Of a DNA stretch of 64,000 nt, positions 1 through 64,000 are shown piece after piece. The DNA is taken from the NCBI RefSeq assembly GCF_024582815.1, contig NZ_CP102099.1:496001-560000 (forward strand), in the 5' to 3' direction. The notes under the pieces were generated by a model. The model was not told the DNA's origin, did no database searches, and saw only the letters and a list, made by a program, of their open reading frames with translations. A program made the position numbers and the translations under genes. Source of the DNA: Acinetobacter colistiniresistens (GTDB lineage Bacteria; Pseudomonadota; Gammaproteobacteria; Pseudomonadales; Moraxellaceae). How positions within the stretch are numbered: position 1 is the stretch's first letter; each line of letters opens with the position of its first letter.

Positions 1-213
1 ACCAATCGCCAGTGCAATGGTCGAAAAGGATAAGGGAAAACTACTGTGGGTCGGGGTGACATGAAAGAATTTTGCGAAAATCGGCATCATCGGCTGTACA
101 CAGTACAAAGAGGAAAATGATGCAAAACCGGCAAAGAACAATGACCATAAAATCGCAGTAAACGATTTTGAACCATACTCAATATGGGTTGGGCGCAACA
201 CTGATTCAGACAT
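1..213 (-). CDS. MFS transporter, N-terminal part (runs off the window)
   Basis: Reading the minus strand from the ATG at 213 gives an uninterrupted 71-codon frame that leaves the window at base 1. A good Shine-Dalgarno (AAGGAG) lies just upstream of this ATG. The first 25 residues are hydrophilic (MSESVLRPTHIEYG), then comes a hydrophobic helix (ILWSLFFAGFASFSSLY) followed by QPMMPIFAKFFHVTP. This is the pattern of the first membrane segment and periplasmic loop of YnfM-like major facilitator exporters. Family membership is an inference from about 70 residues; the substrate cannot be told. Confidence 0.65.
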   Translation of the reverse strand, partial: MSESVLRPTHIEYGSKSFTAILWSLFFAGFASFSSLYCVQPMMPIFAKFFHVTPTHSSFPLSFSTIALAIG

Positions 214-292
214 GAGAACTCCTTATGCCCGATCAGTATACGCCCTCAGCCAAAATGCGGAATGATCATTTCGGCTATTTTTTACCTAATGT

Positions 293-1549
293 TTAAAATA
301 ATGCTTTGGGCAAGCGGATCTGAATGATTTCATTATCATCCGCGAGTTTAGCATTCCGTCCAGAAGAACCAGGGAAGTTATTGTCATTCAGTACCGTCAA
401 AGTCGTAGCATTTTCAATGATCACATCCTCAATGGTTTCAAATGGGAAAGCAAACACCTTACCTGTTCCGATATCACCAGTCCGTGCAGTGCCAAACAAG
501 CTATTTGGATTGGCAATTTTCATTAAATCCACCAGATCTTCACGTGCGACGGCTTGCTTCGGCTCATTGAATTTAATTCGGATCAGCTTTTTATAGCCGC
601 CCAGATTATTCTGGCTGACATCGCGTTCAATAATGATGCCCTCTTTGTCATTGAATAATTGGAAATCTCCAATATTGGTGGCTTTACTATCCAGTACAAA
701 CCAATAATACAGTCCTGTATAGGCTTTTTTCTGAATGTCAAACTGAGAAATTAACAGTCTTCCCGTTGCGTCATTGAGGAGAGGCTTTTCTAGCAATGGA
801 TACAGATACTTGCCATCTGGTGAAATCGCCATGCCTTCAAAACCACTACTGCGTCCAACCAAGGGTTCAACATAATTGATCTTGGCTTTATTCAATTGAT
901 TTTGCGGCGAACGTAATTCTTGCGTTGGATTCATTGGATTTGGCAATCCAATCGGTGCATCAAGTAACACTCCATCTGCCGAGAAGTGTAGTAAATAAGG
1001 ACCAAATTCCTCACCGATCCAATAACTACCATCAGGCGCGCGTTGCATGGATTCAGGGTCGAAATCCGCCCCAGTCAATAAGCGTTCGGCAGTATTGCCA
1101 TTTACAATCTCAAAAGGAACCAATTTATTTGGGTCTCGTAATTGAATGAAACTTTGTACTTGTACCTGTCCTGTCCCTTTGCTCTTGGTTTTAAAGTCAG
1201 CTTTGAGTTTATAAATTCTTAATAAGAAATCGGCTGAATTCTCCTGTGTACCAAAACCGTTATCGGCCATGGCCATATAACTACCATCAGCATTTTTCAA
1301 CGCGGCTGAAAAGCCTTGGACAGGCTGTCCTTTGAAAGGTGGATAAATGCCATTGGCGCCACTGACGGCTAGACCTGAATCGGGTCCAGCGGCATAAGTA
1401 GCCACAGGAAGTTTAGCAAAAGCGACCAATGTCGGTTCAGTGACTGGGTCTGTCGAGGTATTCTGGTCTTGATTATTATTGTCATCATTACAGCCGGTTA
1501 AACCCAAAGCTGTGCAGCAAAATAAGGCCAATAAAGTTTTCTTGTTCAT
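293..1549 (-). CDS. Phytase-like (esterase-like activity) lipoprotein
   Basis: A 418-residue secreted lipoprotein. The ATG at 1549 is preferred over an upstream in-frame start at 1672 because it begins directly with a signal peptide (MNKKTLLALFCC) ending in a lipobox LTGC near residue 20. An Asn/Asp/Gln-rich linker follows the cysteine. The mature part carries the features of the 'esterase-like activity of phytase' family: an ADNGFGTQENSADFLLR segment, an acidic DFDPESMQRAPDGSYWIGEEFGP stretch, and GFEGMAISPDGKYLYPLLEKPL, all typical of a beta-propeller with acidic metal-binding loops. Members are exported phosphatase-like proteins, but the real substrate is rarely known. It stands alone, convergent to nothing and downstream of the MerR gene. 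I am confident of the family and not of an activity. Confidence 0.8.
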   Translation of the reverse strand: MNKKTLLALFCCTALGLTGCNDDNNNQDQNTSTDPVTEPTLVAFAKLPVATYAAGPDSGLAVSGANGIYPPFKGQPVQGFSAALKNADGSYMAMADNGFGTQENSADFLLRIYKLKADFKTKSKGTGQVQVQSFIQLRDPNKLVPFEIVNGNTAERLLTGADFDPESMQRAPDGSYWIGEEFGPYLLHFSADGVLLDAPIGLPNPMNPTQELRSPQNQLNKAKINYVEPLVGRSSGFEGMAISPDGKYLYPLLEKPLLNDATGRLLISQFDIQKKAYTGLYYWFVLDSKATNIGDFQLFNDKEGIIIERDVSQNNLGGYKKLIRIKFNEPKQAVAREDLVDLMKIANPNSLFGTARTGDIGTGKVFAFPFETIEDVIIENATTLTVLNDNNFPGSSGRNAKLADDNEIIQIRLPKALF

Positions 1550-1697
1550 TGTTTTATACATTTGGTAAAAATTAGGCAAATTTAAACAAGTTTTTATGAC
1601 GCTTTTACTGCAATAAAATGAAGTCTTTATGGCGAAAAGATGACAATCTCTCTTGCTTTTTCTCTCAAGCACAACCGATTGTCACCACACCCTCTTG

Positions 1698-2102
1698 CTA
1701 AAGTTTGGTCGGTTGATATTCCCCAGCAATTGCAGCTTTAAGCAACTTTTGAAAGGTTGGACATTGCAGATGATGTGCTGCGGGACAAATGGCTGCATGT
1801 CGAAGTCCTTCACTGATAAAATGCAACCGCCGCATCATCTGTTCAAGTTGTTCCGCTTTTTTATTCAACATGTTTCGATCTAATTGAGGCTGACCATCTT
1901 GATCAAACATCTGTGCAATTTCAGTTAAGGAAAAACCTGCTGTCCGCCCCAAAGCAATCAATGCCAATTGATCCAAAACTTGTTTGCCATATTGTCGGCG
2001 TAAGCCATGACGACCAATCGATTTAATCAAACCTTTTTCTTCATAAAAACGTAGTGTCGATGTTGCAACATTCGCTTTTTTTGCAACTTCACCAATATCC
2101 AT
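1698..2102 (-). CDS. MerR-family transcriptional regulator
   Basis: A 134-residue protein with an N-terminal MerR winged helix: MDIGEVAKKANVATSTLRFYEEKGLI is the HTH plus the start of the wing. A dimerisation helix occupies about residues 75-105. The C-terminus has two cysteines (AICPAAHHLQCPTF, about residues 104-114), as in redox- or metal-responsive members, but the spacing does not allow an effector to be assigned. It is divergent from the DUF2938 gene, and a near-perfect palindrome lies in the 81-bp gap. It therefore probably controls itself and that neighbour; this is inference. Confidence 0.88.
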   Translation of the reverse strand: MDIGEVAKKANVATSTLRFYEEKGLIKSIGRHGLRRQYGKQVLDQLALIALGRTAGFSLTEIAQMFDQDGQPQLDRNMLNKKAEQLEQMMRRLHFISEGLRHAAICPAAHHLQCPTFQKLLKAAIAGEYQPTKL

Positions 2103-2114
2103 ACATCCACCTTG

Positions 2115-2134
2115 ACTTCAAGTTGACTTGAACT
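2115..2134. promoter_or_regulatory. Palindrome between merR-like gene and DUF2938 gene (candidate MerR operator)
   Basis: ACTTCAAGT (2115-2123), a TG centre, then ACTTGAACT (2126-2134): a 20-bp inverted repeat with one mismatch in the divergent promoter gap. MerR-family proteins bind this kind of dyad inside a stretched promoter spacer. TTGACT hexamers at 2112 and 2123 could serve as -35 boxes, but I could not place a convincing -10, so the promoter geometry stays open. Confidence 0.6.
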
Positions 2135-2183
2135 TGCACACTGTCTTTATCTCTTTTTGTATAGAAAAAATCAAGGTGGAAAA

Positions 2184-2675
2184 ATGCAAACTGTCGAACT
2201 GTTTTTTCAAATATTTTGTCTCGGGATTGGTACGACCATCCTCATGGATTTATGGCTTCTAGTCTTAAAAAAACTCAATCAGCCCATCTTAAATTTTACC
2301 CTGCTGGGTCGTTGGGTCGGCTGGATGCTTCGCGGCAAATTTCGGCATCAATCGATTGCCCAAAGCCCCGCCATTCGACATGAATATGCATTGGGTTGGC
2401 TGGCGCATTACAGTGTCGGCATCCTGTTTGCATTTGGCTTTATTTTAATGATAGGCAAACAATGGCTGTTACAGCCCCAATTTTATTCCGCTTTTTGTTT
2501 TGGTCTGATCACGGTGCTCATGCCTTTTCTAATCATGCAACCCGCCATGGGTGCGGGGATTGCTTCATCCAAAACCCCACACCCCTTGCAAAACAGCCTT
2601 CGAAGTCTGCTCAATCACGCTATTTTCGGTTGCGGTTTATACCTCATGGCTCAGCTATTGCAACGGTTCAACTAA
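2184..2675 (+). CDS. DUF2938 family integral membrane protein
   Basis: A 163-residue protein starting at the ATG at 2184, preceded by AAGGTGG; an earlier in-frame start at 2157 lacks a ribosome site. It has four hydrophobic segments (roughly residues 7-25, 75-92, 98-120 and 140-157). It shows the DUF2938 pattern: GIGTTILMDLW near the N-terminus, GRWVGWM, a HEYALGWLAHYSVGI motif, and a MQPAMGAGIASSKTP loop. The function of this family is not known. Transcription starts from the gap shared with the MerR gene, so it is the likely target of that regulator. Confidence 0.82.
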   Translation: MQTVELFFQIFCLGIGTTILMDLWLLVLKKLNQPILNFTLLGRWVGWMLRGKFRHQSIAQSPAIRHEYALGWLAHYSVGILFAFGFILMIGKQWLLQPQFYSAFCFGLITVLMPFLIMQPAMGAGIASSKTPHPLQNSLRSLLNHAIFGCGLYLMAQLLQRFN

Positions 2676-2691
2676 GACACACAAAACCTGC

Positions 2692-2759
2692 TCGTTGACA
2701 GGAATGAACGGCAACCAACCCTATCGGAGAAAGCCTCAACAGGAGATCGGGGCTTTTTT
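2692..2759 (+). repeat. 68-bp duplicated element, copy 1 (terminator-like 3' end)
   Basis: This segment aligns without gaps to 3572-3639. Shared blocks include TCGTTGACAGGA, CGGCAA, GAGAAAGCCTC and TCGGGGCTTTTTT. It ends in an imperfect GC stem followed by six T residues, so it can act as the terminator of the DUF2938 gene, whose stop is 16 bp upstream. Because conservation extends about 40 bp upstream of the stem, it could also be the 3' part of a small RNA. The stem here is weaker than in copy 2. Confidence 0.6.
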
Positions 2760-2806
2760 CTTCAGCTGAATAGCTAAAATTAAACGATTTACCCAAACAG
2801 ATTACA

Positions 2807-2835
2807 TTGACTCACATCAACTTGCTCCCTACCAT
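2807..2835 (+). promoter_or_regulatory. Candidate promoter of transglycosylase gene 1
   Basis: TTGACT (2807-2812) and TACCAT (2830-2835) are separated by exactly 17 bp, 40 bp before the start codon. The same pair with the same spacing occurs before the paralogous gene at 3682-3710 although the spacer sequences differ, which supports function. Confidence 0.55.
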
Positions 2836-2874
2836 CCGCATGTTTTTTATATTTGATGGTCAAATTGTTTCACG

Positions 2875-3438
2875 ATGATAATTTACAACAAATTTTCTTT
2901 TTCTTGTTTTCAAATCTCTTTTGCCAAATTAACTCTCATTGTTTTTAGTACTTATCTCACCGTGGCTTGTACCAGCACCAAAGTTGCTACAGTTAATCAC
3001 TCTCAAAAGCTTGCTTCAGGCATTCAAAGTGCTTTTTCAGTTTCACCAACAACGGCAAATCGCGTTGCACCGATCATTCTGCAAACGGCCGAGCGCCATA
3101 ATATTTCACCCCATTTGCTTGCAGCCGTGATTCGTCAAGAATCCAGCTATAGAACTCGTGCACGTTCTTCAGCTGATGCGGTCGGATTAACCCAAGTCCG
3201 ACCAAAATTCTGGCAACAGTTCTGTCCTGGTGATTTATATGATGAACACGTCAACATCAATTGTGGTGCCTACATTTTAGCGAACTATTATCAATCCACA
3301 GGCGATTGGTCAAAAGCACTTGGCTACTACAATGTTGGACCTACAGGTTATCGAAGAAGTCCCTATATGCGCCAGCAAGCTGAACGCTATGCCAACTCGG
3401 TTAAACGGCATGAACAAAGCTTAAAAGCAGCGCTATAA
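2875..3438 (+). CDS. Lytic transglycosylase (SLT domain) lipoprotein, paralog 1
   Basis: A 187-residue envelope protein. Residues 1-32 form a signal peptide with a lipobox (LTVAC), so it should be a lipoprotein. The SLT domain (about residues 65-175) contains the catalytic glutamate in AVIRQESSYRTRARS, followed by AVGLTQVRP (the usual GLxQ motif) and the GYYNVGPTGYRRS substrate-cleft segment. Such enzymes cleave the MurNAc-GlcNAc bond with formation of 1,6-anhydroMurNAc. At under 190 residues it is a minimal, single-domain member like EmtA/MltE. Two cysteines (QFCPGD and INCGAY) are conserved in the paralog at 3744 and may form a disulfide. It is one half of a tandem duplication. Confidence 0.88.
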   Translation: MIIYNKFSFSCFQISFAKLTLIVFSTYLTVACTSTKVATVNHSQKLASGIQSAFSVSPTTANRVAPIILQTAERHNISPHLLAAVIRQESSYRTRARSSADAVGLTQVRPKFWQQFCPGDLYDEHVNINCGAYILANYYQSTGDWSKALGYYNVGPTGYRRSPYMRQQAERYANSVKRHEQSLKAAL

Positions 3439-3571
3439 TGTATTGTTGTCAGTCAAAACCTACATAAACTGTGGTGATTCGCGAATATCTAAGATGGCAC
3501 AATTGCCCTAATCTGTTCATCATACAGAGATAGGATGTCTCATTCAGAACAACAAGAAACACTGGATGTGG

Positions 3572-3639
3572 TCGTTGACAGGAGTTGGCGGCAAGAAACC
3601 AAATATGAGAAAGCCTCGACAGGATGTCGGGGCTTTTTT
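3572..3639 (+). repeat. 68-bp duplicated element, copy 2, with intrinsic terminator
   Basis: Second copy of the element at 2692-2759, 880 bp downstream and the same length. Its 3' part folds as GCCTCGACA / TGTCGGGGC around a short loop, extended by AAA/TTT pairs, and is followed by a run of T. It sits 133 bp after the stop of the first transglycosylase gene and before the promoter of the second, so it can terminate the first transcript. Confidence 0.65.
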
Positions 3640-3681
3640 ATGTTCAGGTCGAGTCCAATCATTACGGTAAAATAACTGCTA

Positions 3682-3710
3682 TTGACTCCCCTAAACCGAG
3701 TGCATACCAT
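3682..3710 (+). promoter_or_regulatory. Candidate promoter of transglycosylase gene 2
   Basis: TTGACT (3682-3687), 17 bp, TACCAT (3705-3710), duplicating the arrangement at 2807-2835. A TATAAT at 3714-3719 is an alternative -10. Either choice places transcription start beyond about 3716, which rules out translation from the in-frame ATG at 3624 inside the preceding terminator. Confidence 0.55.
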
Positions 3711-3743
3711 CCTTATAATTTTGTTTGGTATCGGGTCTTGGTT

Positions 3744-4319
3744 TTGCACATCACATCAACTTCATCTGATCAACACACGGCCTTTAAACCGTTCGCCTTC
3801 ATCATTTTAAAGATCAGCCTTGTTGTGCTTGCAATCAGTCTATCTGCCTGTAGTAGTTTAAGTGGCTCCTTTGCCAATCGCTCAAATCAGCTTTCATCAG
3901 GCTTACAAAATGCCTATTCGGTTTCCCCGACGACCGCCAATCGCTTATCACCGATAATCATTCAAAGTGCTGAACGTTATGAGGTCTCACCCACACTGCT
4001 CGCAGCTCTGATCCGCCAAGAATCCAACTACAATAGCGCGGCCCGTTCACCCACAGGTGCAATAGGCTTAACCCAAATCATTTCCAGTCATTGGCGTCAG
4101 TCCTGCCCAGGCAATCTCTATGATGAGAATGTCAATATTAACTGTGGTGCGCATGTACTCTCGACTTACTACAGATCAGCAGGTAGCTGGTCTAAAGCTG
4201 TGGCCTATTACAATGTCGGACCAACTGGCTATGAACGCAGTTTCTGGACCCGCCATAAAGCCAAAAAATATGCACGCTCCGTCAAACGCCACGAAAAAAC
4301 CCTAAAGAAAGCACTTTAA
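3744..4319 (+). CDS. Lytic transglycosylase (SLT domain) lipoprotein, paralog 2
   Basis: A paralog of the 2875-3438 product. The frame is open from 3624, but that ATG lies in the terminator stem and ahead of the promoter. The TTG at 3744 (or 3738) gives a 191-residue protein matching the length of its twin. The signal peptide ends in the lipobox LSAC. The SLT domain has the catalytic Glu in ALIRQESNYNSAARS, then AIGLTQI and YYNVGPTGYERS, and the same two cysteines (QSCPGN, INCGAH). The C-termini of both paralogs are almost the same (KRHEKTLKKAL versus KRHEQSLKAAL). The role is peptidoglycan cleavage at the outer membrane. The start codon is the weak point: the position equivalent to the ATG of copy 1 reads ATC here. 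Confidence 0.82.
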   Translation: MHITSTSSDQHTAFKPFAFIILKISLVVLAISLSACSSLSGSFANRSNQLSSGLQNAYSVSPTTANRLSPIIIQSAERYEVSPTLLAALIRQESNYNSAARSPTGAIGLTQIISSHWRQSCPGNLYDENVNINCGAHVLSTYYRSAGSWSKAVAYYNVGPTGYERSFWTRHKAKKYARSVKRHEKTLKKAL

Positions 4320-4333
4320 AATCAATTAAAAGT

Positions 4334-4363
4334 AAAAAACCATGCACTTAGACATGGTTTTTT
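4334..4363. terminator. Bidirectional terminator between SLT paralog 2 and cysK
   Basis: AAAAAACCATG (4334-4344) pairs with CATGGTTTTTT (4353-4363) around an 8-nt loop. With A and T tracts on both sides it works in both directions, serving the convergent transglycosylase and cysK genes. Confidence 0.8.
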
Positions 4364-4382
4364 TATGAGCTGAAGAATGAAA

Positions 4383-5384
4383 TTAAGCGTCGTCAAATAA
4401 ACCTTCAAATAACACTGAAGATAAATAACGCTCGCCACTATCAGGCAAGATCACCACAATGGTTTTGCCTGCATTTTCAGGACGTTCAGCAATTTGCGCT
4501 GCCGCCGCTAATGCTGCGCCACTCGAGATACCGACCAAGATGCCTTCTTGTGTTGCACACTTTCTTGCCCACTCAATCGCATCTGCGCTATTCACAGGTA
4601 ACACTTCATCAACCAAATCAAGGTCTAAGTTTTTAGGAATAAAGTTCGCGCCAATGCCTTGGATTTTATGGGGTGCAGGTGTGATGCTTTCACCACGTTT
4701 GGTTTGAGTGATAATCGGTGATTCGGCGGGTTCAACAGCAACTGAATAGAGCGGCTTATTCTGAACTTGCTCAAAATAACGTGAAATCCCAGTAATGGTA
4801 CCACCCGTTCCTACACCCGCAACCAAGATATCAACTTGACCATTGGTAGCCTGCCAGATTTCAGGACCGGTGGTATCGACATGAATCTGTGGATTGGCTG
4901 GATTTTCAAATTGCTGTGGCAAGAAATATTGTTCTGGATTTTCCGTTGCTAGACGAACTGCCTCATCCACCGCACCTTTCATGCCTTTAGCAGGATCAGT
5001 CAACACCAGATGTGCACCTAATGCCTTTAACACCTTTCTACGCTCTAAGCTCATACTGGCTGGCATGGTTAAGGTAATCGGATAACCTTTGGCTGCCGCA
5101 ACAAACGCCAATGCAATCCCTGTATTACCACTGGTTGGCTCCACAATATGCATACCTGCTTTAAGTACACCACGTTTCTCCGCATCTGCGATCAACGCTG
5201 CGCCAATACGGCATTTCACTGAAAATGCGGGGTTACGGCTTTCAACTTTTGCCAGTACAGTTGCGCCTGTTTTGATCAGACGATTAATACGAACTAAAGG
5301 TGTATTACCAATCGCTTCGGCATTATTGGAATAAACTGCGATACCTAGGTTGGCAGGTACTGGAAATTGTTGATCGGTCGACAT
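4383..5384 (-). CDS. cysK: Cysteine synthase A (O-acetylserine sulfhydrylase)
   Basis: A 333-residue PLP enzyme that makes L-cysteine and acetate from O-acetylserine and sulfide, the last step of sulfate assimilation. The PLP-binding lysine is in [14 protein letters not shown] (K58). TSGNTG (about 84-89) is the substrate and phosphate loop, [10 protein letters not shown] holds the PLP phosphate, and PDSGERYLS near the end carries the serine contacting the pyridine ring. Length and motifs match CysK rather than CysM (CysM has a different N-terminus and lacks NPAFSVKCR). It is a single-gene unit with a shared terminator downstream and a short dyad upstream. Confidence 0.93.
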
Positions 5385-5406
5385 GTTATTTCCTTATTAG
5401 ATTTGG

Positions 5407-5423
5407 AATGATTCTCAATCATT
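5407..5423. promoter_or_regulatory. Perfect dyad upstream of cysK
   Basis: AATGATT, CTC, AATCATT: a perfect 7-3-7 inverted repeat 23 bp upstream of the cysK start codon. It resembles a Fur-type site (GATAATGATAATCATTATC-like), but the spacing is not the canonical one, so the bound factor is unknown. The rest of 5424-5629 is AT-rich with no gene that I can see. Confidence 0.35.
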
Positions 5424-5629
5424 ATAGGCTTGTCAGCCAAGGAGAAAAGCAGAAAACGTTAAGATTTATGAAAAGTTATAATCTTCAATGATATAAAAGA
5501 TTAAATGAGCAATTAATCTCATTCTGCTAACAAATTTTTTTATTTTTAAATCAAACTATATCTAATTCTATCTTTATATATGCCTCTTATTAGCATAATT
5601 TCAGTCAGGGTTGTGGATTAAGCTAGGGA

Positions 5630-6172
5630 TTACCAGAGCTCACCTTCTCGCCAATCAGCGCAAATCGTATCATCAGCTGTACTACGTGACAGCAACTCTT
5701 TCAGTTGGATGCTCAATGGATACAGCATAATTTCATTCTCATCAGTCAGATAAGTGGACGTATCTTGCTGAATATATAAATCCCCCAACCAAGAAGTCCA
5801 GCCTAATTTTTTATAGAATGCATCATTTTCAGGTTGTAATGCGGCAAGTTCATAACCCAAGCGAGTTAAAGCATCGACCAAATATCTTAATAATTGTGAT
5901 GCCAACCCTTTCCCCCGCATCATTTCATCAGTCGTCACATATTCAACATAAGCAGTTTTTACCTGATGATTACCATGAATAGTGAAAACTCTATCTGTCC
6001 ATAGGGCATGCGATACAATTTTTTCATTTAAGATACCGACGAGATGAGTAGCTGTTTGCATGAAAGCATATTGGCTCCAAGGATCCTCATCAAAAGCAGC
6101 AAAACACAACTTGGCAATCTGTTGTCGCTGTTGTGGCTCTAGGTCTCGGGCTGCGATAATTTTAAACTGCAT
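5630..6172 (-). CDS. GNAT acetyltransferase resembling aminoglycoside 2'-N-acetyltransferase AAC(2')-I
   Basis: A 180-residue GNAT protein. The acetyl-CoA loop is VEYVTTDEMMRGKGLASQLL (beta4-alpha3, RxxGxxA-type). Beyond the general fold, several positions follow the AAC(2')-I family: an acidic N-terminal segment (AAFDEDPWSQYAF), a V-A/S-H-A after the second strand (KIVSHALWTDRVF), the YVEYV/YVEGV strand, LGWTSWLGDLYI (equivalent to GW-W-G in AAC(2')), and the closing CADWREGELW, which matches the CDWR/F-GD-W ending of that family. These chromosomal enzymes acetylate the 2' amine of aminoglycosides or have a housekeeping role in cell-wall metabolism. This similarity was recognised by eye. Whether it gives resistance is unknown. 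Confidence 0.7.
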   Translation of the reverse strand: MQFKIIAARDLEPQQRQQIAKLCFAAFDEDPWSQYAFMQTATHLVGILNEKIVSHALWTDRVFTIHGNHQVKTAYVEYVTTDEMMRGKGLASQLLRYLVDALTRLGYELAALQPENDAFYKKLGWTSWLGDLYIQQDTSTYLTDENEIMLYPLSIQLKELLSRSTADDTICADWREGELW

Positions 6173-6387
6173 AGCAAAGGCTCAATTCAAATTGAATGTA
6201 TTTTAGGCAAGGATTAGGATGAAATGAAGTATTTTTAGTCAAATCTAATTAAAACAAATGGATATATCATTAAAAACCCTAAATAGGCGCTTCCGATAGC
6301 AAATAAAAGTGTATGGAAAATCATATCAGGCCTAATAGCATTTCTTATTTACGTCTTTTTAGATATTAAATTATATTTTCCCAATAA

Positions 6388-6419
6388 AAACACCCCCATT
6401 CTTTCGAATGGGGGTGTTT
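6388..6419 (-). terminator. rRNA operon terminator
   Basis: AACACCCCCATTC and GAATGGGGGTGTT pair perfectly around a TTTC loop. Read on the minus strand the hairpin is followed by TTTTTATTGG. It lies just beyond the 5S gene. The remaining 6173-6387 is AT-rich with no gene visible. Confidence 0.88.
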
Positions 6420-6428
6420 AGATTTAAA

Positions 6429-6543
6429 AGCTGGCGATGACTTACTCTCACATGGCAAGTGCCACACTACCATCAGCGCTAAGAGGTTTCACTTCTGAGT
6501 TCGGGAAGGGATCAGGTGGTTCACTCTTGCTATTGTCGCCAGC
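6429..6543 (-). rRNA. rrf: 5S ribosomal RNA
   Basis: The minus strand reads GCTGGCGACAATAGCAAGAG, then GAACCACCTGATCCCTTCCC, GAACTCAGAAGTGAAAC and a closing GTAAGTCATCGCCAGCT, the conserved 5S core with complementary ends. It is the last gene of the rRNA operon, and the 175-bp spacer to 23S holds no gene. Confidence 0.95.
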
Positions 6544-6718
6544 AAACTGTTGTGGTGCTTTCGGGTCTTAATCACGATGTATTCATCGTATGCCTTACTT
6601 ACGATCCAAAGAGTTATTAACGGATTAGTTAATTGAGTCGGTATTGTAACTAGTTTTCACACTAAATCAAGTTATGTATTGAATTTATCTTGAATACAAC
6701 AACTGTTTGGGTGTTGTA

Positions 6719-9610
<2,892 letters not shown>

Positions 9611-10018
9611 ATACAACCCCAAACAGTCGTTACACCTACAAGTGGGTGTAGCAACAGAATCAATGTAAACATTAATTCATACAGCTTGTTGTTTCGTGAA
9701 CTTAATCACCGTACAGCTTCAATCTAAATTCATATACCAAAACGCTTGATTCAGTGTTTTTGCTAGTTCTCAGATTAACTCTTCATCTAACTGAAATACT
9801 TACGTATTACCGTTAGTGTCAAATTAATCGAGTTTGAACAATTTATTTCAGACTCAATTCTACTAATCTGTTAATGATTAACTACCACCTCGTCGGTGCG
9901 TAGTAAACTGTGATAAATCACAGAGATTAATAAACCAGTCAACTTGGACTGTATTCACTAAACTCTATAATCTTCTTAGCTTTGAATTAATTTCGTTCTT
10001 ACAAACTCTTTTAATTCA
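9611..10018 (-). other. Internal transcribed spacer between tRNA-Ala and 23S
   Basis: About 408 bp of AT-rich spacer within the rRNA transcript. Apart from the 23S processing-stem arm at its edge I see no gene or further tRNA in it. Confidence 0.8.
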
Positions 10019-10094
10019 TGGTGGAGACTAGGAGAGTCGAACTCCTGACCTCCTGCGTGCAAAGCAGGCGCTCTACCAACTAAGCTAAGTCCCC
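10019..10094 (-). tRNA. tRNA-Ala (UGC anticodon)
   Basis: A 76-nt cloverleaf on the minus strand: GGGGACT acceptor, AGCTTAGTTGGTAGAGC D-arm, anticodon loop CTTTGCA (UGC), TTCGACTC in the T-arm, and encoded CCA. It is the second tRNA of the 16S-23S spacer. Confidence 0.96.
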
Positions 10095-10149
10095 AGCTTA
10101 TCACTTAATGAACGACATATCTTTTAATCTAAGCTTCAGCAATCAGATT

Positions 10150-10226
<77 letters not shown>

Positions 10227-10285
10227 TCAGATACATCTTCGAAGAACAACTTGTTGTGGATTCTTACCAGTCACCAATCTTTCGT

Positions 10286-11824
<1,539 letters not shown>

Positions 11825-12159
11825 AAATCATTAGTAGCTTATGGCTACAAATCTTGGCTCATCAATTTTCTGACTAAAAATTCGCTCAAATAAACTTCGA
11901 GAAATTTCTACTCTTCAATCAATGAAATATTTTCGATTGATCAACTAGTAAAAATCCACACAAGTTGTTCTTCTATTCTCTTAATGATCTTCTCGATGAT
12001 TCGTCATCATCAAGCTAGGTCGGCTATATTACTCTCAATTTCTTAAAAGTCAACAGGTAATTTAGATATTTAGCAAACTTATTAATCAACTCAAGAATCT
12101 AACCTTTTCAGCCAAATCCTTGTTTCTCAACAAGTTTTTATCTGCATCACCGCCGATGG
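11825..12159 (-). ncRNA. rRNA operon leader
   Basis: Transcribed leader between the rRNA promoter and 16S. It is AT-rich with local stems such as the GATGAT/ATCATC arms near 11990-12010 and the TCAATCGAAAA / TTTTCGATTGA pairing near 11930-11942, which probably help 16S processing. I did not find a clear boxA. Confidence 0.6.
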
Positions 12160-12165
12160 ATGTGC

Positions 12166-12193
12166 ATTCTACAGTATTTCAGACCCGTTGCAA
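12166..12193 (-). promoter_or_regulatory. rRNA operon promoter (P1-like)
   Basis: On the minus strand TTGCAA (12188-12193), a 16-bp spacer and TAGAAT (12166-12171) lie about 340 bp before 16S. The sequence upstream (12194 to about 12420) is extremely AT-rich, as expected for UP elements, and contains no gene. Confidence 0.7.
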
Positions 12194-12467
12194 GCACTTT
12201 CAAAAATTAAATTATTCGGTTGTTTTATTTTTAAACTTTAACGCATCTAATTCACTGATTTATATAATTTAAAATTTATTAATTATCTTAAAAGTGAATT
12301 TAAACACACTAACCATTTGAAATTTAACTACTTTATTAAAAATATGTTTTTATTATCAGCAATAAAACCGCTTTATTTTTATATTTTGCTTTTATTTTAA
12401 ACACCTCACTCGATTCAAAAATCTGTCTCCTATTCAATGAATGTTTAAAATTCCATCACCCAGAATA

Positions 12468-12503
12468 AAAACAACGGCTTTGATCGCTCAAAACCGTTGT
12501 TTT
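12468..12503. terminator. Terminator downstream of betT
   Basis: AAAACAACGG and CCGTTGTTTT pair around a 16-nt loop, with A and T tracts on either side. It lies 25 bp after the betT stop and also shields the gene from the rRNA region. Confidence 0.75.
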
Positions 12504-12527
12504 CAGTATTGCAATAAGTACTTTCTC

Positions 12528-14504
12528 TTAAGGAGTACTCCCTCTCACAATATTCAAGAAGTATAGATGACGTTCATATTGATCAATAATGTCCTGGATT
12601 AAATCTTCCTGCGTCCAATCCATCACATCATAGTTTTGCCCACCCTCTCTTAAGAAGACTTCTGCTTGGAAGTAATTGGCCTCATCTTCCTCCGCTCGTC
12701 CCAACATAAAACTTGGTGGAACAGTGGCATGGGAGATCACTTTATAAGTGAAGTTAATTTCATGATGATGATCGACATGCAATTGCAGACCATTTTCGAT
12801 TTCACGTATCTCCACTTCCAAGTGACGGCGTTTAAATTCACGTTGAATACTTTCAAAGGCTTTACGCACCTGTGTCTCGATATAGTGCTGAACTTCAGTT
12901 TCTGTATCCGGGTAATGCATGATCAGACCCAGACGTTGCTGCCAACTACGTGGATTATTGATGGCACGTGGGGTAATGCGCGCTTCCTGAATGGCTTTCA
13001 TCTTGGTGACATCCAGCTTTAAGGCCTTTAACAGCCCCCAGCTCATCAACAACATAATAAAAGTAAAAGGTAATGCACTCATAATGATGGAAGATTGCAA
13101 TGCAGACAGACCACCCACCAACAATAGAATAATGGCCAATGCTGCCATCAACACCGTCCAAAACAAACGTTGCCATGTTGGAGAGTTTTCAGTTTTAGCG
13201 GTGAGATAATCGGTAACCAACGCACCCGAATCCGCAGAGGTGACGAAAAAGAGCATCACCAATACCGTCGCCAATAAGCTCATCACTCCTGAAAACGGCA
13301 AGTGATTCAAAAACTCAAATAAAGCCACTGATGAATCCGTTTGCACAGCATGAAGCAAACTTACATTATGTTCTTGCATAATACTGAATAAAGCAGCATT
13401 ACCTAAAAAGCCCATCCAGATGATGGTAAAGCCTGTCGGAATCAGTAACACCCCGACAATAAATTCACGAATGGTTCGGCCACGCGACACACGGGCAATA
13501 AACATCCCCACAAATGGCGACCATGAAATCCACCATGCCCAGTACATAATGGTCCAACCGCCAATCCAGCCATTCGGTTGATAGGCATAGAGGTTAAAGG
13601 TCATACCAAATAGATTCGACATATACGAACCCATGTTTTGAATGGTGGTTTGCAGTAAATAGATACTTGGCCCCGCAATAAACACAAAGGCCAGCAGCAC
13701 CAAAGCCAGAATCAGGTTCAGCTCAGAAAGGCGTTTTACCCCCTTATCTAAGCCCAAAAATACGGACATGGATGCCAAAATACTCACAAATACAATTAAA
13801 CCGACTTGGACTTGGCTACTTTGCTCGATTCCAAATAGATAATGTAGGCCTGAGTTGATTTGCGTCACACCAAAACCGAGAGAGGTTGCTACACCAAAAA
13901 CGGTACCAATGGTAGCGAAGGTATCAATACCATCGCCCCAAGGCCCATAAATTTTCTTACCAATAATGGGATATAAAGCCGAACGGGTTTTTAACGGCAG
14001 ATTATGGCGATAAGCAAAATAGGCCAAAGCCAGTCCAACCACGGCGTAAATCGCCCATGCATGTAAACCCCAATGGAAAAAGGTAATCCTCAGGGCTTGT
14101 TGTGCCGCAGCTACACTTTCAGGGTCACCACTCGGTGGGCTGACATAGTGCATCACAGGTTCAGCCACACCAAAGAACATCAAACCGATACCCATGCCTG
14201 CGGTAAACAGCATGGCAAACCACGAGCCATTGCTATATTCAGGTTGGCTGTGATCAGGTCCTAATTTGATTTTACCGCTGGCTGAACAGGCAATATAAAT
14301 CAGCAGAATCAGAAATACCGCAACAGATAAAACATAGAACCAGCTAAAAGAGTCCGTAATCCATTGCTTCAGTTGTTGGGTCAAAAATTCAAATGAACTG
14401 GGTGCGATGACAACGATTGCGATAAAAATCGCAATGATTATTACCGTGCTTAAAAACACGTTTGGATTCACATTCGCAAACTGCGAAGATGGCTTGGAAG
14501 GCAT
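12528..14504 (-). CDS. betT: BCCT family choline/betaine transporter, BetT type
   Basis: A 658-residue inner-membrane transporter with 12 predicted helices over about residues 18-500. The BCCT hallmarks are GMGIGLMFFGVAEP early in the fold and the tryptophan-rich WAWWISWSPFVGMFIARVSRGRTIREF segment (TM8 and following loop) that forms the trimethylammonium site. A hydrophilic C-terminal extension of about 150 residues (from GLLKALKLDVTKM onward) is typical of BetT-type choline carriers, where it takes part in osmotic activation; BetP/OpuD-like carriers are shorter. It is proton-coupled choline uptake by family knowledge. No betABI genes are in the window, so the substrate is inferred. Confidence 0.85.
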   Translation of the reverse strand: MPSKPSSQFANVNPNVFLSTVIIIAIFIAIVVIAPSSFEFLTQQLKQWITDSFSWFYVLSVAVFLILLIYIACSASGKIKLGPDHSQPEYSNGSWFAMLFTAGMGIGLMFFGVAEPVMHYVSPPSGDPESVAAAQQALRITFFHWGLHAWAIYAVVGLALAYFAYRHNLPLKTRSALYPIIGKKIYGPWGDGIDTFATIGTVFGVATSLGFGVTQINSGLHYLFGIEQSSQVQVGLIVFVSILASMSVFLGLDKGVKRLSELNLILALVLLAFVFIAGPSIYLLQTTIQNMGSYMSNLFGMTFNLYAYQPNGWIGGWTIMYWAWWISWSPFVGMFIARVSRGRTIREFIVGVLLIPTGFTIIWMGFLGNAALFSIMQEHNVSLLHAVQTDSSVALFEFLNHLPFSGVMSLLATVLVMLFFVTSADSGALVTDYLTAKTENSPTWQRLFWTVLMAALAIILLLVGGLSALQSSIIMSALPFTFIMLLMSWGLLKALKLDVTKMKAIQEARITPRAINNPRSWQQRLGLIMHYPDTETEVQHYIETQVRKAFESIQREFKRRHLEVEIREIENGLQLHVDHHHEINFTYKVISHATVPPSFMLGRAEEDEANYFQAEVFLREGGQNYDVMDWTQEDLIQDIIDQYERHLYFLNIVRGSTP

Positions 14505-14656
14505 AATTCCCTCACGTTATTCTAATGATAATGGACAGGCCATAATGGCCAAAGAAGACATTCACACAGTGAACAAAAGCGAGCTTAAATTTCGCAAAAC
14601 TCGGTATAAATTATAAAAAATGTGAAAAATAAAGCAGTTGTAATGCTGTAACAAAG

Positions 14657-15352
14657 CTAATCTTTATCATTCAACTGTTTAGGCACATGCGCAATATACT
14701 GTAAAGCAATCAAACGAGAGACCACGACAGCCAGATACATCACCCCACCAAACATTTGTAACATGGCCAGCACACGAGCTGCTGGACTCAGTGGCATCAA
14801 ATCAGACAGACCCGTTGCCGATTGCAGGCTAAAGCTGAGGAAGAGTAGATCAAGCCAACTTTGTAGTGCTTGTGGCTGATTGGGATTTTGGAAACTATCA
14901 GGCAGAATTAGCTGACAGATACTATATAGAAAGGCAAAAGCCCAAGCGATTAAGGTAAATACCGCTCCCGCTGCAAACAATTCATCTTTGGTCAGATAAC
15001 GATCCGCAAACATATAGCGCAACAGACCATAGGCCGCATAGAAATAGGCCAAAGCTTCGAAACTATGGGCAATGATTTGAATGGTCGGGTTGCCATAACC
15101 CATAAAAATCATAATCGAAAATAGAAAGGCACCACTGACAAAGATCAGTCCCCAAAAGGTAAACACAGGGCTTTGCCGAATCACTTTGGCAATAATCAAT
15201 AATGCCAAAACACCCAAGGACCAGGTTAAAGCCCGATATTCACTGTGCCCTGTAGTCAACATATATAAAACCAATAACGCCAGCTGAACCAGTAATAACC
15301 ATGCCGATGGCAATAACCGAAAGCTATCCCAAAATTGTTTTAAGCTCTGCAT
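14657..15352 (-). CDS. Ion-channel-like membrane protein
   Basis: A 231-residue membrane protein with about seven hydrophobic segments. The last two flank a pore-like loop: LLFLSFSLQSATGLSDLMPLSPAARVLAMLQMFGGVMYLAVVVSRLIAL. The layout (helix, S/T-x-x-G-x-S/G-D loop, PxxxxxR, helix with G-V-x-Y-L) is that of the two-helix potassium-channel domain, with TGLSD where canonical channels have TVGYGD. Similar small proteins are annotated as ion channels, but their conductance is not known. It stands between betT and a TetR gene, all on the same strand, and may belong to osmotic adaptation; that is inference. Confidence 0.65.
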   Translation of the reverse strand: MQSLKQFWDSFRLLPSAWLLLVQLALLVLYMLTTGHSEYRALTWSLGVLALLIIAKVIRQSPVFTFWGLIFVSGAFLFSIMIFMGYGNPTIQIIAHSFEALAYFYAAYGLLRYMFADRYLTKDELFAAGAVFTLIAWAFAFLYSICQLILPDSFQNPNQPQALQSWLDLLFLSFSLQSATGLSDLMPLSPAARVLAMLQMFGGVMYLAVVVSRLIALQYIAHVPKQLNDKD

Positions 15353-15397
15353 GTTGTTTTCCTTGCTATTGTTATGATTTTCATTGTGTTAATCGCA

Positions 15398-15994
15398 TCA
15401 GACTGTAACTAAAAAGGCAACAATCATTTTAGAGAGTTCTTGTTGCAGTCGTTGTTCTTCAATCAACAAGGTATTCTTACTGGCATAACGCATCATGGTA
15501 AATAAAGTACTGTTAATTATCACAAAAGATTTATGTTTTAAAGTTTCAAAATCCCAGTGTGGATAATAGCGACCAAATAAATACATGCCGATTTCCAGAA
15601 AATGTTGTTCCAGTAGCTGTGCCGCTTCGGAATCGCTATAGGCATGCCAGTTTTTGAGAATCTCGATGAAAAAACCCTGATCGGATTTCAACGTTTCAAA
15701 GCCAAAAGCGATACTTAATCTGATGATGTCCTGAATAGCAGTTTGTTGTTGCAGCATCACCAGTTGCTTGAGTGCTTGCCCCAAGTGTTCACTTTTACGC
15801 AACAGCAATTCCGCGATGATCTGTTCTTTATTTTCAAAATACTGATAAATTGAACCGACACTAACCCCTGATTTTTCAGAAATTTTTGGGGTTGTGATCT
15901 GTAGCACACCATACTCAGAAATACATTTCTGTGTCCCTTCCAGAATGCTGTTAACAATCATTTTGGCGCGCTGTTGCTGTGGTCTTTTTCTCAT
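15398..15994 (-). CDS. TetR/AcrR family regulator
   Basis: A 198-residue regulator. The ATG at 15994 has a strong ribosome site (GAGG) and begins MRKRPQQQRAK; a TTG four codons upstream overlaps that site and is rejected. Residues 10-60 form the HTH (ISEKSGVSVGSIYQYFENKEQI is recognition helix plus the tail motif). The rest is a helical ligand-binding domain. It is divergent from the MpaB-like gene with an 85-bp gap that contains repeats, so it most likely represses that gene and itself. Confidence 0.88.
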   Translation of the reverse strand: MRKRPQQQRAKMIVNSILEGTQKCISEYGVLQITTPKISEKSGVSVGSIYQYFENKEQIIAELLLRKSEHLGQALKQLVMLQQQTAIQDIIRLSIAFGFETLKSDQGFFIEILKNWHAYSDSEAAQLLEQHFLEIGMYLFGRYYPHWDFETLKHKSFVIINSTLFTMMRYASKNTLLIEEQRLQQELSKMIVAFLVTV

Positions 15995-16011
15995 CCTCAG
16001 CCTCAATTGAA

Positions 16012-16038
16012 ATGCGAATTGAATGCGAATAAATATTC
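16012..16038. promoter_or_regulatory. Repeat/dyad in the tetR-mpaB gap (candidate operator)
   Basis: ATGCGAAT occurs twice in tandem (16012-16019 and 16023-16030). The second copy runs into a GAATA-AA-TATTC perfect dyad (16027-16038). Placed between two divergent genes, one a TetR regulator, this is a likely operator. Confidence 0.5.
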
Positions 16039-16079
16039 ATATTAAGCTTTGATTAAATAACAATCACAGGTTGTATGCA

Positions 16080-17288
16080 ATGCAAAGTATCGTTAGACCT
16101 AAACGCTTGGCAGGGTTTGAAGAGATGATTCAAACCAATATCAAAACTAAAATTCTCAGTTATATAACCCAGCAGCAGGTGCAGCCGAGTTATGAAGATT
16201 ATCTCGCGCTCAATACCGCCCTGCAAAGTGGAGATGCACCGATGGATCAACTGCTGTTGTGGGTGTTACAAAATCCCAAACAGCATCGTAAATACTTTGA
16301 AACGGCGTTATATCAAGGTCTCGATAAATTGCCGCATGAAATTGCTGAACTGACCGCCTTCTTCCAGTTAGTGGAACAAAAACCTGATTGGTATGAACAA
16401 GTCAAAATCGATGAAGCCATTAAATTTACTTATCGCCTCGGCATCAATAACGGACTTGTTCTGCGAGATTTATCGCTAATGACAGGTTATTTGTACCCTG
16501 GTTTTAATCAACCTTTAATTCTGACAGGCGCTTTAAAAAAACAGGCAGGAACCCGTTTAGCCGAAACCACCAAATGGTGGGTGGATATCACCGAACCAAA
16601 CGGGTTTGAACGTTTTAGCAAAGGCTTTACCTCTACGATTTTTGTACGTTTTATTCATTCACTTGTTCGTCATCAGCTACAAAAATCAGAGAAATGGGAT
16701 GCCGACACTTGGGGTCTACCAATCAACCAGTATGATCAGGCGATGACCAATATTGCTTTTAGTGGTGTGGTACTGATTGGTATTCGGGCTTTGGGGGTTT
16801 TTCCTAACAAGCAGGAAATTGATAGCTTTTTACATTTCTGGAAATATGTAGGCTGGTTAATGGGTGTGGATGAAAAATGGTTAGTCAATAAAGAATCAGA
16901 GGGTTGGAAAATGATGTACTGGATGCAATTTGCACACCCCCAATCAGATGCCAGCAGTATTTCATTAGGTTCCAGTCTGTCCAAAGAACCCTTCGAGCGG
17001 AAATATCGCTATCTACGCTCTTTCCAGCAGAAGCTGGCGTATAAGCAACATCTAGAAATTACCCAGTTTTTTATTGGTCGCAAAAAAATGCAGAAGTTGG
17101 GTTTAGCCCCACAATCGGCCTCATGGTTTGCCTATTATCTGATTGGTCGCAATTTAGCGCTGTATAGCAGTGCCAAATTTATTCCAAAGTTAAACCGAGT
17201 GCTTGAGCAAAATGGACGACATCTACAACGCATCGGCTTGTCTCTTTATCGAAATCAGACGCAGCAACTGGCCAGTATGCATCAATAG
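16080..17288 (+). CDS. MpaB/rubber-oxygenase (DUF2236) family protein
   Basis: A 402-residue protein beginning at the ATG at 16080, which is 9 bp after ACAGG; an in-frame TTG at 16071 is possible. The central part carries the DUF2236 signature: LTGALKKQAGTRLAETTKWWVDIT followed by GFERFSKGFTSTIFVRFIHSLVRHQL, where the HSLVRH histidines match the conserved heme-ligand region of Lcp/MpaB-type oxygenases. Characterised relatives are heme b proteins that cleave isoprenoid chains (Lcp rubber oxygenase) or the side chain in mycophenolic acid synthesis. The substrate in Acinetobacter is unknown. The divergent TetR gene suggests induction by a small hydrophobic compound. Confidence 0.75.
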   Translation: MQSIVRPKRLAGFEEMIQTNIKTKILSYITQQQVQPSYEDYLALNTALQSGDAPMDQLLLWVLQNPKQHRKYFETALYQGLDKLPHEIAELTAFFQLVEQKPDWYEQVKIDEAIKFTYRLGINNGLVLRDLSLMTGYLYPGFNQPLILTGALKKQAGTRLAETTKWWVDITEPNGFERFSKGFTSTIFVRFIHSLVRHQLQKSEKWDADTWGLPINQYDQAMTNIAFSGVVLIGIRALGVFPNKQEIDSFLHFWKYVGWLMGVDEKWLVNKESEGWKMMYWMQFAHPQSDASSISLGSSLSKEPFERKYRYLRSFQQKLAYKQHLEITQFFIGRKKMQKLGLAPQSASWFAYYLIGRNLALYSSAKFIPKLNRVLEQNGRHLQRIGLSLYRNQTQQLASMHQ

Positions 17289-17295
17289 TCCATAA

Positions 17296-17322
17296 AAAAG
17301 CCCTCAATCAATGAGGGCTTTT
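17296..17322. terminator. Bidirectional terminator between mpaB-like gene and actP
   Basis: AAAAGCCCTCA pairs with TGAGGGCTTTT around a 5-nt loop. It sits between convergent genes and has A/T tracts on both sides. Confidence 0.85.
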
Positions 17323-17341
17323 ATTTTACAATTGATTGTGA

Positions 17342-19057
17342 TTAATGATCTGAAGCACCAGATGCACCGATCCCCGTCATTGAGCGAACAAACTGAGCAT
17401 CAAAGGCTTTACGCTCTTTCTCTGCACGTGCTGATTTGTCCGTAACCGAGAAGAACCAGCAGCAAAGGAATGAAAGCGGCATAGCAAATAATGCTGGACC
17501 ATTGAATGGGTTTGGCGCAGTTTCAGAAATCGCCAGTGTATCTACCCAAACCGCTTTCGACAGAATGATCAGGGTCACTGCACCCACGAGACCAACAACA
17601 CCACCAATCACTGCACCACGTGTGGTTAAACCTTTCCAGAACATGGATAACACCAACACTGGGAAGTTTGCACAACATGCCACCGAGAAGGCCAAACCCA
17701 CCATAAAGGCAACGTTTTGTTTCTCGAACAAAACCCCCAAGATCATGGCAAAAATTGCTAAACCTAGCGTTGCGATTTTTGACATACGCAACTCTGATTG
17801 TGGCGTGGTTTTGCCTTTTTTAAACACGTTGGCATACAGGTCATGTGAAATTGCAGATGCACCTGAAAGGGTTAAGCCCGCTACCACAGCAAGGATGGTT
17901 GCGAATGCCACCGCAGAGATAAAGCCCATGAACAGGTCACCGCCGACGGCATCACTTAAGTGAACCGCAGCCATGTTGTTCCCCCCCACCAACTCCAATT
18001 TACCCGTCAATGCTGATTTCGCAACATCAAGAAACTGTGGATTGTTGGCAACAAACAAGATCGCACCAAAACCGATAATGAAGGTCAAAAGATAGAAGTA
18101 ACCAATAAAGCCTGTTGCCACCACAACCGATTTACGTGCTTCTTTCGCATCTTTCACAGTGAAGAAACGCATCAAGATATGCGGTAAGCCAGCCGTACCA
18201 AACATCAAGGCCAGACCAAGAGAAAGCGCATCAATCGGGTTGGCAGCCAGTTTACCCGGTCCCATGATTTTTGCGGCTTCATCCCAACTCATATGATGTA
18301 CTTGGCTATAAACACCAATGGCTTGGTTAAACATATTGGTGAAGCTAAAACCAACCGCTTTCATGACCATGAAAGCCATAAAGGTTGCACCACTGAGTAA
18401 CATGACCGCTTTAATAATTTGTACCCAAGTCGTCGCCAACATCCCACCGAACATGACATAGGCCATCATCAGCAAACCGACGATCACTACAGCAATGTTG
18501 TAGTTCAAACCAAAGAGTAGTTTGATCAACTGACCTGCACCCACCATCTGTGCAATCAGATAGAACGCAACCACCACCAATGAGCTGAATGCAGCCAAGG
18601 TACGGACGGGTTTTTCTTCCAGACGGAATGACACCACATCGGACAGGTTATATTTACCCAAGTTACGCAAACGTTCCGCCACCAGGAATAAAACGATTGG
18701 CCAACCCACCATAAAACCCAGTGAATAGAGTAGACCATCAAAACCAGAACTGAATACGAGTGCCGAAATACCGAGGAACGATGCCGCTGACATAAAGTCA
18801 CCTGCAATCGCCAAACCATTTTGAAAACCGCTGATTCCGCCACCTGCGGTATAGAAGTCTTGTGCGGATTGCGTCTGTTTTGCTGCCCACTTGGTGATGA
18901 ACAAGGTAAAACCAACAAAGATCATAAACATAATGATCGCATGCCAGTTGGTTGCCTGCTGTTCAGCCGCACCCAAATCTGGGCCCGCAAATGCGACACT
19001 GCTACAACAAAAGCTGAGCAGCGTAAACAATATCGCTTTAAATGATGTCCCTTTCAT
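17342..19057 (-). CDS. actP: Cation/acetate symporter ActP
   Basis: A 571-residue sodium:solute symporter that imports acetate and related short monocarboxylates. The ATG at 19057 is chosen because it opens a signal peptide ([14 protein letters not shown]...SVAFA), as in E. coli ActP; upstream in-frame starts fall inside yjcH. Thirteen helices follow, with the SSS motifs [35 protein letters not shown] and [19 protein letters not shown]. It lies 1 bp after the yjcH stop, the usual yjcH-actP operon. The divergent CrbS-like kinase gene is its probable regulator. Confidence 0.93.
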
Positions 19058-19058
19058 C

Positions 19059-19391
19059 TCAGTGCATCCCTTTTTCATGTGCAATGGCCTCAACTTCCTT
19101 GAGCGCCTCTTCATTCAGTTGGTCGAGCGTATTATTGGCAATGTAGGAATACACACCACATAAGACAAATGACAATACGATAATGCCTAACCCAAGAGGA
19201 ATTCCCCAAGTAGTTACGCCACCGCTAAATGAACTCGCTAAAAATTCTTTGTTGTAACCAACCAAAAGCATAAATCCAACGTAGATAAACAGCATGATTG
19301 CTGTTAATGTCCAACTTAATGTGCGCTTTTTGCTGACCATCTCTTGAAACTTTGGATTATGTAGAATGCGATCTACCTGTGAATCATCCAT
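19059..19391 (-). CDS. yjcH: DUF485 membrane protein YjcH
   Basis: A 110-residue inner-membrane protein with two transmembrane helices (about residues 28-48 and 62-84) and the DUF485 motif [22 protein letters not shown]. It starts at the ATG at 19391; two codons upstream is a TTG that is less likely. It is co-transcribed with actP, and the proteins are thought to work together in acetate uptake, although YjcH has no firm biochemical role. Confidence 0.92.
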
Positions 19392-19551
19392 AATCAACTC
19401 CTTATTTTTGTGCCCAACCGTGGACCCTTTTCCGCATGGGATTTTTCATTATTCAAATTAACAAGATTATGCTTGACTCGTAACTTAGACTTTGGTCTCT
19501 AAATGCAAATCTCTACTCCTTGCTCTGCCTGTGCTTCGGGTATGATAAAAA

Positions 19552-22500
19552 ATGGAATTTGATCACGTGAGCAATATGAACAGTTGGCTTATTCTTGGGG
19601 TATTGGCCCTGTATATTGTGCTGTTATTCGGCTGTGCTTTTTTTGGCGAAAAACATGCCAGCCGTTTAGGTATGCGCGGTCGGATGCTGCTGTTCAGTTT
19701 AACCTTGGGTGTCTATTGCTCTTCATGGACTTTTTACGGTGCGACAGGCGCAGCCGTTCGCCAAGGTGTGATTTTCCTCCCCATTTATCTGGGTCCATTA
19801 CTGTTTATCTGGTTTGGTTATGATATCTGGAAGCGCTTAGGCCGGATTCGTCAGCACCATGCCATTTCGTCGATTGCCGATTTTGTTGCCGCTCGTTACG
19901 GCAAGAGCGGTAGTTTAGCTGCGTTAGTGACCATTCTAGCCGTGATTGCAATTGTGCCCTATCTGGCGTTGCAACTACGTGCCATTGCCTTGAGTGCATC
20001 GGTGATTCTGGAGCAAAATGCCCATATTCACACCACCACCAATAGTGTGTTGGTATTGACAGCCGTACTGGCAATTTTGGCAATGATTTTTGGTACCCGT
20101 CATATTGCCCATACCGAACAACACGGCGGCTTGATGTTAGCCGTTGCATTTGAGTCCTTTGTCAAACTGTTTGCTCTACTCTGTGTAGCGGCATTCTTCT
20201 TATTGCAATCGCCTGACAATATCAAACAGGTCAGCAGCGATGTTCACCAGCATTTCCATGACCTGCAACAATTGGGCGTTCCTGAAACCTTTTGGGTGCA
20301 GACCTTGTTGGCGGGCTTAGCCATGATTTGCCTGCCGCGCCAGTTTCACGTGGCCGTGGTCGAACTACGTGATGAAAAACATATTCGCGGCGCACGACGC
20401 TGGTTCGCGGCTTATCTCATTCTGACTGTGATTGCAATTATCCCGATTGCCAGTTGGGCATTACACTCCTTACCAGAATCACTGGGTACGCCAGATATAG
20501 CGGTATTGGCCCTGCCTTTAAGCTATCAACAAGAATGGTTGGCCTTATTGGCATTCTTAGGCGGCTTTTCAGCTTCAACAGGGATGCTGTTGGTGGCCTC
20601 AGTAGCACTGTCGATCATGCTGAGTAATGACCTGATCATGCCTGCATTATGGCGCTTTAAAATCATTTCCCGCCATGATCAACATTTGCCGCGTGTGCTG
20701 AAACTAACCCGTCGGATTAGCATCATCAGTGTGATGTTGCTGGGTTTTTTATTCTTCCACTTCTTTAATGACATTAACCAGCTTTCTGTTTTTGGTTTAT
20801 TGGCCTTTAGTGCAGTGGCACAATTTTCTCCTGCACTGATTGGTGGACTCTACTGGCGCGGTGCCAGTCGTCAAGGGGTCTATGTCGGCTTACTCATGGG
20901 CTTTGCCATGTGGAGCTATACACTGCTCTTCCCAACGGTATTGCGTAGTTTGCCTGATCATTATCAAGACTTTGCACAACATCTGTTATTGTTTGGCCCT
21001 TTTGACATTAATGGCTTACGTCCTGAAGCACTCCTCGGATTTGAATCTTTTGCGCCCCTCACCCACGGCGTATTGTGGTCATTGGGTCTCAACGTGGTGC
21101 TGTATATCTGGGTATCTCGCCTCTATCGTCCAAGTGTGGCAGAACAAATTCAGGCAGAAAGCTTTTTCTATTATGAAAGCAAACCTTTGCCATCCGCACA
21201 ATCGAATACTGACCTGACCGACCTGCATTTGAATGCTGCACGCCTCAAAGTCGGTGATCTACTGGCTCTGGCCAAACGGGTTACAGGGGATAAGCCTACC
21301 CTGCAAGCCTTCCAGCAGTTCTGTGAACAAAACCATGTAGTTTTAAATGAGAATCACGTAGCCAATGGCATGTGGTGGCGTTTTACCGAGCAATATCTGG
21401 CTGGGATTATTGGTGCCGCTTCTGCCCGTACCTTGCTGACCACCGCCATGATTAACAATGGCCTAGCCCTTGGGCAAGTCGCCAATATTCTGGATCAGGC
21501 CTCGCAGTGGCAACGTTTCAACCAAAACTTACTCATGACCATGATTGATCATATGACCCAGGGTGTCAGCGTGGTAGATAAAAACATGTGTCTGGTGGCA
21601 TGGAATAATCAATATCTTAAACTGTTTGATTATCCTAAGGATCTGGTCTATGTCGGCTGTCCAATCGCTGATTTGATTCGTTATAACGCGGAGCGTGGTG
21701 AATGTGGTCCCGGCCCTGTGGAAGAACACGTCCGTAAACGGCTGCACTGGATGAAAGTCGGCAGTGCACATGAATTTGAACGCATCCGTAAAGATGGTTT
21801 GGTCATTCAAATGCGCGGCAATCCAATTGAAGGCGGTGGTTTTGTCACAACATTCGCGGATATTACCGCCTTCCGCGAAAATGAAGCCATCTTGGAAGAG
21901 CGTGTCAGTGATCGAACTCAACAGCTAGCCAATGCCCTGACTGAACAGCAATTGGCGCTGGAACAAGCCGATAAAGCCAATCAATCCAAAAGCCGCTTTT
22001 TGGCAGCCGCCAGCCATGACTTATTACAGCCGATGCATGCAGCACGTTTGTTTAGTACCGCGCTAGAACAAAGCGTACATTCAACGGAAGATCAACAAAC
22101 CTTGCAACAGCTGGATCGTGCCCTGTATGGCGCGGAAAGTATGCTCTCTGCACTACTGGATATTGCCCGTTTGGAAGGCGGTACCATTCAAGCTAAACGT
22201 CAAGCCTATTCTCTGCATGACCTGTTAAATGACCTTGAGCTGCAATTTAAATCGATTGCGGCGCAACGCAATATTCAACTGTCTGTTCACGACACTAAAT
22301 TTTGGGTCGATACCGACCCACAATGGATGCGACGCATTATCCAGAACTTTGTCAGCAATGCATTGCGCTATACCGCACAAGGTCGTGTGGTGGTCGGTGT
22401 GTTACGTTCAGCTCAACGTCCGAAGCATATTAGAATTGGGGTCTGGGATACTGGCCCTGGGATTAATGAACAACAACGCCTGAAACTATTCCAAGAGTTT

Positions 22501-23070
22501 GAACGTTGTGGACACACCTCACCTTGGGGTGAACAAGGTCTTGGCCTCGGGCTGGCGATCGTGCAACGCATGACCAGCCTGCTTGATTTTCCTGTCTATG
22601 TATATTCGCAACTGGGTAAAGGCTCATGCTTCATGATCGAAGTGCCGTTGGTCGATGCACCGAAAATTAAGATGAACACACCACAAGTGACCGCACTACA
22701 GCACACCGCCTACAAAGTGTTGTGTTTGGATAATGATGAAACCATTTTAGCAGGCATGCACACCTTGCTAAGTAAATGGGGGTATCAGATTTTTACGGCC
22801 ACTGAACCTGAGCAAGCATTGCAATTGATTGAACAGGAAGATATTCAGGTTTGGCTCATCGACCAACATTTAAACCATGATCAACGTGGTCTGGATTTCA
22901 TTGAACAATATCGTCCTGCACATATTCCAGTGGCCCTGATTACTGCAGATTCTGATCCTGAGTTACCACAATATTTAAAGCAGCAGAATATTGTATTGTT
23001 GAAAAAGCCATTAAAACCTGCGGGTTTAAGAGCTTGGTTATCAGGTTTAAAAATCATGCCAATGCAATAA
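19552..23070 (+). CDS. CrbS-like hybrid sensor kinase with SSS transporter domain
   Basis: A 1172-residue protein. Residues 1 to about 500 form a sodium:solute-symporter-like membrane domain (TTLGVYCSSWTFYGATGAA-type motif, GGLMLAVAFESFVKL). A linker follows, then a PAS domain (about 650-775: MTQGVSVVDKNMCLVAWNNQYLKLF) and a coiled coil (about 780-815). The HisKA domain has phospho-accepting His822 in AAASHDLLQPMHAARLF. An ATPase domain spans about 920-1035 (NFVSNALRYT, DTGPGI, GLGLAIV), and a receiver domain spans about 1055-1170 with Asp1104 in LIDQHL. This is the CbrA/CrbS architecture. It is divergent from yjcH-actP. CrbS with response regulator CrbR controls acetate uptake and activation genes in Vibrio and Pseudomonas, so the same job is inferred. 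No CrbR gene is in the window. A start at 19576 is also possible. Confidence 0.85.
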   Translation: MEFDHVSNMNSWLILGVLALYIVLLFGCAFFGEKHASRLGMRGRMLLFSLTLGVYCSSWTFYGATGAAVRQGVIFLPIYLGPLLFIWFGYDIWKRLGRIRQHHAISSIADFVAARYGKSGSLAALVTILAVIAIVPYLALQLRAIALSASVILEQNAHIHTTTNSVLVLTAVLAILAMIFGTRHIAHTEQHGGLMLAVAFESFVKLFALLCVAAFFLLQSPDNIKQVSSDVHQHFHDLQQLGVPETFWVQTLLAGLAMICLPRQFHVAVVELRDEKHIRGARRWFAAYLILTVIAIIPIASWALHSLPESLGTPDIAVLALPLSYQQEWLALLAFLGGFSASTGMLLVASVALSIMLSNDLIMPALWRFKIISRHDQHLPRVLKLTRRISIISVMLLGFLFFHFFNDINQLSVFGLLAFSAVAQFSPALIGGLYWRGASRQGVYVGLLMGFAMWSYTLLFPTVLRSLPDHYQDFAQHLLLFGPFDINGLRPEALLGFESFAPLTHGVLWSLGLNVVLYIWVSRLYRPSVAEQIQAESFFYYESKPLPSAQSNTDLTDLHLNAARLKVGDLLALAKRVTGDKPTLQAFQQFCEQNHVVLNENHVANGMWWRFTEQYLAGIIGAASARTLLTTAMINNGLALGQVANILDQASQWQRFNQNLLMTMIDHMTQGVSVVDKNMCLVAWNNQYLKLFDYPKDLVYVGCPIADLIRYNAERGECGPGPVEEHVRKRLHWMKVGSAHEFERIRKDGLVIQMRGNPIEGGGFVTTFADITAFRENEAILEERVSDRTQQLANALTEQQLALEQADKANQSKSRFLAAASHDLLQPMHAARLFSTALEQSVHSTEDQQTLQQLDRALYGAESMLSALLDIARLEGGTIQAKRQAYSLHDLLNDLELQFKSIAAQRNIQLSVHDTKFWVDTDPQWMRRIIQNFVSNALRYTAQGRVVVGVLRSAQRPKHIRIGVWDTGPGINEQQRLKLFQEFERCGHTSPWGEQGLGLGLAIVQRMTSLLDFPVYVYSQLGKGSCFMIEVPLVDAPKIKMNTPQVTALQHTAYKVLCLDNDETILAGMHTLLSKWGYQIFTATEPEQALQLIEQEDIQVWLIDQHLNHDQRGLDFIEQYRPAHIPVALITADSDPELPQYLKQQNIVLLKKPLKPAGLRAWLSGLKIMPMQ

Positions 23071-23171
23071 ATGACCAAATATTTTGCAACATAGGCAAAA
23101 ACCATCAAAAAGCAGCGCTTAGTGCAACGATAAATTGACCAAAGTGCTCAAATCATGATTGGCTATGGCAA

Positions 23172-23199
23172 AAACGTTCACTTACATTAGTGAACGTTT
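23172..23199. promoter_or_regulatory. Large perfect palindrome upstream of unknown gene
   Basis: AAACGTTCACT (23172-23182), a 6-bp centre, AGTGAACGTTT (23189-23199): an 11-bp perfect inverted repeat. There is no T tract, so it is not a terminator. It has the size and symmetry of a TetR-type operator and lies about 190 bp before the gene at 23387. The rest of 23071-23386 shows nothing else. Confidence 0.5.
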
Positions 23200-23386
23200 G
23201 TACACTTACTTACAATTAAATAAGATGCTGTTTTTATTATTAAATTTTAGCATAAAAATCCTATCTACAACTTTAGTCGTATTCTACTTGCTTTCTTGAT
23301 CCCGCATAAATTGATCAACGAGATTGAAAGCCCAATGAAGGTTTATTGGGTTCTCATCACAAACATTGTCAAAAAGGACATTGATC

Positions 23387-24148
23387 ATGAATAGTAATCA
23401 CTCATCAACTGACCACAGTTCACAACAGCTGTATCGCCAATATAGTGCCAATGCATTATTACCTGAGCTGGATTGGCAAACGATTTTTGTGCATAGCAAA
23501 CTGGAGGATACCCATTTACGTGCACTGAATACGCTTTATCAAGCCGCTGTTCCACTGGCACTCAATGTATTTGATCAACTCAATTTTGATGTGTTTGCAC
23601 CTGCGGCTTACCATCCACAAGGCTTGGGCTTATTTGAAAAACTGGCACAACAAGAACAAAAATTCTTGGAAGCGCTGGAAAATGAATCTGCTCATCTTGA
23701 CCATGAGACCCGCCATCAAATCTGGAGTATGTTATTGCGTGGTGGTGCGGTACTGGTCTTCAAAGCCTGGTTAGGTCATGTCAAAGGCGGCGAAAACCAG
23801 CTCGATAAAACCCAGTTTGATGAACTTTCTGATTTACTATTTATCAAAACACGTCCTGATCAATTGGCTCAACGCTTAAAAGTTGATACCAATGCCCCGC
23901 TTACCCATATTTTCTTGATGTATGAAAATGACGTGTTTCTGGATCACTTTAACAGTTTGGAAACCGCCGCTTTATTTGTTGATTTGGGTGTATATGATGC
24001 TGCATTTTTAAGTTTGCGTGATGATCGTGTGGCTGAATATCTCAAAGCCAAAGGTTATGTGACTCAAGAGCAGATTGATGATTTGCAATGCGCATTGAAT
24101 CCCTTGTATTGCGATAGCTTAATGCCAAAACAGGATTGTCTGGCCTAA
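23387..24148 (+). CDS. Hypothetical protein, unrecognised
   Basis: A 253-residue soluble protein starting at the ATG at 23387, which has AAAAAGGA upstream (an in-frame start at 23366 lacks this). I do not recognise a family. The composition is helical and acidic, with LDWQTIFVHSKLEDTHLRALNTLY near the N-terminus, a hydrophobic MLLRGGAVLVFKAWLGHVKGG segment near the middle, and two cysteines at the end (LQCALNPLYCD). No signal peptide or membrane helix is evident. It is a single-gene unit with its own terminator and a strong upstream palindrome, so it is probably regulated on its own. Confidence 0.75.
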   Translation: MNSNHSSTDHSSQQLYRQYSANALLPELDWQTIFVHSKLEDTHLRALNTLYQAAVPLALNVFDQLNFDVFAPAAYHPQGLGLFEKLAQQEQKFLEALENESAHLDHETRHQIWSMLLRGGAVLVFKAWLGHVKGGENQLDKTQFDELSDLLFIKTRPDQLAQRLKVDTNAPLTHIFLMYENDVFLDHFNSLETAALFVDLGVYDAAFLSLRDDRVAEYLKAKGYVTQEQIDDLQCALNPLYCDSLMPKQDCLA

Positions 24149-24153
24149 CCGAC

Positions 24154-24181
24154 CGAGGCCACAATCAAGATTGTGGCTTCG
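24154..24181. terminator. Terminator after the unknown gene
   Basis: CGAGGCCACAATC pairs with GATTGTGGCTTCG around a 2-nt loop (more open in practice), followed by CTTTGGCTTTTC. It lies between convergent genes. Confidence 0.65.
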
Positions 24182-24195
24182 CTTTGGCTTTTCAT

Positions 24196-25386
24196 TCAAG
24201 AACGATCTTTTTCTAAACGCTGTTTATGAATCTGCATCACCACATCACTAAACTCGTTTAAAACATAATTGACCCATAAACGGCTATACCAGTTATATTC
24301 AGTGGATAAACGATAATCAATGCTCAGAATCAACTTGGTGGTGTGCGCATCGATTTGTTGCAACTGATAATCTGTTTTCAGCAAATCGAAATACTTACCG
24401 CCCATTTCCAGGTAGTCATCCAGTGATCCCTTCGGAAAAGAATCTGGAGCAAACTGGTATTTCCATGACAATAAATACGGCGCATGTGATGCGGTCACCT
24501 TTTCTTCAAACTTGATACCACGTTCCCACTGGATGGTGCGTATCAGCTCGCCTTCATGCTGCTCGGTCATACCAAAAATAGGTTTGGGAAAGCCCATGCT
24601 AAAAATAAAACTGTGTTTGACTTCTTCAGGCTGAATCTTACCAATTTGGTTAATAGCCTGAAATACTTGCTGTGCTGGCGCATGAATCACGACCGAGCGC
24701 TGGGTTTGTCCATATTCAGTACGGCTAAAATCAGGCAACAACAACCATAAAATCAGAGGCAGCAGTGCAAAAGAATAGATTTTTGCACTAGGTTTCCATA
24801 GATAATGACAAATCAATCGCATCAAGCCCGCACCCAGCAGCAACCCCATCAACAGAATGGGCAAGAGCATGATTAGACAGATAATGCCTTCTCTCAACAC
24901 GATCACACAGAATACAATCACGATCACAAAAACAAGCGGCTGAATTTTAAACAGTCTGGAGAGAAAAATGGGATTGGGCTGTTTTCGAATCATAAAGTAT
25001 TCAAATAATGAACCGAGTATTGCCGGAATCACGAGAACCACGACAAAGGACATTAGATCTTTGGCATAACTACTCAGCAGTACGGTAAATGCCATCAAAC
25101 TCGCAGCCAGAATTAGCGGTAAAATCCGTAAAAAAGACGATCTGGCTGGATAAACCTTTTCCAAAGCATAAGGCAGATCATGAGTTAAATTTGTCAGAAC
25201 AAGCACATAACTGTTCTGCTCATGCTTAATTTTATGCACATGGTAGTGCCTGAATCCTGCCTGCCGCAACATCTGATCGATACTGTCCCGAACTTCATCA
25301 GTCCAGGCTTCAACTACAATGCGGGCATACCCCTGTTGTTGTAATTCTTGAATAATTGTTATTTTCTGGTCCCAAATATGATGCAT
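24196..25386 (-). CDS. SRPBCC-domain membrane protein
   Basis: A 396-residue protein in three parts. A short cytoplasmic N-terminal domain (residues 1-80) is followed by a membrane domain of about six helices (about 85-235). The C-terminal domain of about 155 residues starts at RSVVIHAPAQQVFQAINQIGKI, the opening strand and helix of the SRPBCC/polyketide-cyclase fold, and continues with ERGIKFEEKVTASHAPYLLSWKY. Such domains bind hydrophobic ligands in a deep pocket. The function is unknown. It lies 65 bp after the copper receptor gene on the same strand, with a hairpin between them, so it may be partly co-transcribed. Confidence 0.65.
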   Translation of the reverse strand: MHHIWDQKITIIQELQQQGYARIVVEAWTDEVRDSIDQMLRQAGFRHYHVHKIKHEQNSYVLVLTNLTHDLPYALEKVYPARSSFLRILPLILAASLMAFTVLLSSYAKDLMSFVVVLVIPAILGSLFEYFMIRKQPNPIFLSRLFKIQPLVFVIVIVFCVIVLREGIICLIMLLPILLMGLLLGAGLMRLICHYLWKPSAKIYSFALLPLILWLLLPDFSRTEYGQTQRSVVIHAPAQQVFQAINQIGKIQPEEVKHSFIFSMGFPKPIFGMTEQHEGELIRTIQWERGIKFEEKVTASHAPYLLSWKYQFAPDSFPKGSLDDYLEMGGKYFDLLKTDYQLQQIDAHTTKLILSIDYRLSTEYNWYSRLWVNYVLNEFSDVVMQIHKQRLEKDRS

Positions 25387-25404
25387 CTTTTCCTTAACCT
25401 CGTT

Positions 25405-25439
25405 TCAATCAGCCCAACGTCTTCGATTGGGCTGATTGA
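25405..25439 (-). other. Hairpin between the copper receptor gene and the SRPBCC gene
   Basis: A 13-bp perfect stem built on AATCAGCCCAA / TTGGGCTGATT with a 9-nt loop. On the minus strand no T tract follows, so it is a poor intrinsic terminator. It could be an mRNA-stabilising or attenuating hairpin. Confidence 0.5.
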
Positions 25440-25451
25440 TTCTAACTCAGC

Positions 25452-27572
25452 TTAGAACTTCATGCTCATACGCATCCAATAATTGCGTCCAGTATTATTG
25501 AACTGCTCTTCACTGGCAAAACCAAAGCCTGAACTACCGGCTTTATTGAGATGCTCTGTATAAGTTTTATCCAACACATTATCGACACCGACTGAAAGGT
25601 CGATATCTTTACTCAGACTATAACTACCATTTAACGAAATCGTTGAGAAACCAGCACTTGGTTTGAGGTCATAACCCACAATGTTCCCTTGATGCAAACT
25701 GACACGGTTTTGCTGATCTACCACACGCCACAACATGCCCAGTGTATATTTATCTGCGACATAACGTAGGTTCAAACGTCCTTCTAATGGTGCAATTTGT
25801 GGTAAAGGTGTATTGTCCGTGGTATTTTTACCCCACGCATACATGGCACTTAGATCCGCTTGGATATGATCATTAAACTGATAGCCAATTCCAGCCTCGG
25901 CACCTGCAATCGTGGCATCCACATTCTTGGCGCTTGCAGTAATCTCACTGCTGCCATGCCCGCCATGTCCACCACCATGCAAATGGCTATGATCATGATA
26001 ATTCATCAGAATATAATCATCAATCAACCCTGCATACGCCGACACCCAAGACGTAAAAGCGCCCTGTTGCTGGGTAAAACCAAGATCTAACTGCAAGGTT
26101 TTCTCTGGACGCACACCATTAAAAGTATTTGTCGAACCTGCATTGCCATGTTCAGGACTGAACAACTCCCAATAATCAGGCATACGTTCGACATAACCCA
26201 CGCCAACATAACTATTTAAGCCATGTTCAACATTCTGATTTTCCAAACGCACAAATGCACTTGGTAGAGTTTTTTCAAGCTGGGTATTGAATCCTTTGGC
26301 TTTAGAGTCAGCTCGCTCATCATCCACCTTCACCTGATCGACACGTGCGCCTGTCACGATTTTATTTTGCGGGTTCAATTGATAAGTCAATTCACCAAAT
26401 GCCCCATACGATTGAAACCGCATATCTTGGCGAAATGGCACATTCATGGAAGGCATCGTCGGTGAAGACATACTACCGCCATGTTTATTGAACTGAGAAT
26501 CAACCCCACTGATCAAGCTCCATTGATCCCATGCAGAAGTCATGGCTAATCTTGAGTTTAAAGTACGGCGCGTCACTTGCATGGACATCGGGTTTGGCAT
26601 CAACATGCTGTGTTCACCATGTTGCATTTCAACCAAAGGCGGTGTACGCAGGCTATAATTATCCATAATATGGTCGTTATAACTGTAGTTCACCTGACCT
26701 TCAATTTTCTTGATCACATCGGTGACATTTTTCTTTTCAAACCGTAAACCTAAGCTTTCACGGGCGAATTGGGCACCGTCCATACCACGACCAGCATATT
26801 CCGCTTCGCCATCAGCCTTGCCACCCGTCAATTCCAGCCAGGTATTCTCATCTGGCATCCAGCCTAAAGCGACATCGGCATTCCAGCGTTCCCATGAAGA
26901 TGGAATGGTTTTACCATCACCATCTTGATAACTATTCGATTCAGAACGATTGGCATTTAAGCGGATATATTTTTTCTCATCACCAAGTGCCGCTTCAACA
27001 TTCTGATCTAAACGTCCAAACGAACCCCACAATACACTCGCCTGCCCACGATATGGTTTTTCTTGCGTAAGCTTTTCAGGTTCACGTTCAAAAATCACCG
27101 TCGCTGCTGAGCCGGTATTGGCATATTGAACAGTTTGCGGCCCTTTAATCACTGAGATTCGATCATAACTTTCAGGGGAAATATAAGAGGTTGGTGCATC
27201 CATACGAGCAGGACATGCACCGAGGTTCTCGCTACCATCAGTCAAAATCTTGATGCGGGAACCAAACATACCACGGAAAGTTACATCCCCATTGGTGCCA
27301 CCGCTTTGTATCGAATTAAACCCCATAATGCTTTGTAGATAATCCGCCCCATCTGTCGCAGGGATCGGTTGAATCGGTTGCTTTGGATCGGCTTGCACCA
27401 CCAGACCATTATTCTGATTCGGTTGTTGTGCTGTTATCACAATCGGTGCAAGTGAGGTGTGCGCATGATGAGTATCTGCTTGCTCAACAGGATTTGCCCA
27501 AGCCATCACTGTATTTGAGGCAGCCAAGATCGCAACCGTAAGCGGTTGTAGTAAAAATTTAGGTTGAGCCAT
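25452..27572 (-). CDS. oprC: TonB-dependent copper receptor (OprC/NosA family)
   Basis: A 706-residue outer-membrane receptor. A signal peptide (about residues 1-26) is followed by a His-containing segment (QADTHHAHTS), a plug domain (about 60-170: GGTNGDVTFRGMFGSRIKIL) and a 22-strand barrel ending in RNYWMRMSMKF with the terminal Phe. Copper-site features are GACPARMDAPTSY (Cys120 and Met124, equivalent to the CxxxM site of OprC), Met-rich loops (HGEHSMLMPNPMSM; GGSMSSPTMPSMNVPF) and a His/Gly loop (HDHSHLHGGGHGGHG). These support copper uptake. It follows the DUF2946 gene on the same strand, a pairing common in copper loci. Confidence 0.92.
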   Translation of the reverse strand: MAQPKFLLQPLTVAILAASNTVMAWANPVEQADTHHAHTSLAPIVITAQQPNQNNGLVVQADPKQPIQPIPATDGADYLQSIMGFNSIQSGGTNGDVTFRGMFGSRIKILTDGSENLGACPARMDAPTSYISPESYDRISVIKGPQTVQYANTGSAATVIFEREPEKLTQEKPYRGQASVLWGSFGRLDQNVEAALGDEKKYIRLNANRSESNSYQDGDGKTIPSSWERWNADVALGWMPDENTWLELTGGKADGEAEYAGRGMDGAQFARESLGLRFEKKNVTDVIKKIEGQVNYSYNDHIMDNYSLRTPPLVEMQHGEHSMLMPNPMSMQVTRRTLNSRLAMTSAWDQWSLISGVDSQFNKHGGSMSSPTMPSMNVPFRQDMRFQSYGAFGELTYQLNPQNKIVTGARVDQVKVDDERADSKAKGFNTQLEKTLPSAFVRLENQNVEHGLNSYVGVGYVERMPDYWELFSPEHGNAGSTNTFNGVRPEKTLQLDLGFTQQQGAFTSWVSAYAGLIDDYILMNYHDHSHLHGGGHGGHGSSEITASAKNVDATIAGAEAGIGYQFNDHIQADLSAMYAWGKNTTDNTPLPQIAPLEGRLNLRYVADKYTLGMLWRVVDQQNRVSLHQGNIVGYDLKPSAGFSTISLNGSYSLSKDIDLSVGVDNVLDKTYTEHLNKAGSSGFGFASEEQFNNTGRNYWMRMSMKF

Positions 27573-27644
27573 GATCGGTCTCTCTTAAAACATAAATAAA
27601 ACGTGGCTAGGGCTATAAAAACCCTAACGAAAATAAAGTCTTAA

Positions 27645-28082
27645 TTATGCAAAGAGTGGTGGTGCTCGCCCTTGAGGCAATAAAAACAAACGTTGTAGCG
27701 CAAAATAAATATGCTTAAACGCTTGTTGATAGGCAATTAGACGGATTTGGATGCGGACCAGAACTTCTTTCACCCCCAATTCAGGCGGCAATACCAAATT
27801 GGCATACACCGTACAGTACTGACATTGGTGATTGGGATCGTGATGATCGTGTTGCGGCCTCGACACTTGAGCGTGTTCAAGCTGAGCTACATGATGCTGA
27901 GATGCATGGGCCGAATGGCTCTGCGAAGCTTGTAATTTAGGTAAGAGTAAGGCCTGAGTAATGGTTTCACAGACTGGCGCGATTTGATACTGCTTCGGAA
28001 GTAACGGCTGCAAGAAAACCGCAATCTGTAAACAGACCGCGGTTAAGGCAAGCAGCAAGCCACAACGAAACAGAGACAACAT
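27645..28082 (-). CDS. DUF2946 family protein
   Basis: A 145-residue protein with an N-terminal hydrophobic segment (about residues 5-30) and a central His-rich region (SHSAHASQHHVAQLEHAQVSRPQHDHHD) followed by HQCQYC. The CxxC with nearby His residues and the RAPPLFA ending are DUF2946 traits. The members sit beside copper receptors and probably bind copper in the periplasm; there is no firm biochemistry. It starts 11 bp after the def stop and precedes oprC by 72 bp, so it may be read from the def promoter or from one inside def. Confidence 0.78.
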   Translation of the reverse strand: MLSLFRCGLLLALTAVCLQIAVFLQPLLPKQYQIAPVCETITQALLLPKLQASQSHSAHASQHHVAQLEHAQVSRPQHDHHDPNHQCQYCTVYANLVLPPELGVKEVLVRIQIRLIAYQQAFKHIYFALQRLFLLPQGRAPPLFA

Positions 28083-28093
28083 CTTTAAAAAAA

Positions 28094-28624
28094 TTATCGC
28101 TTGACGCTAACTTTTTCTTTTTCGCGCTGGCGAACCACCTTTTCCACTTTTTCACGTGCGCGCTGACGCTTCAACGGTGATAAATAGTCAACAAAAAGTT
28201 TGCCATTTAAGTGATCCATTTCATGTTGGATACAAACAGCGAGAAGTTCGTCAGCTTCTAACTCAAATGCTTGACCTTCAAGGTTAATTGCCTCGATTTT
28301 TACGCGTGACGGACGCTCAACTTTGTCGTATATTTGAGGCACAGAGAGACAGCCTTCTTCATACGGCTGCGTATCTTCGGTCAGTGGAATGACTTTGGGG
28401 TTAATGAACACCATCGGTTGGTTTTTCTCTTCAGAGATGTCCATAACAATAAGCTGAATATGATGATCAACCTGAGTTGCCGCTAAACCGATACCCGGTG
28501 CCTCGTACATGGTTTCAAACATATCTGCTGCAAGCTGACGAATATCATCAGTGACTTCTTCGACTGGCTTGGCAATGGTACGAAGGCGGGGATCAGGAAA
28601 ACTTAGAATAGGTAATAAGGCCAT
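28094..28624 (-). CDS. def: Peptide deformylase
   Basis: A 176-residue metalloenzyme removing the formyl group from the N-terminal methionine of new proteins. All three motifs are present: [10 protein letters not shown] (motif 1), EGCLSVP (motif 2, metal-binding Cys) and QHEMDHLNG (motif 3, HExxH). The ATG at 28624 gives [15 protein letters not shown], the usual start; a frame extending to 28654 is rejected. The C-terminal tail is basic and slightly long ([17 protein letters not shown]). It is divergent from the LysM gene, which precedes dprA, a standard gammaproteobacterial def/LysM/dprA neighbourhood. Confidence 0.95.
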
Positions 28625-28746
28625 ACTGTCGTCCTCACTTATGCCATTGATCAAAAAACCAACTGAAGGGAATGCTTGATCAAAAAATTGTGTGTAAAGT
28701 CGTTATTATAGCGCAACTACACACATAATTTTTAGGAATTATGATA

Positions 28747-29898
28747 ATGAAAAAGGTTTTAAACGGCATACACTCATTTCATGCCTTGGGGTTAAAAAAA
28801 CAACTGATTGCTGCTGCGATTTGTGCAGGACTGGGGATGGGAGTAAATTTTGCCCATGCAGCCAGCCCAAATGTCAGCCCACCCTCAGTTAAAGTCGGTG
28901 CCCCACACGTTTATGTGGTGAAAAAAGGCGATACACTTTGGGATATCTCAGGGAAGTTTTTAAGCAAGCCATGGCGCTGGCCAGAAATCTGGGCAAGCAA
29001 CAAACATGTCAAAAATCCGCACTGGATTTATCCAGGCGATCGCTTGCTGCTGTGCAGCTTGAACGGTAAACCCTTAGTTGGTAAAGATGAAGGCGACGGT
29101 TGTGACGGAATTATCCGTCGTTATACGGGGAATACCTCAACATTACGCCCGCAAGTGCGTGTCGAAGCATTGAACAACAGCGTTCCAGTGATTCCTCTGG
29201 CCGATATTCAACAATGGCTGGAACGTACTTCAGTTCTGCCAGCGGATGCCATTGCCAACACTCCTTATATCCTGGGCACAGCAGATAACCGTGTCATCGC
29301 TGGTAAAGGTCAGAGTGTTTATGTCCGAGGCAAAGGTCTGGAAAATGGCCAACGCTATGGGGTCTTCCGTGAAGGTGAACCTTATGTGGTCTTAGATCCA
29401 AATGGTAAAAAGCAGGTCCTTGGTGTTGAACTGACCCAAGTCGCTTCAGGCGTTACCATTCGCAATGAAAATGACATCACCACGCTTGAACTCACGGAAA
29501 GTTATAACGGCGAAGTGCGACGTGGCGATCGGGTAATGGCCGAACAAGATGCCATGTTACCAACTTTATTCTATCCCGTTGATGCTCAGCAGATCAAAGA
29601 CGGCGGCAAAATCATTCGGGTGATGGGTTCAATTGGTACAGCGGCCAAAAATGGCGTTGTAACGATTGATCGTGGCACCGCAGACGGCGTTGAAATCGGT
29701 CAGGTGCTCAGTGTCTACCAAGATGGTGAAATGATCAGAGACCCAAAAACCAAAGAAAAAGTTAAACTACCAGGTCAATATCTGGGAAGCATCATGGTCT
29801 TTAAGAGCTTTGATCGGATCAGCTATGCCTACGTGCTTGAAAGTGAACTGCCAATCAAGATTGGCTCAAATATTAAGCCACCCCGCCTCGATGACTGA
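28747..29898 (+). CDS. LysM peptidoglycan-binding protein
   Basis: A 383-residue exported protein. AGGA lies 11 bp upstream of the ATG at 28747; the ATG at 28741 is too close to it. A signal peptide ends around NFAHA. One LysM domain (about residues 50-98, VYVVKKGDTLWDISGKFL to IYPGDRLLLC) binds glycan chains. The rest, about 280 residues, has repeated beta-rich blocks (GQSVYVRGKGLENGQRYGVFREGEPYVV; GTADGVEIGQVLSVYQDGEMIRD). This is the YgaU-like LysM protein that normally precedes dprA. Its role in the envelope is structural or regulatory and not defined. Confidence 0.88.
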   Translation: MKKVLNGIHSFHALGLKKQLIAAAICAGLGMGVNFAHAASPNVSPPSVKVGAPHVYVVKKGDTLWDISGKFLSKPWRWPEIWASNKHVKNPHWIYPGDRLLLCSLNGKPLVGKDEGDGCDGIIRRYTGNTSTLRPQVRVEALNNSVPVIPLADIQQWLERTSVLPADAIANTPYILGTADNRVIAGKGQSVYVRGKGLENGQRYGVFREGEPYVVLDPNGKKQVLGVELTQVASGVTIRNENDITTLELTESYNGEVRRGDRVMAEQDAMLPTLFYPVDAQQIKDGGKIIRVMGSIGTAAKNGVVTIDRGTADGVEIGQVLSVYQDGEMIRDPKTKEKVKLPGQYLGSIMVFKSFDRISYAYVLESELPIKIGSNIKPPRLDD

Positions 29899-29908
29899 GT
29901 AATTGCCG

Positions 29909-31036
29909 ATGTTGAATCAACTATCACCACATCACTATCACACTGTGCTGGTGTGGTATTTGGTTCAACATTCACTCTCCAGTTTTGCCAAGCTTCAACA
30001 ACATTTTGGTAATTGTGAACAAGCCACACAGCCACACCGTTTCTCTGAATGGTCACAACTGGGCTTACACGCCAATCACTTAAAACGTTTGGCGGAATTT
30101 CAAAGTCCTCAGGGTCAACAACAATTTAAACAGTTGCTTGATCAGGTGTGTAAACATAGTGATTTTATCCTGACTCCTGAAGATCTGGGCTATCCGACCC
30201 AATTACAGCCTTATGCAGACCGCCCCCCGATTTTATTTGGACAAGGTCAGGCACAAGCCTTATTACAACCGCAAATTGCCATGGTCGGTAGTCGTAAACC
30301 GAGTCCTCATGGACGACAAGTTGCTTATGATTTTGCCTATTATCTTAGTGAAAAAGGCTTCTATATCAGCAGTGGTTTGGCGCAGGGTATTGATCAAGCC
30401 GCGCATCAAGGAGCTTTAGCTCATCAACGCACCATTGCCGTGACGGGCACTGGTTTAGATAGCGTTTACCCTGCTCAGCACAAGCAATTGGCACAACAAA
30501 TTACCCAATCAGGTGCTGTCATCACTGAGTTTTTACCCTCCACCCTGCCATTGCAACAGCATTTCCCAAGACGTAATCGAATTGTCAGTGGTTTGAGTCT
30601 GGGGGTATTGGTGGTCGAAGCTGCGCTGAAAAGCGGCTCTCTCATCACAGCGAATGAAGCAGCCAATCAAGGCAAAATGGTCTTTGCGATTCCTGGACAT
30701 ATTTACAGTGAGCATCATCAAGGTTGTCATCAACTGATTCGGGAAGGTGCGATTCTGGTCGACCATCCCGAGCAAATCATTGAAGATTTAGCCTTGCCAA
30801 CGCAATGGCAAACGCAACAACAAACCGTGGAAGCCATCAACTCTCCACCTAGCCTGCCAACCCATTTGATTGCGTTGTATCAAAGTCTAGACTGGGTCGG
30901 ACAAGATATAGATCAACTGGCACAGCGCCATCCAATCACGACTGCAGCACTCACCGCTCAATTGATGGAGCTGGAATTACTCGGTTTATGCCTGCAACAA
31001 GCAGGCCGCTATTTACGTTGCCGCCCAATGCATTAA
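29909..31036 (+). CDS. dprA: DNA-processing protein DprA
   Basis: A 375-residue protein that loads RecA on incoming single-stranded DNA during natural transformation. The Rossmann-like core (about residues 125-290) shows MVGSRKPSPHGRQVAYDFAYYL, SSGLAQGIDQAAHQGAL, TGTGLDSVYPAQHKQL and FPRRNRIVSGLSLGVLVVEA. A C-terminal winged-helix domain (about 310-370) completes it. The ATG at 29909 is preferred over a TTG two codons earlier. It follows the LysM gene by 10 bp and precedes tsaC. Confidence 0.95.
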   Translation: MLNQLSPHHYHTVLVWYLVQHSLSSFAKLQQHFGNCEQATQPHRFSEWSQLGLHANHLKRLAEFQSPQGQQQFKQLLDQVCKHSDFILTPEDLGYPTQLQPYADRPPILFGQGQAQALLQPQIAMVGSRKPSPHGRQVAYDFAYYLSEKGFYISSGLAQGIDQAAHQGALAHQRTIAVTGTGLDSVYPAQHKQLAQQITQSGAVITEFLPSTLPLQQHFPRRNRIVSGLSLGVLVVEAALKSGSLITANEAANQGKMVFAIPGHIYSEHHQGCHQLIREGAILVDHPEQIIEDLALPTQWQTQQQTVEAINSPPSLPTHLIALYQSLDWVGQDIDQLAQRHPITTAALTAQLMELELLGLCLQQAGRYLRCRPMH

Positions 31037-31071
31037 ACTAGTCATATTCTCCCATTTGTTTTAGTTATCCT

Positions 31072-31641
31072 ATGATTACTTCCTCTATTGCTGAAGCAGC
31101 ACATCTATTAAAACAAGGGCAGGTTCTGGCTTATCCGACCGAAGCGGTCTGGGGCCTAGGCTGTGATCCCTTCAATGAGCAGGCATTTCAGGACATTTTG
31201 GAACTGAAGCATCGTCCCGTTGAAAAAGGGGTGATTTTATTGGCGGGACATATACAGCAAGTAGAACATTTATTGCAGGACTTAAATACAGACATCCGCC
31301 AGCAAGTGATCGCCAGCTGGTCTGATCGTCAGCCAACTGAACGTGCGACGACATGGCTATTGCCTGCAAATGCGTCTATTCCGACGTGGATTAAAGGACA
31401 GCATCCGCTAGTTGCAGTTCGGGTCACCACACATCCTCTCTGCATAAACCTCTGCCAGCAATTTGGTGGCTTTATTGTTTCGACCAGTGCCAACCCGGCA
31501 GGTCTTGCACCTGCGCAGAGCTTAGACAGTGCACAGGTTTATTTTGGCAACAACTTAAATTACCTTCAAGGAGATTTAGGGTTGAGTAGCCAACCAAGTC
31601 GCATTTTAAATGCTTTAACCGGTGAAGTGATTCGTGCTTAA
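31072..31641 (+). CDS. tsaC: Threonylcarbamoyl-AMP synthase TsaC (Sua5/YciO/YrdC family)
   Basis: A 189-residue single YrdC domain that forms threonylcarbamoyl-AMP for the t6A37 modification of tRNAs reading ANN codons. Seen: AYPTEAVWGLGCDPFNEQA near the N-terminus, KHRPVEKGVILLAG with the conserved Lys/Arg, VAVRVTTHPLC, and STSANPAGLAPA near the end. The length fits TsaC rather than the longer Sua5. It is the last gene of the LysM-dprA-tsaC unit. Confidence 0.94.
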   Translation: MITSSIAEAAHLLKQGQVLAYPTEAVWGLGCDPFNEQAFQDILELKHRPVEKGVILLAGHIQQVEHLLQDLNTDIRQQVIASWSDRQPTERATTWLLPANASIPTWIKGQHPLVAVRVTTHPLCINLCQQFGGFIVSTSANPAGLAPAQSLDSAQVYFGNNLNYLQGDLGLSSQPSRILNALTGEVIRA

Positions 31642-31659
31642 TTAGGTGAATAGCGGACA

Positions 31660-31692
31660 AAAAAAAGCTCAGTTATATAGGGATAACTGAGC
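31660..31692 (-). terminator. Minus-strand terminator downstream of the purine-type transport operon
   Basis: GCTCAGTTAT and ATAACTGAGC pair perfectly with a 6-nt loop. On the minus strand the stem is followed by eight T residues, whereas on the plus strand there is none. It therefore terminates transcripts coming from the permease operon, leaving a 3' untranslated region of about 365 nt. A second small hairpin (GGATGTG/CACATCC, 31700-31719) lies just before it. 31720-32057 is very AT-rich with no gene visible. Confidence 0.7.
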
Positions 31693-32057
31693 ATAAAAAG
31701 GATGTGTATAAGCACATCCAGAGGGTTCATCAATTTGGTGAGCAACGTATTCATTATCCAATGAATCATCTTGCTATGTTTGCTATTATGAGGGAATAAT
31801 CACATTTATACAAATATATTATTTATCTAACAAAAAGTGTGAAAAGCGTACAATTTTTGTCACTCCTACATTTTCAATAAAATTATATTGATATTTTTAT
31901 TCAACTTTTTTGATCATAAATTCAAGAGTTGTTAAAAATATATTTGCAAATCATATAGAAGACACGGCAAAAAAATTTAATTTTAATTTTAGATGCTTAA
32001 AATCTGATAATAAATAGATGATCCAAGCTGATTCATCTATTGATCATCATAAAAATA

Positions 32058-32975
32058 TTAAGGAATAAAGGATTTCCCCAATGATGCAGGTAAGTTCATT
32101 TGCAATAGTTTTTTATCACGTGAAATCAGGACCAGAACTAAAATCGTAGCCACATACGGCAACGCAGCCAGTAATTCGACAGGCAGATCCAGACCCAACG
32201 CTTGCGCATGGAATTGTAAAATGGTGACACCACCAAATAAATAAGCACCGACTATCAATCGTGCAGGTTTCCAGACCGCAAATACCACTAGTGCAATGGC
32301 AATCCAACCACGGCCTGCTACCATATTTTCAACCCATAATGGCGTATATACCGTTGATAAAAATGCCCCACCTATTCCAGCCATTGCTCCACCGAACAAC
32401 ACGGCACCATAACGAATCAACAGTACTGGATAACCCATGGCATGTCCTGACTCTGGTGACTCGCCCACCGCTTTAAGCAATAAACCCAGCTTGGTTTTTG
32501 CCAAAATCCACCAAATGACAAAAAAAGATAAAATCGATAAATACACCACATAATTTTGGTGAAATAAAATCGGCCCAATAAAAGGGATCTCCGACAGGAC
32601 GGGAATATCCAGTGCCTTTAACCCCTCCAAACTGTTACTGACAAAATGTTGCCCCACGAAAGCGGATAACCCTACACCGAAAATGGTTAATGCAAGCCCA
32701 CATGCAGCCTGATTAGCTGCGAGCGAAAGGGCCAAAATTGCAAAAATGAGTGCAGCACTCGCACCTGCAATGGCCCCTGCCAAAAGTCCTGACGCAGGCC
32801 CTAGACCTGTGCTTGCACAAAAAGCAAAACCCGCAATGGCACCAATCAACATCATGCCTTCAACACCCAGATTAATCACCCCTGTTCGCTCTGCAACCAA
32901 CTCACCCATTCCTGCAAAAATCAGGGGTGTGCCTGCGGCTAGAGTACCCGCCAAAATTGGAACTAAATCAATCAT
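32058..32975 (-). CDS. ABC transporter permease, BMP/nucleoside type (NupQ/YufQ-like)
   Basis: A 305-residue inner-membrane permease with 8-9 helices. GVINLGVEGMMLIGAIAGF is the family signature, and ESPESGHAMGYPVLLIRYGAVLFGGAMAGIGGAFLS is the cytoplasmic coupling loop (E-x3-A-x-G region). It is the second of two different permeases of a branched-chain/ribose-type importer whose binding protein is the BMP-family protein at 40931. The related YufNOPQ and PnrABCDE systems import nucleosides or purines. It lies 9 bp after the other permease gene. Confidence 0.88.
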   Translation of the reverse strand: MIDLVPILAGTLAAGTPLIFAGMGELVAERTGVINLGVEGMMLIGAIAGFAFCASTGLGPASGLLAGAIAGASAALIFAILALSLAANQAACGLALTIFGVGLSAFVGQHFVSNSLEGLKALDIPVLSEIPFIGPILFHQNYVVYLSILSFFVIWWILAKTKLGLLLKAVGESPESGHAMGYPVLLIRYGAVLFGGAMAGIGGAFLSTVYTPLWVENMVAGRGWIAIALVVFAVWKPARLIVGAYLFGGVTILQFHAQALGLDLPVELLAALPYVATILVLVLISRDKKLLQMNLPASLGKSFIP

Positions 32976-32984
32976 GTCTAACTC

Positions 32985-34091
32985 CTAAGCTGTTTCAATG
33001 GATGCAATCGATGATGTATGCTTTTTCATTGTTTCAGACCTGCCAAACCGATAGCGATTTTCGATGAAAGCATCCGCAGCCAATAAGAAAAACAACAACA
33101 TTCCCTGAAATAATCCTGTAATTGCCGCAGGAAGCTGTAGATTTAGCTGTGCGGTTTCTCCACCAATGTAGAGCAAGGCCATCAAAAATCCTGACAAAAC
33201 AATCCCGATCGGGTTTAATCGTCCCACATACGCCACAATAATTGCGGCATAACCATAACCTGGGGAAATATTTGGATTGAGTTGTCCAACCGGACCTGCA
33301 ACCTCACCAATGCCTGCAATACCTGCCATAAAACCTGAAATCATAAGACTAAACCAGATAGCCTGCTTTGCAGAAAACCCCGCGTAGCGTGCAGCATCAG
33401 GTGCTTGACCACCGACTTCAAGCTGATATGCAAGAAAACTGCGTTTACTAAACAGCCAGAATGCCAACACTGCAAAAATGGTCACCCCAATCACAGCATT
33501 GATTCGTGTGCCTTCAAATAAAATAGGAAATAAAGTTCCACCGTCGAACATAACCGATTGTGGAAAATTCATGCCTTCAGGATCTTTCCACGGCCCGTTA
33601 ATCAAATACAGTAAAATAAATGTCGCAATATAATTCAGCATTAATGTGGTCAGAGTTTCTTGCGCATTAAAATGGGTTTTTAGTAATGCAGGAATAGCTC
33701 CCCATAAGGCTCCGCCAATTGCACCCGCAATCACCATAGAGGGTAAGACCCAGAATGCGGAGGTTCCCTGACAGGCAATGGCTAAACCACCGCCAAAAAT
33801 TGCCCCCATAATAAGCTGGCCTTCAGCACCGATATTAAAAATACGGGCTTTAAATCCAACAGATAGGCCTAATGCAATTAAAATTAAGGGGCTGGCTTTA
33901 ATAATCAACTCACTCCAGCCATACCAACTGGATAAGGGTTCAATAAAGAACACCTGAAATGCTTCAAGCGGATTTTTGCCTAAAATCATAAATAATAGGC
34001 CACCAATAGAGAATGTTGCCACCAAAGCAATTAAGGGAGAGAGCCACTTCATTAAAATCGATGGATGATCACGCGGTTCGAGTAAATGCAT
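32985..34091 (-). CDS. ABC transporter permease, BMP/nucleoside type (NupP/YufP-like)
   Basis: A 368-residue permease with about nine helices. FKARIFNIGAEGQLIMGAIFGG is the conserved motif of this permease class, and QAPDAARYAGFSAKQAIWFSLMISGFMAGIAG is the coupling loop. A long N-terminal segment (LLEPRDHPSILMKWLSPLIALVATFSIG) precedes the first helices. It pairs with the permease at 32058 and the ATPase at 34120, forming a heterodimeric channel for a purine or nucleoside substrate (inferred). Confidence 0.88.
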   Translation of the reverse strand: MHLLEPRDHPSILMKWLSPLIALVATFSIGGLLFMILGKNPLEAFQVFFIEPLSSWYGWSELIIKASPLILIALGLSVGFKARIFNIGAEGQLIMGAIFGGGLAIACQGTSAFWVLPSMVIAGAIGGALWGAIPALLKTHFNAQETLTTLMLNYIATFILLYLINGPWKDPEGMNFPQSVMFDGGTLFPILFEGTRINAVIGVTIFAVLAFWLFSKRSFLAYQLEVGGQAPDAARYAGFSAKQAIWFSLMISGFMAGIAGIGEVAGPVGQLNPNISPGYGYAAIIVAYVGRLNPIGIVLSGFLMALLYIGGETAQLNLQLPAAITGLFQGMLLFFLLAADAFIENRYRFGRSETMKKHTSSIASIETA

Positions 34092-34119
34092 ATGTAACCC
34101 CAGTTCAAATGATATAGAC

Positions 34120-35727
34120 CTAAGCGGATGCGTCTAAAACGCTTGGACTTTGCGATTGCCGATGCAATCCGGACATCATCAAACCAATCGTTTCAGCATT
34201 GGTTTCATTCACAGGTTGAGCTTCACTTAGGCGACCTGCGGCCAAAACAGCAATTCGATCACTGATCTCAAATAATTCTTCCAATTCTTCAGAAATTACA
34301 ATAATGGCGACACCCTGACGCGACAGATCAATTAGTGTTTGACGAACAAAGGCGGCTGCACCGACATCGACCCCCCAAGTGGGTTGGGCCACCAGCATAA
34401 CTTTAGGCTGTTGCAAGATTTCACGACCTACGATGAATTTTTGTAGGTTTCCACCCGACAAAGAACGCGCGACAGCCGCCGTTCCAGAGGCCTTTACCGC
34501 AAATTTCTGCATACAGTCTTGTGCAAAATGACGCGCTTTTTCGTAATTGACCAATCCATAACGCACAAAACCTTGTCGAAATGCGGTCAGTAAAGCATTT
34601 TGAGTTAGACTCATCGCGGGAATAGCGCCTCGTCCCAAACGTTCTTCAGGCACAAAACCAAAACCCAGTGCGCGGCGCTGTCCCGCATTTAAATGGCCGA
34701 TCGCCCGTCCCTCTAACATTACGCAGCCTTTTGCAGTCGTTATTTCGCCAGACAAGGCCGTCAACAGTTCGGCTTGCCCATTTCCTGAAATACCTGCAAT
34801 CCCCAGAATCTCTCCTGTTTTCACACTAAGCTGAATATGTTCGAGCGAGGTTCCAAAAATATCAAGTGCCTGAACATTGAGCTGTTTCACTTCAAATATA
34901 GGCTTACTCTCGCCTACATAAACAGGATGTTCATAAGCAGGAAGATCACGCCCAATCATCATCTTAGCCAGACTCGCGGTACTTTCCTGTTTAGGAATAG
35001 CAGTTCCTGTCACGGTTCCACCCCGTAAAATAGTAGCGCAATCACATAAGCTCTGTATCTCATGGAGTTTATGACTGATATATAAAATTGATACCCCTTC
35101 ACTGGCTAAACGGCGTAACGTTTCAAACAAGATTAATACCGCTTGAGGCGTGAGTACCGAAGTAGGTTCATCTAAAATTAACAATGATGGGTTTTGCAAT
35201 AAACAACGTACAATTTCAACACGTTGTCGCTCTCCAACCGATAAACTATAAACGGTTCTTTTCGGATCAATGGGCAATCCATACTTTTCAGAGACTGCAA
35301 TGACGCGCTTGGATAATACGTTTAGATCAAATTTTTCATCCAGACTCAAGGCAATATTTTCCACTACCGTCAACGTTTCAAATAAAGAAAAATGTTGATA
35401 CACCATACCGATTCCCAAACGTCGGGCCGCAGCAGGACTTTCGATCGTGACAGAGCGACCATTCCAGACAATTTCTCCTTCATCAGCCTTGACTGCCCCA
35501 TAAATAATTTTCATCAGGGTACTTTTGCCTGCCCCGTTTTCACCCAATACTGCATGAATTTCACCGGGTGCGACCTGTAAATGAATATGGTCATTGGCCA
35601 CTAAACTGCCATACTGTTTCGTTATATTGATTAACTCCAGACGATTTTTCTGCAAGATAGGTGCAGGTCTGCTGGTACTCATATTCAAGTCTGGATTAAC
35701 AGAGATTTTATCGGTCGGTAAAGCCAT
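34120..35727 (-). CDS. ABC transporter ATP-binding protein with two ABC domains (NupO/YufO-like)
   Basis: A 535-residue tandem ATPase. The first domain (about residues 28-260) is canonical: GENGAGKSTLMK (Walker A), LSVGERQRVEIVR (signature), LLILDEPTSVL (Walker B). The second domain (about 280-515) has a degenerate Walker A (GISGNGQAELL, no GKS/T) and the signature LSGGNLQKFIVGRE, as in sugar/nucleoside ABC2 proteins of this class, where only one site hydrolyses ATP. The order ATPase-permease-permease is the same as yufOPQ. It precedes the permease gene by 28 bp. Confidence 0.92.
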   Translation of the reverse strand: MALPTDKISVNPDLNMSTSRPAPILQKNRLELINITKQYGSLVANDHIHLQVAPGEIHAVLGENGAGKSTLMKIIYGAVKADEGEIVWNGRSVTIESPAAARRLGIGMVYQHFSLFETLTVVENIALSLDEKFDLNVLSKRVIAVSEKYGLPIDPKRTVYSLSVGERQRVEIVRCLLQNPSLLILDEPTSVLTPQAVLILFETLRRLASEGVSILYISHKLHEIQSLCDCATILRGGTVTGTAIPKQESTASLAKMMIGRDLPAYEHPVYVGESKPIFEVKQLNVQALDIFGTSLEHIQLSVKTGEILGIAGISGNGQAELLTALSGEITTAKGCVMLEGRAIGHLNAGQRRALGFGFVPEERLGRGAIPAMSLTQNALLTAFRQGFVRYGLVNYEKARHFAQDCMQKFAVKASGTAAVARSLSGGNLQKFIVGREILQQPKVMLVAQPTWGVDVGAAAFVRQTLIDLSRQGVAIIVISEELEELFEISDRIAVLAAGRLSEAQPVNETNAETIGLMMSGLHRQSQSPSVLDASA

Positions 35728-35825
35728 CAGGTCATCTCTTTAGCTCATGTGATTAGAGAGAAGCAAGGGGCATGCCATGCTGCAATCACTTTATTTTGTG
35801 GATCATATTTAAATAAAAAATCTGT

Positions 35826-36332
35826 TTAGTGACTTAATTCAGTCCAAAACCCTTGATGTGCTTGCGCTGCTTCTTCACTCAAACACGGCCCAATGACCCT
35901 GATTTCGCGTTGTCCACTAGCAAATACCTGACGACAAGGTAAAGATAATGTCGGGTTTTCTGGGTGATTCCCTGTAATTGCGAGGAGTTGTGTTTCACTC
36001 ATGCCATAGACGACCCGACCAATGCCGGTCCAATAAATCGCACCAGAACACATCGCACAGGGTTCAGCATTGGTATATAAAGTACAGTTACGCAACTGTT
36101 CCAATGACAAAAGTCGTGCGGCCTGCCCTGCTGCAACAGTTTCAGCATGACGGGTGGGATCACCCGTCGGAGGTAATGAATTATTGCCTGCCTGAGTGAC
36201 AACCTCGCCTAGTGCATTCACCACAATTGCAGCAAAGGGATGCAAGCCTTGCAATTTAGTTTGTTCTGCCAATTCAAACGTTTTTCTTAGAAAAAATAGA
36301 TCTTGCGCTGTTGCCTGATCATTTAATGTCAT
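35826..36332 (-). CDS. Guanine-deaminase-like nucleoside/nucleobase deaminase
   Basis: A 168-residue zinc deaminase of the CDA/GDA fold. Zinc ligands are His62 (RHAETVAAG, with the catalytic Glu64) and Cys92/Cys95 (PCAMCSGAIYW). The N-terminal KLQGLHPFAAIVV, the N-N-S-L-P-P-T-G-D-P-T-RHAE run and GRVVYGMSETQL follow the short guanine-deaminase (GuaD of Bacillus) and related nucleoside deaminases rather than tRNA adenosine deaminase TadA, which is basic. It is encoded between the ABC ATPase gene and the Tsx-like porin gene. A purine base or a modified purine as substrate is inferred from that context. Confidence 0.8.
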   Translation of the reverse strand: MTLNDQATAQDLFFLRKTFELAEQTKLQGLHPFAAIVVNALGEVVTQAGNNSLPPTGDPTRHAETVAAGQAARLLSLEQLRNCTLYTNAEPCAMCSGAIYWTGIGRVVYGMSETQLLAITGNHPENPTLSLPCRQVFASGQREIRVIGPCLSEEAAQAHQGFWTELSH

Positions 36333-36429
36333 TTTGATGTCTCTTTTAATTCAATAACGATTGATCGTAAAGACGGAGCTTAAGTAAAAATTTTCTATTT
36401 AGGCTCTATCTGCATCATTGCCGATATTT

Positions 36430-37338
36430 TTAAAAATGATAGTCAACCCGAACCATTGGTGTGCTGGCCGTGGCACCTTTTCCTGCAAAGCCATCGCTGT
36501 CACTGCCAAATTTATTTTTCCAATACTCATAGCCTGCGCCTGCGCGTAACTTGCTGCCTTTTAACCCAATAACTGGGCCCAAGTCATACATCACACTTAC
36601 ATCAATATGGGTTTCAGCTTTTGTATCACCACCAGACTCATTTTTTCCTTTTGAATCAATCCAAAGTGCATATCCTTCAAAAGATAGCGGTGTTTTTCCA
36701 ATTGGAATGCCCCATGTAAACTGTGCAGCAGCATGAGTGTCATAGGTGTAACGCCCCGAAGAATACCCAAATCGCGGGGTATCTGATGAAGGATCATTAC
36801 TTTCAAATAATGCCAATACGCTAAAATCTAGAAAACCAGGCACATCAAATTGAATAGTTGGCCCTACGACCCACATACGTTTTTTTGAACCATAACTATC
36901 ATTTTTAGTGTTCCAGTCCAGCCCCAATGTTAAACCTGCACCACGAATGTAACCTGGTACAGATAAATTTGTTTTAGTAATGGCGCCAACATCCAGATAA
37001 CGACGAATGACCACATAGGCTTCCTGAGTTCCTTTAGCATTGGATTGAGTGCTATTCGGTTCATCATCTGACTGAAGCAAATCGACATTAAAGAAATTTG
37101 AACCATACTTATCACCACTGGCATGGGTCAGATTAAAAATTTGTTTGGTGATATCGGTACGACTGCCATCTGAATCATTTTTATACGGTTCTGCAAATTG
37201 TGATCCGTAACGCCATCCAATAGAGGTATCGCTCCATGTGGAAGCCTGTACAGATTGCATGGTTCCAATTCCCCCCAGAATAGTAGCCATAGCAGTCATT
37301 AGCGTTTTTAATGCATTCTCTTGTTGGAATACCTTCAT
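36430..37338 (-). CDS. Tsx-like nucleoside-specific outer-membrane channel
   Basis: A 302-residue outer-membrane protein with a signal peptide (about residues 1-32, ending SVQA) and a predicted 12-strand barrel ending in PMVRVDYHF with the terminal Phe. STWSDTSIGWRYGSQFAEPY, FNLTHASGDKYGSNFFNVDLLQSDD and GAGYEYWKNKFGSD follow the Tsx/OmpK family. Tsx lets nucleosides cross the outer membrane. It is first in the unit Tsx-deaminase-ABC and fits nucleoside or purine uptake. Confidence 0.8.
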   Translation of the reverse strand: MKVFQQENALKTLMTAMATILGGIGTMQSVQASTWSDTSIGWRYGSQFAEPYKNDSDGSRTDITKQIFNLTHASGDKYGSNFFNVDLLQSDDEPNSTQSNAKGTQEAYVVIRRYLDVGAITKTNLSVPGYIRGAGLTLGLDWNTKNDSYGSKKRMWVVGPTIQFDVPGFLDFSVLALFESNDPSSDTPRFGYSSGRYTYDTHAAAQFTWGIPIGKTPLSFEGYALWIDSKGKNESGGDTKAETHIDVSVMYDLGPVIGLKGSKLRAGAGYEYWKNKFGSDSDGFAGKGATASTPMVRVDYHF

Positions 37339-37650
37339 TGCACATTTCCCCTTATCATGTTCTCAAGATCAAAGCTCACAATATTCATCTCAAGACTCAT
37401 AATGATGGCTTTTCAAAAATCACGTTTGCCCAATGCAAAACGATCTGACCCTGTGATAAAGGCAAATTTCCTACCAAAGATTGGCATATTAAAAATGTGC
37501 AATGTTGCTTATGTTAAAACAGATATAAACAATAAGATGATTGTTTTGAACCGATGTCATGAAATCACAGACAGAATTTAGCACAGGAAAATGAGCGTTA
37601 TCTTCCTGTGCTTAAGCAGAAGTAATTGAGACAATGAGCTTAGATATTGG
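37339..37650 (-). promoter_or_regulatory. Intergenic region upstream of the tsx-like gene
   Basis: 312 bp between the LysR gene stop and the porin start, on the same strand. A good ribosome site (AAGGGG) precedes the porin start. The gap is long enough for a separate promoter, so the locus probably has two transcription units. An 86-codon plus-strand frame here has no ribosome site or family resemblance and is not counted as a gene. Confidence 0.45.
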
Positions 37651-38616
37651 TTAATTGACCACATGACTATCGTTTCTCAGAACCGAAATCACCAACTCTC
37701 TGAACCAGCGAAACTCAGGAGAACGATGCTGACGTTCATGCCAAAGTAGATAATAGGAAATTTTGGGAAACTGGATTGGCGCATCGGAAATAGTCAAAGG
37801 CAATAATGCACTATAATGGCGAGAAAATGAGCGCGGCGCAGAAAAAATCGCGTCAAGTTGTAGCAGCATATAAGGAATCATTCCAAAGTACGGAATAAAT
37901 GCCACAATATTACGTTTTAGGCGTTCTTTGGATAAATGTAAATCGATAACTCCACGTTGCCCAACGGTATAAGGTGTTGGAGCAATATGATCAGCATTAA
38001 GATAATCATCCATCGACAAGGTCTTATGCGCCAGAGGATGTGACTTACGCAGCAAACAGACCACTTCATCCTCGAACAATGGAGCAAGCCTTAAATATTC
38101 AGGAGGCTGTGGCCAGTTACCAATCACCGCATCGTACATACCACTTTCCAATGCGTGTGCATAATCTACATTATGTCCCATGGAATGCATGATGACCGTG
38201 CAATGGGGTGCTTCTACATGAATCCTGCGAAGAATTTCACCAATCGCGATGGGGTTTAAATAGTCCGATGCTGCCAGATTAAATATCTGACGTGATTGTG
38301 CCGGATCAAAATTAACTTGTTGGGTGGCAATTAATTCAAGCTGGCTTAATACCTGACTCACTGGCTCGAGTAAGGATAAACCACGTTCAGTAGGGGTCAT
38401 GCCATTGCGGCTACGCACCAAAAGCTGATCACCTGTGATTTCCCTTAATTTTTTTAAAGCGGTACTAATGGCCGGTTGTGATTGATTTAGTCGTTTGGCT
38501 GCATTAGAGACACTTTTTTCTGTTAAAAGCATATATAAAACTTGCAGCAAATGTGCATCTAATGCTTCCCATTTATTTGTAGGATGAATCACCAATCTGT
38601 CCTTATCTAAGATCAC
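37651..38616 (-). CDS. LysR-family transcriptional regulator
   Basis: A 321-residue regulator. The winged HTH at about residues 20-80 reads LLQVLYMLLTEKSVSNAAKRLNQSQPAISTALKKLRE. The effector domain starts around residue 105 (QIFNLAASDYLNPIAIGEILRRI), in the NahR/NodD/LinR style that often responds to aromatic or heterocyclic compounds. It is encoded in line with the oxygenase genes rather than divergently, 94 bp after the GST-like gene, and likely controls this locus. Confidence 0.9.
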   Translation of the reverse strand: MILDKDRLVIHPTNKWEALDAHLLQVLYMLLTEKSVSNAAKRLNQSQPAISTALKKLREITGDQLLVRSRNGMTPTERGLSLLEPVSQVLSQLELIATQQVNFDPAQSRQIFNLAASDYLNPIAIGEILRRIHVEAPHCTVIMHSMGHNVDYAHALESGMYDAVIGNWPQPPEYLRLAPLFEDEVVCLLRKSHPLAHKTLSMDDYLNADHIAPTPYTVGQRGVIDLHLSKERLKRNIVAFIPYFGMIPYMLLQLDAIFSAPRSFSRHYSALLPLTISDAPIQFPKISYYLLWHERQHRSPEFRWFRELVISVLRNDSHVVN

Positions 38617-38710
38617 CCGAGTCCATAGGCAAAATTTATACCATCTCTGGGCTACAATAAGGCAGAACGATTCCTAATGATGAAAATAAAAACGATTTTT
38701 ACGATTTATC

Positions 38711-39328
38711 TCAGTTGATAGCCAATAAACCAGCCATTGGAATAAATTTTGGTTGATGGCGAATATGATTGATCCAACGACGAATGTGTAAAAAAGGCAG
38801 CAAACTTACACCCGCATCCCAAGCCAATGCAACTTGAGGAAATACAATCAGGTCCGCGGCCGTCAGTTGCCCACCCAATAAATAACGGTGTCCGCAAATG
38901 GTTTGCTCACATAAATGATCATCCAGCTCACGGAACTGCTGCGCTGCCTGCTGAAGTAATCTTTTCTCATCTGTCAAAAATTGATCCATTGCCAGACTGG
39001 CCTGACGTAATTGTCCCAAACTCAGTTTGAGTTTCTCATTAAAATCATGCCACTCCTGTATTTGCGATGACAAATAAACTGGTATCCATTGAGATTGTGT
39101 TCCTGTTAATTCAATTAAATATTGAAAGATAAACATCAGCCCAGATATGTTTGAAGAAGAATCTAATAAAACTGGCGATTCAAATTGATTATCGAACTGT
39201 TCAACATCTGCATATACAGACTGGTAAGGAAGTTGTAAAAACTCAAGTAACAAACGTACGCTATAGCAATCTGTCGATAATGGATCATCGGCAAAATTTA
39301 GAGGCAATGTTGATAGATTCACGTTCAT
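38711..39328 (-). CDS. GST-like protein in the split Rieske oxygenase operon
   Basis: A 205-residue protein with a two-part glutathione-transferase layout. A thioredoxin-like N-terminal half (STDCYSVRLLLEFLQLPYQSVYADVEQFDNQ; the usual catalytic Ser/Tyr/Cys is not obvious) is followed by an all-helical C-terminal half with GHRYLLGGQLTAADLIVFPQVALAWDAG, the N-capping box and D of the GST C-domain. The start overlaps the stop of the catalytic oxygenase gene by 4 nt (ATGA), so the two are translationally coupled. In caffeine degradation a GST-like subunit, NdmE, is a structural partner of NdmC and NdmD. By analogy this may be a scaffold rather than an enzyme. Confidence 0.8.
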   Translation of the reverse strand: MNVNLSTLPLNFADDPLSTDCYSVRLLLEFLQLPYQSVYADVEQFDNQFESPVLLDSSSNISGLMFIFQYLIELTGTQSQWIPVYLSSQIQEWHDFNEKLKLSLGQLRQASLAMDQFLTDEKRLLQQAAQQFRELDDHLCEQTICGHRYLLGGQLTAADLIVFPQVALAWDAGVSLLPFLHIRRWINHIRHQPKFIPMAGLLAIN

Positions 39329-40239
39329 ACCACTTGCTCCGTTTGTATGCTTTTATGTACTCCATAGCTCCAATTCTTGGTGATCAGCCATTTGCGATAT
39401 GCGGTCGCCAGTGCATCAGCTTTCGTCGGAATTTCCAGTTTGTCCAAAGGAAGTTTTAAAGGCACATGATTTTCCAGAATCGGTTTGTCCTGAGTAAAAA
39501 TTTTCTGCTGAAATAAAACCATATCGGTCATGCTGCTCGTCTGATCATCCAAAATCATCAGCAAATGCGCCCGAATATGAGTTTCACTCAGGGGTTGAAT
39601 AAAAAGACACACTACATCAGCAGGAATAATCCCCTTAGCCGCAGTATTCACTTTATATAAAATCGCGTTTAAGGGGGAAGCAACGCGATAGATATATTCA
39701 GTTTCCTGCGGCTGGGGTGAACTCGGTGCGGCAAGTGGTTGCGTAAAAAAACACTCCGTTGCCCAGATTTCATCGACATCTTCACGCCATTCAACGTGAT
39801 AGGGTTTGACTGCAGTTTCTGGTTCAGCTCCCAAAATACCAGTATGGACATACGGAAAATGTGCCATATCCAGAAAATTTTCTATGCCACGTAGTGGTGA
39901 AGTGCGTACCCCGTAAGCACCACACGGCACACGGCGTGCCTCTACAACCTCATATTCATCAAGCTGAAATAATGGTTTTTTTTCAGTTCCGACACATAAC
40001 CATACAAACCCAAAAGCCACTTGCACAGCCAAATTCAACATGTCTACATCGAGTGAATCGAACTTCACCTGATAAACATGGACATCATTGATGATATCTC
40101 GATGGATCGTTAAAATTTGTCCATCCAGACATGTTTTTATCTGCTGGCACCGAACGAATTCCTGCTCTGACGCAACCACAATCCATTCCCCCATCAAACT
40201 AGATGAAATCATCTGCGAATACTGCTGTGTATTAGGCAT
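39325..40239 (-). CDS. Rieske-type oxygenase catalytic subunit lacking the Rieske cluster
   Basis: A 304-residue protein with the mononuclear iron motif of Rieske oxygenases: IENFLDMAHFPYVHTG, giving Asp124, His127 and His132 in the D-x2-H-x4-H pattern. The N-terminal ~95 residues look like a shrunken Rieske domain (GEWIVVASEQEF at the start and FGFVWLCVG near the end, as in GxIWxxxG), but the CxH and CxxH cluster ligands are absent. The protein therefore needs electrons from another Rieske protein, presumably the product of the upstream gene, which overlaps by 8 nt. NdmC of the N7-demethylase complex has the same defect. Substrate unknown; a methylated or oxidisable purine is inferred from the transport genes. 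Confidence 0.82.
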   Translation of the reverse strand: MPNTQQYSQMISSSLMGEWIVVASEQEFVRCQQIKTCLDGQILTIHRDIINDVHVYQVKFDSLDVDMLNLAVQVAFGFVWLCVGTEKKPLFQLDEYEVVEARRVPCGAYGVRTSPLRGIENFLDMAHFPYVHTGILGAEPETAVKPYHVEWREDVDEIWATECFFTQPLAAPSSPQPQETEYIYRVASPLNAILYKVNTAAKGIIPADVVCLFIQPLSETHIRAHLLMILDDQTSSMTDMVLFQQKIFTQDKPILENHVPLKLPLDKLEIPTKADALATAYRKWLITKNWSYGVHKSIQTEQVV

Positions 40240-40888
40240 GGCTGAGTTTCTCCGACTCCAGATTTTCTCGCATCTGTCTTAATAAAGGATAACATTGAGT
40301 AGGCTTTGCGCTTTGTAATAGCATGGCATGTACCGTTACAACATTGGTCTGTGTCGGCGTGAGATAAATACGCAATCTACGATCTGCTGCATCATCTCGC
40401 CAACTCAATCCATTATGCATAGCGCATTCAGTCAAACCCGCTTCCAATAAATAATCTTGTACTTGAGGGAGTGTGACCGAGATAGTGACAGACCCTGCAT
40501 AGACTAATTGTATTTCCTCAAATAAAGGATCAATGTCAGGTAAAGCATCTTCGCCATACCAGATCAGGCCTGAATTTTCCATGACTGCATAAGATCTTGC
40601 ACATACACTTTTCGGTGCGCGCTGTTCAGGCTGAGCAGGAATACGCTGACAATGCCCATCTTCTGCGGCAAACTGCCAACCGTGATAGGCACAGACCAGA
40701 CTTTCACCCTGTACCTGCCCCAAACTTAAACGCACACTACGATGTGGACAACGGTTTTCCCAGATTTGAACATGACCCTGCATGGAACGCCAGACAGCAA
40801 CATCTTTCCCCCTCACCAGAACCTGCTCTACCTCACCTGTTTCGATCAGTATAGAAGGGACTAACGGAATCCATTGACCTGTAATCAT
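40232..40888 (-). CDS. Free-standing Rieske [2Fe-2S] protein with vestigial oxygenase domain
   Basis: A 218-residue protein starting at the ATG at 40888, which has GAGG 9 nt upstream; an ATG two codons earlier and a TTG further up are too close to it. The Rieske domain is intact: RCPHRSVRLS and VCAYHGWQFA give the CxH-x16-CxxH ligands, followed by GHCQRIPAQP and GLIWYGED. After it the usual catalytic domain is reduced to about 100 residues and has no D-x2-H-x4-H motif. One stretch (RRLRIYLTPTQTNVVTVHAMLL) still resembles a beta strand pair of the catalytic domain in the neighbouring subunit (CLFIQPLSETHIRAHLLMIL). It should be the electron-donor subunit of the pair. Confidence 0.85.
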   Translation of the reverse strand: MITGQWIPLVPSILIETGEVEQVLVRGKDVAVWRSMQGHVQIWENRCPHRSVRLSLGQVQGESLVCAYHGWQFAAEDGHCQRIPAQPEQRAPKSVCARSYAVMENSGLIWYGEDALPDIDPLFEEIQLVYAGSVTISVTLPQVQDYLLEAGLTECAMHNGLSWRDDAADRRLRIYLTPTQTNVVTVHAMLLQSAKPTQCYPLLRQMRENLESEKLSHA

Positions 40889-40930
40889 GCCCATTTTCCT
40901 CAATATAACTTAAACCACTTTGCCCAATTT

Positions 40931-42109
40931 TTATTTTGGCAATACACCTTGCACGCCTTGTACATAGAAGTTCATTTTGTCGAGTTGCGCTTCGGTATAA
41001 GCACTGCCCGCCTTAACAAATTCTTTACCGGCCTGTGTATATAGAGGGCCAGCAAATGGATTCAATTTGCCTGCTTTAATCGCATCACGACGAGCTAATA
41101 CCATCTTTTTGGCATCCGCAGAGACCGCTGTGCCAATATTTTCAACATTGATCGTGCCTTCTTTTACACCAGAGTAGATCGGTGCGTTGCTCCATTTTTT
41201 CGCAGCAACATCTTTCAGCACTTTGTCGTAAATCGGATCCCAATGTAGTACCGCAGCACCCAATTGCGCATCGCCACCAAATTTACCCATATCTGAGTTC
41301 CAACCTAAGCCCCAAACACCTTTTTGTTTGGCTGCCTGAACAACTGCTGGCGAATCAGTATTTTGTAATAACACATCACAACCTTGTGAAATCAAAGCCA
41401 ATGCAGCATCACGTTCTTTACCCGGATCAAACCATGAACTCACCCAAACCACCTGTGTCGTGATTTTTGGATTAACACTACGCGCGCCAATGGTAAAAGC
41501 ATTGATATTACGCACTACTTCTGGAATGGGGTAAGAACCGACAAATCCAATTTTATTGGTCTTACTTTTGCTTCCTGCCAATACACCCAGTAAATAAGCC
41601 CCTTGATAGGTACGAATATTATAGTTGCCCATATTCTTGCCAGACTTATAGCCCGTCGCATGCATAAATACGGTATTCGGATAAGTACGTGAAACTTTTT
41701 CCATCGCATTCATATAGCCAAATGAAGTTCCGAAGATCACTTTATTGCCTTGCTGCGCCAGATTACGAAATACTCGCTCTGCATCTCCCGTTTCAGGCAC
41801 GTTGGCAACAAAGGTGGTTTTTACTGCTCCTTTCAGATCTTTTTCAGTGCGAATGCGCGATTGATCATGTGCATATGTCCAGCCATGATCACCTGGCGGA
41901 CCAATATAAACAAAGGCTGCTTTGAGTGGATCAGCCGCATAAGCTGTAGTCAGCATTGTTGCTGTTGTTGAAACAGCCCCTACGGTGAGTAAACCACTAC
42001 TGGCCGCACGAAATGCCGTCTTTTTAAATTTTGAGAATAATTTTGAAAATAATCCCTGCGGGCTTTGATCGCGTAACGTATTTGGATTTGTGTTCATTTC
42101 AATAGACAT
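40931..42109 (-). CDS. BMP-family ABC transporter substrate-binding protein (purine/nucleoside type)
   Basis: A 392-residue binding protein with a long signal region (about residues 1-58, basic stretch SKLFSKFKKTAFRAAS then TTAYAADP). The mature fold is PnrA/Med-like: KAAFVYIGPPGDHGWTYAHDQSR at the start, VIFGTSFGYMNAMEKVSRTYP, IRTYQGAYLLGVLAGSKSKTNKIGFVGSYPIPEVVRNINAFTIGAR, and DVLLQNTDSPAVVQAAKQKGVWGLGWN. Proteins of this family bind nucleosides or purine bases. GGGG precedes the ATG at 42109. It is the first gene of the operon that continues with the Rieske genes. Its membrane partners are encoded at 32058-35727, so the transport system flanks the oxygenase. Confidence 0.9.
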   Translation of the reverse strand: MSIEMNTNPNTLRDQSPQGLFSKLFSKFKKTAFRAASSGLLTVGAVSTTATMLTTAYAADPLKAAFVYIGPPGDHGWTYAHDQSRIRTEKDLKGAVKTTFVANVPETGDAERVFRNLAQQGNKVIFGTSFGYMNAMEKVSRTYPNTVFMHATGYKSGKNMGNYNIRTYQGAYLLGVLAGSKSKTNKIGFVGSYPIPEVVRNINAFTIGARSVNPKITTQVVWVSSWFDPGKERDAALALISQGCDVLLQNTDSPAVVQAAKQKGVWGLGWNSDMGKFGGDAQLGAAVLHWDPIYDKVLKDVAAKKWSNAPIYSGVKEGTINVENIGTAVSADAKKMVLARRDAIKAGKLNPFAGPLYTQAGKEFVKAGSAYTEAQLDKMNFYVQGVQGVLPK

Positions 42110-42199
42110 CGCATTACCCCAACTTTGTTATGGTATAAACGCCAGAAAATAAAATTGCTCGAATCGCAATGATCTATTTTCCAGAATATATAGAGGTAA

Positions 42200-42222
42200 A
42201 ATGCAACGTTTGCGCCAACGTT
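42200..42222. promoter_or_regulatory. PurR/LacI-like operator sequence upstream of the BMP operon
   Basis: CAACGTT occurs at 42204-42210 and again at 42216-42222, joined by TGCGC. AACGTTTGCG equals one half of the E. coli PurR box, and CGCCAACGTT equals the other half but for one base. Thus two overlapping half-matching LacI-type sites lie about 90 bp before the start codon. The regulator is not in the window. Confidence 0.45.
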
Positions 42223-42361
42223 CCGTTTAATATTTTTAATTGATCATTTTTAAATAAAGGTTATACAAAAAGTAGAATAGACCATTCTTTAAATTAAAAA
42301 TAAAATTTATAATAATCAAATTTTTAAAATAATTTTTTTAGCAACTGCTACTTTCTCTTAC

Positions 42362-42378
42362 GGTGCAATAATCGCACC
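42362..42378. promoter_or_regulatory. Inverted repeat GGTGC-N7-GCACC upstream of the BMP operon
   Basis: GGTGC (42362-42366) and GCACC (42374-42378) form a dyad in the 353-bp gap between the BMP gene and the DMT gene. The arrangement is the reverse of an NtrC site. It may be a LysR target or belong to the DMT side. The rest of the gap is AT-rich. Confidence 0.35.
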
Positions 42379-42462
42379 AAAAAGTAATTTCTTTATCATG
42401 ACAATTATTTTGCACAAGTGTGGAACATTTGGTAGACCCACACCTGCATCAAAATCGTATTT

Positions 42463-43380
42463 CTAATTCCGAAGTAACTGCCTAGCCTTTGCAGGAGTTT
42501 TCTTCTGCGCCATGACAATACCCACCAAAATCATCACGCCACCAATGGTATGGTAAATCGTCCAGTGTTCCGAAAGCCACAAGCTCGCAATAATGGCCGT
42601 GAATACTGGCATTAAATTCATAAAAATGCTGGTGCGGTTTGGGCCAATTGCCTGTACAGCTAGCATCCATAACAACGGTGCAATCAGTGAAGGGAACATG
42701 CCTGCATAGAAAACACTTGCTGCATTTTCAGCATTAATACCATCTAGGCCAAACCAGAGCAAGAATGGGATGTGATACAACAAGGCAAAAGCAATTTGTA
42801 CATAGAGACTGGTCAGCAATGGCAATTGCAGCTGCCACTTTTTCAGGAAAACACCATAAAAGGCATAGAAACCTACTGCGAGTACCATCACGCCATCCCC
42901 CCAATGCCCACCTTGTGCAAATAGACTGGAAAGATGCCCTTGACTCATCACATAAAGTAAACCAGCAAAAGACAATAGGCTGCCAAAGAGCGCAAAGCGA
43001 TTCGGCGCATCTTTTAAAATAAAATAAGAGATAAAGATGGTAAAGATCGGGACAAAAGCATTCACAATGCCCATGTTGGTTGCAGTAGTATAGTGTGCTG
43101 CAGTGTAAGATAGGCCTTGATATAATACCATTCCAAAGGCACTGAGTACCGCCAACTTAGGAATATACGGTTTGATTAAAGCACGTTGTTTCCATACCTT
43201 GGGCAACATGAATGGTGTTAAAATCAGAAAAGCCACAAACCAACGATAAAAACTAATACTGACGGGTGAAATATAATCAGCCACATAACGAGTCACCGCA
43301 ATATTCAGCGACCAAATCAAGACGGCAATCAAGGGCAAGACAAAGGCCCATTTTTGGTATTTACTCAACTGACCCATCAT
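42463..43380 (-). CDS. EamA/DMT-family transporter
   Basis: A 305-residue membrane protein with ten helices in two EamA repeats (about residues 10-140 and 155-290). Motifs: LIWSLNIAVTRYVADYISPVSISFYRWFVAFLIL in repeat 1 and APLLWMLAVQAIGPNRTSIFMNLMPVFTAIIASLWLSEHW in repeat 2. The start is taken at the ATG at 43380 behind GAGAAA; the frame stays open to 43425. Members export amino acids or other metabolites, and the substrate is not evident. It precedes the BMP operon on the same strand with a 353-bp gap, so it is likely separate. Confidence 0.85.
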   Translation of the reverse strand: MMGQLSKYQKWAFVLPLIAVLIWSLNIAVTRYVADYISPVSISFYRWFVAFLILTPFMLPKVWKQRALIKPYIPKLAVLSAFGMVLYQGLSYTAAHYTTATNMGIVNAFVPIFTIFISYFILKDAPNRFALFGSLLSFAGLLYVMSQGHLSSLFAQGGHWGDGVMVLAVGFYAFYGVFLKKWQLQLPLLTSLYVQIAFALLYHIPFLLWFGLDGINAENAASVFYAGMFPSLIAPLLWMLAVQAIGPNRTSIFMNLMPVFTAIIASLWLSEHWTIYHTIGGVMILVGIVMAQKKTPAKARQLLRN

Positions 43381-43482
43381 TTTCTCACAATATCTCAGCA
43401 ATGCTATATTGTGAAAGATGTCCAAAATAATTGAAATATTGAATTTCAGACATTTATATCGCGCTCACGACATCTGTTATGC

Positions 43483-44148
43483 TTAGAATAGCTCCCAAGC
43501 ACGCATGGCGTGTTCAACCACCCGATGCAATTGTTCAACCGTCGCACCATCGCGTGCCTGAATAGTTAGCCCCTGCACAACCGTTGCATAAAAGTCTGTC
43601 ATTTCCTGTAAAGGAGCTGTTGCTGCCAAGTCCCCATTGGCAACGCCCTGCTCTAAACGTTCAAACAGTTTCTGCTTGGTTTGCAAACGTTTTTCCAGAA
43701 TATTATGTTGTACTGCCTGGGCATTATCCGAGCAGTTCATGGTTGCAACAACCAACATACAACCTGCTGGTTTATTCGGTTGAGCCAAACGTTTGACGTT
43801 GTCATATAAATAAAGCTCAAATGCAACTTTGGCGGTTTTGGCTTCTAAAAAAATAGGAATTATCGGGCAAGCTTCATGTGCCAAATAATAATCGATGCAC
43901 TTATAAAACAATCCAGCTTTATCACCAAAGCTACTATATAAGCTCGGTGCAGTCAGCTCTAGCGCTTGTGTCAAATCACTGATTGACGTAGCTTCATAAC
44001 CATGCTCCCAAAATAACAACATCGCTTTTTCCAAAGCCTGCTGCTCGTCAAAACACTTCGGACGACCACGCTTCTTTTTCAAGCTATCATCACATGGTGT
44101 TGGCAGAGGATCAGGTGCATTTGTCATAACAGTCACAGGTATTTTCAT
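43483..44148 (-). CDS. TetR/AcrR family regulator of the adjacent MFS pumps
   Basis: A TetR protein of about 221 residues (start at 44148; 44127 is equally possible since neither has a clear ribosome site). KKKRGRPKCFDEQQALEKAMLLFWEHGYEATSISDLTQAL is a typical N-terminus with an AT-hook-like RGRP, followed by the recognition helix TAPSLYSSFGDKAGLF. The C-terminal part contains AGCMLVVATMNCSDNA, seen in YxaF/LmrA-like TetR_C domains. It is divergent from the MFS gene at 44273. Operators in the gap, one touching the presumed start codon, suggest autorepression. Confidence 0.88.
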   Translation of the reverse strand: MKIPVTVMTNAPDPLPTPCDDSLKKKRGRPKCFDEQQALEKAMLLFWEHGYEATSISDLTQALELTAPSLYSSFGDKAGLFYKCIDYYLAHEACPIIPIFLEAKTAKVAFELYLYDNVKRLAQPNKPAGCMLVVATMNCSDNAQAVQHNILEKRLQTKQKLFERLEQGVANGDLAATAPLQEMTDFYATVVQGLTIQARDGATVEQLHRVVEHAMRAWELF

Positions 44149-44160
44149 AACGATCACTAT
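44147..44160. promoter_or_regulatory. Weaker copy of the TetR operator over the tetR start
   Basis: ATAACGATCACTAT, the inner 14 bp of the operator found at 44199-44220 with mismatched outer arms. It overlaps the ATG at 44148. Confidence 0.45.
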
Positions 44161-44198
44161 CAAACTAATTGACGCAGCAACATTAATCAACTATTTTA

Positions 44199-44220
44199 TT
44201 TTATAGCGATCATTATAAAA
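44199..44220. promoter_or_regulatory. TetR operator, copy 1 (tetR/MFS1 gap)
   Basis: TTTTATA, then GCGATCAT, then TATAAAA: a 22-bp dyad centred on GATC. The same design recurs at 45640 and 45696. On the minus strand it contains TATAAT, so a bound repressor would cover the tetR -10 box. Confidence 0.7.
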
Positions 44221-44272
44221 CTTATTATTTTTAAATTTTATTGTTATCCGACTAACAATAAACGGAATTTTT

Positions 44273-45505
44273 ATGGAAAACTCATCTGCAACTGAGATCA
44301 GCTCACTGGAGTCAAACCCTTCGCAAGGGAACTGGCTCGCGCTGCTTTCAGTGACATTCAGTGCCTTTGCTTTAGTTACGGGTGAATTTCTTGCCATTGG
44401 CGTACTCAACGACATCGCACGGGATTTCCAGATCTCAGTGGGAACAGCGGGTCTCACGGTTTCGTTAACTGCAATTGTGGGTATGTTCGCTGCTGTGCTG
44501 ATTCCAATTTCAGCGAAGACACTCGATCGACGTAATTTGCTCTTGCTGCTCACTCTGTTCATGATTGTTGCCAATCTTCTTACTGCATTTGCGCCTAACT
44601 TTCTCCTGCTTTTAGTCGGGCGCATTATTTTGGGCGTTGCTGTTGGAGGCTTCTGGGCCACTGCGGTTGCTTTAAGCGGCCGTCTTGCACCCCCTCATTT
44701 ACCCATTGCCAAAGCTACCGCATGGGTCGCGTTCGGAGTCACTTTAGCCAGTGTATTGGGTGTTCCCATGGGCACCTGGCTGGCTCAATATAATGGCTGG
44801 CAAACCTCTTTCACGGCGATTTCATTGATGGGGATACTCCTGTTTATATTCCAGTATCTATACCTGCCTCAATTGAAACCCGCATCTTCCCTACGCTGGA
44901 AAGAGCTTCCGATCCTGCTACAACATCAGGCTGCACGTAAAGGACTGATTATCTTTCTTTTTATGGGTTTCGCACATTTTGCAGCTTATAGTTATTTTTC
45001 TGCCTTTTTTAAGCATGAACTGGATTTCTCTGAGGGCTTGATTAGCCGTTTACTGCTGGTCTATGGGATCGCAGGGATTTTTGGCAATATTTTTGCGGGC
45101 TACCTCGGACAGATCAATATTCGTTATACCTTCGCAGTGAGTGGTATTGCCTTCTTGTTTGCCTTTCTCAGCCTGCCGCTGTTTGGCACCCATATCATCT
45201 CTGCAATCATATTGACTGCCGTGTGGGGCTTCGCTTATGGCATTATTCCAACTGCAGTCAACATCTGGATGTTTACCCATGCACCCGAAGCCGTTGAAAA
45301 AGGCATGCCTATGGTAACATTGACCTTTTTAATCCTGATTGCGCTAGGCAGTATGTTTGGCGGCATTATCGTTGATTATTTTAATGGTACGATCTTATTT
45401 TTTGCCATGCTGCCCTTGGTCCTCTGTTCTCTGGTATTGATCTTTACGCTGGCACGCGGCTTAAACAATCCTAAAAACCATTATCAAAACAATAACACAG
45501 GCTGA
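44273..45505 (+). CDS. MFS efflux transporter, paralog 1
   Basis: A 410-residue 12-helix transporter of the NepI/AraJ/YdhP group. It has the shared pattern ALVTGEFLAIGVLNDIARDFQISVGTAGLTVSLTA, the loop LDRRNLLLLL, GRIILGVAVGGFWATAVALSGRLAP and GVPMGTWLAQYNGWQTSF. Proteins of this group export drugs, purine nucleosides or sugars. It is a paralog of the product at 45772, to which it aligns end to end (both end in ARGLNNPK or AKGLNNPK). It is divergent from the TetR gene with the operator in between. Confidence 0.9.
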   Translation: MENSSATEISSLESNPSQGNWLALLSVTFSAFALVTGEFLAIGVLNDIARDFQISVGTAGLTVSLTAIVGMFAAVLIPISAKTLDRRNLLLLLTLFMIVANLLTAFAPNFLLLLVGRIILGVAVGGFWATAVALSGRLAPPHLPIAKATAWVAFGVTLASVLGVPMGTWLAQYNGWQTSFTAISLMGILLFIFQYLYLPQLKPASSLRWKELPILLQHQAARKGLIIFLFMGFAHFAAYSYFSAFFKHELDFSEGLISRLLLVYGIAGIFGNIFAGYLGQINIRYTFAVSGIAFLFAFLSLPLFGTHIISAIILTAVWGFAYGIIPTAVNIWMFTHAPEAVEKGMPMVTLTFLILIALGSMFGGIIVDYFNGTILFFAMLPLVLCSLVLIFTLARGLNNPKNHYQNNNTG

Positions 45506-45639
45506 GATAGAACCTGTCTGTGGTCAATGATGAATGGTCGCCGCTATAGTACGATAAGTTAAGGCGACCGTATTGATTGCTTTCTGTTCCAGCATCCATT
45601 TCCCCGACCATGCAAATTTATAATAAGCCTTACAGATAT

Positions 45640-45661
45640 TTTTATAATGATCACTATAAAA
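45640..45661. promoter_or_regulatory. TetR operator, copy 2 (MFS1/MFS2 gap)
   Basis: TTTTATA, ATGATCAC, TATAAAA: the same 22-bp dyad as at 44199-44220, in the opposite sense at the variable bases. Confidence 0.68.
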
Positions 45662-45695
45662 ACATTTGACGACCTTCTATTTATGCACTATTTTA

Positions 45696-45717
45696 TTTTA
45701 TAGCGATCGTTATAAAA
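45696..45717. promoter_or_regulatory. TetR operator, copy 3 (MFS1/MFS2 gap)
   Basis: TTTTATA, GCGATCGT, TATAAAA, 34 bp after copy 2. The flanking CTATTTTATTTTATAGCGAT block is the same as at copy 1, so this stretch was probably duplicated together with the MFS gene. Confidence 0.7.
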
Positions 45718-45771
45718 AATTAATCAATTCTTCACCCTTTTGTCATGCTACTGACAAATAAGGATATTCAC

Positions 45772-46986
45772 ATGGAACAATCCACCTCTTCAGACACCCG
45801 ACCCACTGAAACTACACAAGGAAGCTGGTATGCAATTTTAGCGGTAGCTGTTGCTGCCTTTGCACTGGTCACCAGTGAATTCTTACCTGTGGGCGTCCTC
45901 AATAGTGTCGCGACCGACTTGAATATTTCAGTAGGCACAGCGGGATTAATCATTACCTTACCTGGTGTTATGGCTGCAATTGCAGCGCCGCTCTTGCCCA
46001 TTTCCGTGAAACAGCTTGATCGACGCTATGTATTGATCTTGCTGACCGCAATTATGGTGATCGCCAATACCATTACTGCTTTTGCAGATAGCTTCAATGT
46101 GTTATTGCTTAGCCGCTTGGTACTGGGGATTTCAATTGGCGGCTTCTGGGCCACCGCCATCGCGTTAAGTGGCAAACTTGCACCCGCACATTTGCCAATT
46201 GCCAAAGCTACTGCGATTGTCATGGCTGGTGTTACTTTTGCCACTGTACTCGGTGTTCCAATCGGGACTTGGCTCAGTGAATTCTATGGTTGGCGCAGCG
46301 CCTTTGGAATTACCGCTGCCATCGGCTTAGTGGTGTTAGTACTGCAACTGATTTTCTTACCTGCACTAAAACCTGAATCTGCCATTCATTTACATGATCT
46401 GCCCGCCCTACTCCGTACACCAAAGGCGCGTAGTGGTATGTTGATTGTCCTGTTAATTGGTCTAGCTCACTTCTGTGCCTATAGTTATTTAGCGCCTTTC
46501 TTTAAAAATATTGCAGGCTTTGATGGTACCACCATCAGTTCATTGTTGTTGCTCTACGGTATTGCAGGTATTTTTGGTAATGCATTTGCTGGCTATAGCG
46601 GCAATTTAAATGTGCGCTATACGCTCGCCTTTGTCGGGATCTGTTTTGTAATCGTATTTTTCGGCTTCCCGATTTTCGCGACTCACCAGTTTGGGGCAAT
46701 TGTATTGACTGCTTTATGGGGGTTTGCATTTGGTGCCTTCCCGACTTCAGCCAATATCTGGATGTTCGTGCATGCCCCTCACGCTGTTGAAAAAGGTATG
46801 CCGCTATTTGTAGGGATGTTCCAAGTGATGATTGCCACGGGTTCATTACTCGGCGGCTATGTGGTTGATCATTTCAATGAAAATATCTTAATTTATGGTG
46901 TAATTAGTTTTGTTGCCTTGGCATTGATCAGTATCTTCACTTTGGCCAAAGGCTTGAATAACCCCAAAGTGACTTTCGAAAATTAG
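45772..46986 (+). CDS. MFS efflux transporter, paralog 2
   Basis: A 404-residue 12-helix transporter starting at the ATG at 45772 (AAGGA 8 bp upstream; a start at 45745 lacks one). It has the same blueprint as paralog 1: ALVTSEFLPVGVLNSVATDLNISVGTAGLI, LDRRYVLILL, SRLVLGISIGGFWATAIALSGKLAP, GVPIGTWLSEFYGWRSAF. It has two TetR operators of its own upstream. The AraC gene follows after 14 bp, so that regulator is probably co-expressed. Confidence 0.9.
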   Translation: MEQSTSSDTRPTETTQGSWYAILAVAVAAFALVTSEFLPVGVLNSVATDLNISVGTAGLIITLPGVMAAIAAPLLPISVKQLDRRYVLILLTAIMVIANTITAFADSFNVLLLSRLVLGISIGGFWATAIALSGKLAPAHLPIAKATAIVMAGVTFATVLGVPIGTWLSEFYGWRSAFGITAAIGLVVLVLQLIFLPALKPESAIHLHDLPALLRTPKARSGMLIVLLIGLAHFCAYSYLAPFFKNIAGFDGTTISSLLLLYGIAGIFGNAFAGYSGNLNVRYTLAFVGICFVIVFFGFPIFATHQFGAIVLTALWGFAFGAFPTSANIWMFVHAPHAVEKGMPLFVGMFQVMIATGSLLGGYVVDHFNENILIYGVISFVALALISIFTLAKGLNNPKVTFEN

Positions 46987-47000
46987 CATGAGATCCTCAA

Positions 47001-47774
47001 ATGAAGCATGATGTTGCTGAACAATTTCCATTCTTGCACGGTATAGAAGTCCATGAATTTCTGTATCAAAAGGATGATATTGTCACACCTCATTCTTCAC
47101 TTTGGGGCGATTTCAATTTCAGTCTGAATGGGACTTTAGAGTTTGATATTGAAGGTAAATATTACCTATCACCCCCCAGTTATGGATTATGGTTACCCCC
47201 ACGAACCGAACATCAATCACTGCCGGTTGAGCATGAAATTCATTATATCTGTATTCGTCTACATCCGAAGTTTGGCGATTTTTTGGGTGCTGAATGCCGT
47301 TGTTATAGTATCGAACCATTTTTGCGGGCCTTGGTACTGCAGATCCTTGAGCAGCAAAAGCAGGCTGCTGCGCCTGAATATCGTGAACATCTGCTTCAAG
47401 TTCTGTTGGATCAACTGAAACAAGCACCCGCTTATTCTCATTACCTCCCACAAAGTAGCCACCCGATCTTGGCTCCTATTCTGGAAAGACTGGCAGATCC
47501 AGATCAATTTAATCAAAGCCTGCAACAGCTCTTACAACAGTTTCCAGTCAGCGAACGACATGTATTACGCCTTAGTCAGCAGGAATTACAACTTTCATTA
47601 TCTGAATGGCGTAATCGCGCCAAAATCATTTTTGCCATCAATCAGATTCGGCAAGGCATGACCATCAAGCAACTGGCTTTTACGCTGGGCTATCATCATA
47701 GCTCCAGCTTTATTGAATTCTTCAAACGCTATACCGGGCAGACGCCAATTCAACTCAAAAATTCAGCAGTCTAA
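47001..47774 (+). CDS. AraC-family transcriptional regulator
   Basis: A 257-residue regulator. The N-terminal cupin-like domain (about residues 10-110) has HSSLWGDFNFSLNGTLEFDIEGKYYLSPPSYGLWLPPRTEHQS, the sensor fold with the PPRTEH motif. The C-terminal double HTH (about 165-255) ends IKQLAFTLGYHHSSSFIEFFKRYTGQTPIQ, the AraC signature. It lies 14 bp after MFS paralog 2. It could activate the pump or a separate target. Confidence 0.9.
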   Translation: MKHDVAEQFPFLHGIEVHEFLYQKDDIVTPHSSLWGDFNFSLNGTLEFDIEGKYYLSPPSYGLWLPPRTEHQSLPVEHEIHYICIRLHPKFGDFLGAECRCYSIEPFLRALVLQILEQQKQAAAPEYREHLLQVLLDQLKQAPAYSHYLPQSSHPILAPILERLADPDQFNQSLQQLLQQFPVSERHVLRLSQQELQLSLSEWRNRAKIIFAINQIRQGMTIKQLAFTLGYHHSSSFIEFFKRYTGQTPIQLKNSAV

Positions 47775-47892
47775 AACAAATCTTTGGTTTTACTTATTAT
47801 TTGTATGGATTCATATCAAGAGGATTGCACTCTGAAGCAATAGCAGTTAAAACAAACAGGTCTTGTCACAACAACAAATTAGGACGCATTCC

Positions 47893-48438
47893 ATGAGCCA
47901 GTCGGTTTATCACATTCCTGTTAAGGACATCAAAGGTCAAGAGGTTGATCTTGCTCAATATCAAGGCAAAGTTCTGCTTATCGTTAACGTCGCATCAAAA
48001 TGCGGTTTAACCCCACAGTATGAAGGTTTAGAAAAACTCTATCAGGCCAAGAAAGAACAAGGCTTGGAAATTCTGGGTTTCCCTGCCAATAACTTCTTGG
48101 AACAAGAACCAGGTACGAATGATGAAATTCAACAATTCTGTTCTTTGAATTATGACGTGCACTTTCCGCTATTTGCCAAAATCTCGGTTGCAGGTGATGA
48201 CAAACATGCATTATATCAAACCCTTACTCAAGCCATTCCTGAACGTATTGGCGAAGGGCCATGGTGGAAAGATCTCGTGGATTATGGTTTAACCCCAAAT
48301 AATCCGCCAGAGGTGTTATGGAATTTTGAAAAATTTCTCGTGAATAAACAGGGTGAAATTGTCGCTCGTTTTGCACCAGACATCACTGCAGATGACGAGC
48401 GTATTGTCAGTGCCATTGAAGCTGAATTGGCCAAATAA
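47893..48438 (+). CDS. Glutathione peroxidase family protein
   Basis: A 181-residue thiol peroxidase starting at the ATG at 47893 behind AGGA; a start at 47863 is possible but lacks a ribosome site. The catalytic Cys37 is in NVASKCGLTPQYEGLEKLY. FPANNFLEQEPGTNDEIQQFC is the second signature, with the possible resolving Cys in QQFC, and LWNFEKFLVNKQGEIVARFAP contains the Trp/Asn of the tetrad. It is a Cys enzyme, not a selenoprotein. An insertion (ERIGEGPWWKDLVDYGLTPN) replaces the usual short loop before LWNFEKFLV. Many bacterial members use thioredoxin rather than glutathione. Confidence 0.9.
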   Translation: MSQSVYHIPVKDIKGQEVDLAQYQGKVLLIVNVASKCGLTPQYEGLEKLYQAKKEQGLEILGFPANNFLEQEPGTNDEIQQFCSLNYDVHFPLFAKISVAGDDKHALYQTLTQAIPERIGEGPWWKDLVDYGLTPNNPPEVLWNFEKFLVNKQGEIVARFAPDITADDERIVSAIEAELAK

Positions 48439-48455
48439 ACTTTAAAAACATATAA

Positions 48456-48480
48456 AAAAGAGCAGTTGATCTGCTCTTTT
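48456..48480 (+). terminator. Terminator of the glutathione peroxidase gene
   Basis: AAAAGAGCAG pairs with CTGCTCTTTT around a 5-nt loop, ending in a T run. Confidence 0.85.
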
Positions 48481-48607
48481 TCTATTTGAATTCCCTCTCT
48501 CCATATGATCGTCTGCCATCAAACTGTTGCAGAATTGCAAAAATCACTTTTTTCTCCACACTTTCTCACTATAGTGACTTCCCTCTTATAATCTGGTGTG
48601 TTCAGCC

Positions 48608-49207
48608 ATGATGGAAAAACGATCTATCAAAGCCATTCTCACAACATCTACACTTGCCGCAGTGCTTGCCTTGGTCGGTTGTGACCAAACACCACAGGAC
48701 AATCAACAGGCTGAACAATCCACTGAGCTGGAGCAATCCATCAGCACACCAGAAGATCAACAAGGTCACAGCTCAACTGCGCAGCAAAGCCAGAATTTAA
48801 GCCGTGGCAATATGCTCAATATTGCCCGTGATATTGCCAAGCTGCAGATCGAAACCGATGACTATGTCACGCTGCTGAAACAATCGCAAAGCAATCTAGA
48901 GCAGGCGATCCAGGATAAGAATGCACAGAAGTTACAAAGCACCACAGGTGAGTTAAATCAGCAACTGCATAACTTGCACGACGCCTTATTGTCATTGAAT
49001 CTCAGAAGTGATGAAGTCGATCAGATCCGCCAAAGCCTATTGGCTGCCAATCAGCAGCTGTTAAATATGCCTCTCTTGCATGGTCAAACCGACCTCTCCA
49101 AAATTGATTTTGCCAAGATCGAGAAACAGTTCAATACCATTCAAATGGACATGGTGAAACTGGCCACTTTGGTATTGGGCAATCATAAAGCCGATTCGAA
49201 TGCCTAG
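48608..49207 (+). CDS. Hypothetical lipoprotein with coiled-coil region
   Basis: A 199-residue protein with a signal peptide (MMEKRSIKAILTTSTLAAVLALVGC) and lipobox LVGC. A Gln/Glu-rich linker of about 45 residues follows, then a helical domain rich in Leu/Gln heptads (LLKQSQSNLEQAIQDKNAQKL; LNQQLHNLHDALLSL). I recognise no family. TATAAT at 48587-48592 lies only about 16 bp before the ATG at 48608, so the mRNA leader is very short; the ATG at 48611 or a GTG at 48596 are alternatives. It is convergent with the ATP synthase operon. Confidence 0.78.
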   Translation: MMEKRSIKAILTTSTLAAVLALVGCDQTPQDNQQAEQSTELEQSISTPEDQQGHSSTAQQSQNLSRGNMLNIARDIAKLQIETDDYVTLLKQSQSNLEQAIQDKNAQKLQSTTGELNQQLHNLHDALLSLNLRSDEVDQIRQSLLAANQQLLNMPLLHGQTDLSKIDFAKIEKQFNTIQMDMVKLATLVLGNHKADSNA

Positions 49208-49240
49208 AGATTAATTCTTTTAATTTTCAATTTGCGATAA

Positions 49241-49264
49241 AAAAGCCACCTGACGGTGGCTTTT
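49241..49264. terminator. Bidirectional terminator between the lipoprotein gene and atpC
   Basis: AAAAGCCACC pairs with GGTGGCTTTT around TGAC. It has A and T tracts on both sides and lies between convergent genes. Confidence 0.88.
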
Positions 49265-49285
49265 TTAATCTCGAACCTGCAGTAA

Positions 49286-49705
49286 TTAAAGTGCGCGGTT
49301 TTTGATTTTACGAATTGTTTCAAGCTGGCCTGAGATCTCTGAAAGAGATGCCAATGCCGCAGCTGAGTCCAAATCACTCTTTTGATTGGCTAACAATGCT
49401 TCAGCTTGTTTACGAGCTTCCATAATTGCAGCTTCATCCAAGTTGTCAGCGCGAATTGCAGTATCTGCAAGTACGGTCACAACGTGAGGTTGAACTTCTA
49501 ACACACCGCCTGATACATAAACGATTTCTTCTGTACCATTTTCCAACTGAACACGAATCGGGCCCGGTTGGAGCAAAGTTACGAGTGGCGCATGTCCTGG
49601 TAAAATACCAAGCTCACCGCCCGCACCTTTTGCGATTAACATCGTAACTTGTCCAGAGTAAATCGACTCTTTAACACTTACAACATCACATTGCATAGTC
49701 GCCAT
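49286..49705 (-). CDS. atpC: ATP synthase epsilon subunit
   Basis: A 139-residue F1 subunit of the central stalk that also inhibits ATP hydrolysis. The N-terminal beta sandwich (MATMQCDVVSVKESIYSGQVTMLIAKGAGGELGILPGHAPLVTLLQPGPI) and the C-terminal helical hairpin (DEAAIMEARKQAEALLANQ) are complete. It is the last gene of the atp operon, 28 bp after atpD, with a terminator beyond. Confidence 0.96.
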   Translation of the reverse strand: MATMQCDVVSVKESIYSGQVTMLIAKGAGGELGILPGHAPLVTLLQPGPIRVQLENGTEEIVYVSGGVLEVQPHVVTVLADTAIRADNLDEAAIMEARKQAEALLANQKSDLDSAAALASLSEISGQLETIRKIKNRAL

Positions 49706-49733
49706 GAGAATCTCCTTAAATTAGAGTTGCTAA

Positions 49734-51143
<1,410 letters not shown>

Positions 51144-51158
51144 TCAAACTTAATAATG

Positions 51159-52028
51159 TTAAACGGCAGCGGCACCGCCAACGATCTCGGAAATTTCCTG
51201 AGTAATCGCGGCTTGACGCAGCTTGTTGTAAATGAGCTGTAGGTCTTTAATCAATTGTCCTGCGTTGTCTGTCGCTGCTTTCATCGCGACCATACGAGCT
51301 GACTGCTCACATGCAACGTTTTCAATCACACCTTGATAAACCATAGACTCGATATAGCGAACCAACAAACCATTTAACAATTCTTCTGCTTCTGGTTCGT
51401 AGAGATAGTCCCAACCATAAGTACGGTTGAGGTCATCGCCTTCTTCTGCCGGTGCTAAAGGAACAAGTTGTTCTACTTTAGGCTGCTGAGTCATTGCATT
51501 GACAAAGCCATTTGATACGAGGTAGATACGATCTAATTCGCCCTTATCAAATGCATCAAGCATAACCTGTACTGAGCCTGTTAACTGTTCCAAACTCGGC
51601 GCATCGCCAAGTTGGGTCGTTGCACCAAGCACTTTACCGCCGTAATTCTTAAAAAACGAAACCGCTTTTTGACCAATCAAAGCAAATTCAACTTCAATTG
51701 ACTGCTGTTGTTGTGCTTTGACATGCTGCACAACTTTCTTGAACAAGTTAATGTTCAAGCCACCTGCCAAACCACGATCTGAAGACACTACAATATAGCC
51801 AACACGCTTAACTGGGCGCTCAACCATATAACGGTGTTTGTATTCAGGGTTTGCTTGGACCAAGTGAGCAATTACACGGCGCATATTATCGGCATACGGA
51901 CGGCCCTGAGCCATGCGCTCTTGCGCACGACGCATTTTCGAAGCAGCTACCATTTGCATCGCGCGAGTAATCTTTTGCGTGCTCTTGATACTAGCTACTT
52001 TGGCGCGAATTTCTTTTAAATTTGCCAT
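51159..52028 (-). CDS. atpG: ATP synthase gamma subunit
   Basis: A 289-residue rotating shaft subunit. The N-terminal helix ([39 protein letters not shown]) and the C-terminal helix ([38 protein letters not shown], the family signature region) form the coiled coil. [16 protein letters not shown] is the conserved central motif. Confidence 0.97.
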
Positions 52029-52105
52029 ACGCTTAACCTAGTATTCGAAAGCTCTTTCGAGCTTCCGAAGGTTGATCCGTGAACCAAACTTAACTAAAGA
52101 TAAAC

Positions 52106-53650
52106 TTAGTAAGTTTGAGTCGCTTTGAAGCTCTCAATACCTGATTTGATTGCTGCTTCGATGTCTTTGTTGTAATCACCAGTTTCATCGATCTGTTGCA
52201 TTAACGCAGCATATTCAGAGCGGAAGTAAGAGATTAACGCAGCATCAAAGTCTACGATTTTCTTCACTTCTACGTCAGCCATATAGCCTTCGTTCGATGC
52301 ATATACAGAAACAGCTTGGTCAGCAATTGAGTATGGAGCATATTGTTTTTGCTTCATTAACTCAGTTACACGTTGACCATGCTCAAGTTGCTTACGTGTT
52401 GCTTCATCAAGGTCAGAAGCAAACTGAGCAAACGCAGCCAATTCACGGTATTGTGCTAGAGCAGTACGGATACCACCAGACAATTTTTTGATGATCTTAG
52501 TTTGAGCTGAACCACCAACACGTGATACCGAGATACCCGCGTTCACAGCAGGACGAATACCTGCGTTGAATAATGATGTTTCTAAGAAGATCTGACCGTC
52601 AGTAATCGAGATTACGTTGGTTGGTACGAATGCAGATACGTCACCTGCTTGAGTTTCAATGATCGGTAATGCAGTTAAAGAACCAGTTTGACCTGTTACT
52701 GCACCGTTCGTGAATTTCTCAACATAATCAGCTGAAACGCGCGAAGCACGTTCAAGAAGACGCGAGTGAAGATAGAATACGTCACCTGGATACGCTTCAC
52801 GACCTGGTGGACGACGTAACAATAATGAAATTTGACGGTAAGCAACAGCTTGCTTAGACAAATCATCATAAATGATTAACGCATCTTCACCACGATCACG
52901 GAAGTATTCACCCATTGTACAGCCAGAATACGGAGCTAAATACTGCATTGCTGCAGGATCAGCGGCCGCAGCTGCGACAACAGTTGTATACGCCATAGCG
53001 CCAGTTTCTTCTAGCTTGCGTACTACGTTTGCAATTGTTGATTGTTTTTGACCAATCGCAACGTATACACATTTAATGCCAGAGTTTTTCTGAGCGATGA
53101 TCGCATCGATCGCCATTGCTGTTTTACCAGTTTGACGGTCACCAATAATCAACTCACGCTGACCACGACCTACAGGGATCATGGTATCAACTGATTTATA
53201 ACCAGTTTGAACAGGTTCGTCGACAGACTGACGCCAAATTACACCTGGTGCTACTTTTTCAACAGCATCCGTTAGTTTTGCATCAATCGGGCCTTTACCA
53301 TCAATTGGGTTACCCAAAGCGTCTACGACACGGCCAAGAAGTTCAGGACCAACCGGAACTTCTAATACACGACCTGTGCAACGAGCTTTTTGACCTTCTT
53401 GCAGGCTTAGGTAGTTACCTAAAACAACGGCACCCACTGAATCCTGTTCTAGGTTCAGTGCCATACCAAATAAGCCGCCGTCGAATTCGATCATTTCACC
53501 GTACATTGCATCTGCAAGACCGTGAATACGCACGATACCGTCAGATACCATGACGATGGTACCTTCATTCTTCGCGGTCGCGCTGGTGTCCAGATCGCCG
53601 ATACGCTGTTTAATGAGCGCACTGATCTCGGATGGATTCAGTTGTTGCAT
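52106..53650 (-). CDS. atpA: ATP synthase alpha subunit
   Basis: A 514-residue regulatory F1 subunit. [17 protein letters not shown] at 53650 is the standard N-terminus; the frame extends five codons upstream over the ribosome site and that start is rejected. The P-loop is [15 protein letters not shown], and [17 protein letters not shown] is the family signature with the arginine finger region downstream. Complete length. Confidence 0.97.
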
Positions 53651-53692
53651 TGCGCTATTCCTCAATCTTTTTTAAGTTCAGTCTTTTTGCTG

Positions 53693-54229
53693 TTAGGCAA
53701 GAAGACGAGTCCGCATTTTTTCAAGCTTGTTAAGCGCAGAGTCATCTATCACTTGGTCGCCTGCACGAATCACAACACCTGCGATCAACGCTGGATTAAC
53801 GTTAACAGTGACATGAACTGTTCTGTTAAAACGTTTTTCAAGCGCGTGAGCTAAAATATGCTCTTGTGTCGCATCCATTGGAAAAGCAGATTCAATCTCT
53901 ACTTCCAATGTGTTGTTGTTCTGCGATTTAAGTAATTCGTATTCTGCTGCGATTTCAGGCAATAAAACCAAACGATCGTTGTCTGCAAGCAAGGTCAAGA
54001 AATTTGACACTGATTGAGACTGATCTTCACCTAAAACCTTCGCAAAAAGACCTACTTGTTCCGCAGGAGTCAGCTCAGGGCGATTTAAATAAGCGGAAAA
54101 TGCTTCGTCTTGCACCGCAGCACCGAGCAGTTGTAACGCATTTGACCAAGCGTCAGTTGCATTCTGCTCAGATGCATAAGCAAATGCTGCTTTGGCGTAC
54201 GGGCGTGCTAACGTCAAGAGTTCAGCCAT
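53693..54229 (-). CDS. atpH: ATP synthase delta subunit
   Basis: A 178-residue peripheral stalk subunit joining F1 to subunit b. N-terminal helical bundle [26 protein letters not shown] and C-terminal signature [27 protein letters not shown]. It is 11 bp after atpF. Confidence 0.95.
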
Positions 54230-54240
54230 ATTCGCCTCGC

Positions 54241-54711
54241 TTAAAGTTTAGCAGCCAGCTGATTCAGCATGGCATTATGAGCTTCTGCGTCAACTTGTTG
54301 GTTCAGAATTTTTTCTGCGCCAGCAACTGCCAAAGCAGCAACTTGTTGACGTAATTCTTCGCGAGCAGAATTGATGTCTTGATCAACAGTTTCTTTCGCC
54401 TGTTGACGAATACGCTCACCTTCAGCAGATGCTTGGGTACGCGCTTCTTCGATCAATTGTGCTGCACGACGGTTCGCTTGTTCGATCAATTGAGCCGCTT
54501 GTGCTTTTGCTGCGTCTAATTCTGCCTTAACTTGTGCTTGCGCATCAGCAAGGTCAGCTTTTGCTTTTTCAGCAGCATTTAAGCCATCAGCGATTTTACG
54601 CTGACGCTCACTAATCGCATTGATTAGTGGTGGCCAAACAAACTTCATGCAGAATGCGACAAAGATCGCAAATGCAATTGCCTGGCCAATCAATGTGAGG
54701 TTGATATTCAT
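54241..54711 (-). CDS. atpF: ATP synthase b subunit
   Basis: A 156-residue peripheral stalk subunit. One N-terminal membrane helix ([28 protein letters not shown]) is followed by a long charged helix rich in Ala/Glu/Lys ([25 protein letters not shown]). The ATG at 54711 is the usual start; five further codons upstream are an extension over the ribosome site. Confidence 0.96.
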
Positions 54712-54750
54712 TTCGCTATTCCTCAATATGTGGATTTAGGAATTAAGCTA

Positions 54751-55029
<279 letters not shown>

Positions 55030-55078
55030 TTAAACTAAAATTTAAGCCCAACTGTCAGGTGACAATCAGGCAATACCA

Positions 55079-55957
<879 letters not shown>

Positions 55958-56053
55958 TCACACCTGGTCAATGTCAATCATTAAAAAGAAGAGAAACGAA
56001 TCATGCGGATGGCCATAATTCCGCTTCTACTTCCAAAAATCTCAAAATGTGCC

Positions 56054-56452
56054 TTACCCTCGTTTTTGTAGACGTGCCACCCAAAATGGCGCGACCCACG
56101 ACATCGCTTGTACGAGAATAAATCCACAAAACAATGCAACCGGTGACAGCGGTTTAACATTGCTCAAAATTAATATAAAACCCACGATCACAATCGCAAA
56201 CTTACCGAGCATTCCTCGGTACATATTCAGCATGACTTGTTTTGATGCTCTTGCGCCTGCCGTTCTAAACGACTGCCAAGCAAAATAACAGTGTGCCAAC
56301 CAACATACCAAAGCCCCAAGCGCAGCACTCAAAGCAGCAGTTGTATCTTTTATTGCCCATGCAAGCAACGCTGCAACAGCAATCATACACGCTTGTAAGA
56401 AGACCAAAGCTTTTGCTAATCGTCGGTCAATCATGCGACTAGTTTGGCTCAT
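56054..56452 (-). CDS. atpI: ATP synthase subunit I
   Basis: A 132-residue protein with four helices (about residues 13-30, 36-57, 77-95 and 100-120) and GALVCWLAHCYFAWQSFRTAGARASKQVMLNMYRGMLGKFAIVIVGF, the AtpI motif. It assists c-ring assembly and opens the operon atpIBEFHAGDC, 99 bp ahead of atpB. Confidence 0.9.
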   Translation of the reverse strand: MSQTSRMIDRRLAKALVFLQACMIAVAALLAWAIKDTTAALSAALGALVCWLAHCYFAWQSFRTAGARASKQVMLNMYRGMLGKFAIVIVGFILILSNVKPLSPVALFCGFILVQAMSWVAPFWVARLQKRG

Positions 56453-56516
56453 TTTTTACCCACTTACAGCAGAACTGCTTGACAAGTTTTAATCATGATC
56501 GTTTCGAATCGCAGGC

Positions 56517-56545
56517 ATTATAGAGTTACACCCCTGAACATGCAA
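56517..56545 (-). promoter_or_regulatory. Promoter of the atp operon
   Basis: On the minus strand TTGCAT (56540-56545) and TATAAT (56517-56522) are separated by exactly 17 bp, about 65 bp upstream of atpI. This is the best sigma70 match in the gap. Confidence 0.72.
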
Positions 56546-56553
56546 TCTTTTCT

Positions 56554-56573
56554 CGACTTAAGTCGGGTTTTTT
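56554..56573 (+). terminator. Hairpin with T run, plus strand, upstream of atpI
   Basis: The 12-bp palindrome CGACTTAAGTCG, extended to CTCGACTT/AAGTCGGG with G-T pairs, is followed by TTTTTT on the plus strand. No plus-strand gene precedes it, so its client transcript is unclear. The hairpin lies between znuA and atpI, both on the minus strand. Confidence 0.45.
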
Positions 56574-56622
56574 CGTTACCATATTTTCTGACGATAGAGT
56601 CAATTGATTTTTATTTTTTTGA

Positions 56623-57462
56623 TCAATTTTGTGCACTTATTACGCATTTATCGGTTTTTGAAGCCAATTTTTGCCACGCTGTTACAAAATTGTCTTCGCC
56701 ACGCATGCTTTCATCGACCGGTTGGAAAACTACTGGGTTCATTTTTTGGTACTGACTGGCACTCGCTGTCGTTTCAGCCAATAAGCACATTTTATTTTGT
56801 GGGCGATTATCTCTTAAATACTTGATTTGGGCTGCAGTCGGAGCAATGTGCGGATCATCCGTTAATGCGCCTGCAAATTTCAAGTTTAAGGCCCGCTCCA
56901 AGTATTGATAGGCATCATGATAAGACCAATAGTTCTTGGTTTTGGTTGAACTTTCATATTGTTGAGAAGCCTGCAACATTTGCTGTGAAAATTCTTTGGC
57001 ATTGGCCATATATTTGGCCCGATTTTCGGGATATTGCTGCGAACGTAAGGTCGCGATAAAAAATGCGATGCGAACTGCATTATTCGGATCCAACCACACA
57101 TGACTATCTATAGTATTTGGCATAGACGCACCACGCAAATTACGTAGTGGCAAAGTGGTTAAAATACCCGAGTCCAATAAAGCAATCGCTTTACGGTTCG
57201 AGCTCAACATTTTTTCCAGTGGCGCTTCATGAGACTTGCCTAACCAGATGACCAATGACGCATCTTGAATCGCTTTACGATGAGCAGGGGTAAGTTGTAC
57301 ATCATGACCACTCTGGTCTTTCAGGAGCAGAACAGGTTGTTCTACTCCATCTGTGACTTGTTTGGCAATCAAATAAATTGGATGTGTTGAAACCACCAAG
57401 CTTTGTGTCCAGCCCCATGTGCTTAACATCGAAAACAAGACAAAAACAATTAGGCGGGACAT
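56623..57462 (-). CDS. znuA: Zinc ABC transporter substrate-binding protein
   Basis: A 279-residue periplasmic protein starting at the ATG at 57462, where the signal peptide begins (MSRLIVFVLFSMLSTWGWTQS); the frame is open further upstream, but that would run across the Zur-type dyad. The cluster A-I fold has metal ligands expected in STHPIYLI, in HVWLDP (DSHVWLDPNNAVRIAFF) and in the YHDAYQYL region (SYHDAYQYLE). The His-rich flexible loop of E. coli ZnuA is absent; only QSGHDVQLTP remains. It is divergent from zur-znuC-znuB. Confidence 0.88.
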   Translation of the reverse strand: MSRLIVFVLFSMLSTWGWTQSLVVSTHPIYLIAKQVTDGVEQPVLLLKDQSGHDVQLTPAHRKAIQDASLVIWLGKSHEAPLEKMLSSNRKAIALLDSGILTTLPLRNLRGASMPNTIDSHVWLDPNNAVRIAFFIATLRSQQYPENRAKYMANAKEFSQQMLQASQQYESSTKTKNYWSYHDAYQYLERALNLKFAGALTDDPHIAPTAAQIKYLRDNRPQNKMCLLAETTASASQYQKMNPVVFQPVDESMRGEDNFVTAWQKLASKTDKCVISAQN

Positions 57463-57488
57463 TTCAACATTACTCACGAAATAAAGCA

Positions 57489-57503
57489 TGTTATAATATA
57501 ACA
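57489..57503. promoter_or_regulatory. Zur box
   Basis: TGTTATA-A-TATAACA, a perfect 7-1-7 dyad matching the TGTTATAnTATAACA core of proteobacterial Zur sites. It lies just upstream of znuA in the divergent gap and should repress znuA when zinc is plentiful. Confidence 0.8.
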
Positions 57504-57593
57504 AAAGTTAAAAAATGCCTATGTCTATTTTAAGATTCATAGCCCGATCGACCACGAGCTTAACTTATATATAGCTAGTTATATTAAATTGCA

Positions 57594-57608
57594 TGTTATG
57601 ATAGTAAA
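57594..57608. promoter_or_regulatory. Weaker Zur-like site on the zur side
   Basis: TGTTATG-A-TAGTAAA matches the perfect site in most positions of the left arm and fewer of the right. It is 75 bp before zur and could mediate weak autoregulation. Confidence 0.4.
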
Positions 57609-57682
57609 TCTATTGAAATGTCATAAACCTTTATGACCCACTGAAACATCGATAGATTTTACAAAAACAATGAGGTCAATCT

Positions 57683-58180
57683 ATGAGTTCTTGTTCACAT
57701 GAACATGACAATGCCTTACATGGTGTTCATGGTCATCATGACATTAAAGCGCGACTTGCTGAGGCAGAACTGTTATGTACTGCAACTGGCGCTCGCCTGA
57801 CACCTTTACGTAAAGAAGTGCTTGAACTCATTTTAAATGCCTCTGGCCCAATGGGCGCCTATGATTTATTGGCTAAAATCAAAGGTCAGGCAGACCGCCC
57901 TGCTGCACCACCAACAGTGTATCGTAGCTTAGACTTTTTATTAGAAAAAGGGTTGATTCACAGGCTGACTTCAATTAATGCCTATATTCCTTGTTGTCAC
58001 CCGCGTGAAGGACATCAAGCCGCGTTTCTCATCTGTACAGAATGTCATTCCGTCAAAGAAGCATCTGCACAAGGGCTGATCCAGCAGCTTGATCAGCTCG
58101 CCGCCTCAGACCAATTCTTAGCGCAGCACAGCATTATTGAAATTTCTGGAAAATGTCATCAGTGCAGCACACGCCAATAA
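57683..58180 (+). CDS. zur: Zinc uptake regulator Zur (Fur family)
   Basis: A 165-residue Fur-family repressor. The N-terminus is His-rich (SSCSHEHDNALHGVHGHHD). The winged helix covers about residues 25-100 (GARLTPLRKEVLELILNA; APPTVYRSLDFLLEKGLIHRL). The structural zinc site is made by CTEC and CHQC near the C-terminus. Adjacency to znuABC and the Zur box identify it as Zur rather than Fur. Its end overlaps the start of znuC by 28 bp. Confidence 0.94.
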   Translation: MSSCSHEHDNALHGVHGHHDIKARLAEAELLCTATGARLTPLRKEVLELILNASGPMGAYDLLAKIKGQADRPAAPPTVYRSLDFLLEKGLIHRLTSINAYIPCCHPREGHQAAFLICTECHSVKEASAQGLIQQLDQLAASDQFLAQHSIIEISGKCHQCSTRQ

Positions 58181-58941
58181 GCACTCCACTTATTCAACTG
58201 GAGAATATCTCAGTTCGGCGAGACGAACGGGATATTTTGAGAAATGTAGATTTTGCTTTGCAGGCAAAAGAGATTGTGACGCTGATTGGTCCCAATGGCG
58301 CGGGTAAATCTACATTAATCAAAGTGCTGCTTGGCATCATGCCCCCCAATAAAGGCAAGATCCACTGTGCTAAAAAATTAAAACTGGCCTACGTGCCGCA
58401 AAAGTTTAATCCATCTGCCAGCTTGCCTTTACGAGTACAAGATTTACTGGATCTGGAAATCTGCACAACAGATTTACGTGCAGAGATTATTCGCGACACA
58501 GGCATCCAAAAATTACAGGCATCCAAAGTACAGCAGCTTTCAGGTGGTGAACGGCAACGGGTTTTACTGGCTCGCGCCTTACTGCGTCAGCCTGATATTC
58601 TCGTCTTGGATGAACCGATGCAGGGGCTGGACATTCAGTCCGAAGCTGAACTGTATGAATATGTACGTAGCTTACCTGAACGTTATGGCTGTGCTGTGCT
58701 GATGGTGTCGCATGATTTGCAATGGGTGATGCAAGGGACGCACCGTGTGGTCTGCCTGAACAAACATATCTGTTGCAGCGGTCTACCTGAAAGCATTCAA
58801 CAGCATCCAGAATACCAAGCCATTTTTGGTACCCAAAGGATGTTCTACCAGCACCATCACAACCACTGTGGCCATAGTGATCATGCTGAACCGTGTTCCC
58901 ACGATCCACGCCCACACATTCACCCAGAGCCAAAGGTCTAA
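58153..58941 (+). CDS. znuC: Zinc ABC transporter ATP-binding protein
   Basis: A 262-residue ATPase. Walker A GPNGAGKSTLIKVLLG, signature LSGGERQRVLLARALL, Walker B ILVLDEPMQGLD, then the switch His in MVSHDLQWVM. The C-terminal tail of about 30 residues is His-rich (YQHHHNHCGHSDHAEPCSHD), which could bind zinc at the cytoplasmic side. Its ATG lies 28 bp inside zur in another frame, so the two are likely translationally coupled. Confidence 0.94.
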   Translation: MSSVQHTPISTPLIQLENISVRRDERDILRNVDFALQAKEIVTLIGPNGAGKSTLIKVLLGIMPPNKGKIHCAKKLKLAYVPQKFNPSASLPLRVQDLLDLEICTTDLRAEIIRDTGIQKLQASKVQQLSGGERQRVLLARALLRQPDILVLDEPMQGLDIQSEAELYEYVRSLPERYGCAVLMVSHDLQWVMQGTHRVVCLNKHICCSGLPESIQQHPEYQAIFGTQRMFYQHHHNHCGHSDHAEPCSHDPRPHIHPEPKV

Positions 58942-58944
58942 GCC

Positions 58945-59754
58945 ATGATGGAATGGTTACAACTCCTGTTACCTGCTTGGATCATGGGGTCATTGCTGGT
59001 TTTCCTGACCGCTCCACTCGGTTGCCTGATGCTGTGGCGCAGAATGTCTTTTTTTGCCGATACCATGGCACATGGTACCCTGCTCGGTGTGGCAGTTGCA
59101 GGTATTCTGAATTTACCGTTCTGGCTCGGTGTAGCCTGCCTCGCCCTATTGCTGGTTGCCCTAATATGGGTGCTGCATGATTCACGCTTACCCAATGATG
59201 CACTGCTCGCTTTAAGCTCGGCCACCCTACTCTGCTCTGGCCTACTGTTAATTCAGCAAGTGCCAAGCCTACGCCCGGAATTATTGAGCTATCTATTTGG
59301 TGATTTACTCAGTATCGAGTGGTCTGATTTACCCATGTTTGCAGTGGTGATCAGTGCTGCACTGATCGTGCTCTATCGTTCATGGTCAGCTCAGATTCAG
59401 ATTGCAATTGATCCTGATATTGCGATGAGTGAAGGGGTAAATGCCAACTGGCAACGTCTGGTCTTTATGTTGTTATTGGCATTGTTTACGGTACTGGCGT
59501 TACGTGCGGTGGGTTCACTCTTGATGGGCGCGCTGCTGGTCATCCCAGCCCTCAGTGCCCGTTTACTGGCACACTCTCCTAAACAAATGGTGATCTGGGC
59601 ATTTGTGTTAGCACAGTTTGGCGTTACCGTTGGCTTATGGTCAAGCGCTGCGTTAAATATTGCAACGGGGCTAAGCATCGTTTTATGTATGGCGCTGTGT
59701 TTTGCTGCCATTTTTATCGCACAAAAATTTAAAAGCCAGTCACAATCTGCCTAA
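58945..59754 (+). CDS. znuB: Zinc ABC transporter permease
   Basis: A 269-residue membrane protein of the ABC-3 family with about eight helices. The motif CLMLWRRMSFFADTMAHGTLLGVAV is the family's TM2-3 segment, and RAVGSLLMGALLVIPALSARLLAHSP is the coupling region. It starts 3 bp after znuC. It completes the zur-znuC-znuB unit. Confidence 0.94.
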   Translation: MMEWLQLLLPAWIMGSLLVFLTAPLGCLMLWRRMSFFADTMAHGTLLGVAVAGILNLPFWLGVACLALLLVALIWVLHDSRLPNDALLALSSATLLCSGLLLIQQVPSLRPELLSYLFGDLLSIEWSDLPMFAVVISAALIVLYRSWSAQIQIAIDPDIAMSEGVNANWQRLVFMLLLALFTVLALRAVGSLLMGALLVIPALSARLLAHSPKQMVIWAFVLAQFGVTVGLWSSAALNIATGLSIVLCMALCFAAIFIAQKFKSQSQSA

Positions 59755-59760
59755 CACGAT

Positions 59761-60387
59761 TTAGGCCGATTGCTGAATTACACTCAATAATAAGGCTGCA
59801 CCACTAAACATCACGGCAAACCCACGATTTAAATATTTTTGCTGTGTCGGTGAGCGAAGCAGTCTCAACACTTTCGATGCCAGTCCGGTATAGCCCGCCA
59901 TGACAATCAAATCAATCGTCACCATTGTCATTGCCATGATCAGATATTGCAGCCACTGTGGTCGATTTAAGTCCAAAAACTGCGGTAGAACAGCCAATAA
60001 AAATACGATTGCTTTGGGGTTGCTCATATTCACCACAAAGCCTTTAAATACCAAAGCCAAAGCAGATTTATCATTCTGTTCCTGCTGAATCTCAATGTTT
60101 TGGATAGGTGCTGTCCACTGCATATAAGCTAGATAGAGCAAATAAATCACACCAAACCATTTCACCACCTGAAAAGCCCAAGGAGTCGTGGCAAATAGGA
60201 CACCAACGCCCGCAGCGACAATCAAAATTTGTAGAATCAGGGCCACTTGCAAACCGATCGCATTCCAATAGCCATGCTGAAAGCCATAGTTGAGACCACT
60301 CGACATTGAGGCAATTGCACCAGCCCCTGGAGAAATACTAATCACCCAGCAAGCCAACATAAAAGCAAACCAAATATGCAAAGACAT
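59761..60387 (-). CDS. LysE/RhtB family amino-acid exporter
   Basis: A 208-residue membrane protein with six helices. SPGAGAIASMSSGLNYGFQHGYWNAIGLQ is the RhtB/LysE signature (PGP-type motif, here SPGAG), and FVVNMSNPKAIVFLLAVLPQFL is the conserved central loop with N-P-K. The ATG at 60387 is chosen; a TTG six codons upstream is possible. Such proteins export amino acids such as threonine or homoserine; the substrate is unknown. It is convergent with znuB and divergent from the DyP gene, with TATAAT in the gap. Confidence 0.88.
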   Translation of the reverse strand: MSLHIWFAFMLACWVISISPGAGAIASMSSGLNYGFQHGYWNAIGLQVALILQILIVAAGVGVLFATTPWAFQVVKWFGVIYLLYLAYMQWTAPIQNIEIQQEQNDKSALALVFKGFVVNMSNPKAIVFLLAVLPQFLDLNRPQWLQYLIMAMTMVTIDLIVMAGYTGLASKVLRLLRSPTQQKYLNRGFAVMFSGAALLLSVIQQSA

Positions 60388-60545
60388 AGAAGTCGTGTCT
60401 GACAAAAACGGAAATTATACCGTTTTATCAAGCTATCATGATGATATTTTGGACAATAAAATTTCATAAATAAGCTACTCAGCCTTCATCACATCAGGCA
60501 CAATTATTCTTTTTTGTCCCTTAAAAAACAACTAAGGAGATTTTA

Positions 60546-61466
60546 ATGACTGCGCAATCTGTCATTCTTCCACTACCTTCTGACCATGCCCGCTTTATTG
60601 TTTTACGTTTAAAAGATTTAAGTGTTGCCGAATTAAAACAACAAATTGAAGTTCTACTTTCAACACGTGATCGCCTGATCACACAGCATCCCAATGACCA
60701 GATCAAAACTGCGGTTGCATTTGGCCCTGAACTCTGGTCAAAACTCTATTCTCAAACTCCAGAAGGCTTTAAGCAACTCGATCCGCAACAAGGCGCCTTC
60801 AATATGCCTGTAGTTCCTGCCGATGTGTTTATTCATATTGCCAGTGCCCGTGCAGATATCTGCTTTGCCATCAGCCAAGCCTTCTTTCAGGGTATTCAAG
60901 ATAAAGTTGAGGTTTTGGATGAACGTGCTTGCTTCCGTTTCTTTGATGGCCGTGACATGACCGGCTTTATTGATGGGACGGAGAACCCGCAATTCCCAGA
61001 TGACCGTGCTGAAGCCGCCCTACTCCCAGAAACAGCCGAAGCTTTTGCCAATGGCAGTTTTATCTTTGCACAGCGCTATGTTCATGATCTGGCAAAATGG
61101 CAAATGCTCAAAGTCGATGCGCAAGAGCATGTCTTTGGTCGTACCAAACTAGAGTCAATTGAACTAGATGATGAGATCAAGCCAGAAAACTCACATGTGG
61201 CACGTACCGTGGTGGAAGATGATAAAGGGGAAGAAATGGAAATCTTGCGCCACAGCTTGCCTTATGGAGATGGCAAAGGTGAGCAAGGTTTATTTTTCGT
61301 CGCTTATACCAACAACCTCAGTATTATTGATGAAATGCTGAAACGCATGTTCGGCACCACAGGTGATGGTATCCATGACCGCTTATTGCATTTCACTACT
61401 GCCATTGATGGTGCTTATTATTTTGCGCCAAGTGATGAATTATTAGCACAACTTTTAGAAGACTAA
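60546..61466 (+). CDS. DyP-type heme peroxidase (YfeX-like)
   Basis: A 306-residue heme peroxidase without a signal peptide, hence cytoplasmic. The GxxDG motif GFIDGTENP holds catalytic Asp143. The proximal heme ligand is His217 (SHVAR) and the distal Arg is Arg235 (LRHSLPYG), the same positions as in E. coli YfeX to within three residues. AAGGAG precedes the ATG. It oxidises porphyrinogens or dyes with hydrogen peroxide; the physiological substrate is uncertain. Confidence 0.92.
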   Translation: MTAQSVILPLPSDHARFIVLRLKDLSVAELKQQIEVLLSTRDRLITQHPNDQIKTAVAFGPELWSKLYSQTPEGFKQLDPQQGAFNMPVVPADVFIHIASARADICFAISQAFFQGIQDKVEVLDERACFRFFDGRDMTGFIDGTENPQFPDDRAEAALLPETAEAFANGSFIFAQRYVHDLAKWQMLKVDAQEHVFGRTKLESIELDDEIKPENSHVARTVVEDDKGEEMEILRHSLPYGDGKGEQGLFFVAYTNNLSIIDEMLKRMFGTTGDGIHDRLLHFTTAIDGAYYFAPSDELLAQLLED

Positions 61467-61472
61467 AACACC

Positions 61473-61505
61473 AAGATGCTATATCTATCAAGGGTATAGC
61501 ATCTT
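61473..61505 (+). terminator. Hairpin after the DyP gene
   Basis: AAGATGCTATA pairs with TATAGCATCTT around an 11-nt loop, then TTTAAAA. The short T run makes it a modest terminator. Confidence 0.55.
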
Positions 61506-61638
61506 TAAAACCCAGCTTTAAAACATGAACTTAAAAAGTTTTATAGGAATATGTTAATTCCAGATCAATCCCACTCCCCCTAAGCCGATAAAGTTTGCTA
61601 TATTGTTCGTTTTTCCGCGACATTTATTTTCGGTAACT

Positions 61639-63429
61639 ATGAATACGGCAATACAAGCAGCTCTTGATCATGCGGTACAAACTCTGCAACAGCAAGGTGT
61701 ACTTCCTTCAGATTGGACCAACACGAGCCATTTAACCCGTACCAAAGACCGAAGTCACGGAGACTTCGCTTCAAATATTGCCATGATCGGTTCAAAAGCC
61801 GCGGGCATGAAACCACGCGATCTTGCTGAAAAAATCCTGGCGGCCCTCCCTGAAGTGGCGGACATTACCAAAGCAGAAATTGCAGGTCCGGGTTTTATCA
61901 ACTTCTTTTTAAATGCTGATCAGCGCTATGCAGTGCTCGACCAAATTCAAGCGCAAAAAAATGATTATGGTCGCAGCCAAGCCAATGCAGCTAAAAAAAT
62001 CCAAGTCGAATTTGTATCTGCCAATCCAACCTCTAGTCTGCATGTCGGACATGGTCGTGGTGCAGCCTATGGCATGACTGTTGCGAACTTATTAGAAGCA
62101 ACAGGTGCATCCGTTGACCGCGAATACTATGTCAATGATGCAGGCCGTCAAATGGATATTTTGGCCACTTCAACTTATTTACGTTATTTAGAATTGACTG
62201 GTCAAACTTTAGTTTTTCCTAAAAATGCCTACCAAGGTGACTACGTCAAAGAAATTGCACAAGAAATTATTGATAAAGATGGCAATGCCCACGTTCGTGC
62301 CGTTGCTGACATCTATAAAGATGTACCCGAAGATGTTCAATACGCTGAACAACTCGATGCAGAAGGCAATAAAGTTATTCTTTCTGGCGACAAAGAAAAG
62401 CACATTGATGGTTTGATCGCAAACTCACAACAACACTTGGGTGCGGACTACCGTGTTTTCCATCAAGCAGCTTTACATGCCATCTTGGATGACATCAAAG
62501 ATGACTTGGCAGACTTTGGTGTAACCTTTGACAAATGGTTCAGTGAAGACTCCCTGACCAACAAGATTGACGAAGCGCTTGAGACATTAGACCAACGTGG
62601 TTACCTCTATGAAAAGGACGGTAATATCTGGTTTAAATCGACCGAGTTCGGTGATGAAAAAGACCGTGTAGTGAAACGTCGTAATGGTCAAACCACTTAC
62701 TTTGCTTCTGACATTGCTTATCACTTGAATAAATTACAACGTGGCTATACTGACCTGATTGATATCTGGGGTTCAGACCACCACGGGTATATTGCACGTG
62801 TGAAAGCAGCGATTGATGCCATGGGTTACGACTCGAAAAAACTGACCGTACTTTTGGTTCAGTTCGTAAGTTTGTGGCGTGGTGGCGAGATGGTACAAAT
62901 GTCATCTCGTTCAGGTCAGTTCGTGACATTGCGTGATCTTCGTAAAGAAGTGGGGAATGACGCGGCGCGTTTCTACTATGTGATGCGCAAGTCTGAACAA
63001 CACATCGATTTTGACCTCGATCTTGCCGTCTCACAAAGCAAAGACAATGCAGTGTATTACATTCAATATGCACATGCCCGTATTTGCCGTATGTTAGAAA
63101 AAGCAGCCACTACAGGGATCAGTTTTGATGCTGTTGCGGCGCGTGAACAAGCCAACCGTTTAGAACTTGACGCTGAAACAGAAATTTTATCTAAGCTTGC
63201 TGCGTATCCAGATATCTTGGTTCGTGCAGCCAATGCCTATGAACCGCACCAGATTGGTAACTATCTGAAAGAATTGGCGGCCTTGTTCCACGCATGGTAC
63301 AACGAGCATAAAGTATTGGGTGATGATGTGGCTCTGACTCAAGCACGTTTATTGCTTTCAATCAACGTACAGCAAGTTCTACATAATGGCTTAGAATTGC
63401 TTGGTGTCTCCGCTCCTGAGACCATGTAA
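61639..63429 (+). CDS. argS: Arginyl-tRNA synthetase
   Basis: A 596-residue class I synthetase. The ATG at 61639 gives MNTAIQAALDHAVQTLQ; a frame open from 61603 is an upstream extension. An additional N-terminal domain is followed by the HIGH motif SLHVGHGRGAAYG, the catalytic Rossmann fold, and the KMSKS-like loop MVQMSSRSGQFV, which in ArgS is often degenerate. The C-terminal anticodon-binding helices (YAHARICRMLEKAA) follow. The stop codon coincides with the start of the tandem repeats. Confidence 0.96.
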   Translation: MNTAIQAALDHAVQTLQQQGVLPSDWTNTSHLTRTKDRSHGDFASNIAMIGSKAAGMKPRDLAEKILAALPEVADITKAEIAGPGFINFFLNADQRYAVLDQIQAQKNDYGRSQANAAKKIQVEFVSANPTSSLHVGHGRGAAYGMTVANLLEATGASVDREYYVNDAGRQMDILATSTYLRYLELTGQTLVFPKNAYQGDYVKEIAQEIIDKDGNAHVRAVADIYKDVPEDVQYAEQLDAEGNKVILSGDKEKHIDGLIANSQQHLGADYRVFHQAALHAILDDIKDDLADFGVTFDKWFSEDSLTNKIDEALETLDQRGYLYEKDGNIWFKSTEFGDEKDRVVKRRNGQTTYFASDIAYHLNKLQRGYTDLIDIWGSDHHGYIARVKAAIDAMGYDSKKLTVLLVQFVSLWRGGEMVQMSSRSGQFVTLRDLRKEVGNDAARFYYVMRKSEQHIDFDLDLAVSQSKDNAVYYIQYAHARICRMLEKAATTGISFDAVAAREQANRLELDAETEILSKLAAYPDILVRAANAYEPHQIGNYLKELAALFHAWYNEHKVLGDDVALTQARLLLSINVQQVLHNGLELLGVSAPETM

Positions 63430-63702
63430 AAAAAGTGAAGCGAAAGCTTCACACATGGTCGCAAGACGAAGGGCTGTGCCCGAAGTAACCATGTAAATAG
63501 TGAAGCGAAGCTTCACACATGGCTGCAAGACCGAAAGCTATGCTTGAGGTGGGCTGCAAAAAAGCAAAGCAACGCTTTGCACATCGTCGCAAGACCGAAG
63601 GCGATGCCTGAGGTACCGATGTAAGCAAGCCCTCTTTGCATCGGAGGGCTATGCCTAAGGTGAACGGTAATGAGTAAAGCAACGCTTTAAACCCATGTAA
63701 AC
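63423..63702. repeat. Tandem degenerate repeats after argS
   Basis: About four and a half units of 64-67 bp. Each unit consists of CATGTAA (or GATGTAA), a GAAGCGAAGCTTC-like or AAAGCAACGCTTT-like hairpin, ACATGG or ACATCG, CGCAAGACCGAAGGC and TGCCTGAGGT. Unit edges are near 63423, 63490, 63554, 63618 and 63666; the last two are shortened. The first CATGTAA is the argS Met and stop codons. The hairpins are self-complementary, so the transcript would be highly structured. Open frames on either strand here have no ribosome site and are not genes. Confidence 0.75.
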
Positions 63703-63730
63703 TTAAGCCATCATTGTTAAACAATATGGT

Positions 63731-63768
63731 AAACAAAGCATTATTTTTAAACATAATGCTTTGTTTTT
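63731..63768 (+). terminator. Terminator after argS and the repeats
   Basis: AAACAAAGCATTAT and ATAATGCTTTGTTT form a perfect 14-bp stem with an 8-nt loop, followed by TT. It works for plus-strand transcripts and is nearly symmetric. Confidence 0.78.
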
Positions 63769-63818
63769 AAGCAGATTCAAGTTACAAATAAACCAATAGG
63801 ATCAAGAGGAATTTTCCG

Positions 63819-64000
63819 GTGTTTGGAAAAACGCAACGTGGTGTATCTGAACGACCAAACAAGCCTAAAAAACCGCTCATTCCAAAGTGGTTAGGAATGC
63901 TTGTCGCCATTCTCGCGATTCTATGTGCTGCGGTGATGTTGATGCTTTGGCAACCATGGCAGCCCGTGCCTGCGAAAAATCAGGTGACCTCTGAACATTA
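63819..64000 (+). CDS. SPOR/FtsN-like membrane protein, N-terminal part (runs off the window)
   Basis: A GTG at 63819 with AGAGGA upstream opens a frame to the window end. It has a basic N-terminus (FGKTQRGVSERPNKPKKPLIPK), one membrane helix (WLGMLVAILAILCAAVMLML), then a proline-rich start of a periplasmic part. This is the layout of the SPOR-domain protein that commonly follows argS in gammaproteobacteria (FtsN-like). The SPOR domain itself is outside the window, so this is a context-based call. Confidence 0.6.
   Translation, partial: MFGKTQRGVSERPNKPKKPLIPKWLGMLVAILAILCAAVMLMLWQPWQPVPAKNQVTSEH

Follow-up and report, generated by a model that had tools for sequence, protein, structure and literature searches.

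In Acinetobacter colistiniresistens, a Rieske oxygenase is encoded as two separate chains, of which one (RSK) keeps the ligands of the Rieske cluster and the other (CAT) those of the catalytic iron. The split and the pairing of the two halves are well supported. With a GST-like third protein (GST), which likely holds the two halves together, they are read here as a Rieske N-demethylase that works in trans on methylated purine bases, likely at N7; a probability of about 0.58 is assigned to this reading. The system is apparently the older and commoner variant of NdmCDE.

The window, i.e. the whole stretch of 64 kb that was analysed, carries the trio as three overlapping genes on the minus strand in the order RSK, CAT and GST. 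RSK and CAT overlap by 8 nt, CAT and GST by 4 nt. The first-pass annotation had taken the latter overlap as coupling of the GST-like gene to its neighbour, and the coordinates 39325-40239 and 38711-39328 give the same 4 nt. The trio is flanked by a gene for a BMP-type ABC substrate-binding protein on one side and by a LysR regulator on the other. The features are as follows.

40931..42109, minus strand: BMP/PnrA-type ABC substrate-binding protein, upstream of RSK (Pfam Bmp, 5.7e-52)
40232..40888, minus strand: RSK, free-standing Rieske subunit, 218 aa (Pfam Rieske, 9.6e-20)
40682..40750, minus strand: Rieske ligands C47, H49, C66 and H69 of RSK, invariant in 106 aligned rows
39325..40239, minus strand: CAT, catalytic subunit of the NdmC type, 304 aa (Pfam VanA_C, 2.7e-19)
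39844..39870, minus strand: D124-x2-H127-x4-H132 of CAT, invariant in 79 rows
39487..39489, minus strand: D251 of CAT, presumably the third ligand of the iron, invariant in 79 rows and aligned with an Asp of SxtDIOX
38711..39328, minus strand: GST-like subunit of the NdmE type, 205 aa (Pfam GST_C_2, 6.6e-6)
37651..38616, minus strand: LysR-family regulator, adjoining the trio in 5/6 Acinetobacter carriers and not found in L006
36430..37338, minus strand: possible outer-membrane beta-barrel protein (Pfam OMP_b-brl, E 0.19, below the cut-off)
35826..36332, minus strand: CDA-fold deaminase, likely a guanine deaminase (Pfam dCMP_cyt_deam_1)
34120..35727, minus strand: ABC transporter ATPase (Pfam ABC_tran, 2.5e-50, two stretches)
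32985..34091, minus strand: ABC permease (Pfam BPD_transp_2, 5.3e-42; 48% to a permease of the Rhizobium etli cluster)
32058..32975, minus strand: ABC permease (Pfam BPD_transp_2, 1.3e-31; 52% to a permease of the R. etli cluster)

Candidate starts of RSK are TTG 40903, ATG 40894 and ATG 40888. The beta-barrel gene might, as our guess, encode a nucleoside channel. Among solved structures, the deaminase is closest to guanine deaminase 1wkq (8.1e-17), with CMP/dCMP and tRNA deaminases narrowly behind. The CAT sequences of the window and of A. colistiniresistens NIPH 2036 are 100% identical, and the order BMP-RSK-CAT-GST is kept in 6/119 Acinetobacter genomes, the same six that hold a close CAT.

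RSK consists of a Rieske domain and a shrunken catalytic (helix-grip) domain without iron ligands, and CAT of a catalytic domain and a Rieske-like domain lacking the cluster ligands. The complementary loss that had been proposed earlier holds in alignments of hand-chosen rows, where RSK keeps the cluster ligands (the window with 58 locus and 47 database rows, 106 in total) and CAT the iron ligands (the window with 43 locus and 35 database rows, 79 in total). Residues H187 and R207 of RSK are near-invariant in the former. From knowledge of the family, D124 of CAT is presumed to be the bridging Asp and H127 and H132 two iron ligands. The predicted structure of RSK (pLDDT 91.6, pTM 0.88) superposes on undivided oxygenases over residues 1-218, and that of CAT (pLDDT 90.1, pTM 0.89) on SxtT 1-334. 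Each half is thus confidently predicted as a whole oxygenase chain minus the active part of the other half. Both predicted models have the overall two-domain fold of an alpha subunit, and neither chain carries both metal sites, as such subunits do. With 218 aa and a second folded domain in its model, RSK also departs from the Rieske ferredoxins, which are single domains of ~100 residues. It is not a Rieske-reductase fusion of the NdmD type: it ends after 218 aa, and the queries used matched no reductase in the window.

The two halves occur together. In 397 proteobacterial genomes, no more than 6 or 7 first-look candidates were scored per genome. Of these genomes, 20 gave CAT-type matches (E 2.2e-101 or better), and the identical 20 gave RSK-type matches that span the full model (E 3.9e-52 or better); no orphan of the RSK type was found among the 397. 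Both genes are adjacent in 19 of the 20 carriers and ~7 kb apart in one (G462). Weaker CAT matches in eight genomes of this sample and a weak RSK match in G386 belong to undivided oxygenases. A separate genome scan yielded the best 80 of at least 560 confirmed relatives as loci, with a free RSK in 71, a fused one in two and an RSK elsewhere in the genome in seven (L032, L033, L043, L045, L086, L091 and L099, each matched over nearly the whole model). The first-pass annotation had asked whether the halves routinely occur apart; instead, an RSK-type gene accompanies CAT, in the locus or elsewhere in the genome, for all of these best 80 loci and in 20/20 phylum carriers. Within the 71 free-RSK loci from the best 80 of at least 560, 13 form a run of RSK-CAT-GST, 52 have an RSK-GST run and a CAT gene at another place in the locus, and six are cut off or arranged otherwise. 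Rhizobium etli p42c and R. johnstonii pRL10 show the order RSK-CAT-GST-amidohydrolase-BMP-ABC-permease-permease. The laboratory species A. baylyi has its trio in L028. The free-standing Rieske subunit is a distinct architecture, as had been suspected, but it is widespread and not confined to this genome.

The GST-like gene lies within the cluster in 20/20 carriers of the phylum sample and, where CAT stands apart from RSK at free loci, remains beside RSK. Only C-terminal GST domains reach the Pfam cut-off for this protein. Some loci deviate from the one-to-one pattern: L095, with a free Rieske gene, and L105, L149, L151 and L164, each with a fused one, hold at least two CAT-type genes per Rieske gene. 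This suggests that catalytic subunits with different substrates share one electron donor. L154 has a shortened CAT frame. Three close matches on contigs of ~1 kb (P0044, P0127 and P0249) are assigned in the database to the palm weevil Rhynchophorus ferrugineus, but have the appearance of Acinetobacter-type DNA inside an insect assembly.

The parallel to NdmC/NdmD/NdmE drawn in the first-pass annotation was confirmed, although its wording of a shared logic was too weak: the proteins are homologous, and the N-terminal part of NdmD matches RSK over nearly its full length. NdmC is described as devoid of a Rieske cluster, NdmD as a reductase that carries a Rieske domain at its N-terminus and NdmE as a GST-like structural protein (PMC4408171, PMC10380055). 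They are reported to form a 3:3:3 complex specific for 7-methylxanthine, in which the Rieske domain of NdmD feeds NdmC (PMC10380055); according to a 2026 report, the structure of this complex is still unsolved (PMC13237722). The 2013 study of NdmCDE noted homologous clusters in 18 more organisms, as told in PMC4408171. A plasmid of Paraburkholderia caffeinilytica carries the genes for CAT, fused RSK-reductase, GST, FrmA and FrmB in this order. Its NdmC-type protein is matched by the CAT profile with 1e-117, and its 591-residue fusion matches RSK at residues 10-243 and the reductase at 288-591. By this match and the descriptions of NdmD in reviews, RSK is the free form of the NdmD N-terminus.

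The free form prevails in the phylum sample with 14/20 carriers, compared to 6/20 fused ones including L147, whose fused Rieske-reductase has only 418 aa and misses most of the reductase part. When rooted with undivided relatives, the fused forms were one clade among the free ones both in the RSK tree (100/99; 10 fused in 50 rows, taken from 104 with the fused L147 and L164 omitted) and in the CAT tree (94/88; 14 fused in 54 rows, likewise a subset). Since the fused clade is nested inside free forms in both trees, the simplest reading would be an older free form and a single fusion event. Support for some of the nesting branches is middling (91/75, 88/77), and the deep order was not resolved in a quick Rieske tree that omits 12 near-duplicate loci and labels L092 and L098 as free although they are fused. 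The Acinetobacter clade sits differently in the two trees: L148 and L152 join it in the Rieske tree (94/91) and not in the CAT tree. On plasmids of Pseudomonas fulva (L103) and Klebsiella pneumoniae (L104), CAT, a fused Rieske-reductase and GST lie near a TIM-barrel protein and a 2OG-Fe oxygenase, in L103 also near hpxO; these clusters perhaps serve a different purine pathway.

Undivided oxygenases were found that match both halves. In L137-L144 (327-387 aa), one frame is matched by the RSK profile with 6e-33 to 6e-46 and by the CAT profile with 8e-57 to 1e-72. The HpxD-like protein of L134 reached 1e-30 and 2e-28, and the best values among the NdmA/NdmB-like proteins of L102 were 2e-32 and 1e-21, respectively; the lead of L143 and L144 over other oxygenases is small on the side of the RSK profile. 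All eight loci L137-L144 adjoin BMP-transporter genes and a ninth undivided oxygenase, L145, does not. As these eight match both profiles best and lie by such genes, the data fit complementary loss after a duplication of one purine-cluster oxygenase, which would be the initial event. A full history can be sketched tentatively, with somewhat less than even odds: a duplicated purine-cluster oxygenase may have become an obligate two-chain enzyme for N7-methylguanine salvage across Proteobacteria, from which NdmCDE arose later by one Rieske-reductase fusion. Two Acinetobacter genomes without the trio (L126, L127) have a BMP-ABC cluster of similar make-up in which the Rieske oxygenase is undivided and accompanied by HpxO-like and allantoicase-like genes identified by eye.

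For the mechanism, we infer a complex of the two halves whose RSK cluster would receive an electron from a separate NADH reductase. From there, it would cross to the CAT iron via the conserved Asp of D-x2-H-x4-H and so replace the inter-subunit step of the trimer. In Rieske oxygenases, the distance between the cluster and the iron of the neighbouring subunit is reported to be ~12 A, with an acidic residue bridging them (PMC12445004, PMC7948474). A bridging Asp kept in the cluster-less CAT is what would be expected if RSK donates the electron in trans. The usual geometry of the trimer cannot simply carry over, since a ring of three cannot be built from two alternating kinds of chain. RSK and CAT would likely be held together by the GST-like protein. 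Reductase genes adjoin the free trios in L087, L095 and L154; in the genome of the window, the nearest reductase relatives lie outside the window (40% and 37%). The activated oxygen would hydroxylate the N-methyl group, and the methyl would leave as formaldehyde. Along the likeliest route, N7-methylguanine would be imported by the BMP-type ABC system and converted to xanthine by a demethylation and a deamination, either of which may come first. A route that starts with deamination is disfavoured since 7-methylguanine is a competitive inhibitor of guanine-using reactions, as stated in a paper that does not deal with its breakdown (PMC7674942). The substrate may differ from that of NdmCDE, as CAT is only ~33-51% identical to relatives outside the Acinetobacter-like ones.

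In the genomic context, at least two BMP-ABC parts were present in 63/78 free loci from the best 80 of at least 560 relatives, and a gene of the guanine-deaminase type in 47/78 compared to 0/12 fused loci (Fisher 6e-5, ignoring relatedness and stretch length); the stretches counted are unequal with 5 to 29 kb, and the 78 include seven without RSK in the stretch. Representative neighbours passing NCBIfam cut-offs are a guanine deaminase (L062) and 8-oxoguanine deaminases (L033, L093). Strong matches to FrmA of formaldehyde detoxification lie beside the free trios in L087, L148 and L152, giving 1/78 free genome loci and 2/13 free phylum loci as against 6/12 fused loci; four further FrmA counts among the 78 are weak dehydrogenase matches. 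FrmB was found at L148, L152, L102 and L146. The 64-kb window held no match to the FrmA, FrmB, VanB-type reductase or XdhB queries. Xanthine dehydrogenase was detected in 5/6 trio-carrying Acinetobacter genomes and in 9/113 others (Fisher 6e-5, relatedness ignored; the match in G040 is in two pieces); by TIGR02965, it was not found in the genome of the window. An HpxD-like full-length oxygenase is present in 6/6 carriers, the window's genome included, with at least 77% identity.

Some of these findings count against the preferred reading. Formaldehyde genes are rare near free trios, the queries named above had no match in the window, the window's genome has no TIGR02965 xanthine dehydrogenase (though an HpxD-like oxygenase), CAT stands outside the RSK-GST run in most free loci (52/71, best 80 of at least 560), and L148 and L152 are apart from Acinetobacter in the CAT tree. 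The same split machine could instead demethylate another base or position, e.g. N1-, N2- or N3-methylguanine or methyladenine. The adjoining amidohydrolases do vary between guanine deaminase, 8-oxoguanine deaminase, an adenine-deaminase type and an unnamed type, but the guanine-deaminase type is the commonest deaminase partner of free loci (47/78) and the characterised relative NdmCDE acts at N7 (PMC10380055), so that a position other than N7 appears unlikely. Hydroxylation of a purine that bears no methyl group, be it xanthine, hypoxanthine or another ring position, in the manner presumed for HpxD, although slightly less probable still, would suit the neighbourhood of purine transport and deaminase genes, the HpxD-like oxygenases in the BMP-ABC clusters of L126 and L127, the missing TIGR02965 match and the few formaldehyde genes near free trios. 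Such an activity would be redundant in view of the xanthine dehydrogenase in 5/6 carriers and the HpxD-like oxygenase in all six; FrmA near three free trios and half of the fused loci argues against it, too, as does the N-demethylase activity reported for NdmCDE (PMC10380055).

It is quite unlikely that RSK acts like a common shuttle ferredoxin, docking to CAT and departing again, with CAT as a cluster-less terminal oxygenase that it reduces transiently: such ferredoxins have 102-103 residues and RSK 218, it retains a folded oxygenase-like C-terminal domain in the predicted model with its near-invariant H187 and R207, and its fused homologue NdmD sits in a 3:3:3 complex (PMC10380055). Gene decay, i.e. 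a pair of broken and functionless oxygenase copies, would account for the loss of one of the two metal sites in each half. It was rejected given the open frames, the ligands invariant in 106 and 79 rows and the strict co-occurrence in the same 20/397 genomes.

A 2021 study of the coffee borer reported 'ndmC' and, in a separate cluster, 'ndmD' in Acinetobacter S40, S54 and S55 with no ndmE (PMC8055839); S54 corresponds to locus L023. No description of free Rieske subunits was found in the open-licence literature, a scope outside which the 2013 primary paper on NdmCDE lies, and an earlier notice is possible. Nothing was found there on the trio cluster in rhizobia. In this split, nature has put the two metal sites of a Rieske oxygenase on separate proteins, by which electron transfer, substrate gating and the bridging Asp become accessible to study by mixing proteins, and the three-membered ring poses a structural puzzle. 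NdmD is recast as a likely late fusion. A physiological role in the salvage of methylated nucleobases is offered for a family hitherto discussed mainly in caffeine degradation, and a testable function for many genes of rhizobia and Acinetobacter annotated only as 'aromatic ring-hydroxylating dioxygenase'.

The VanA-type alpha subunits SxtT/GxtA, NdmA/NdmB and dicamba monooxygenase share the fold of the predicted RSK and CAT models, but unlike these carry both metal sites on one chain. The full-length Acinetobacter oxygenases, which we take to be of the HpxD type, likewise lie in purine-type clusters by a BMP transporter (L126, L127); they are undivided and match the RSK and CAT profiles more weakly. 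The oxygenases of L137-L144 resemble the system in their match to both profiles and their BMP-transporter neighbourhood, but are single polypeptides with both metal sites, and no GST-like gene was found in their stretches of 6-7 kb. NdmCDE of Pseudomonas putida CBB5 has the same parts, namely a Rieske-less catalytic subunit, the cluster on a second protein and a GST-like third protein. It differs in that the Rieske part of NdmD is fused to the reductase, whereas RSK is free with no adjoining reductase, and a guanine deaminase accompanies many of the free loci (47/78) and none of the 12 fused NdmCDE-type loci examined.
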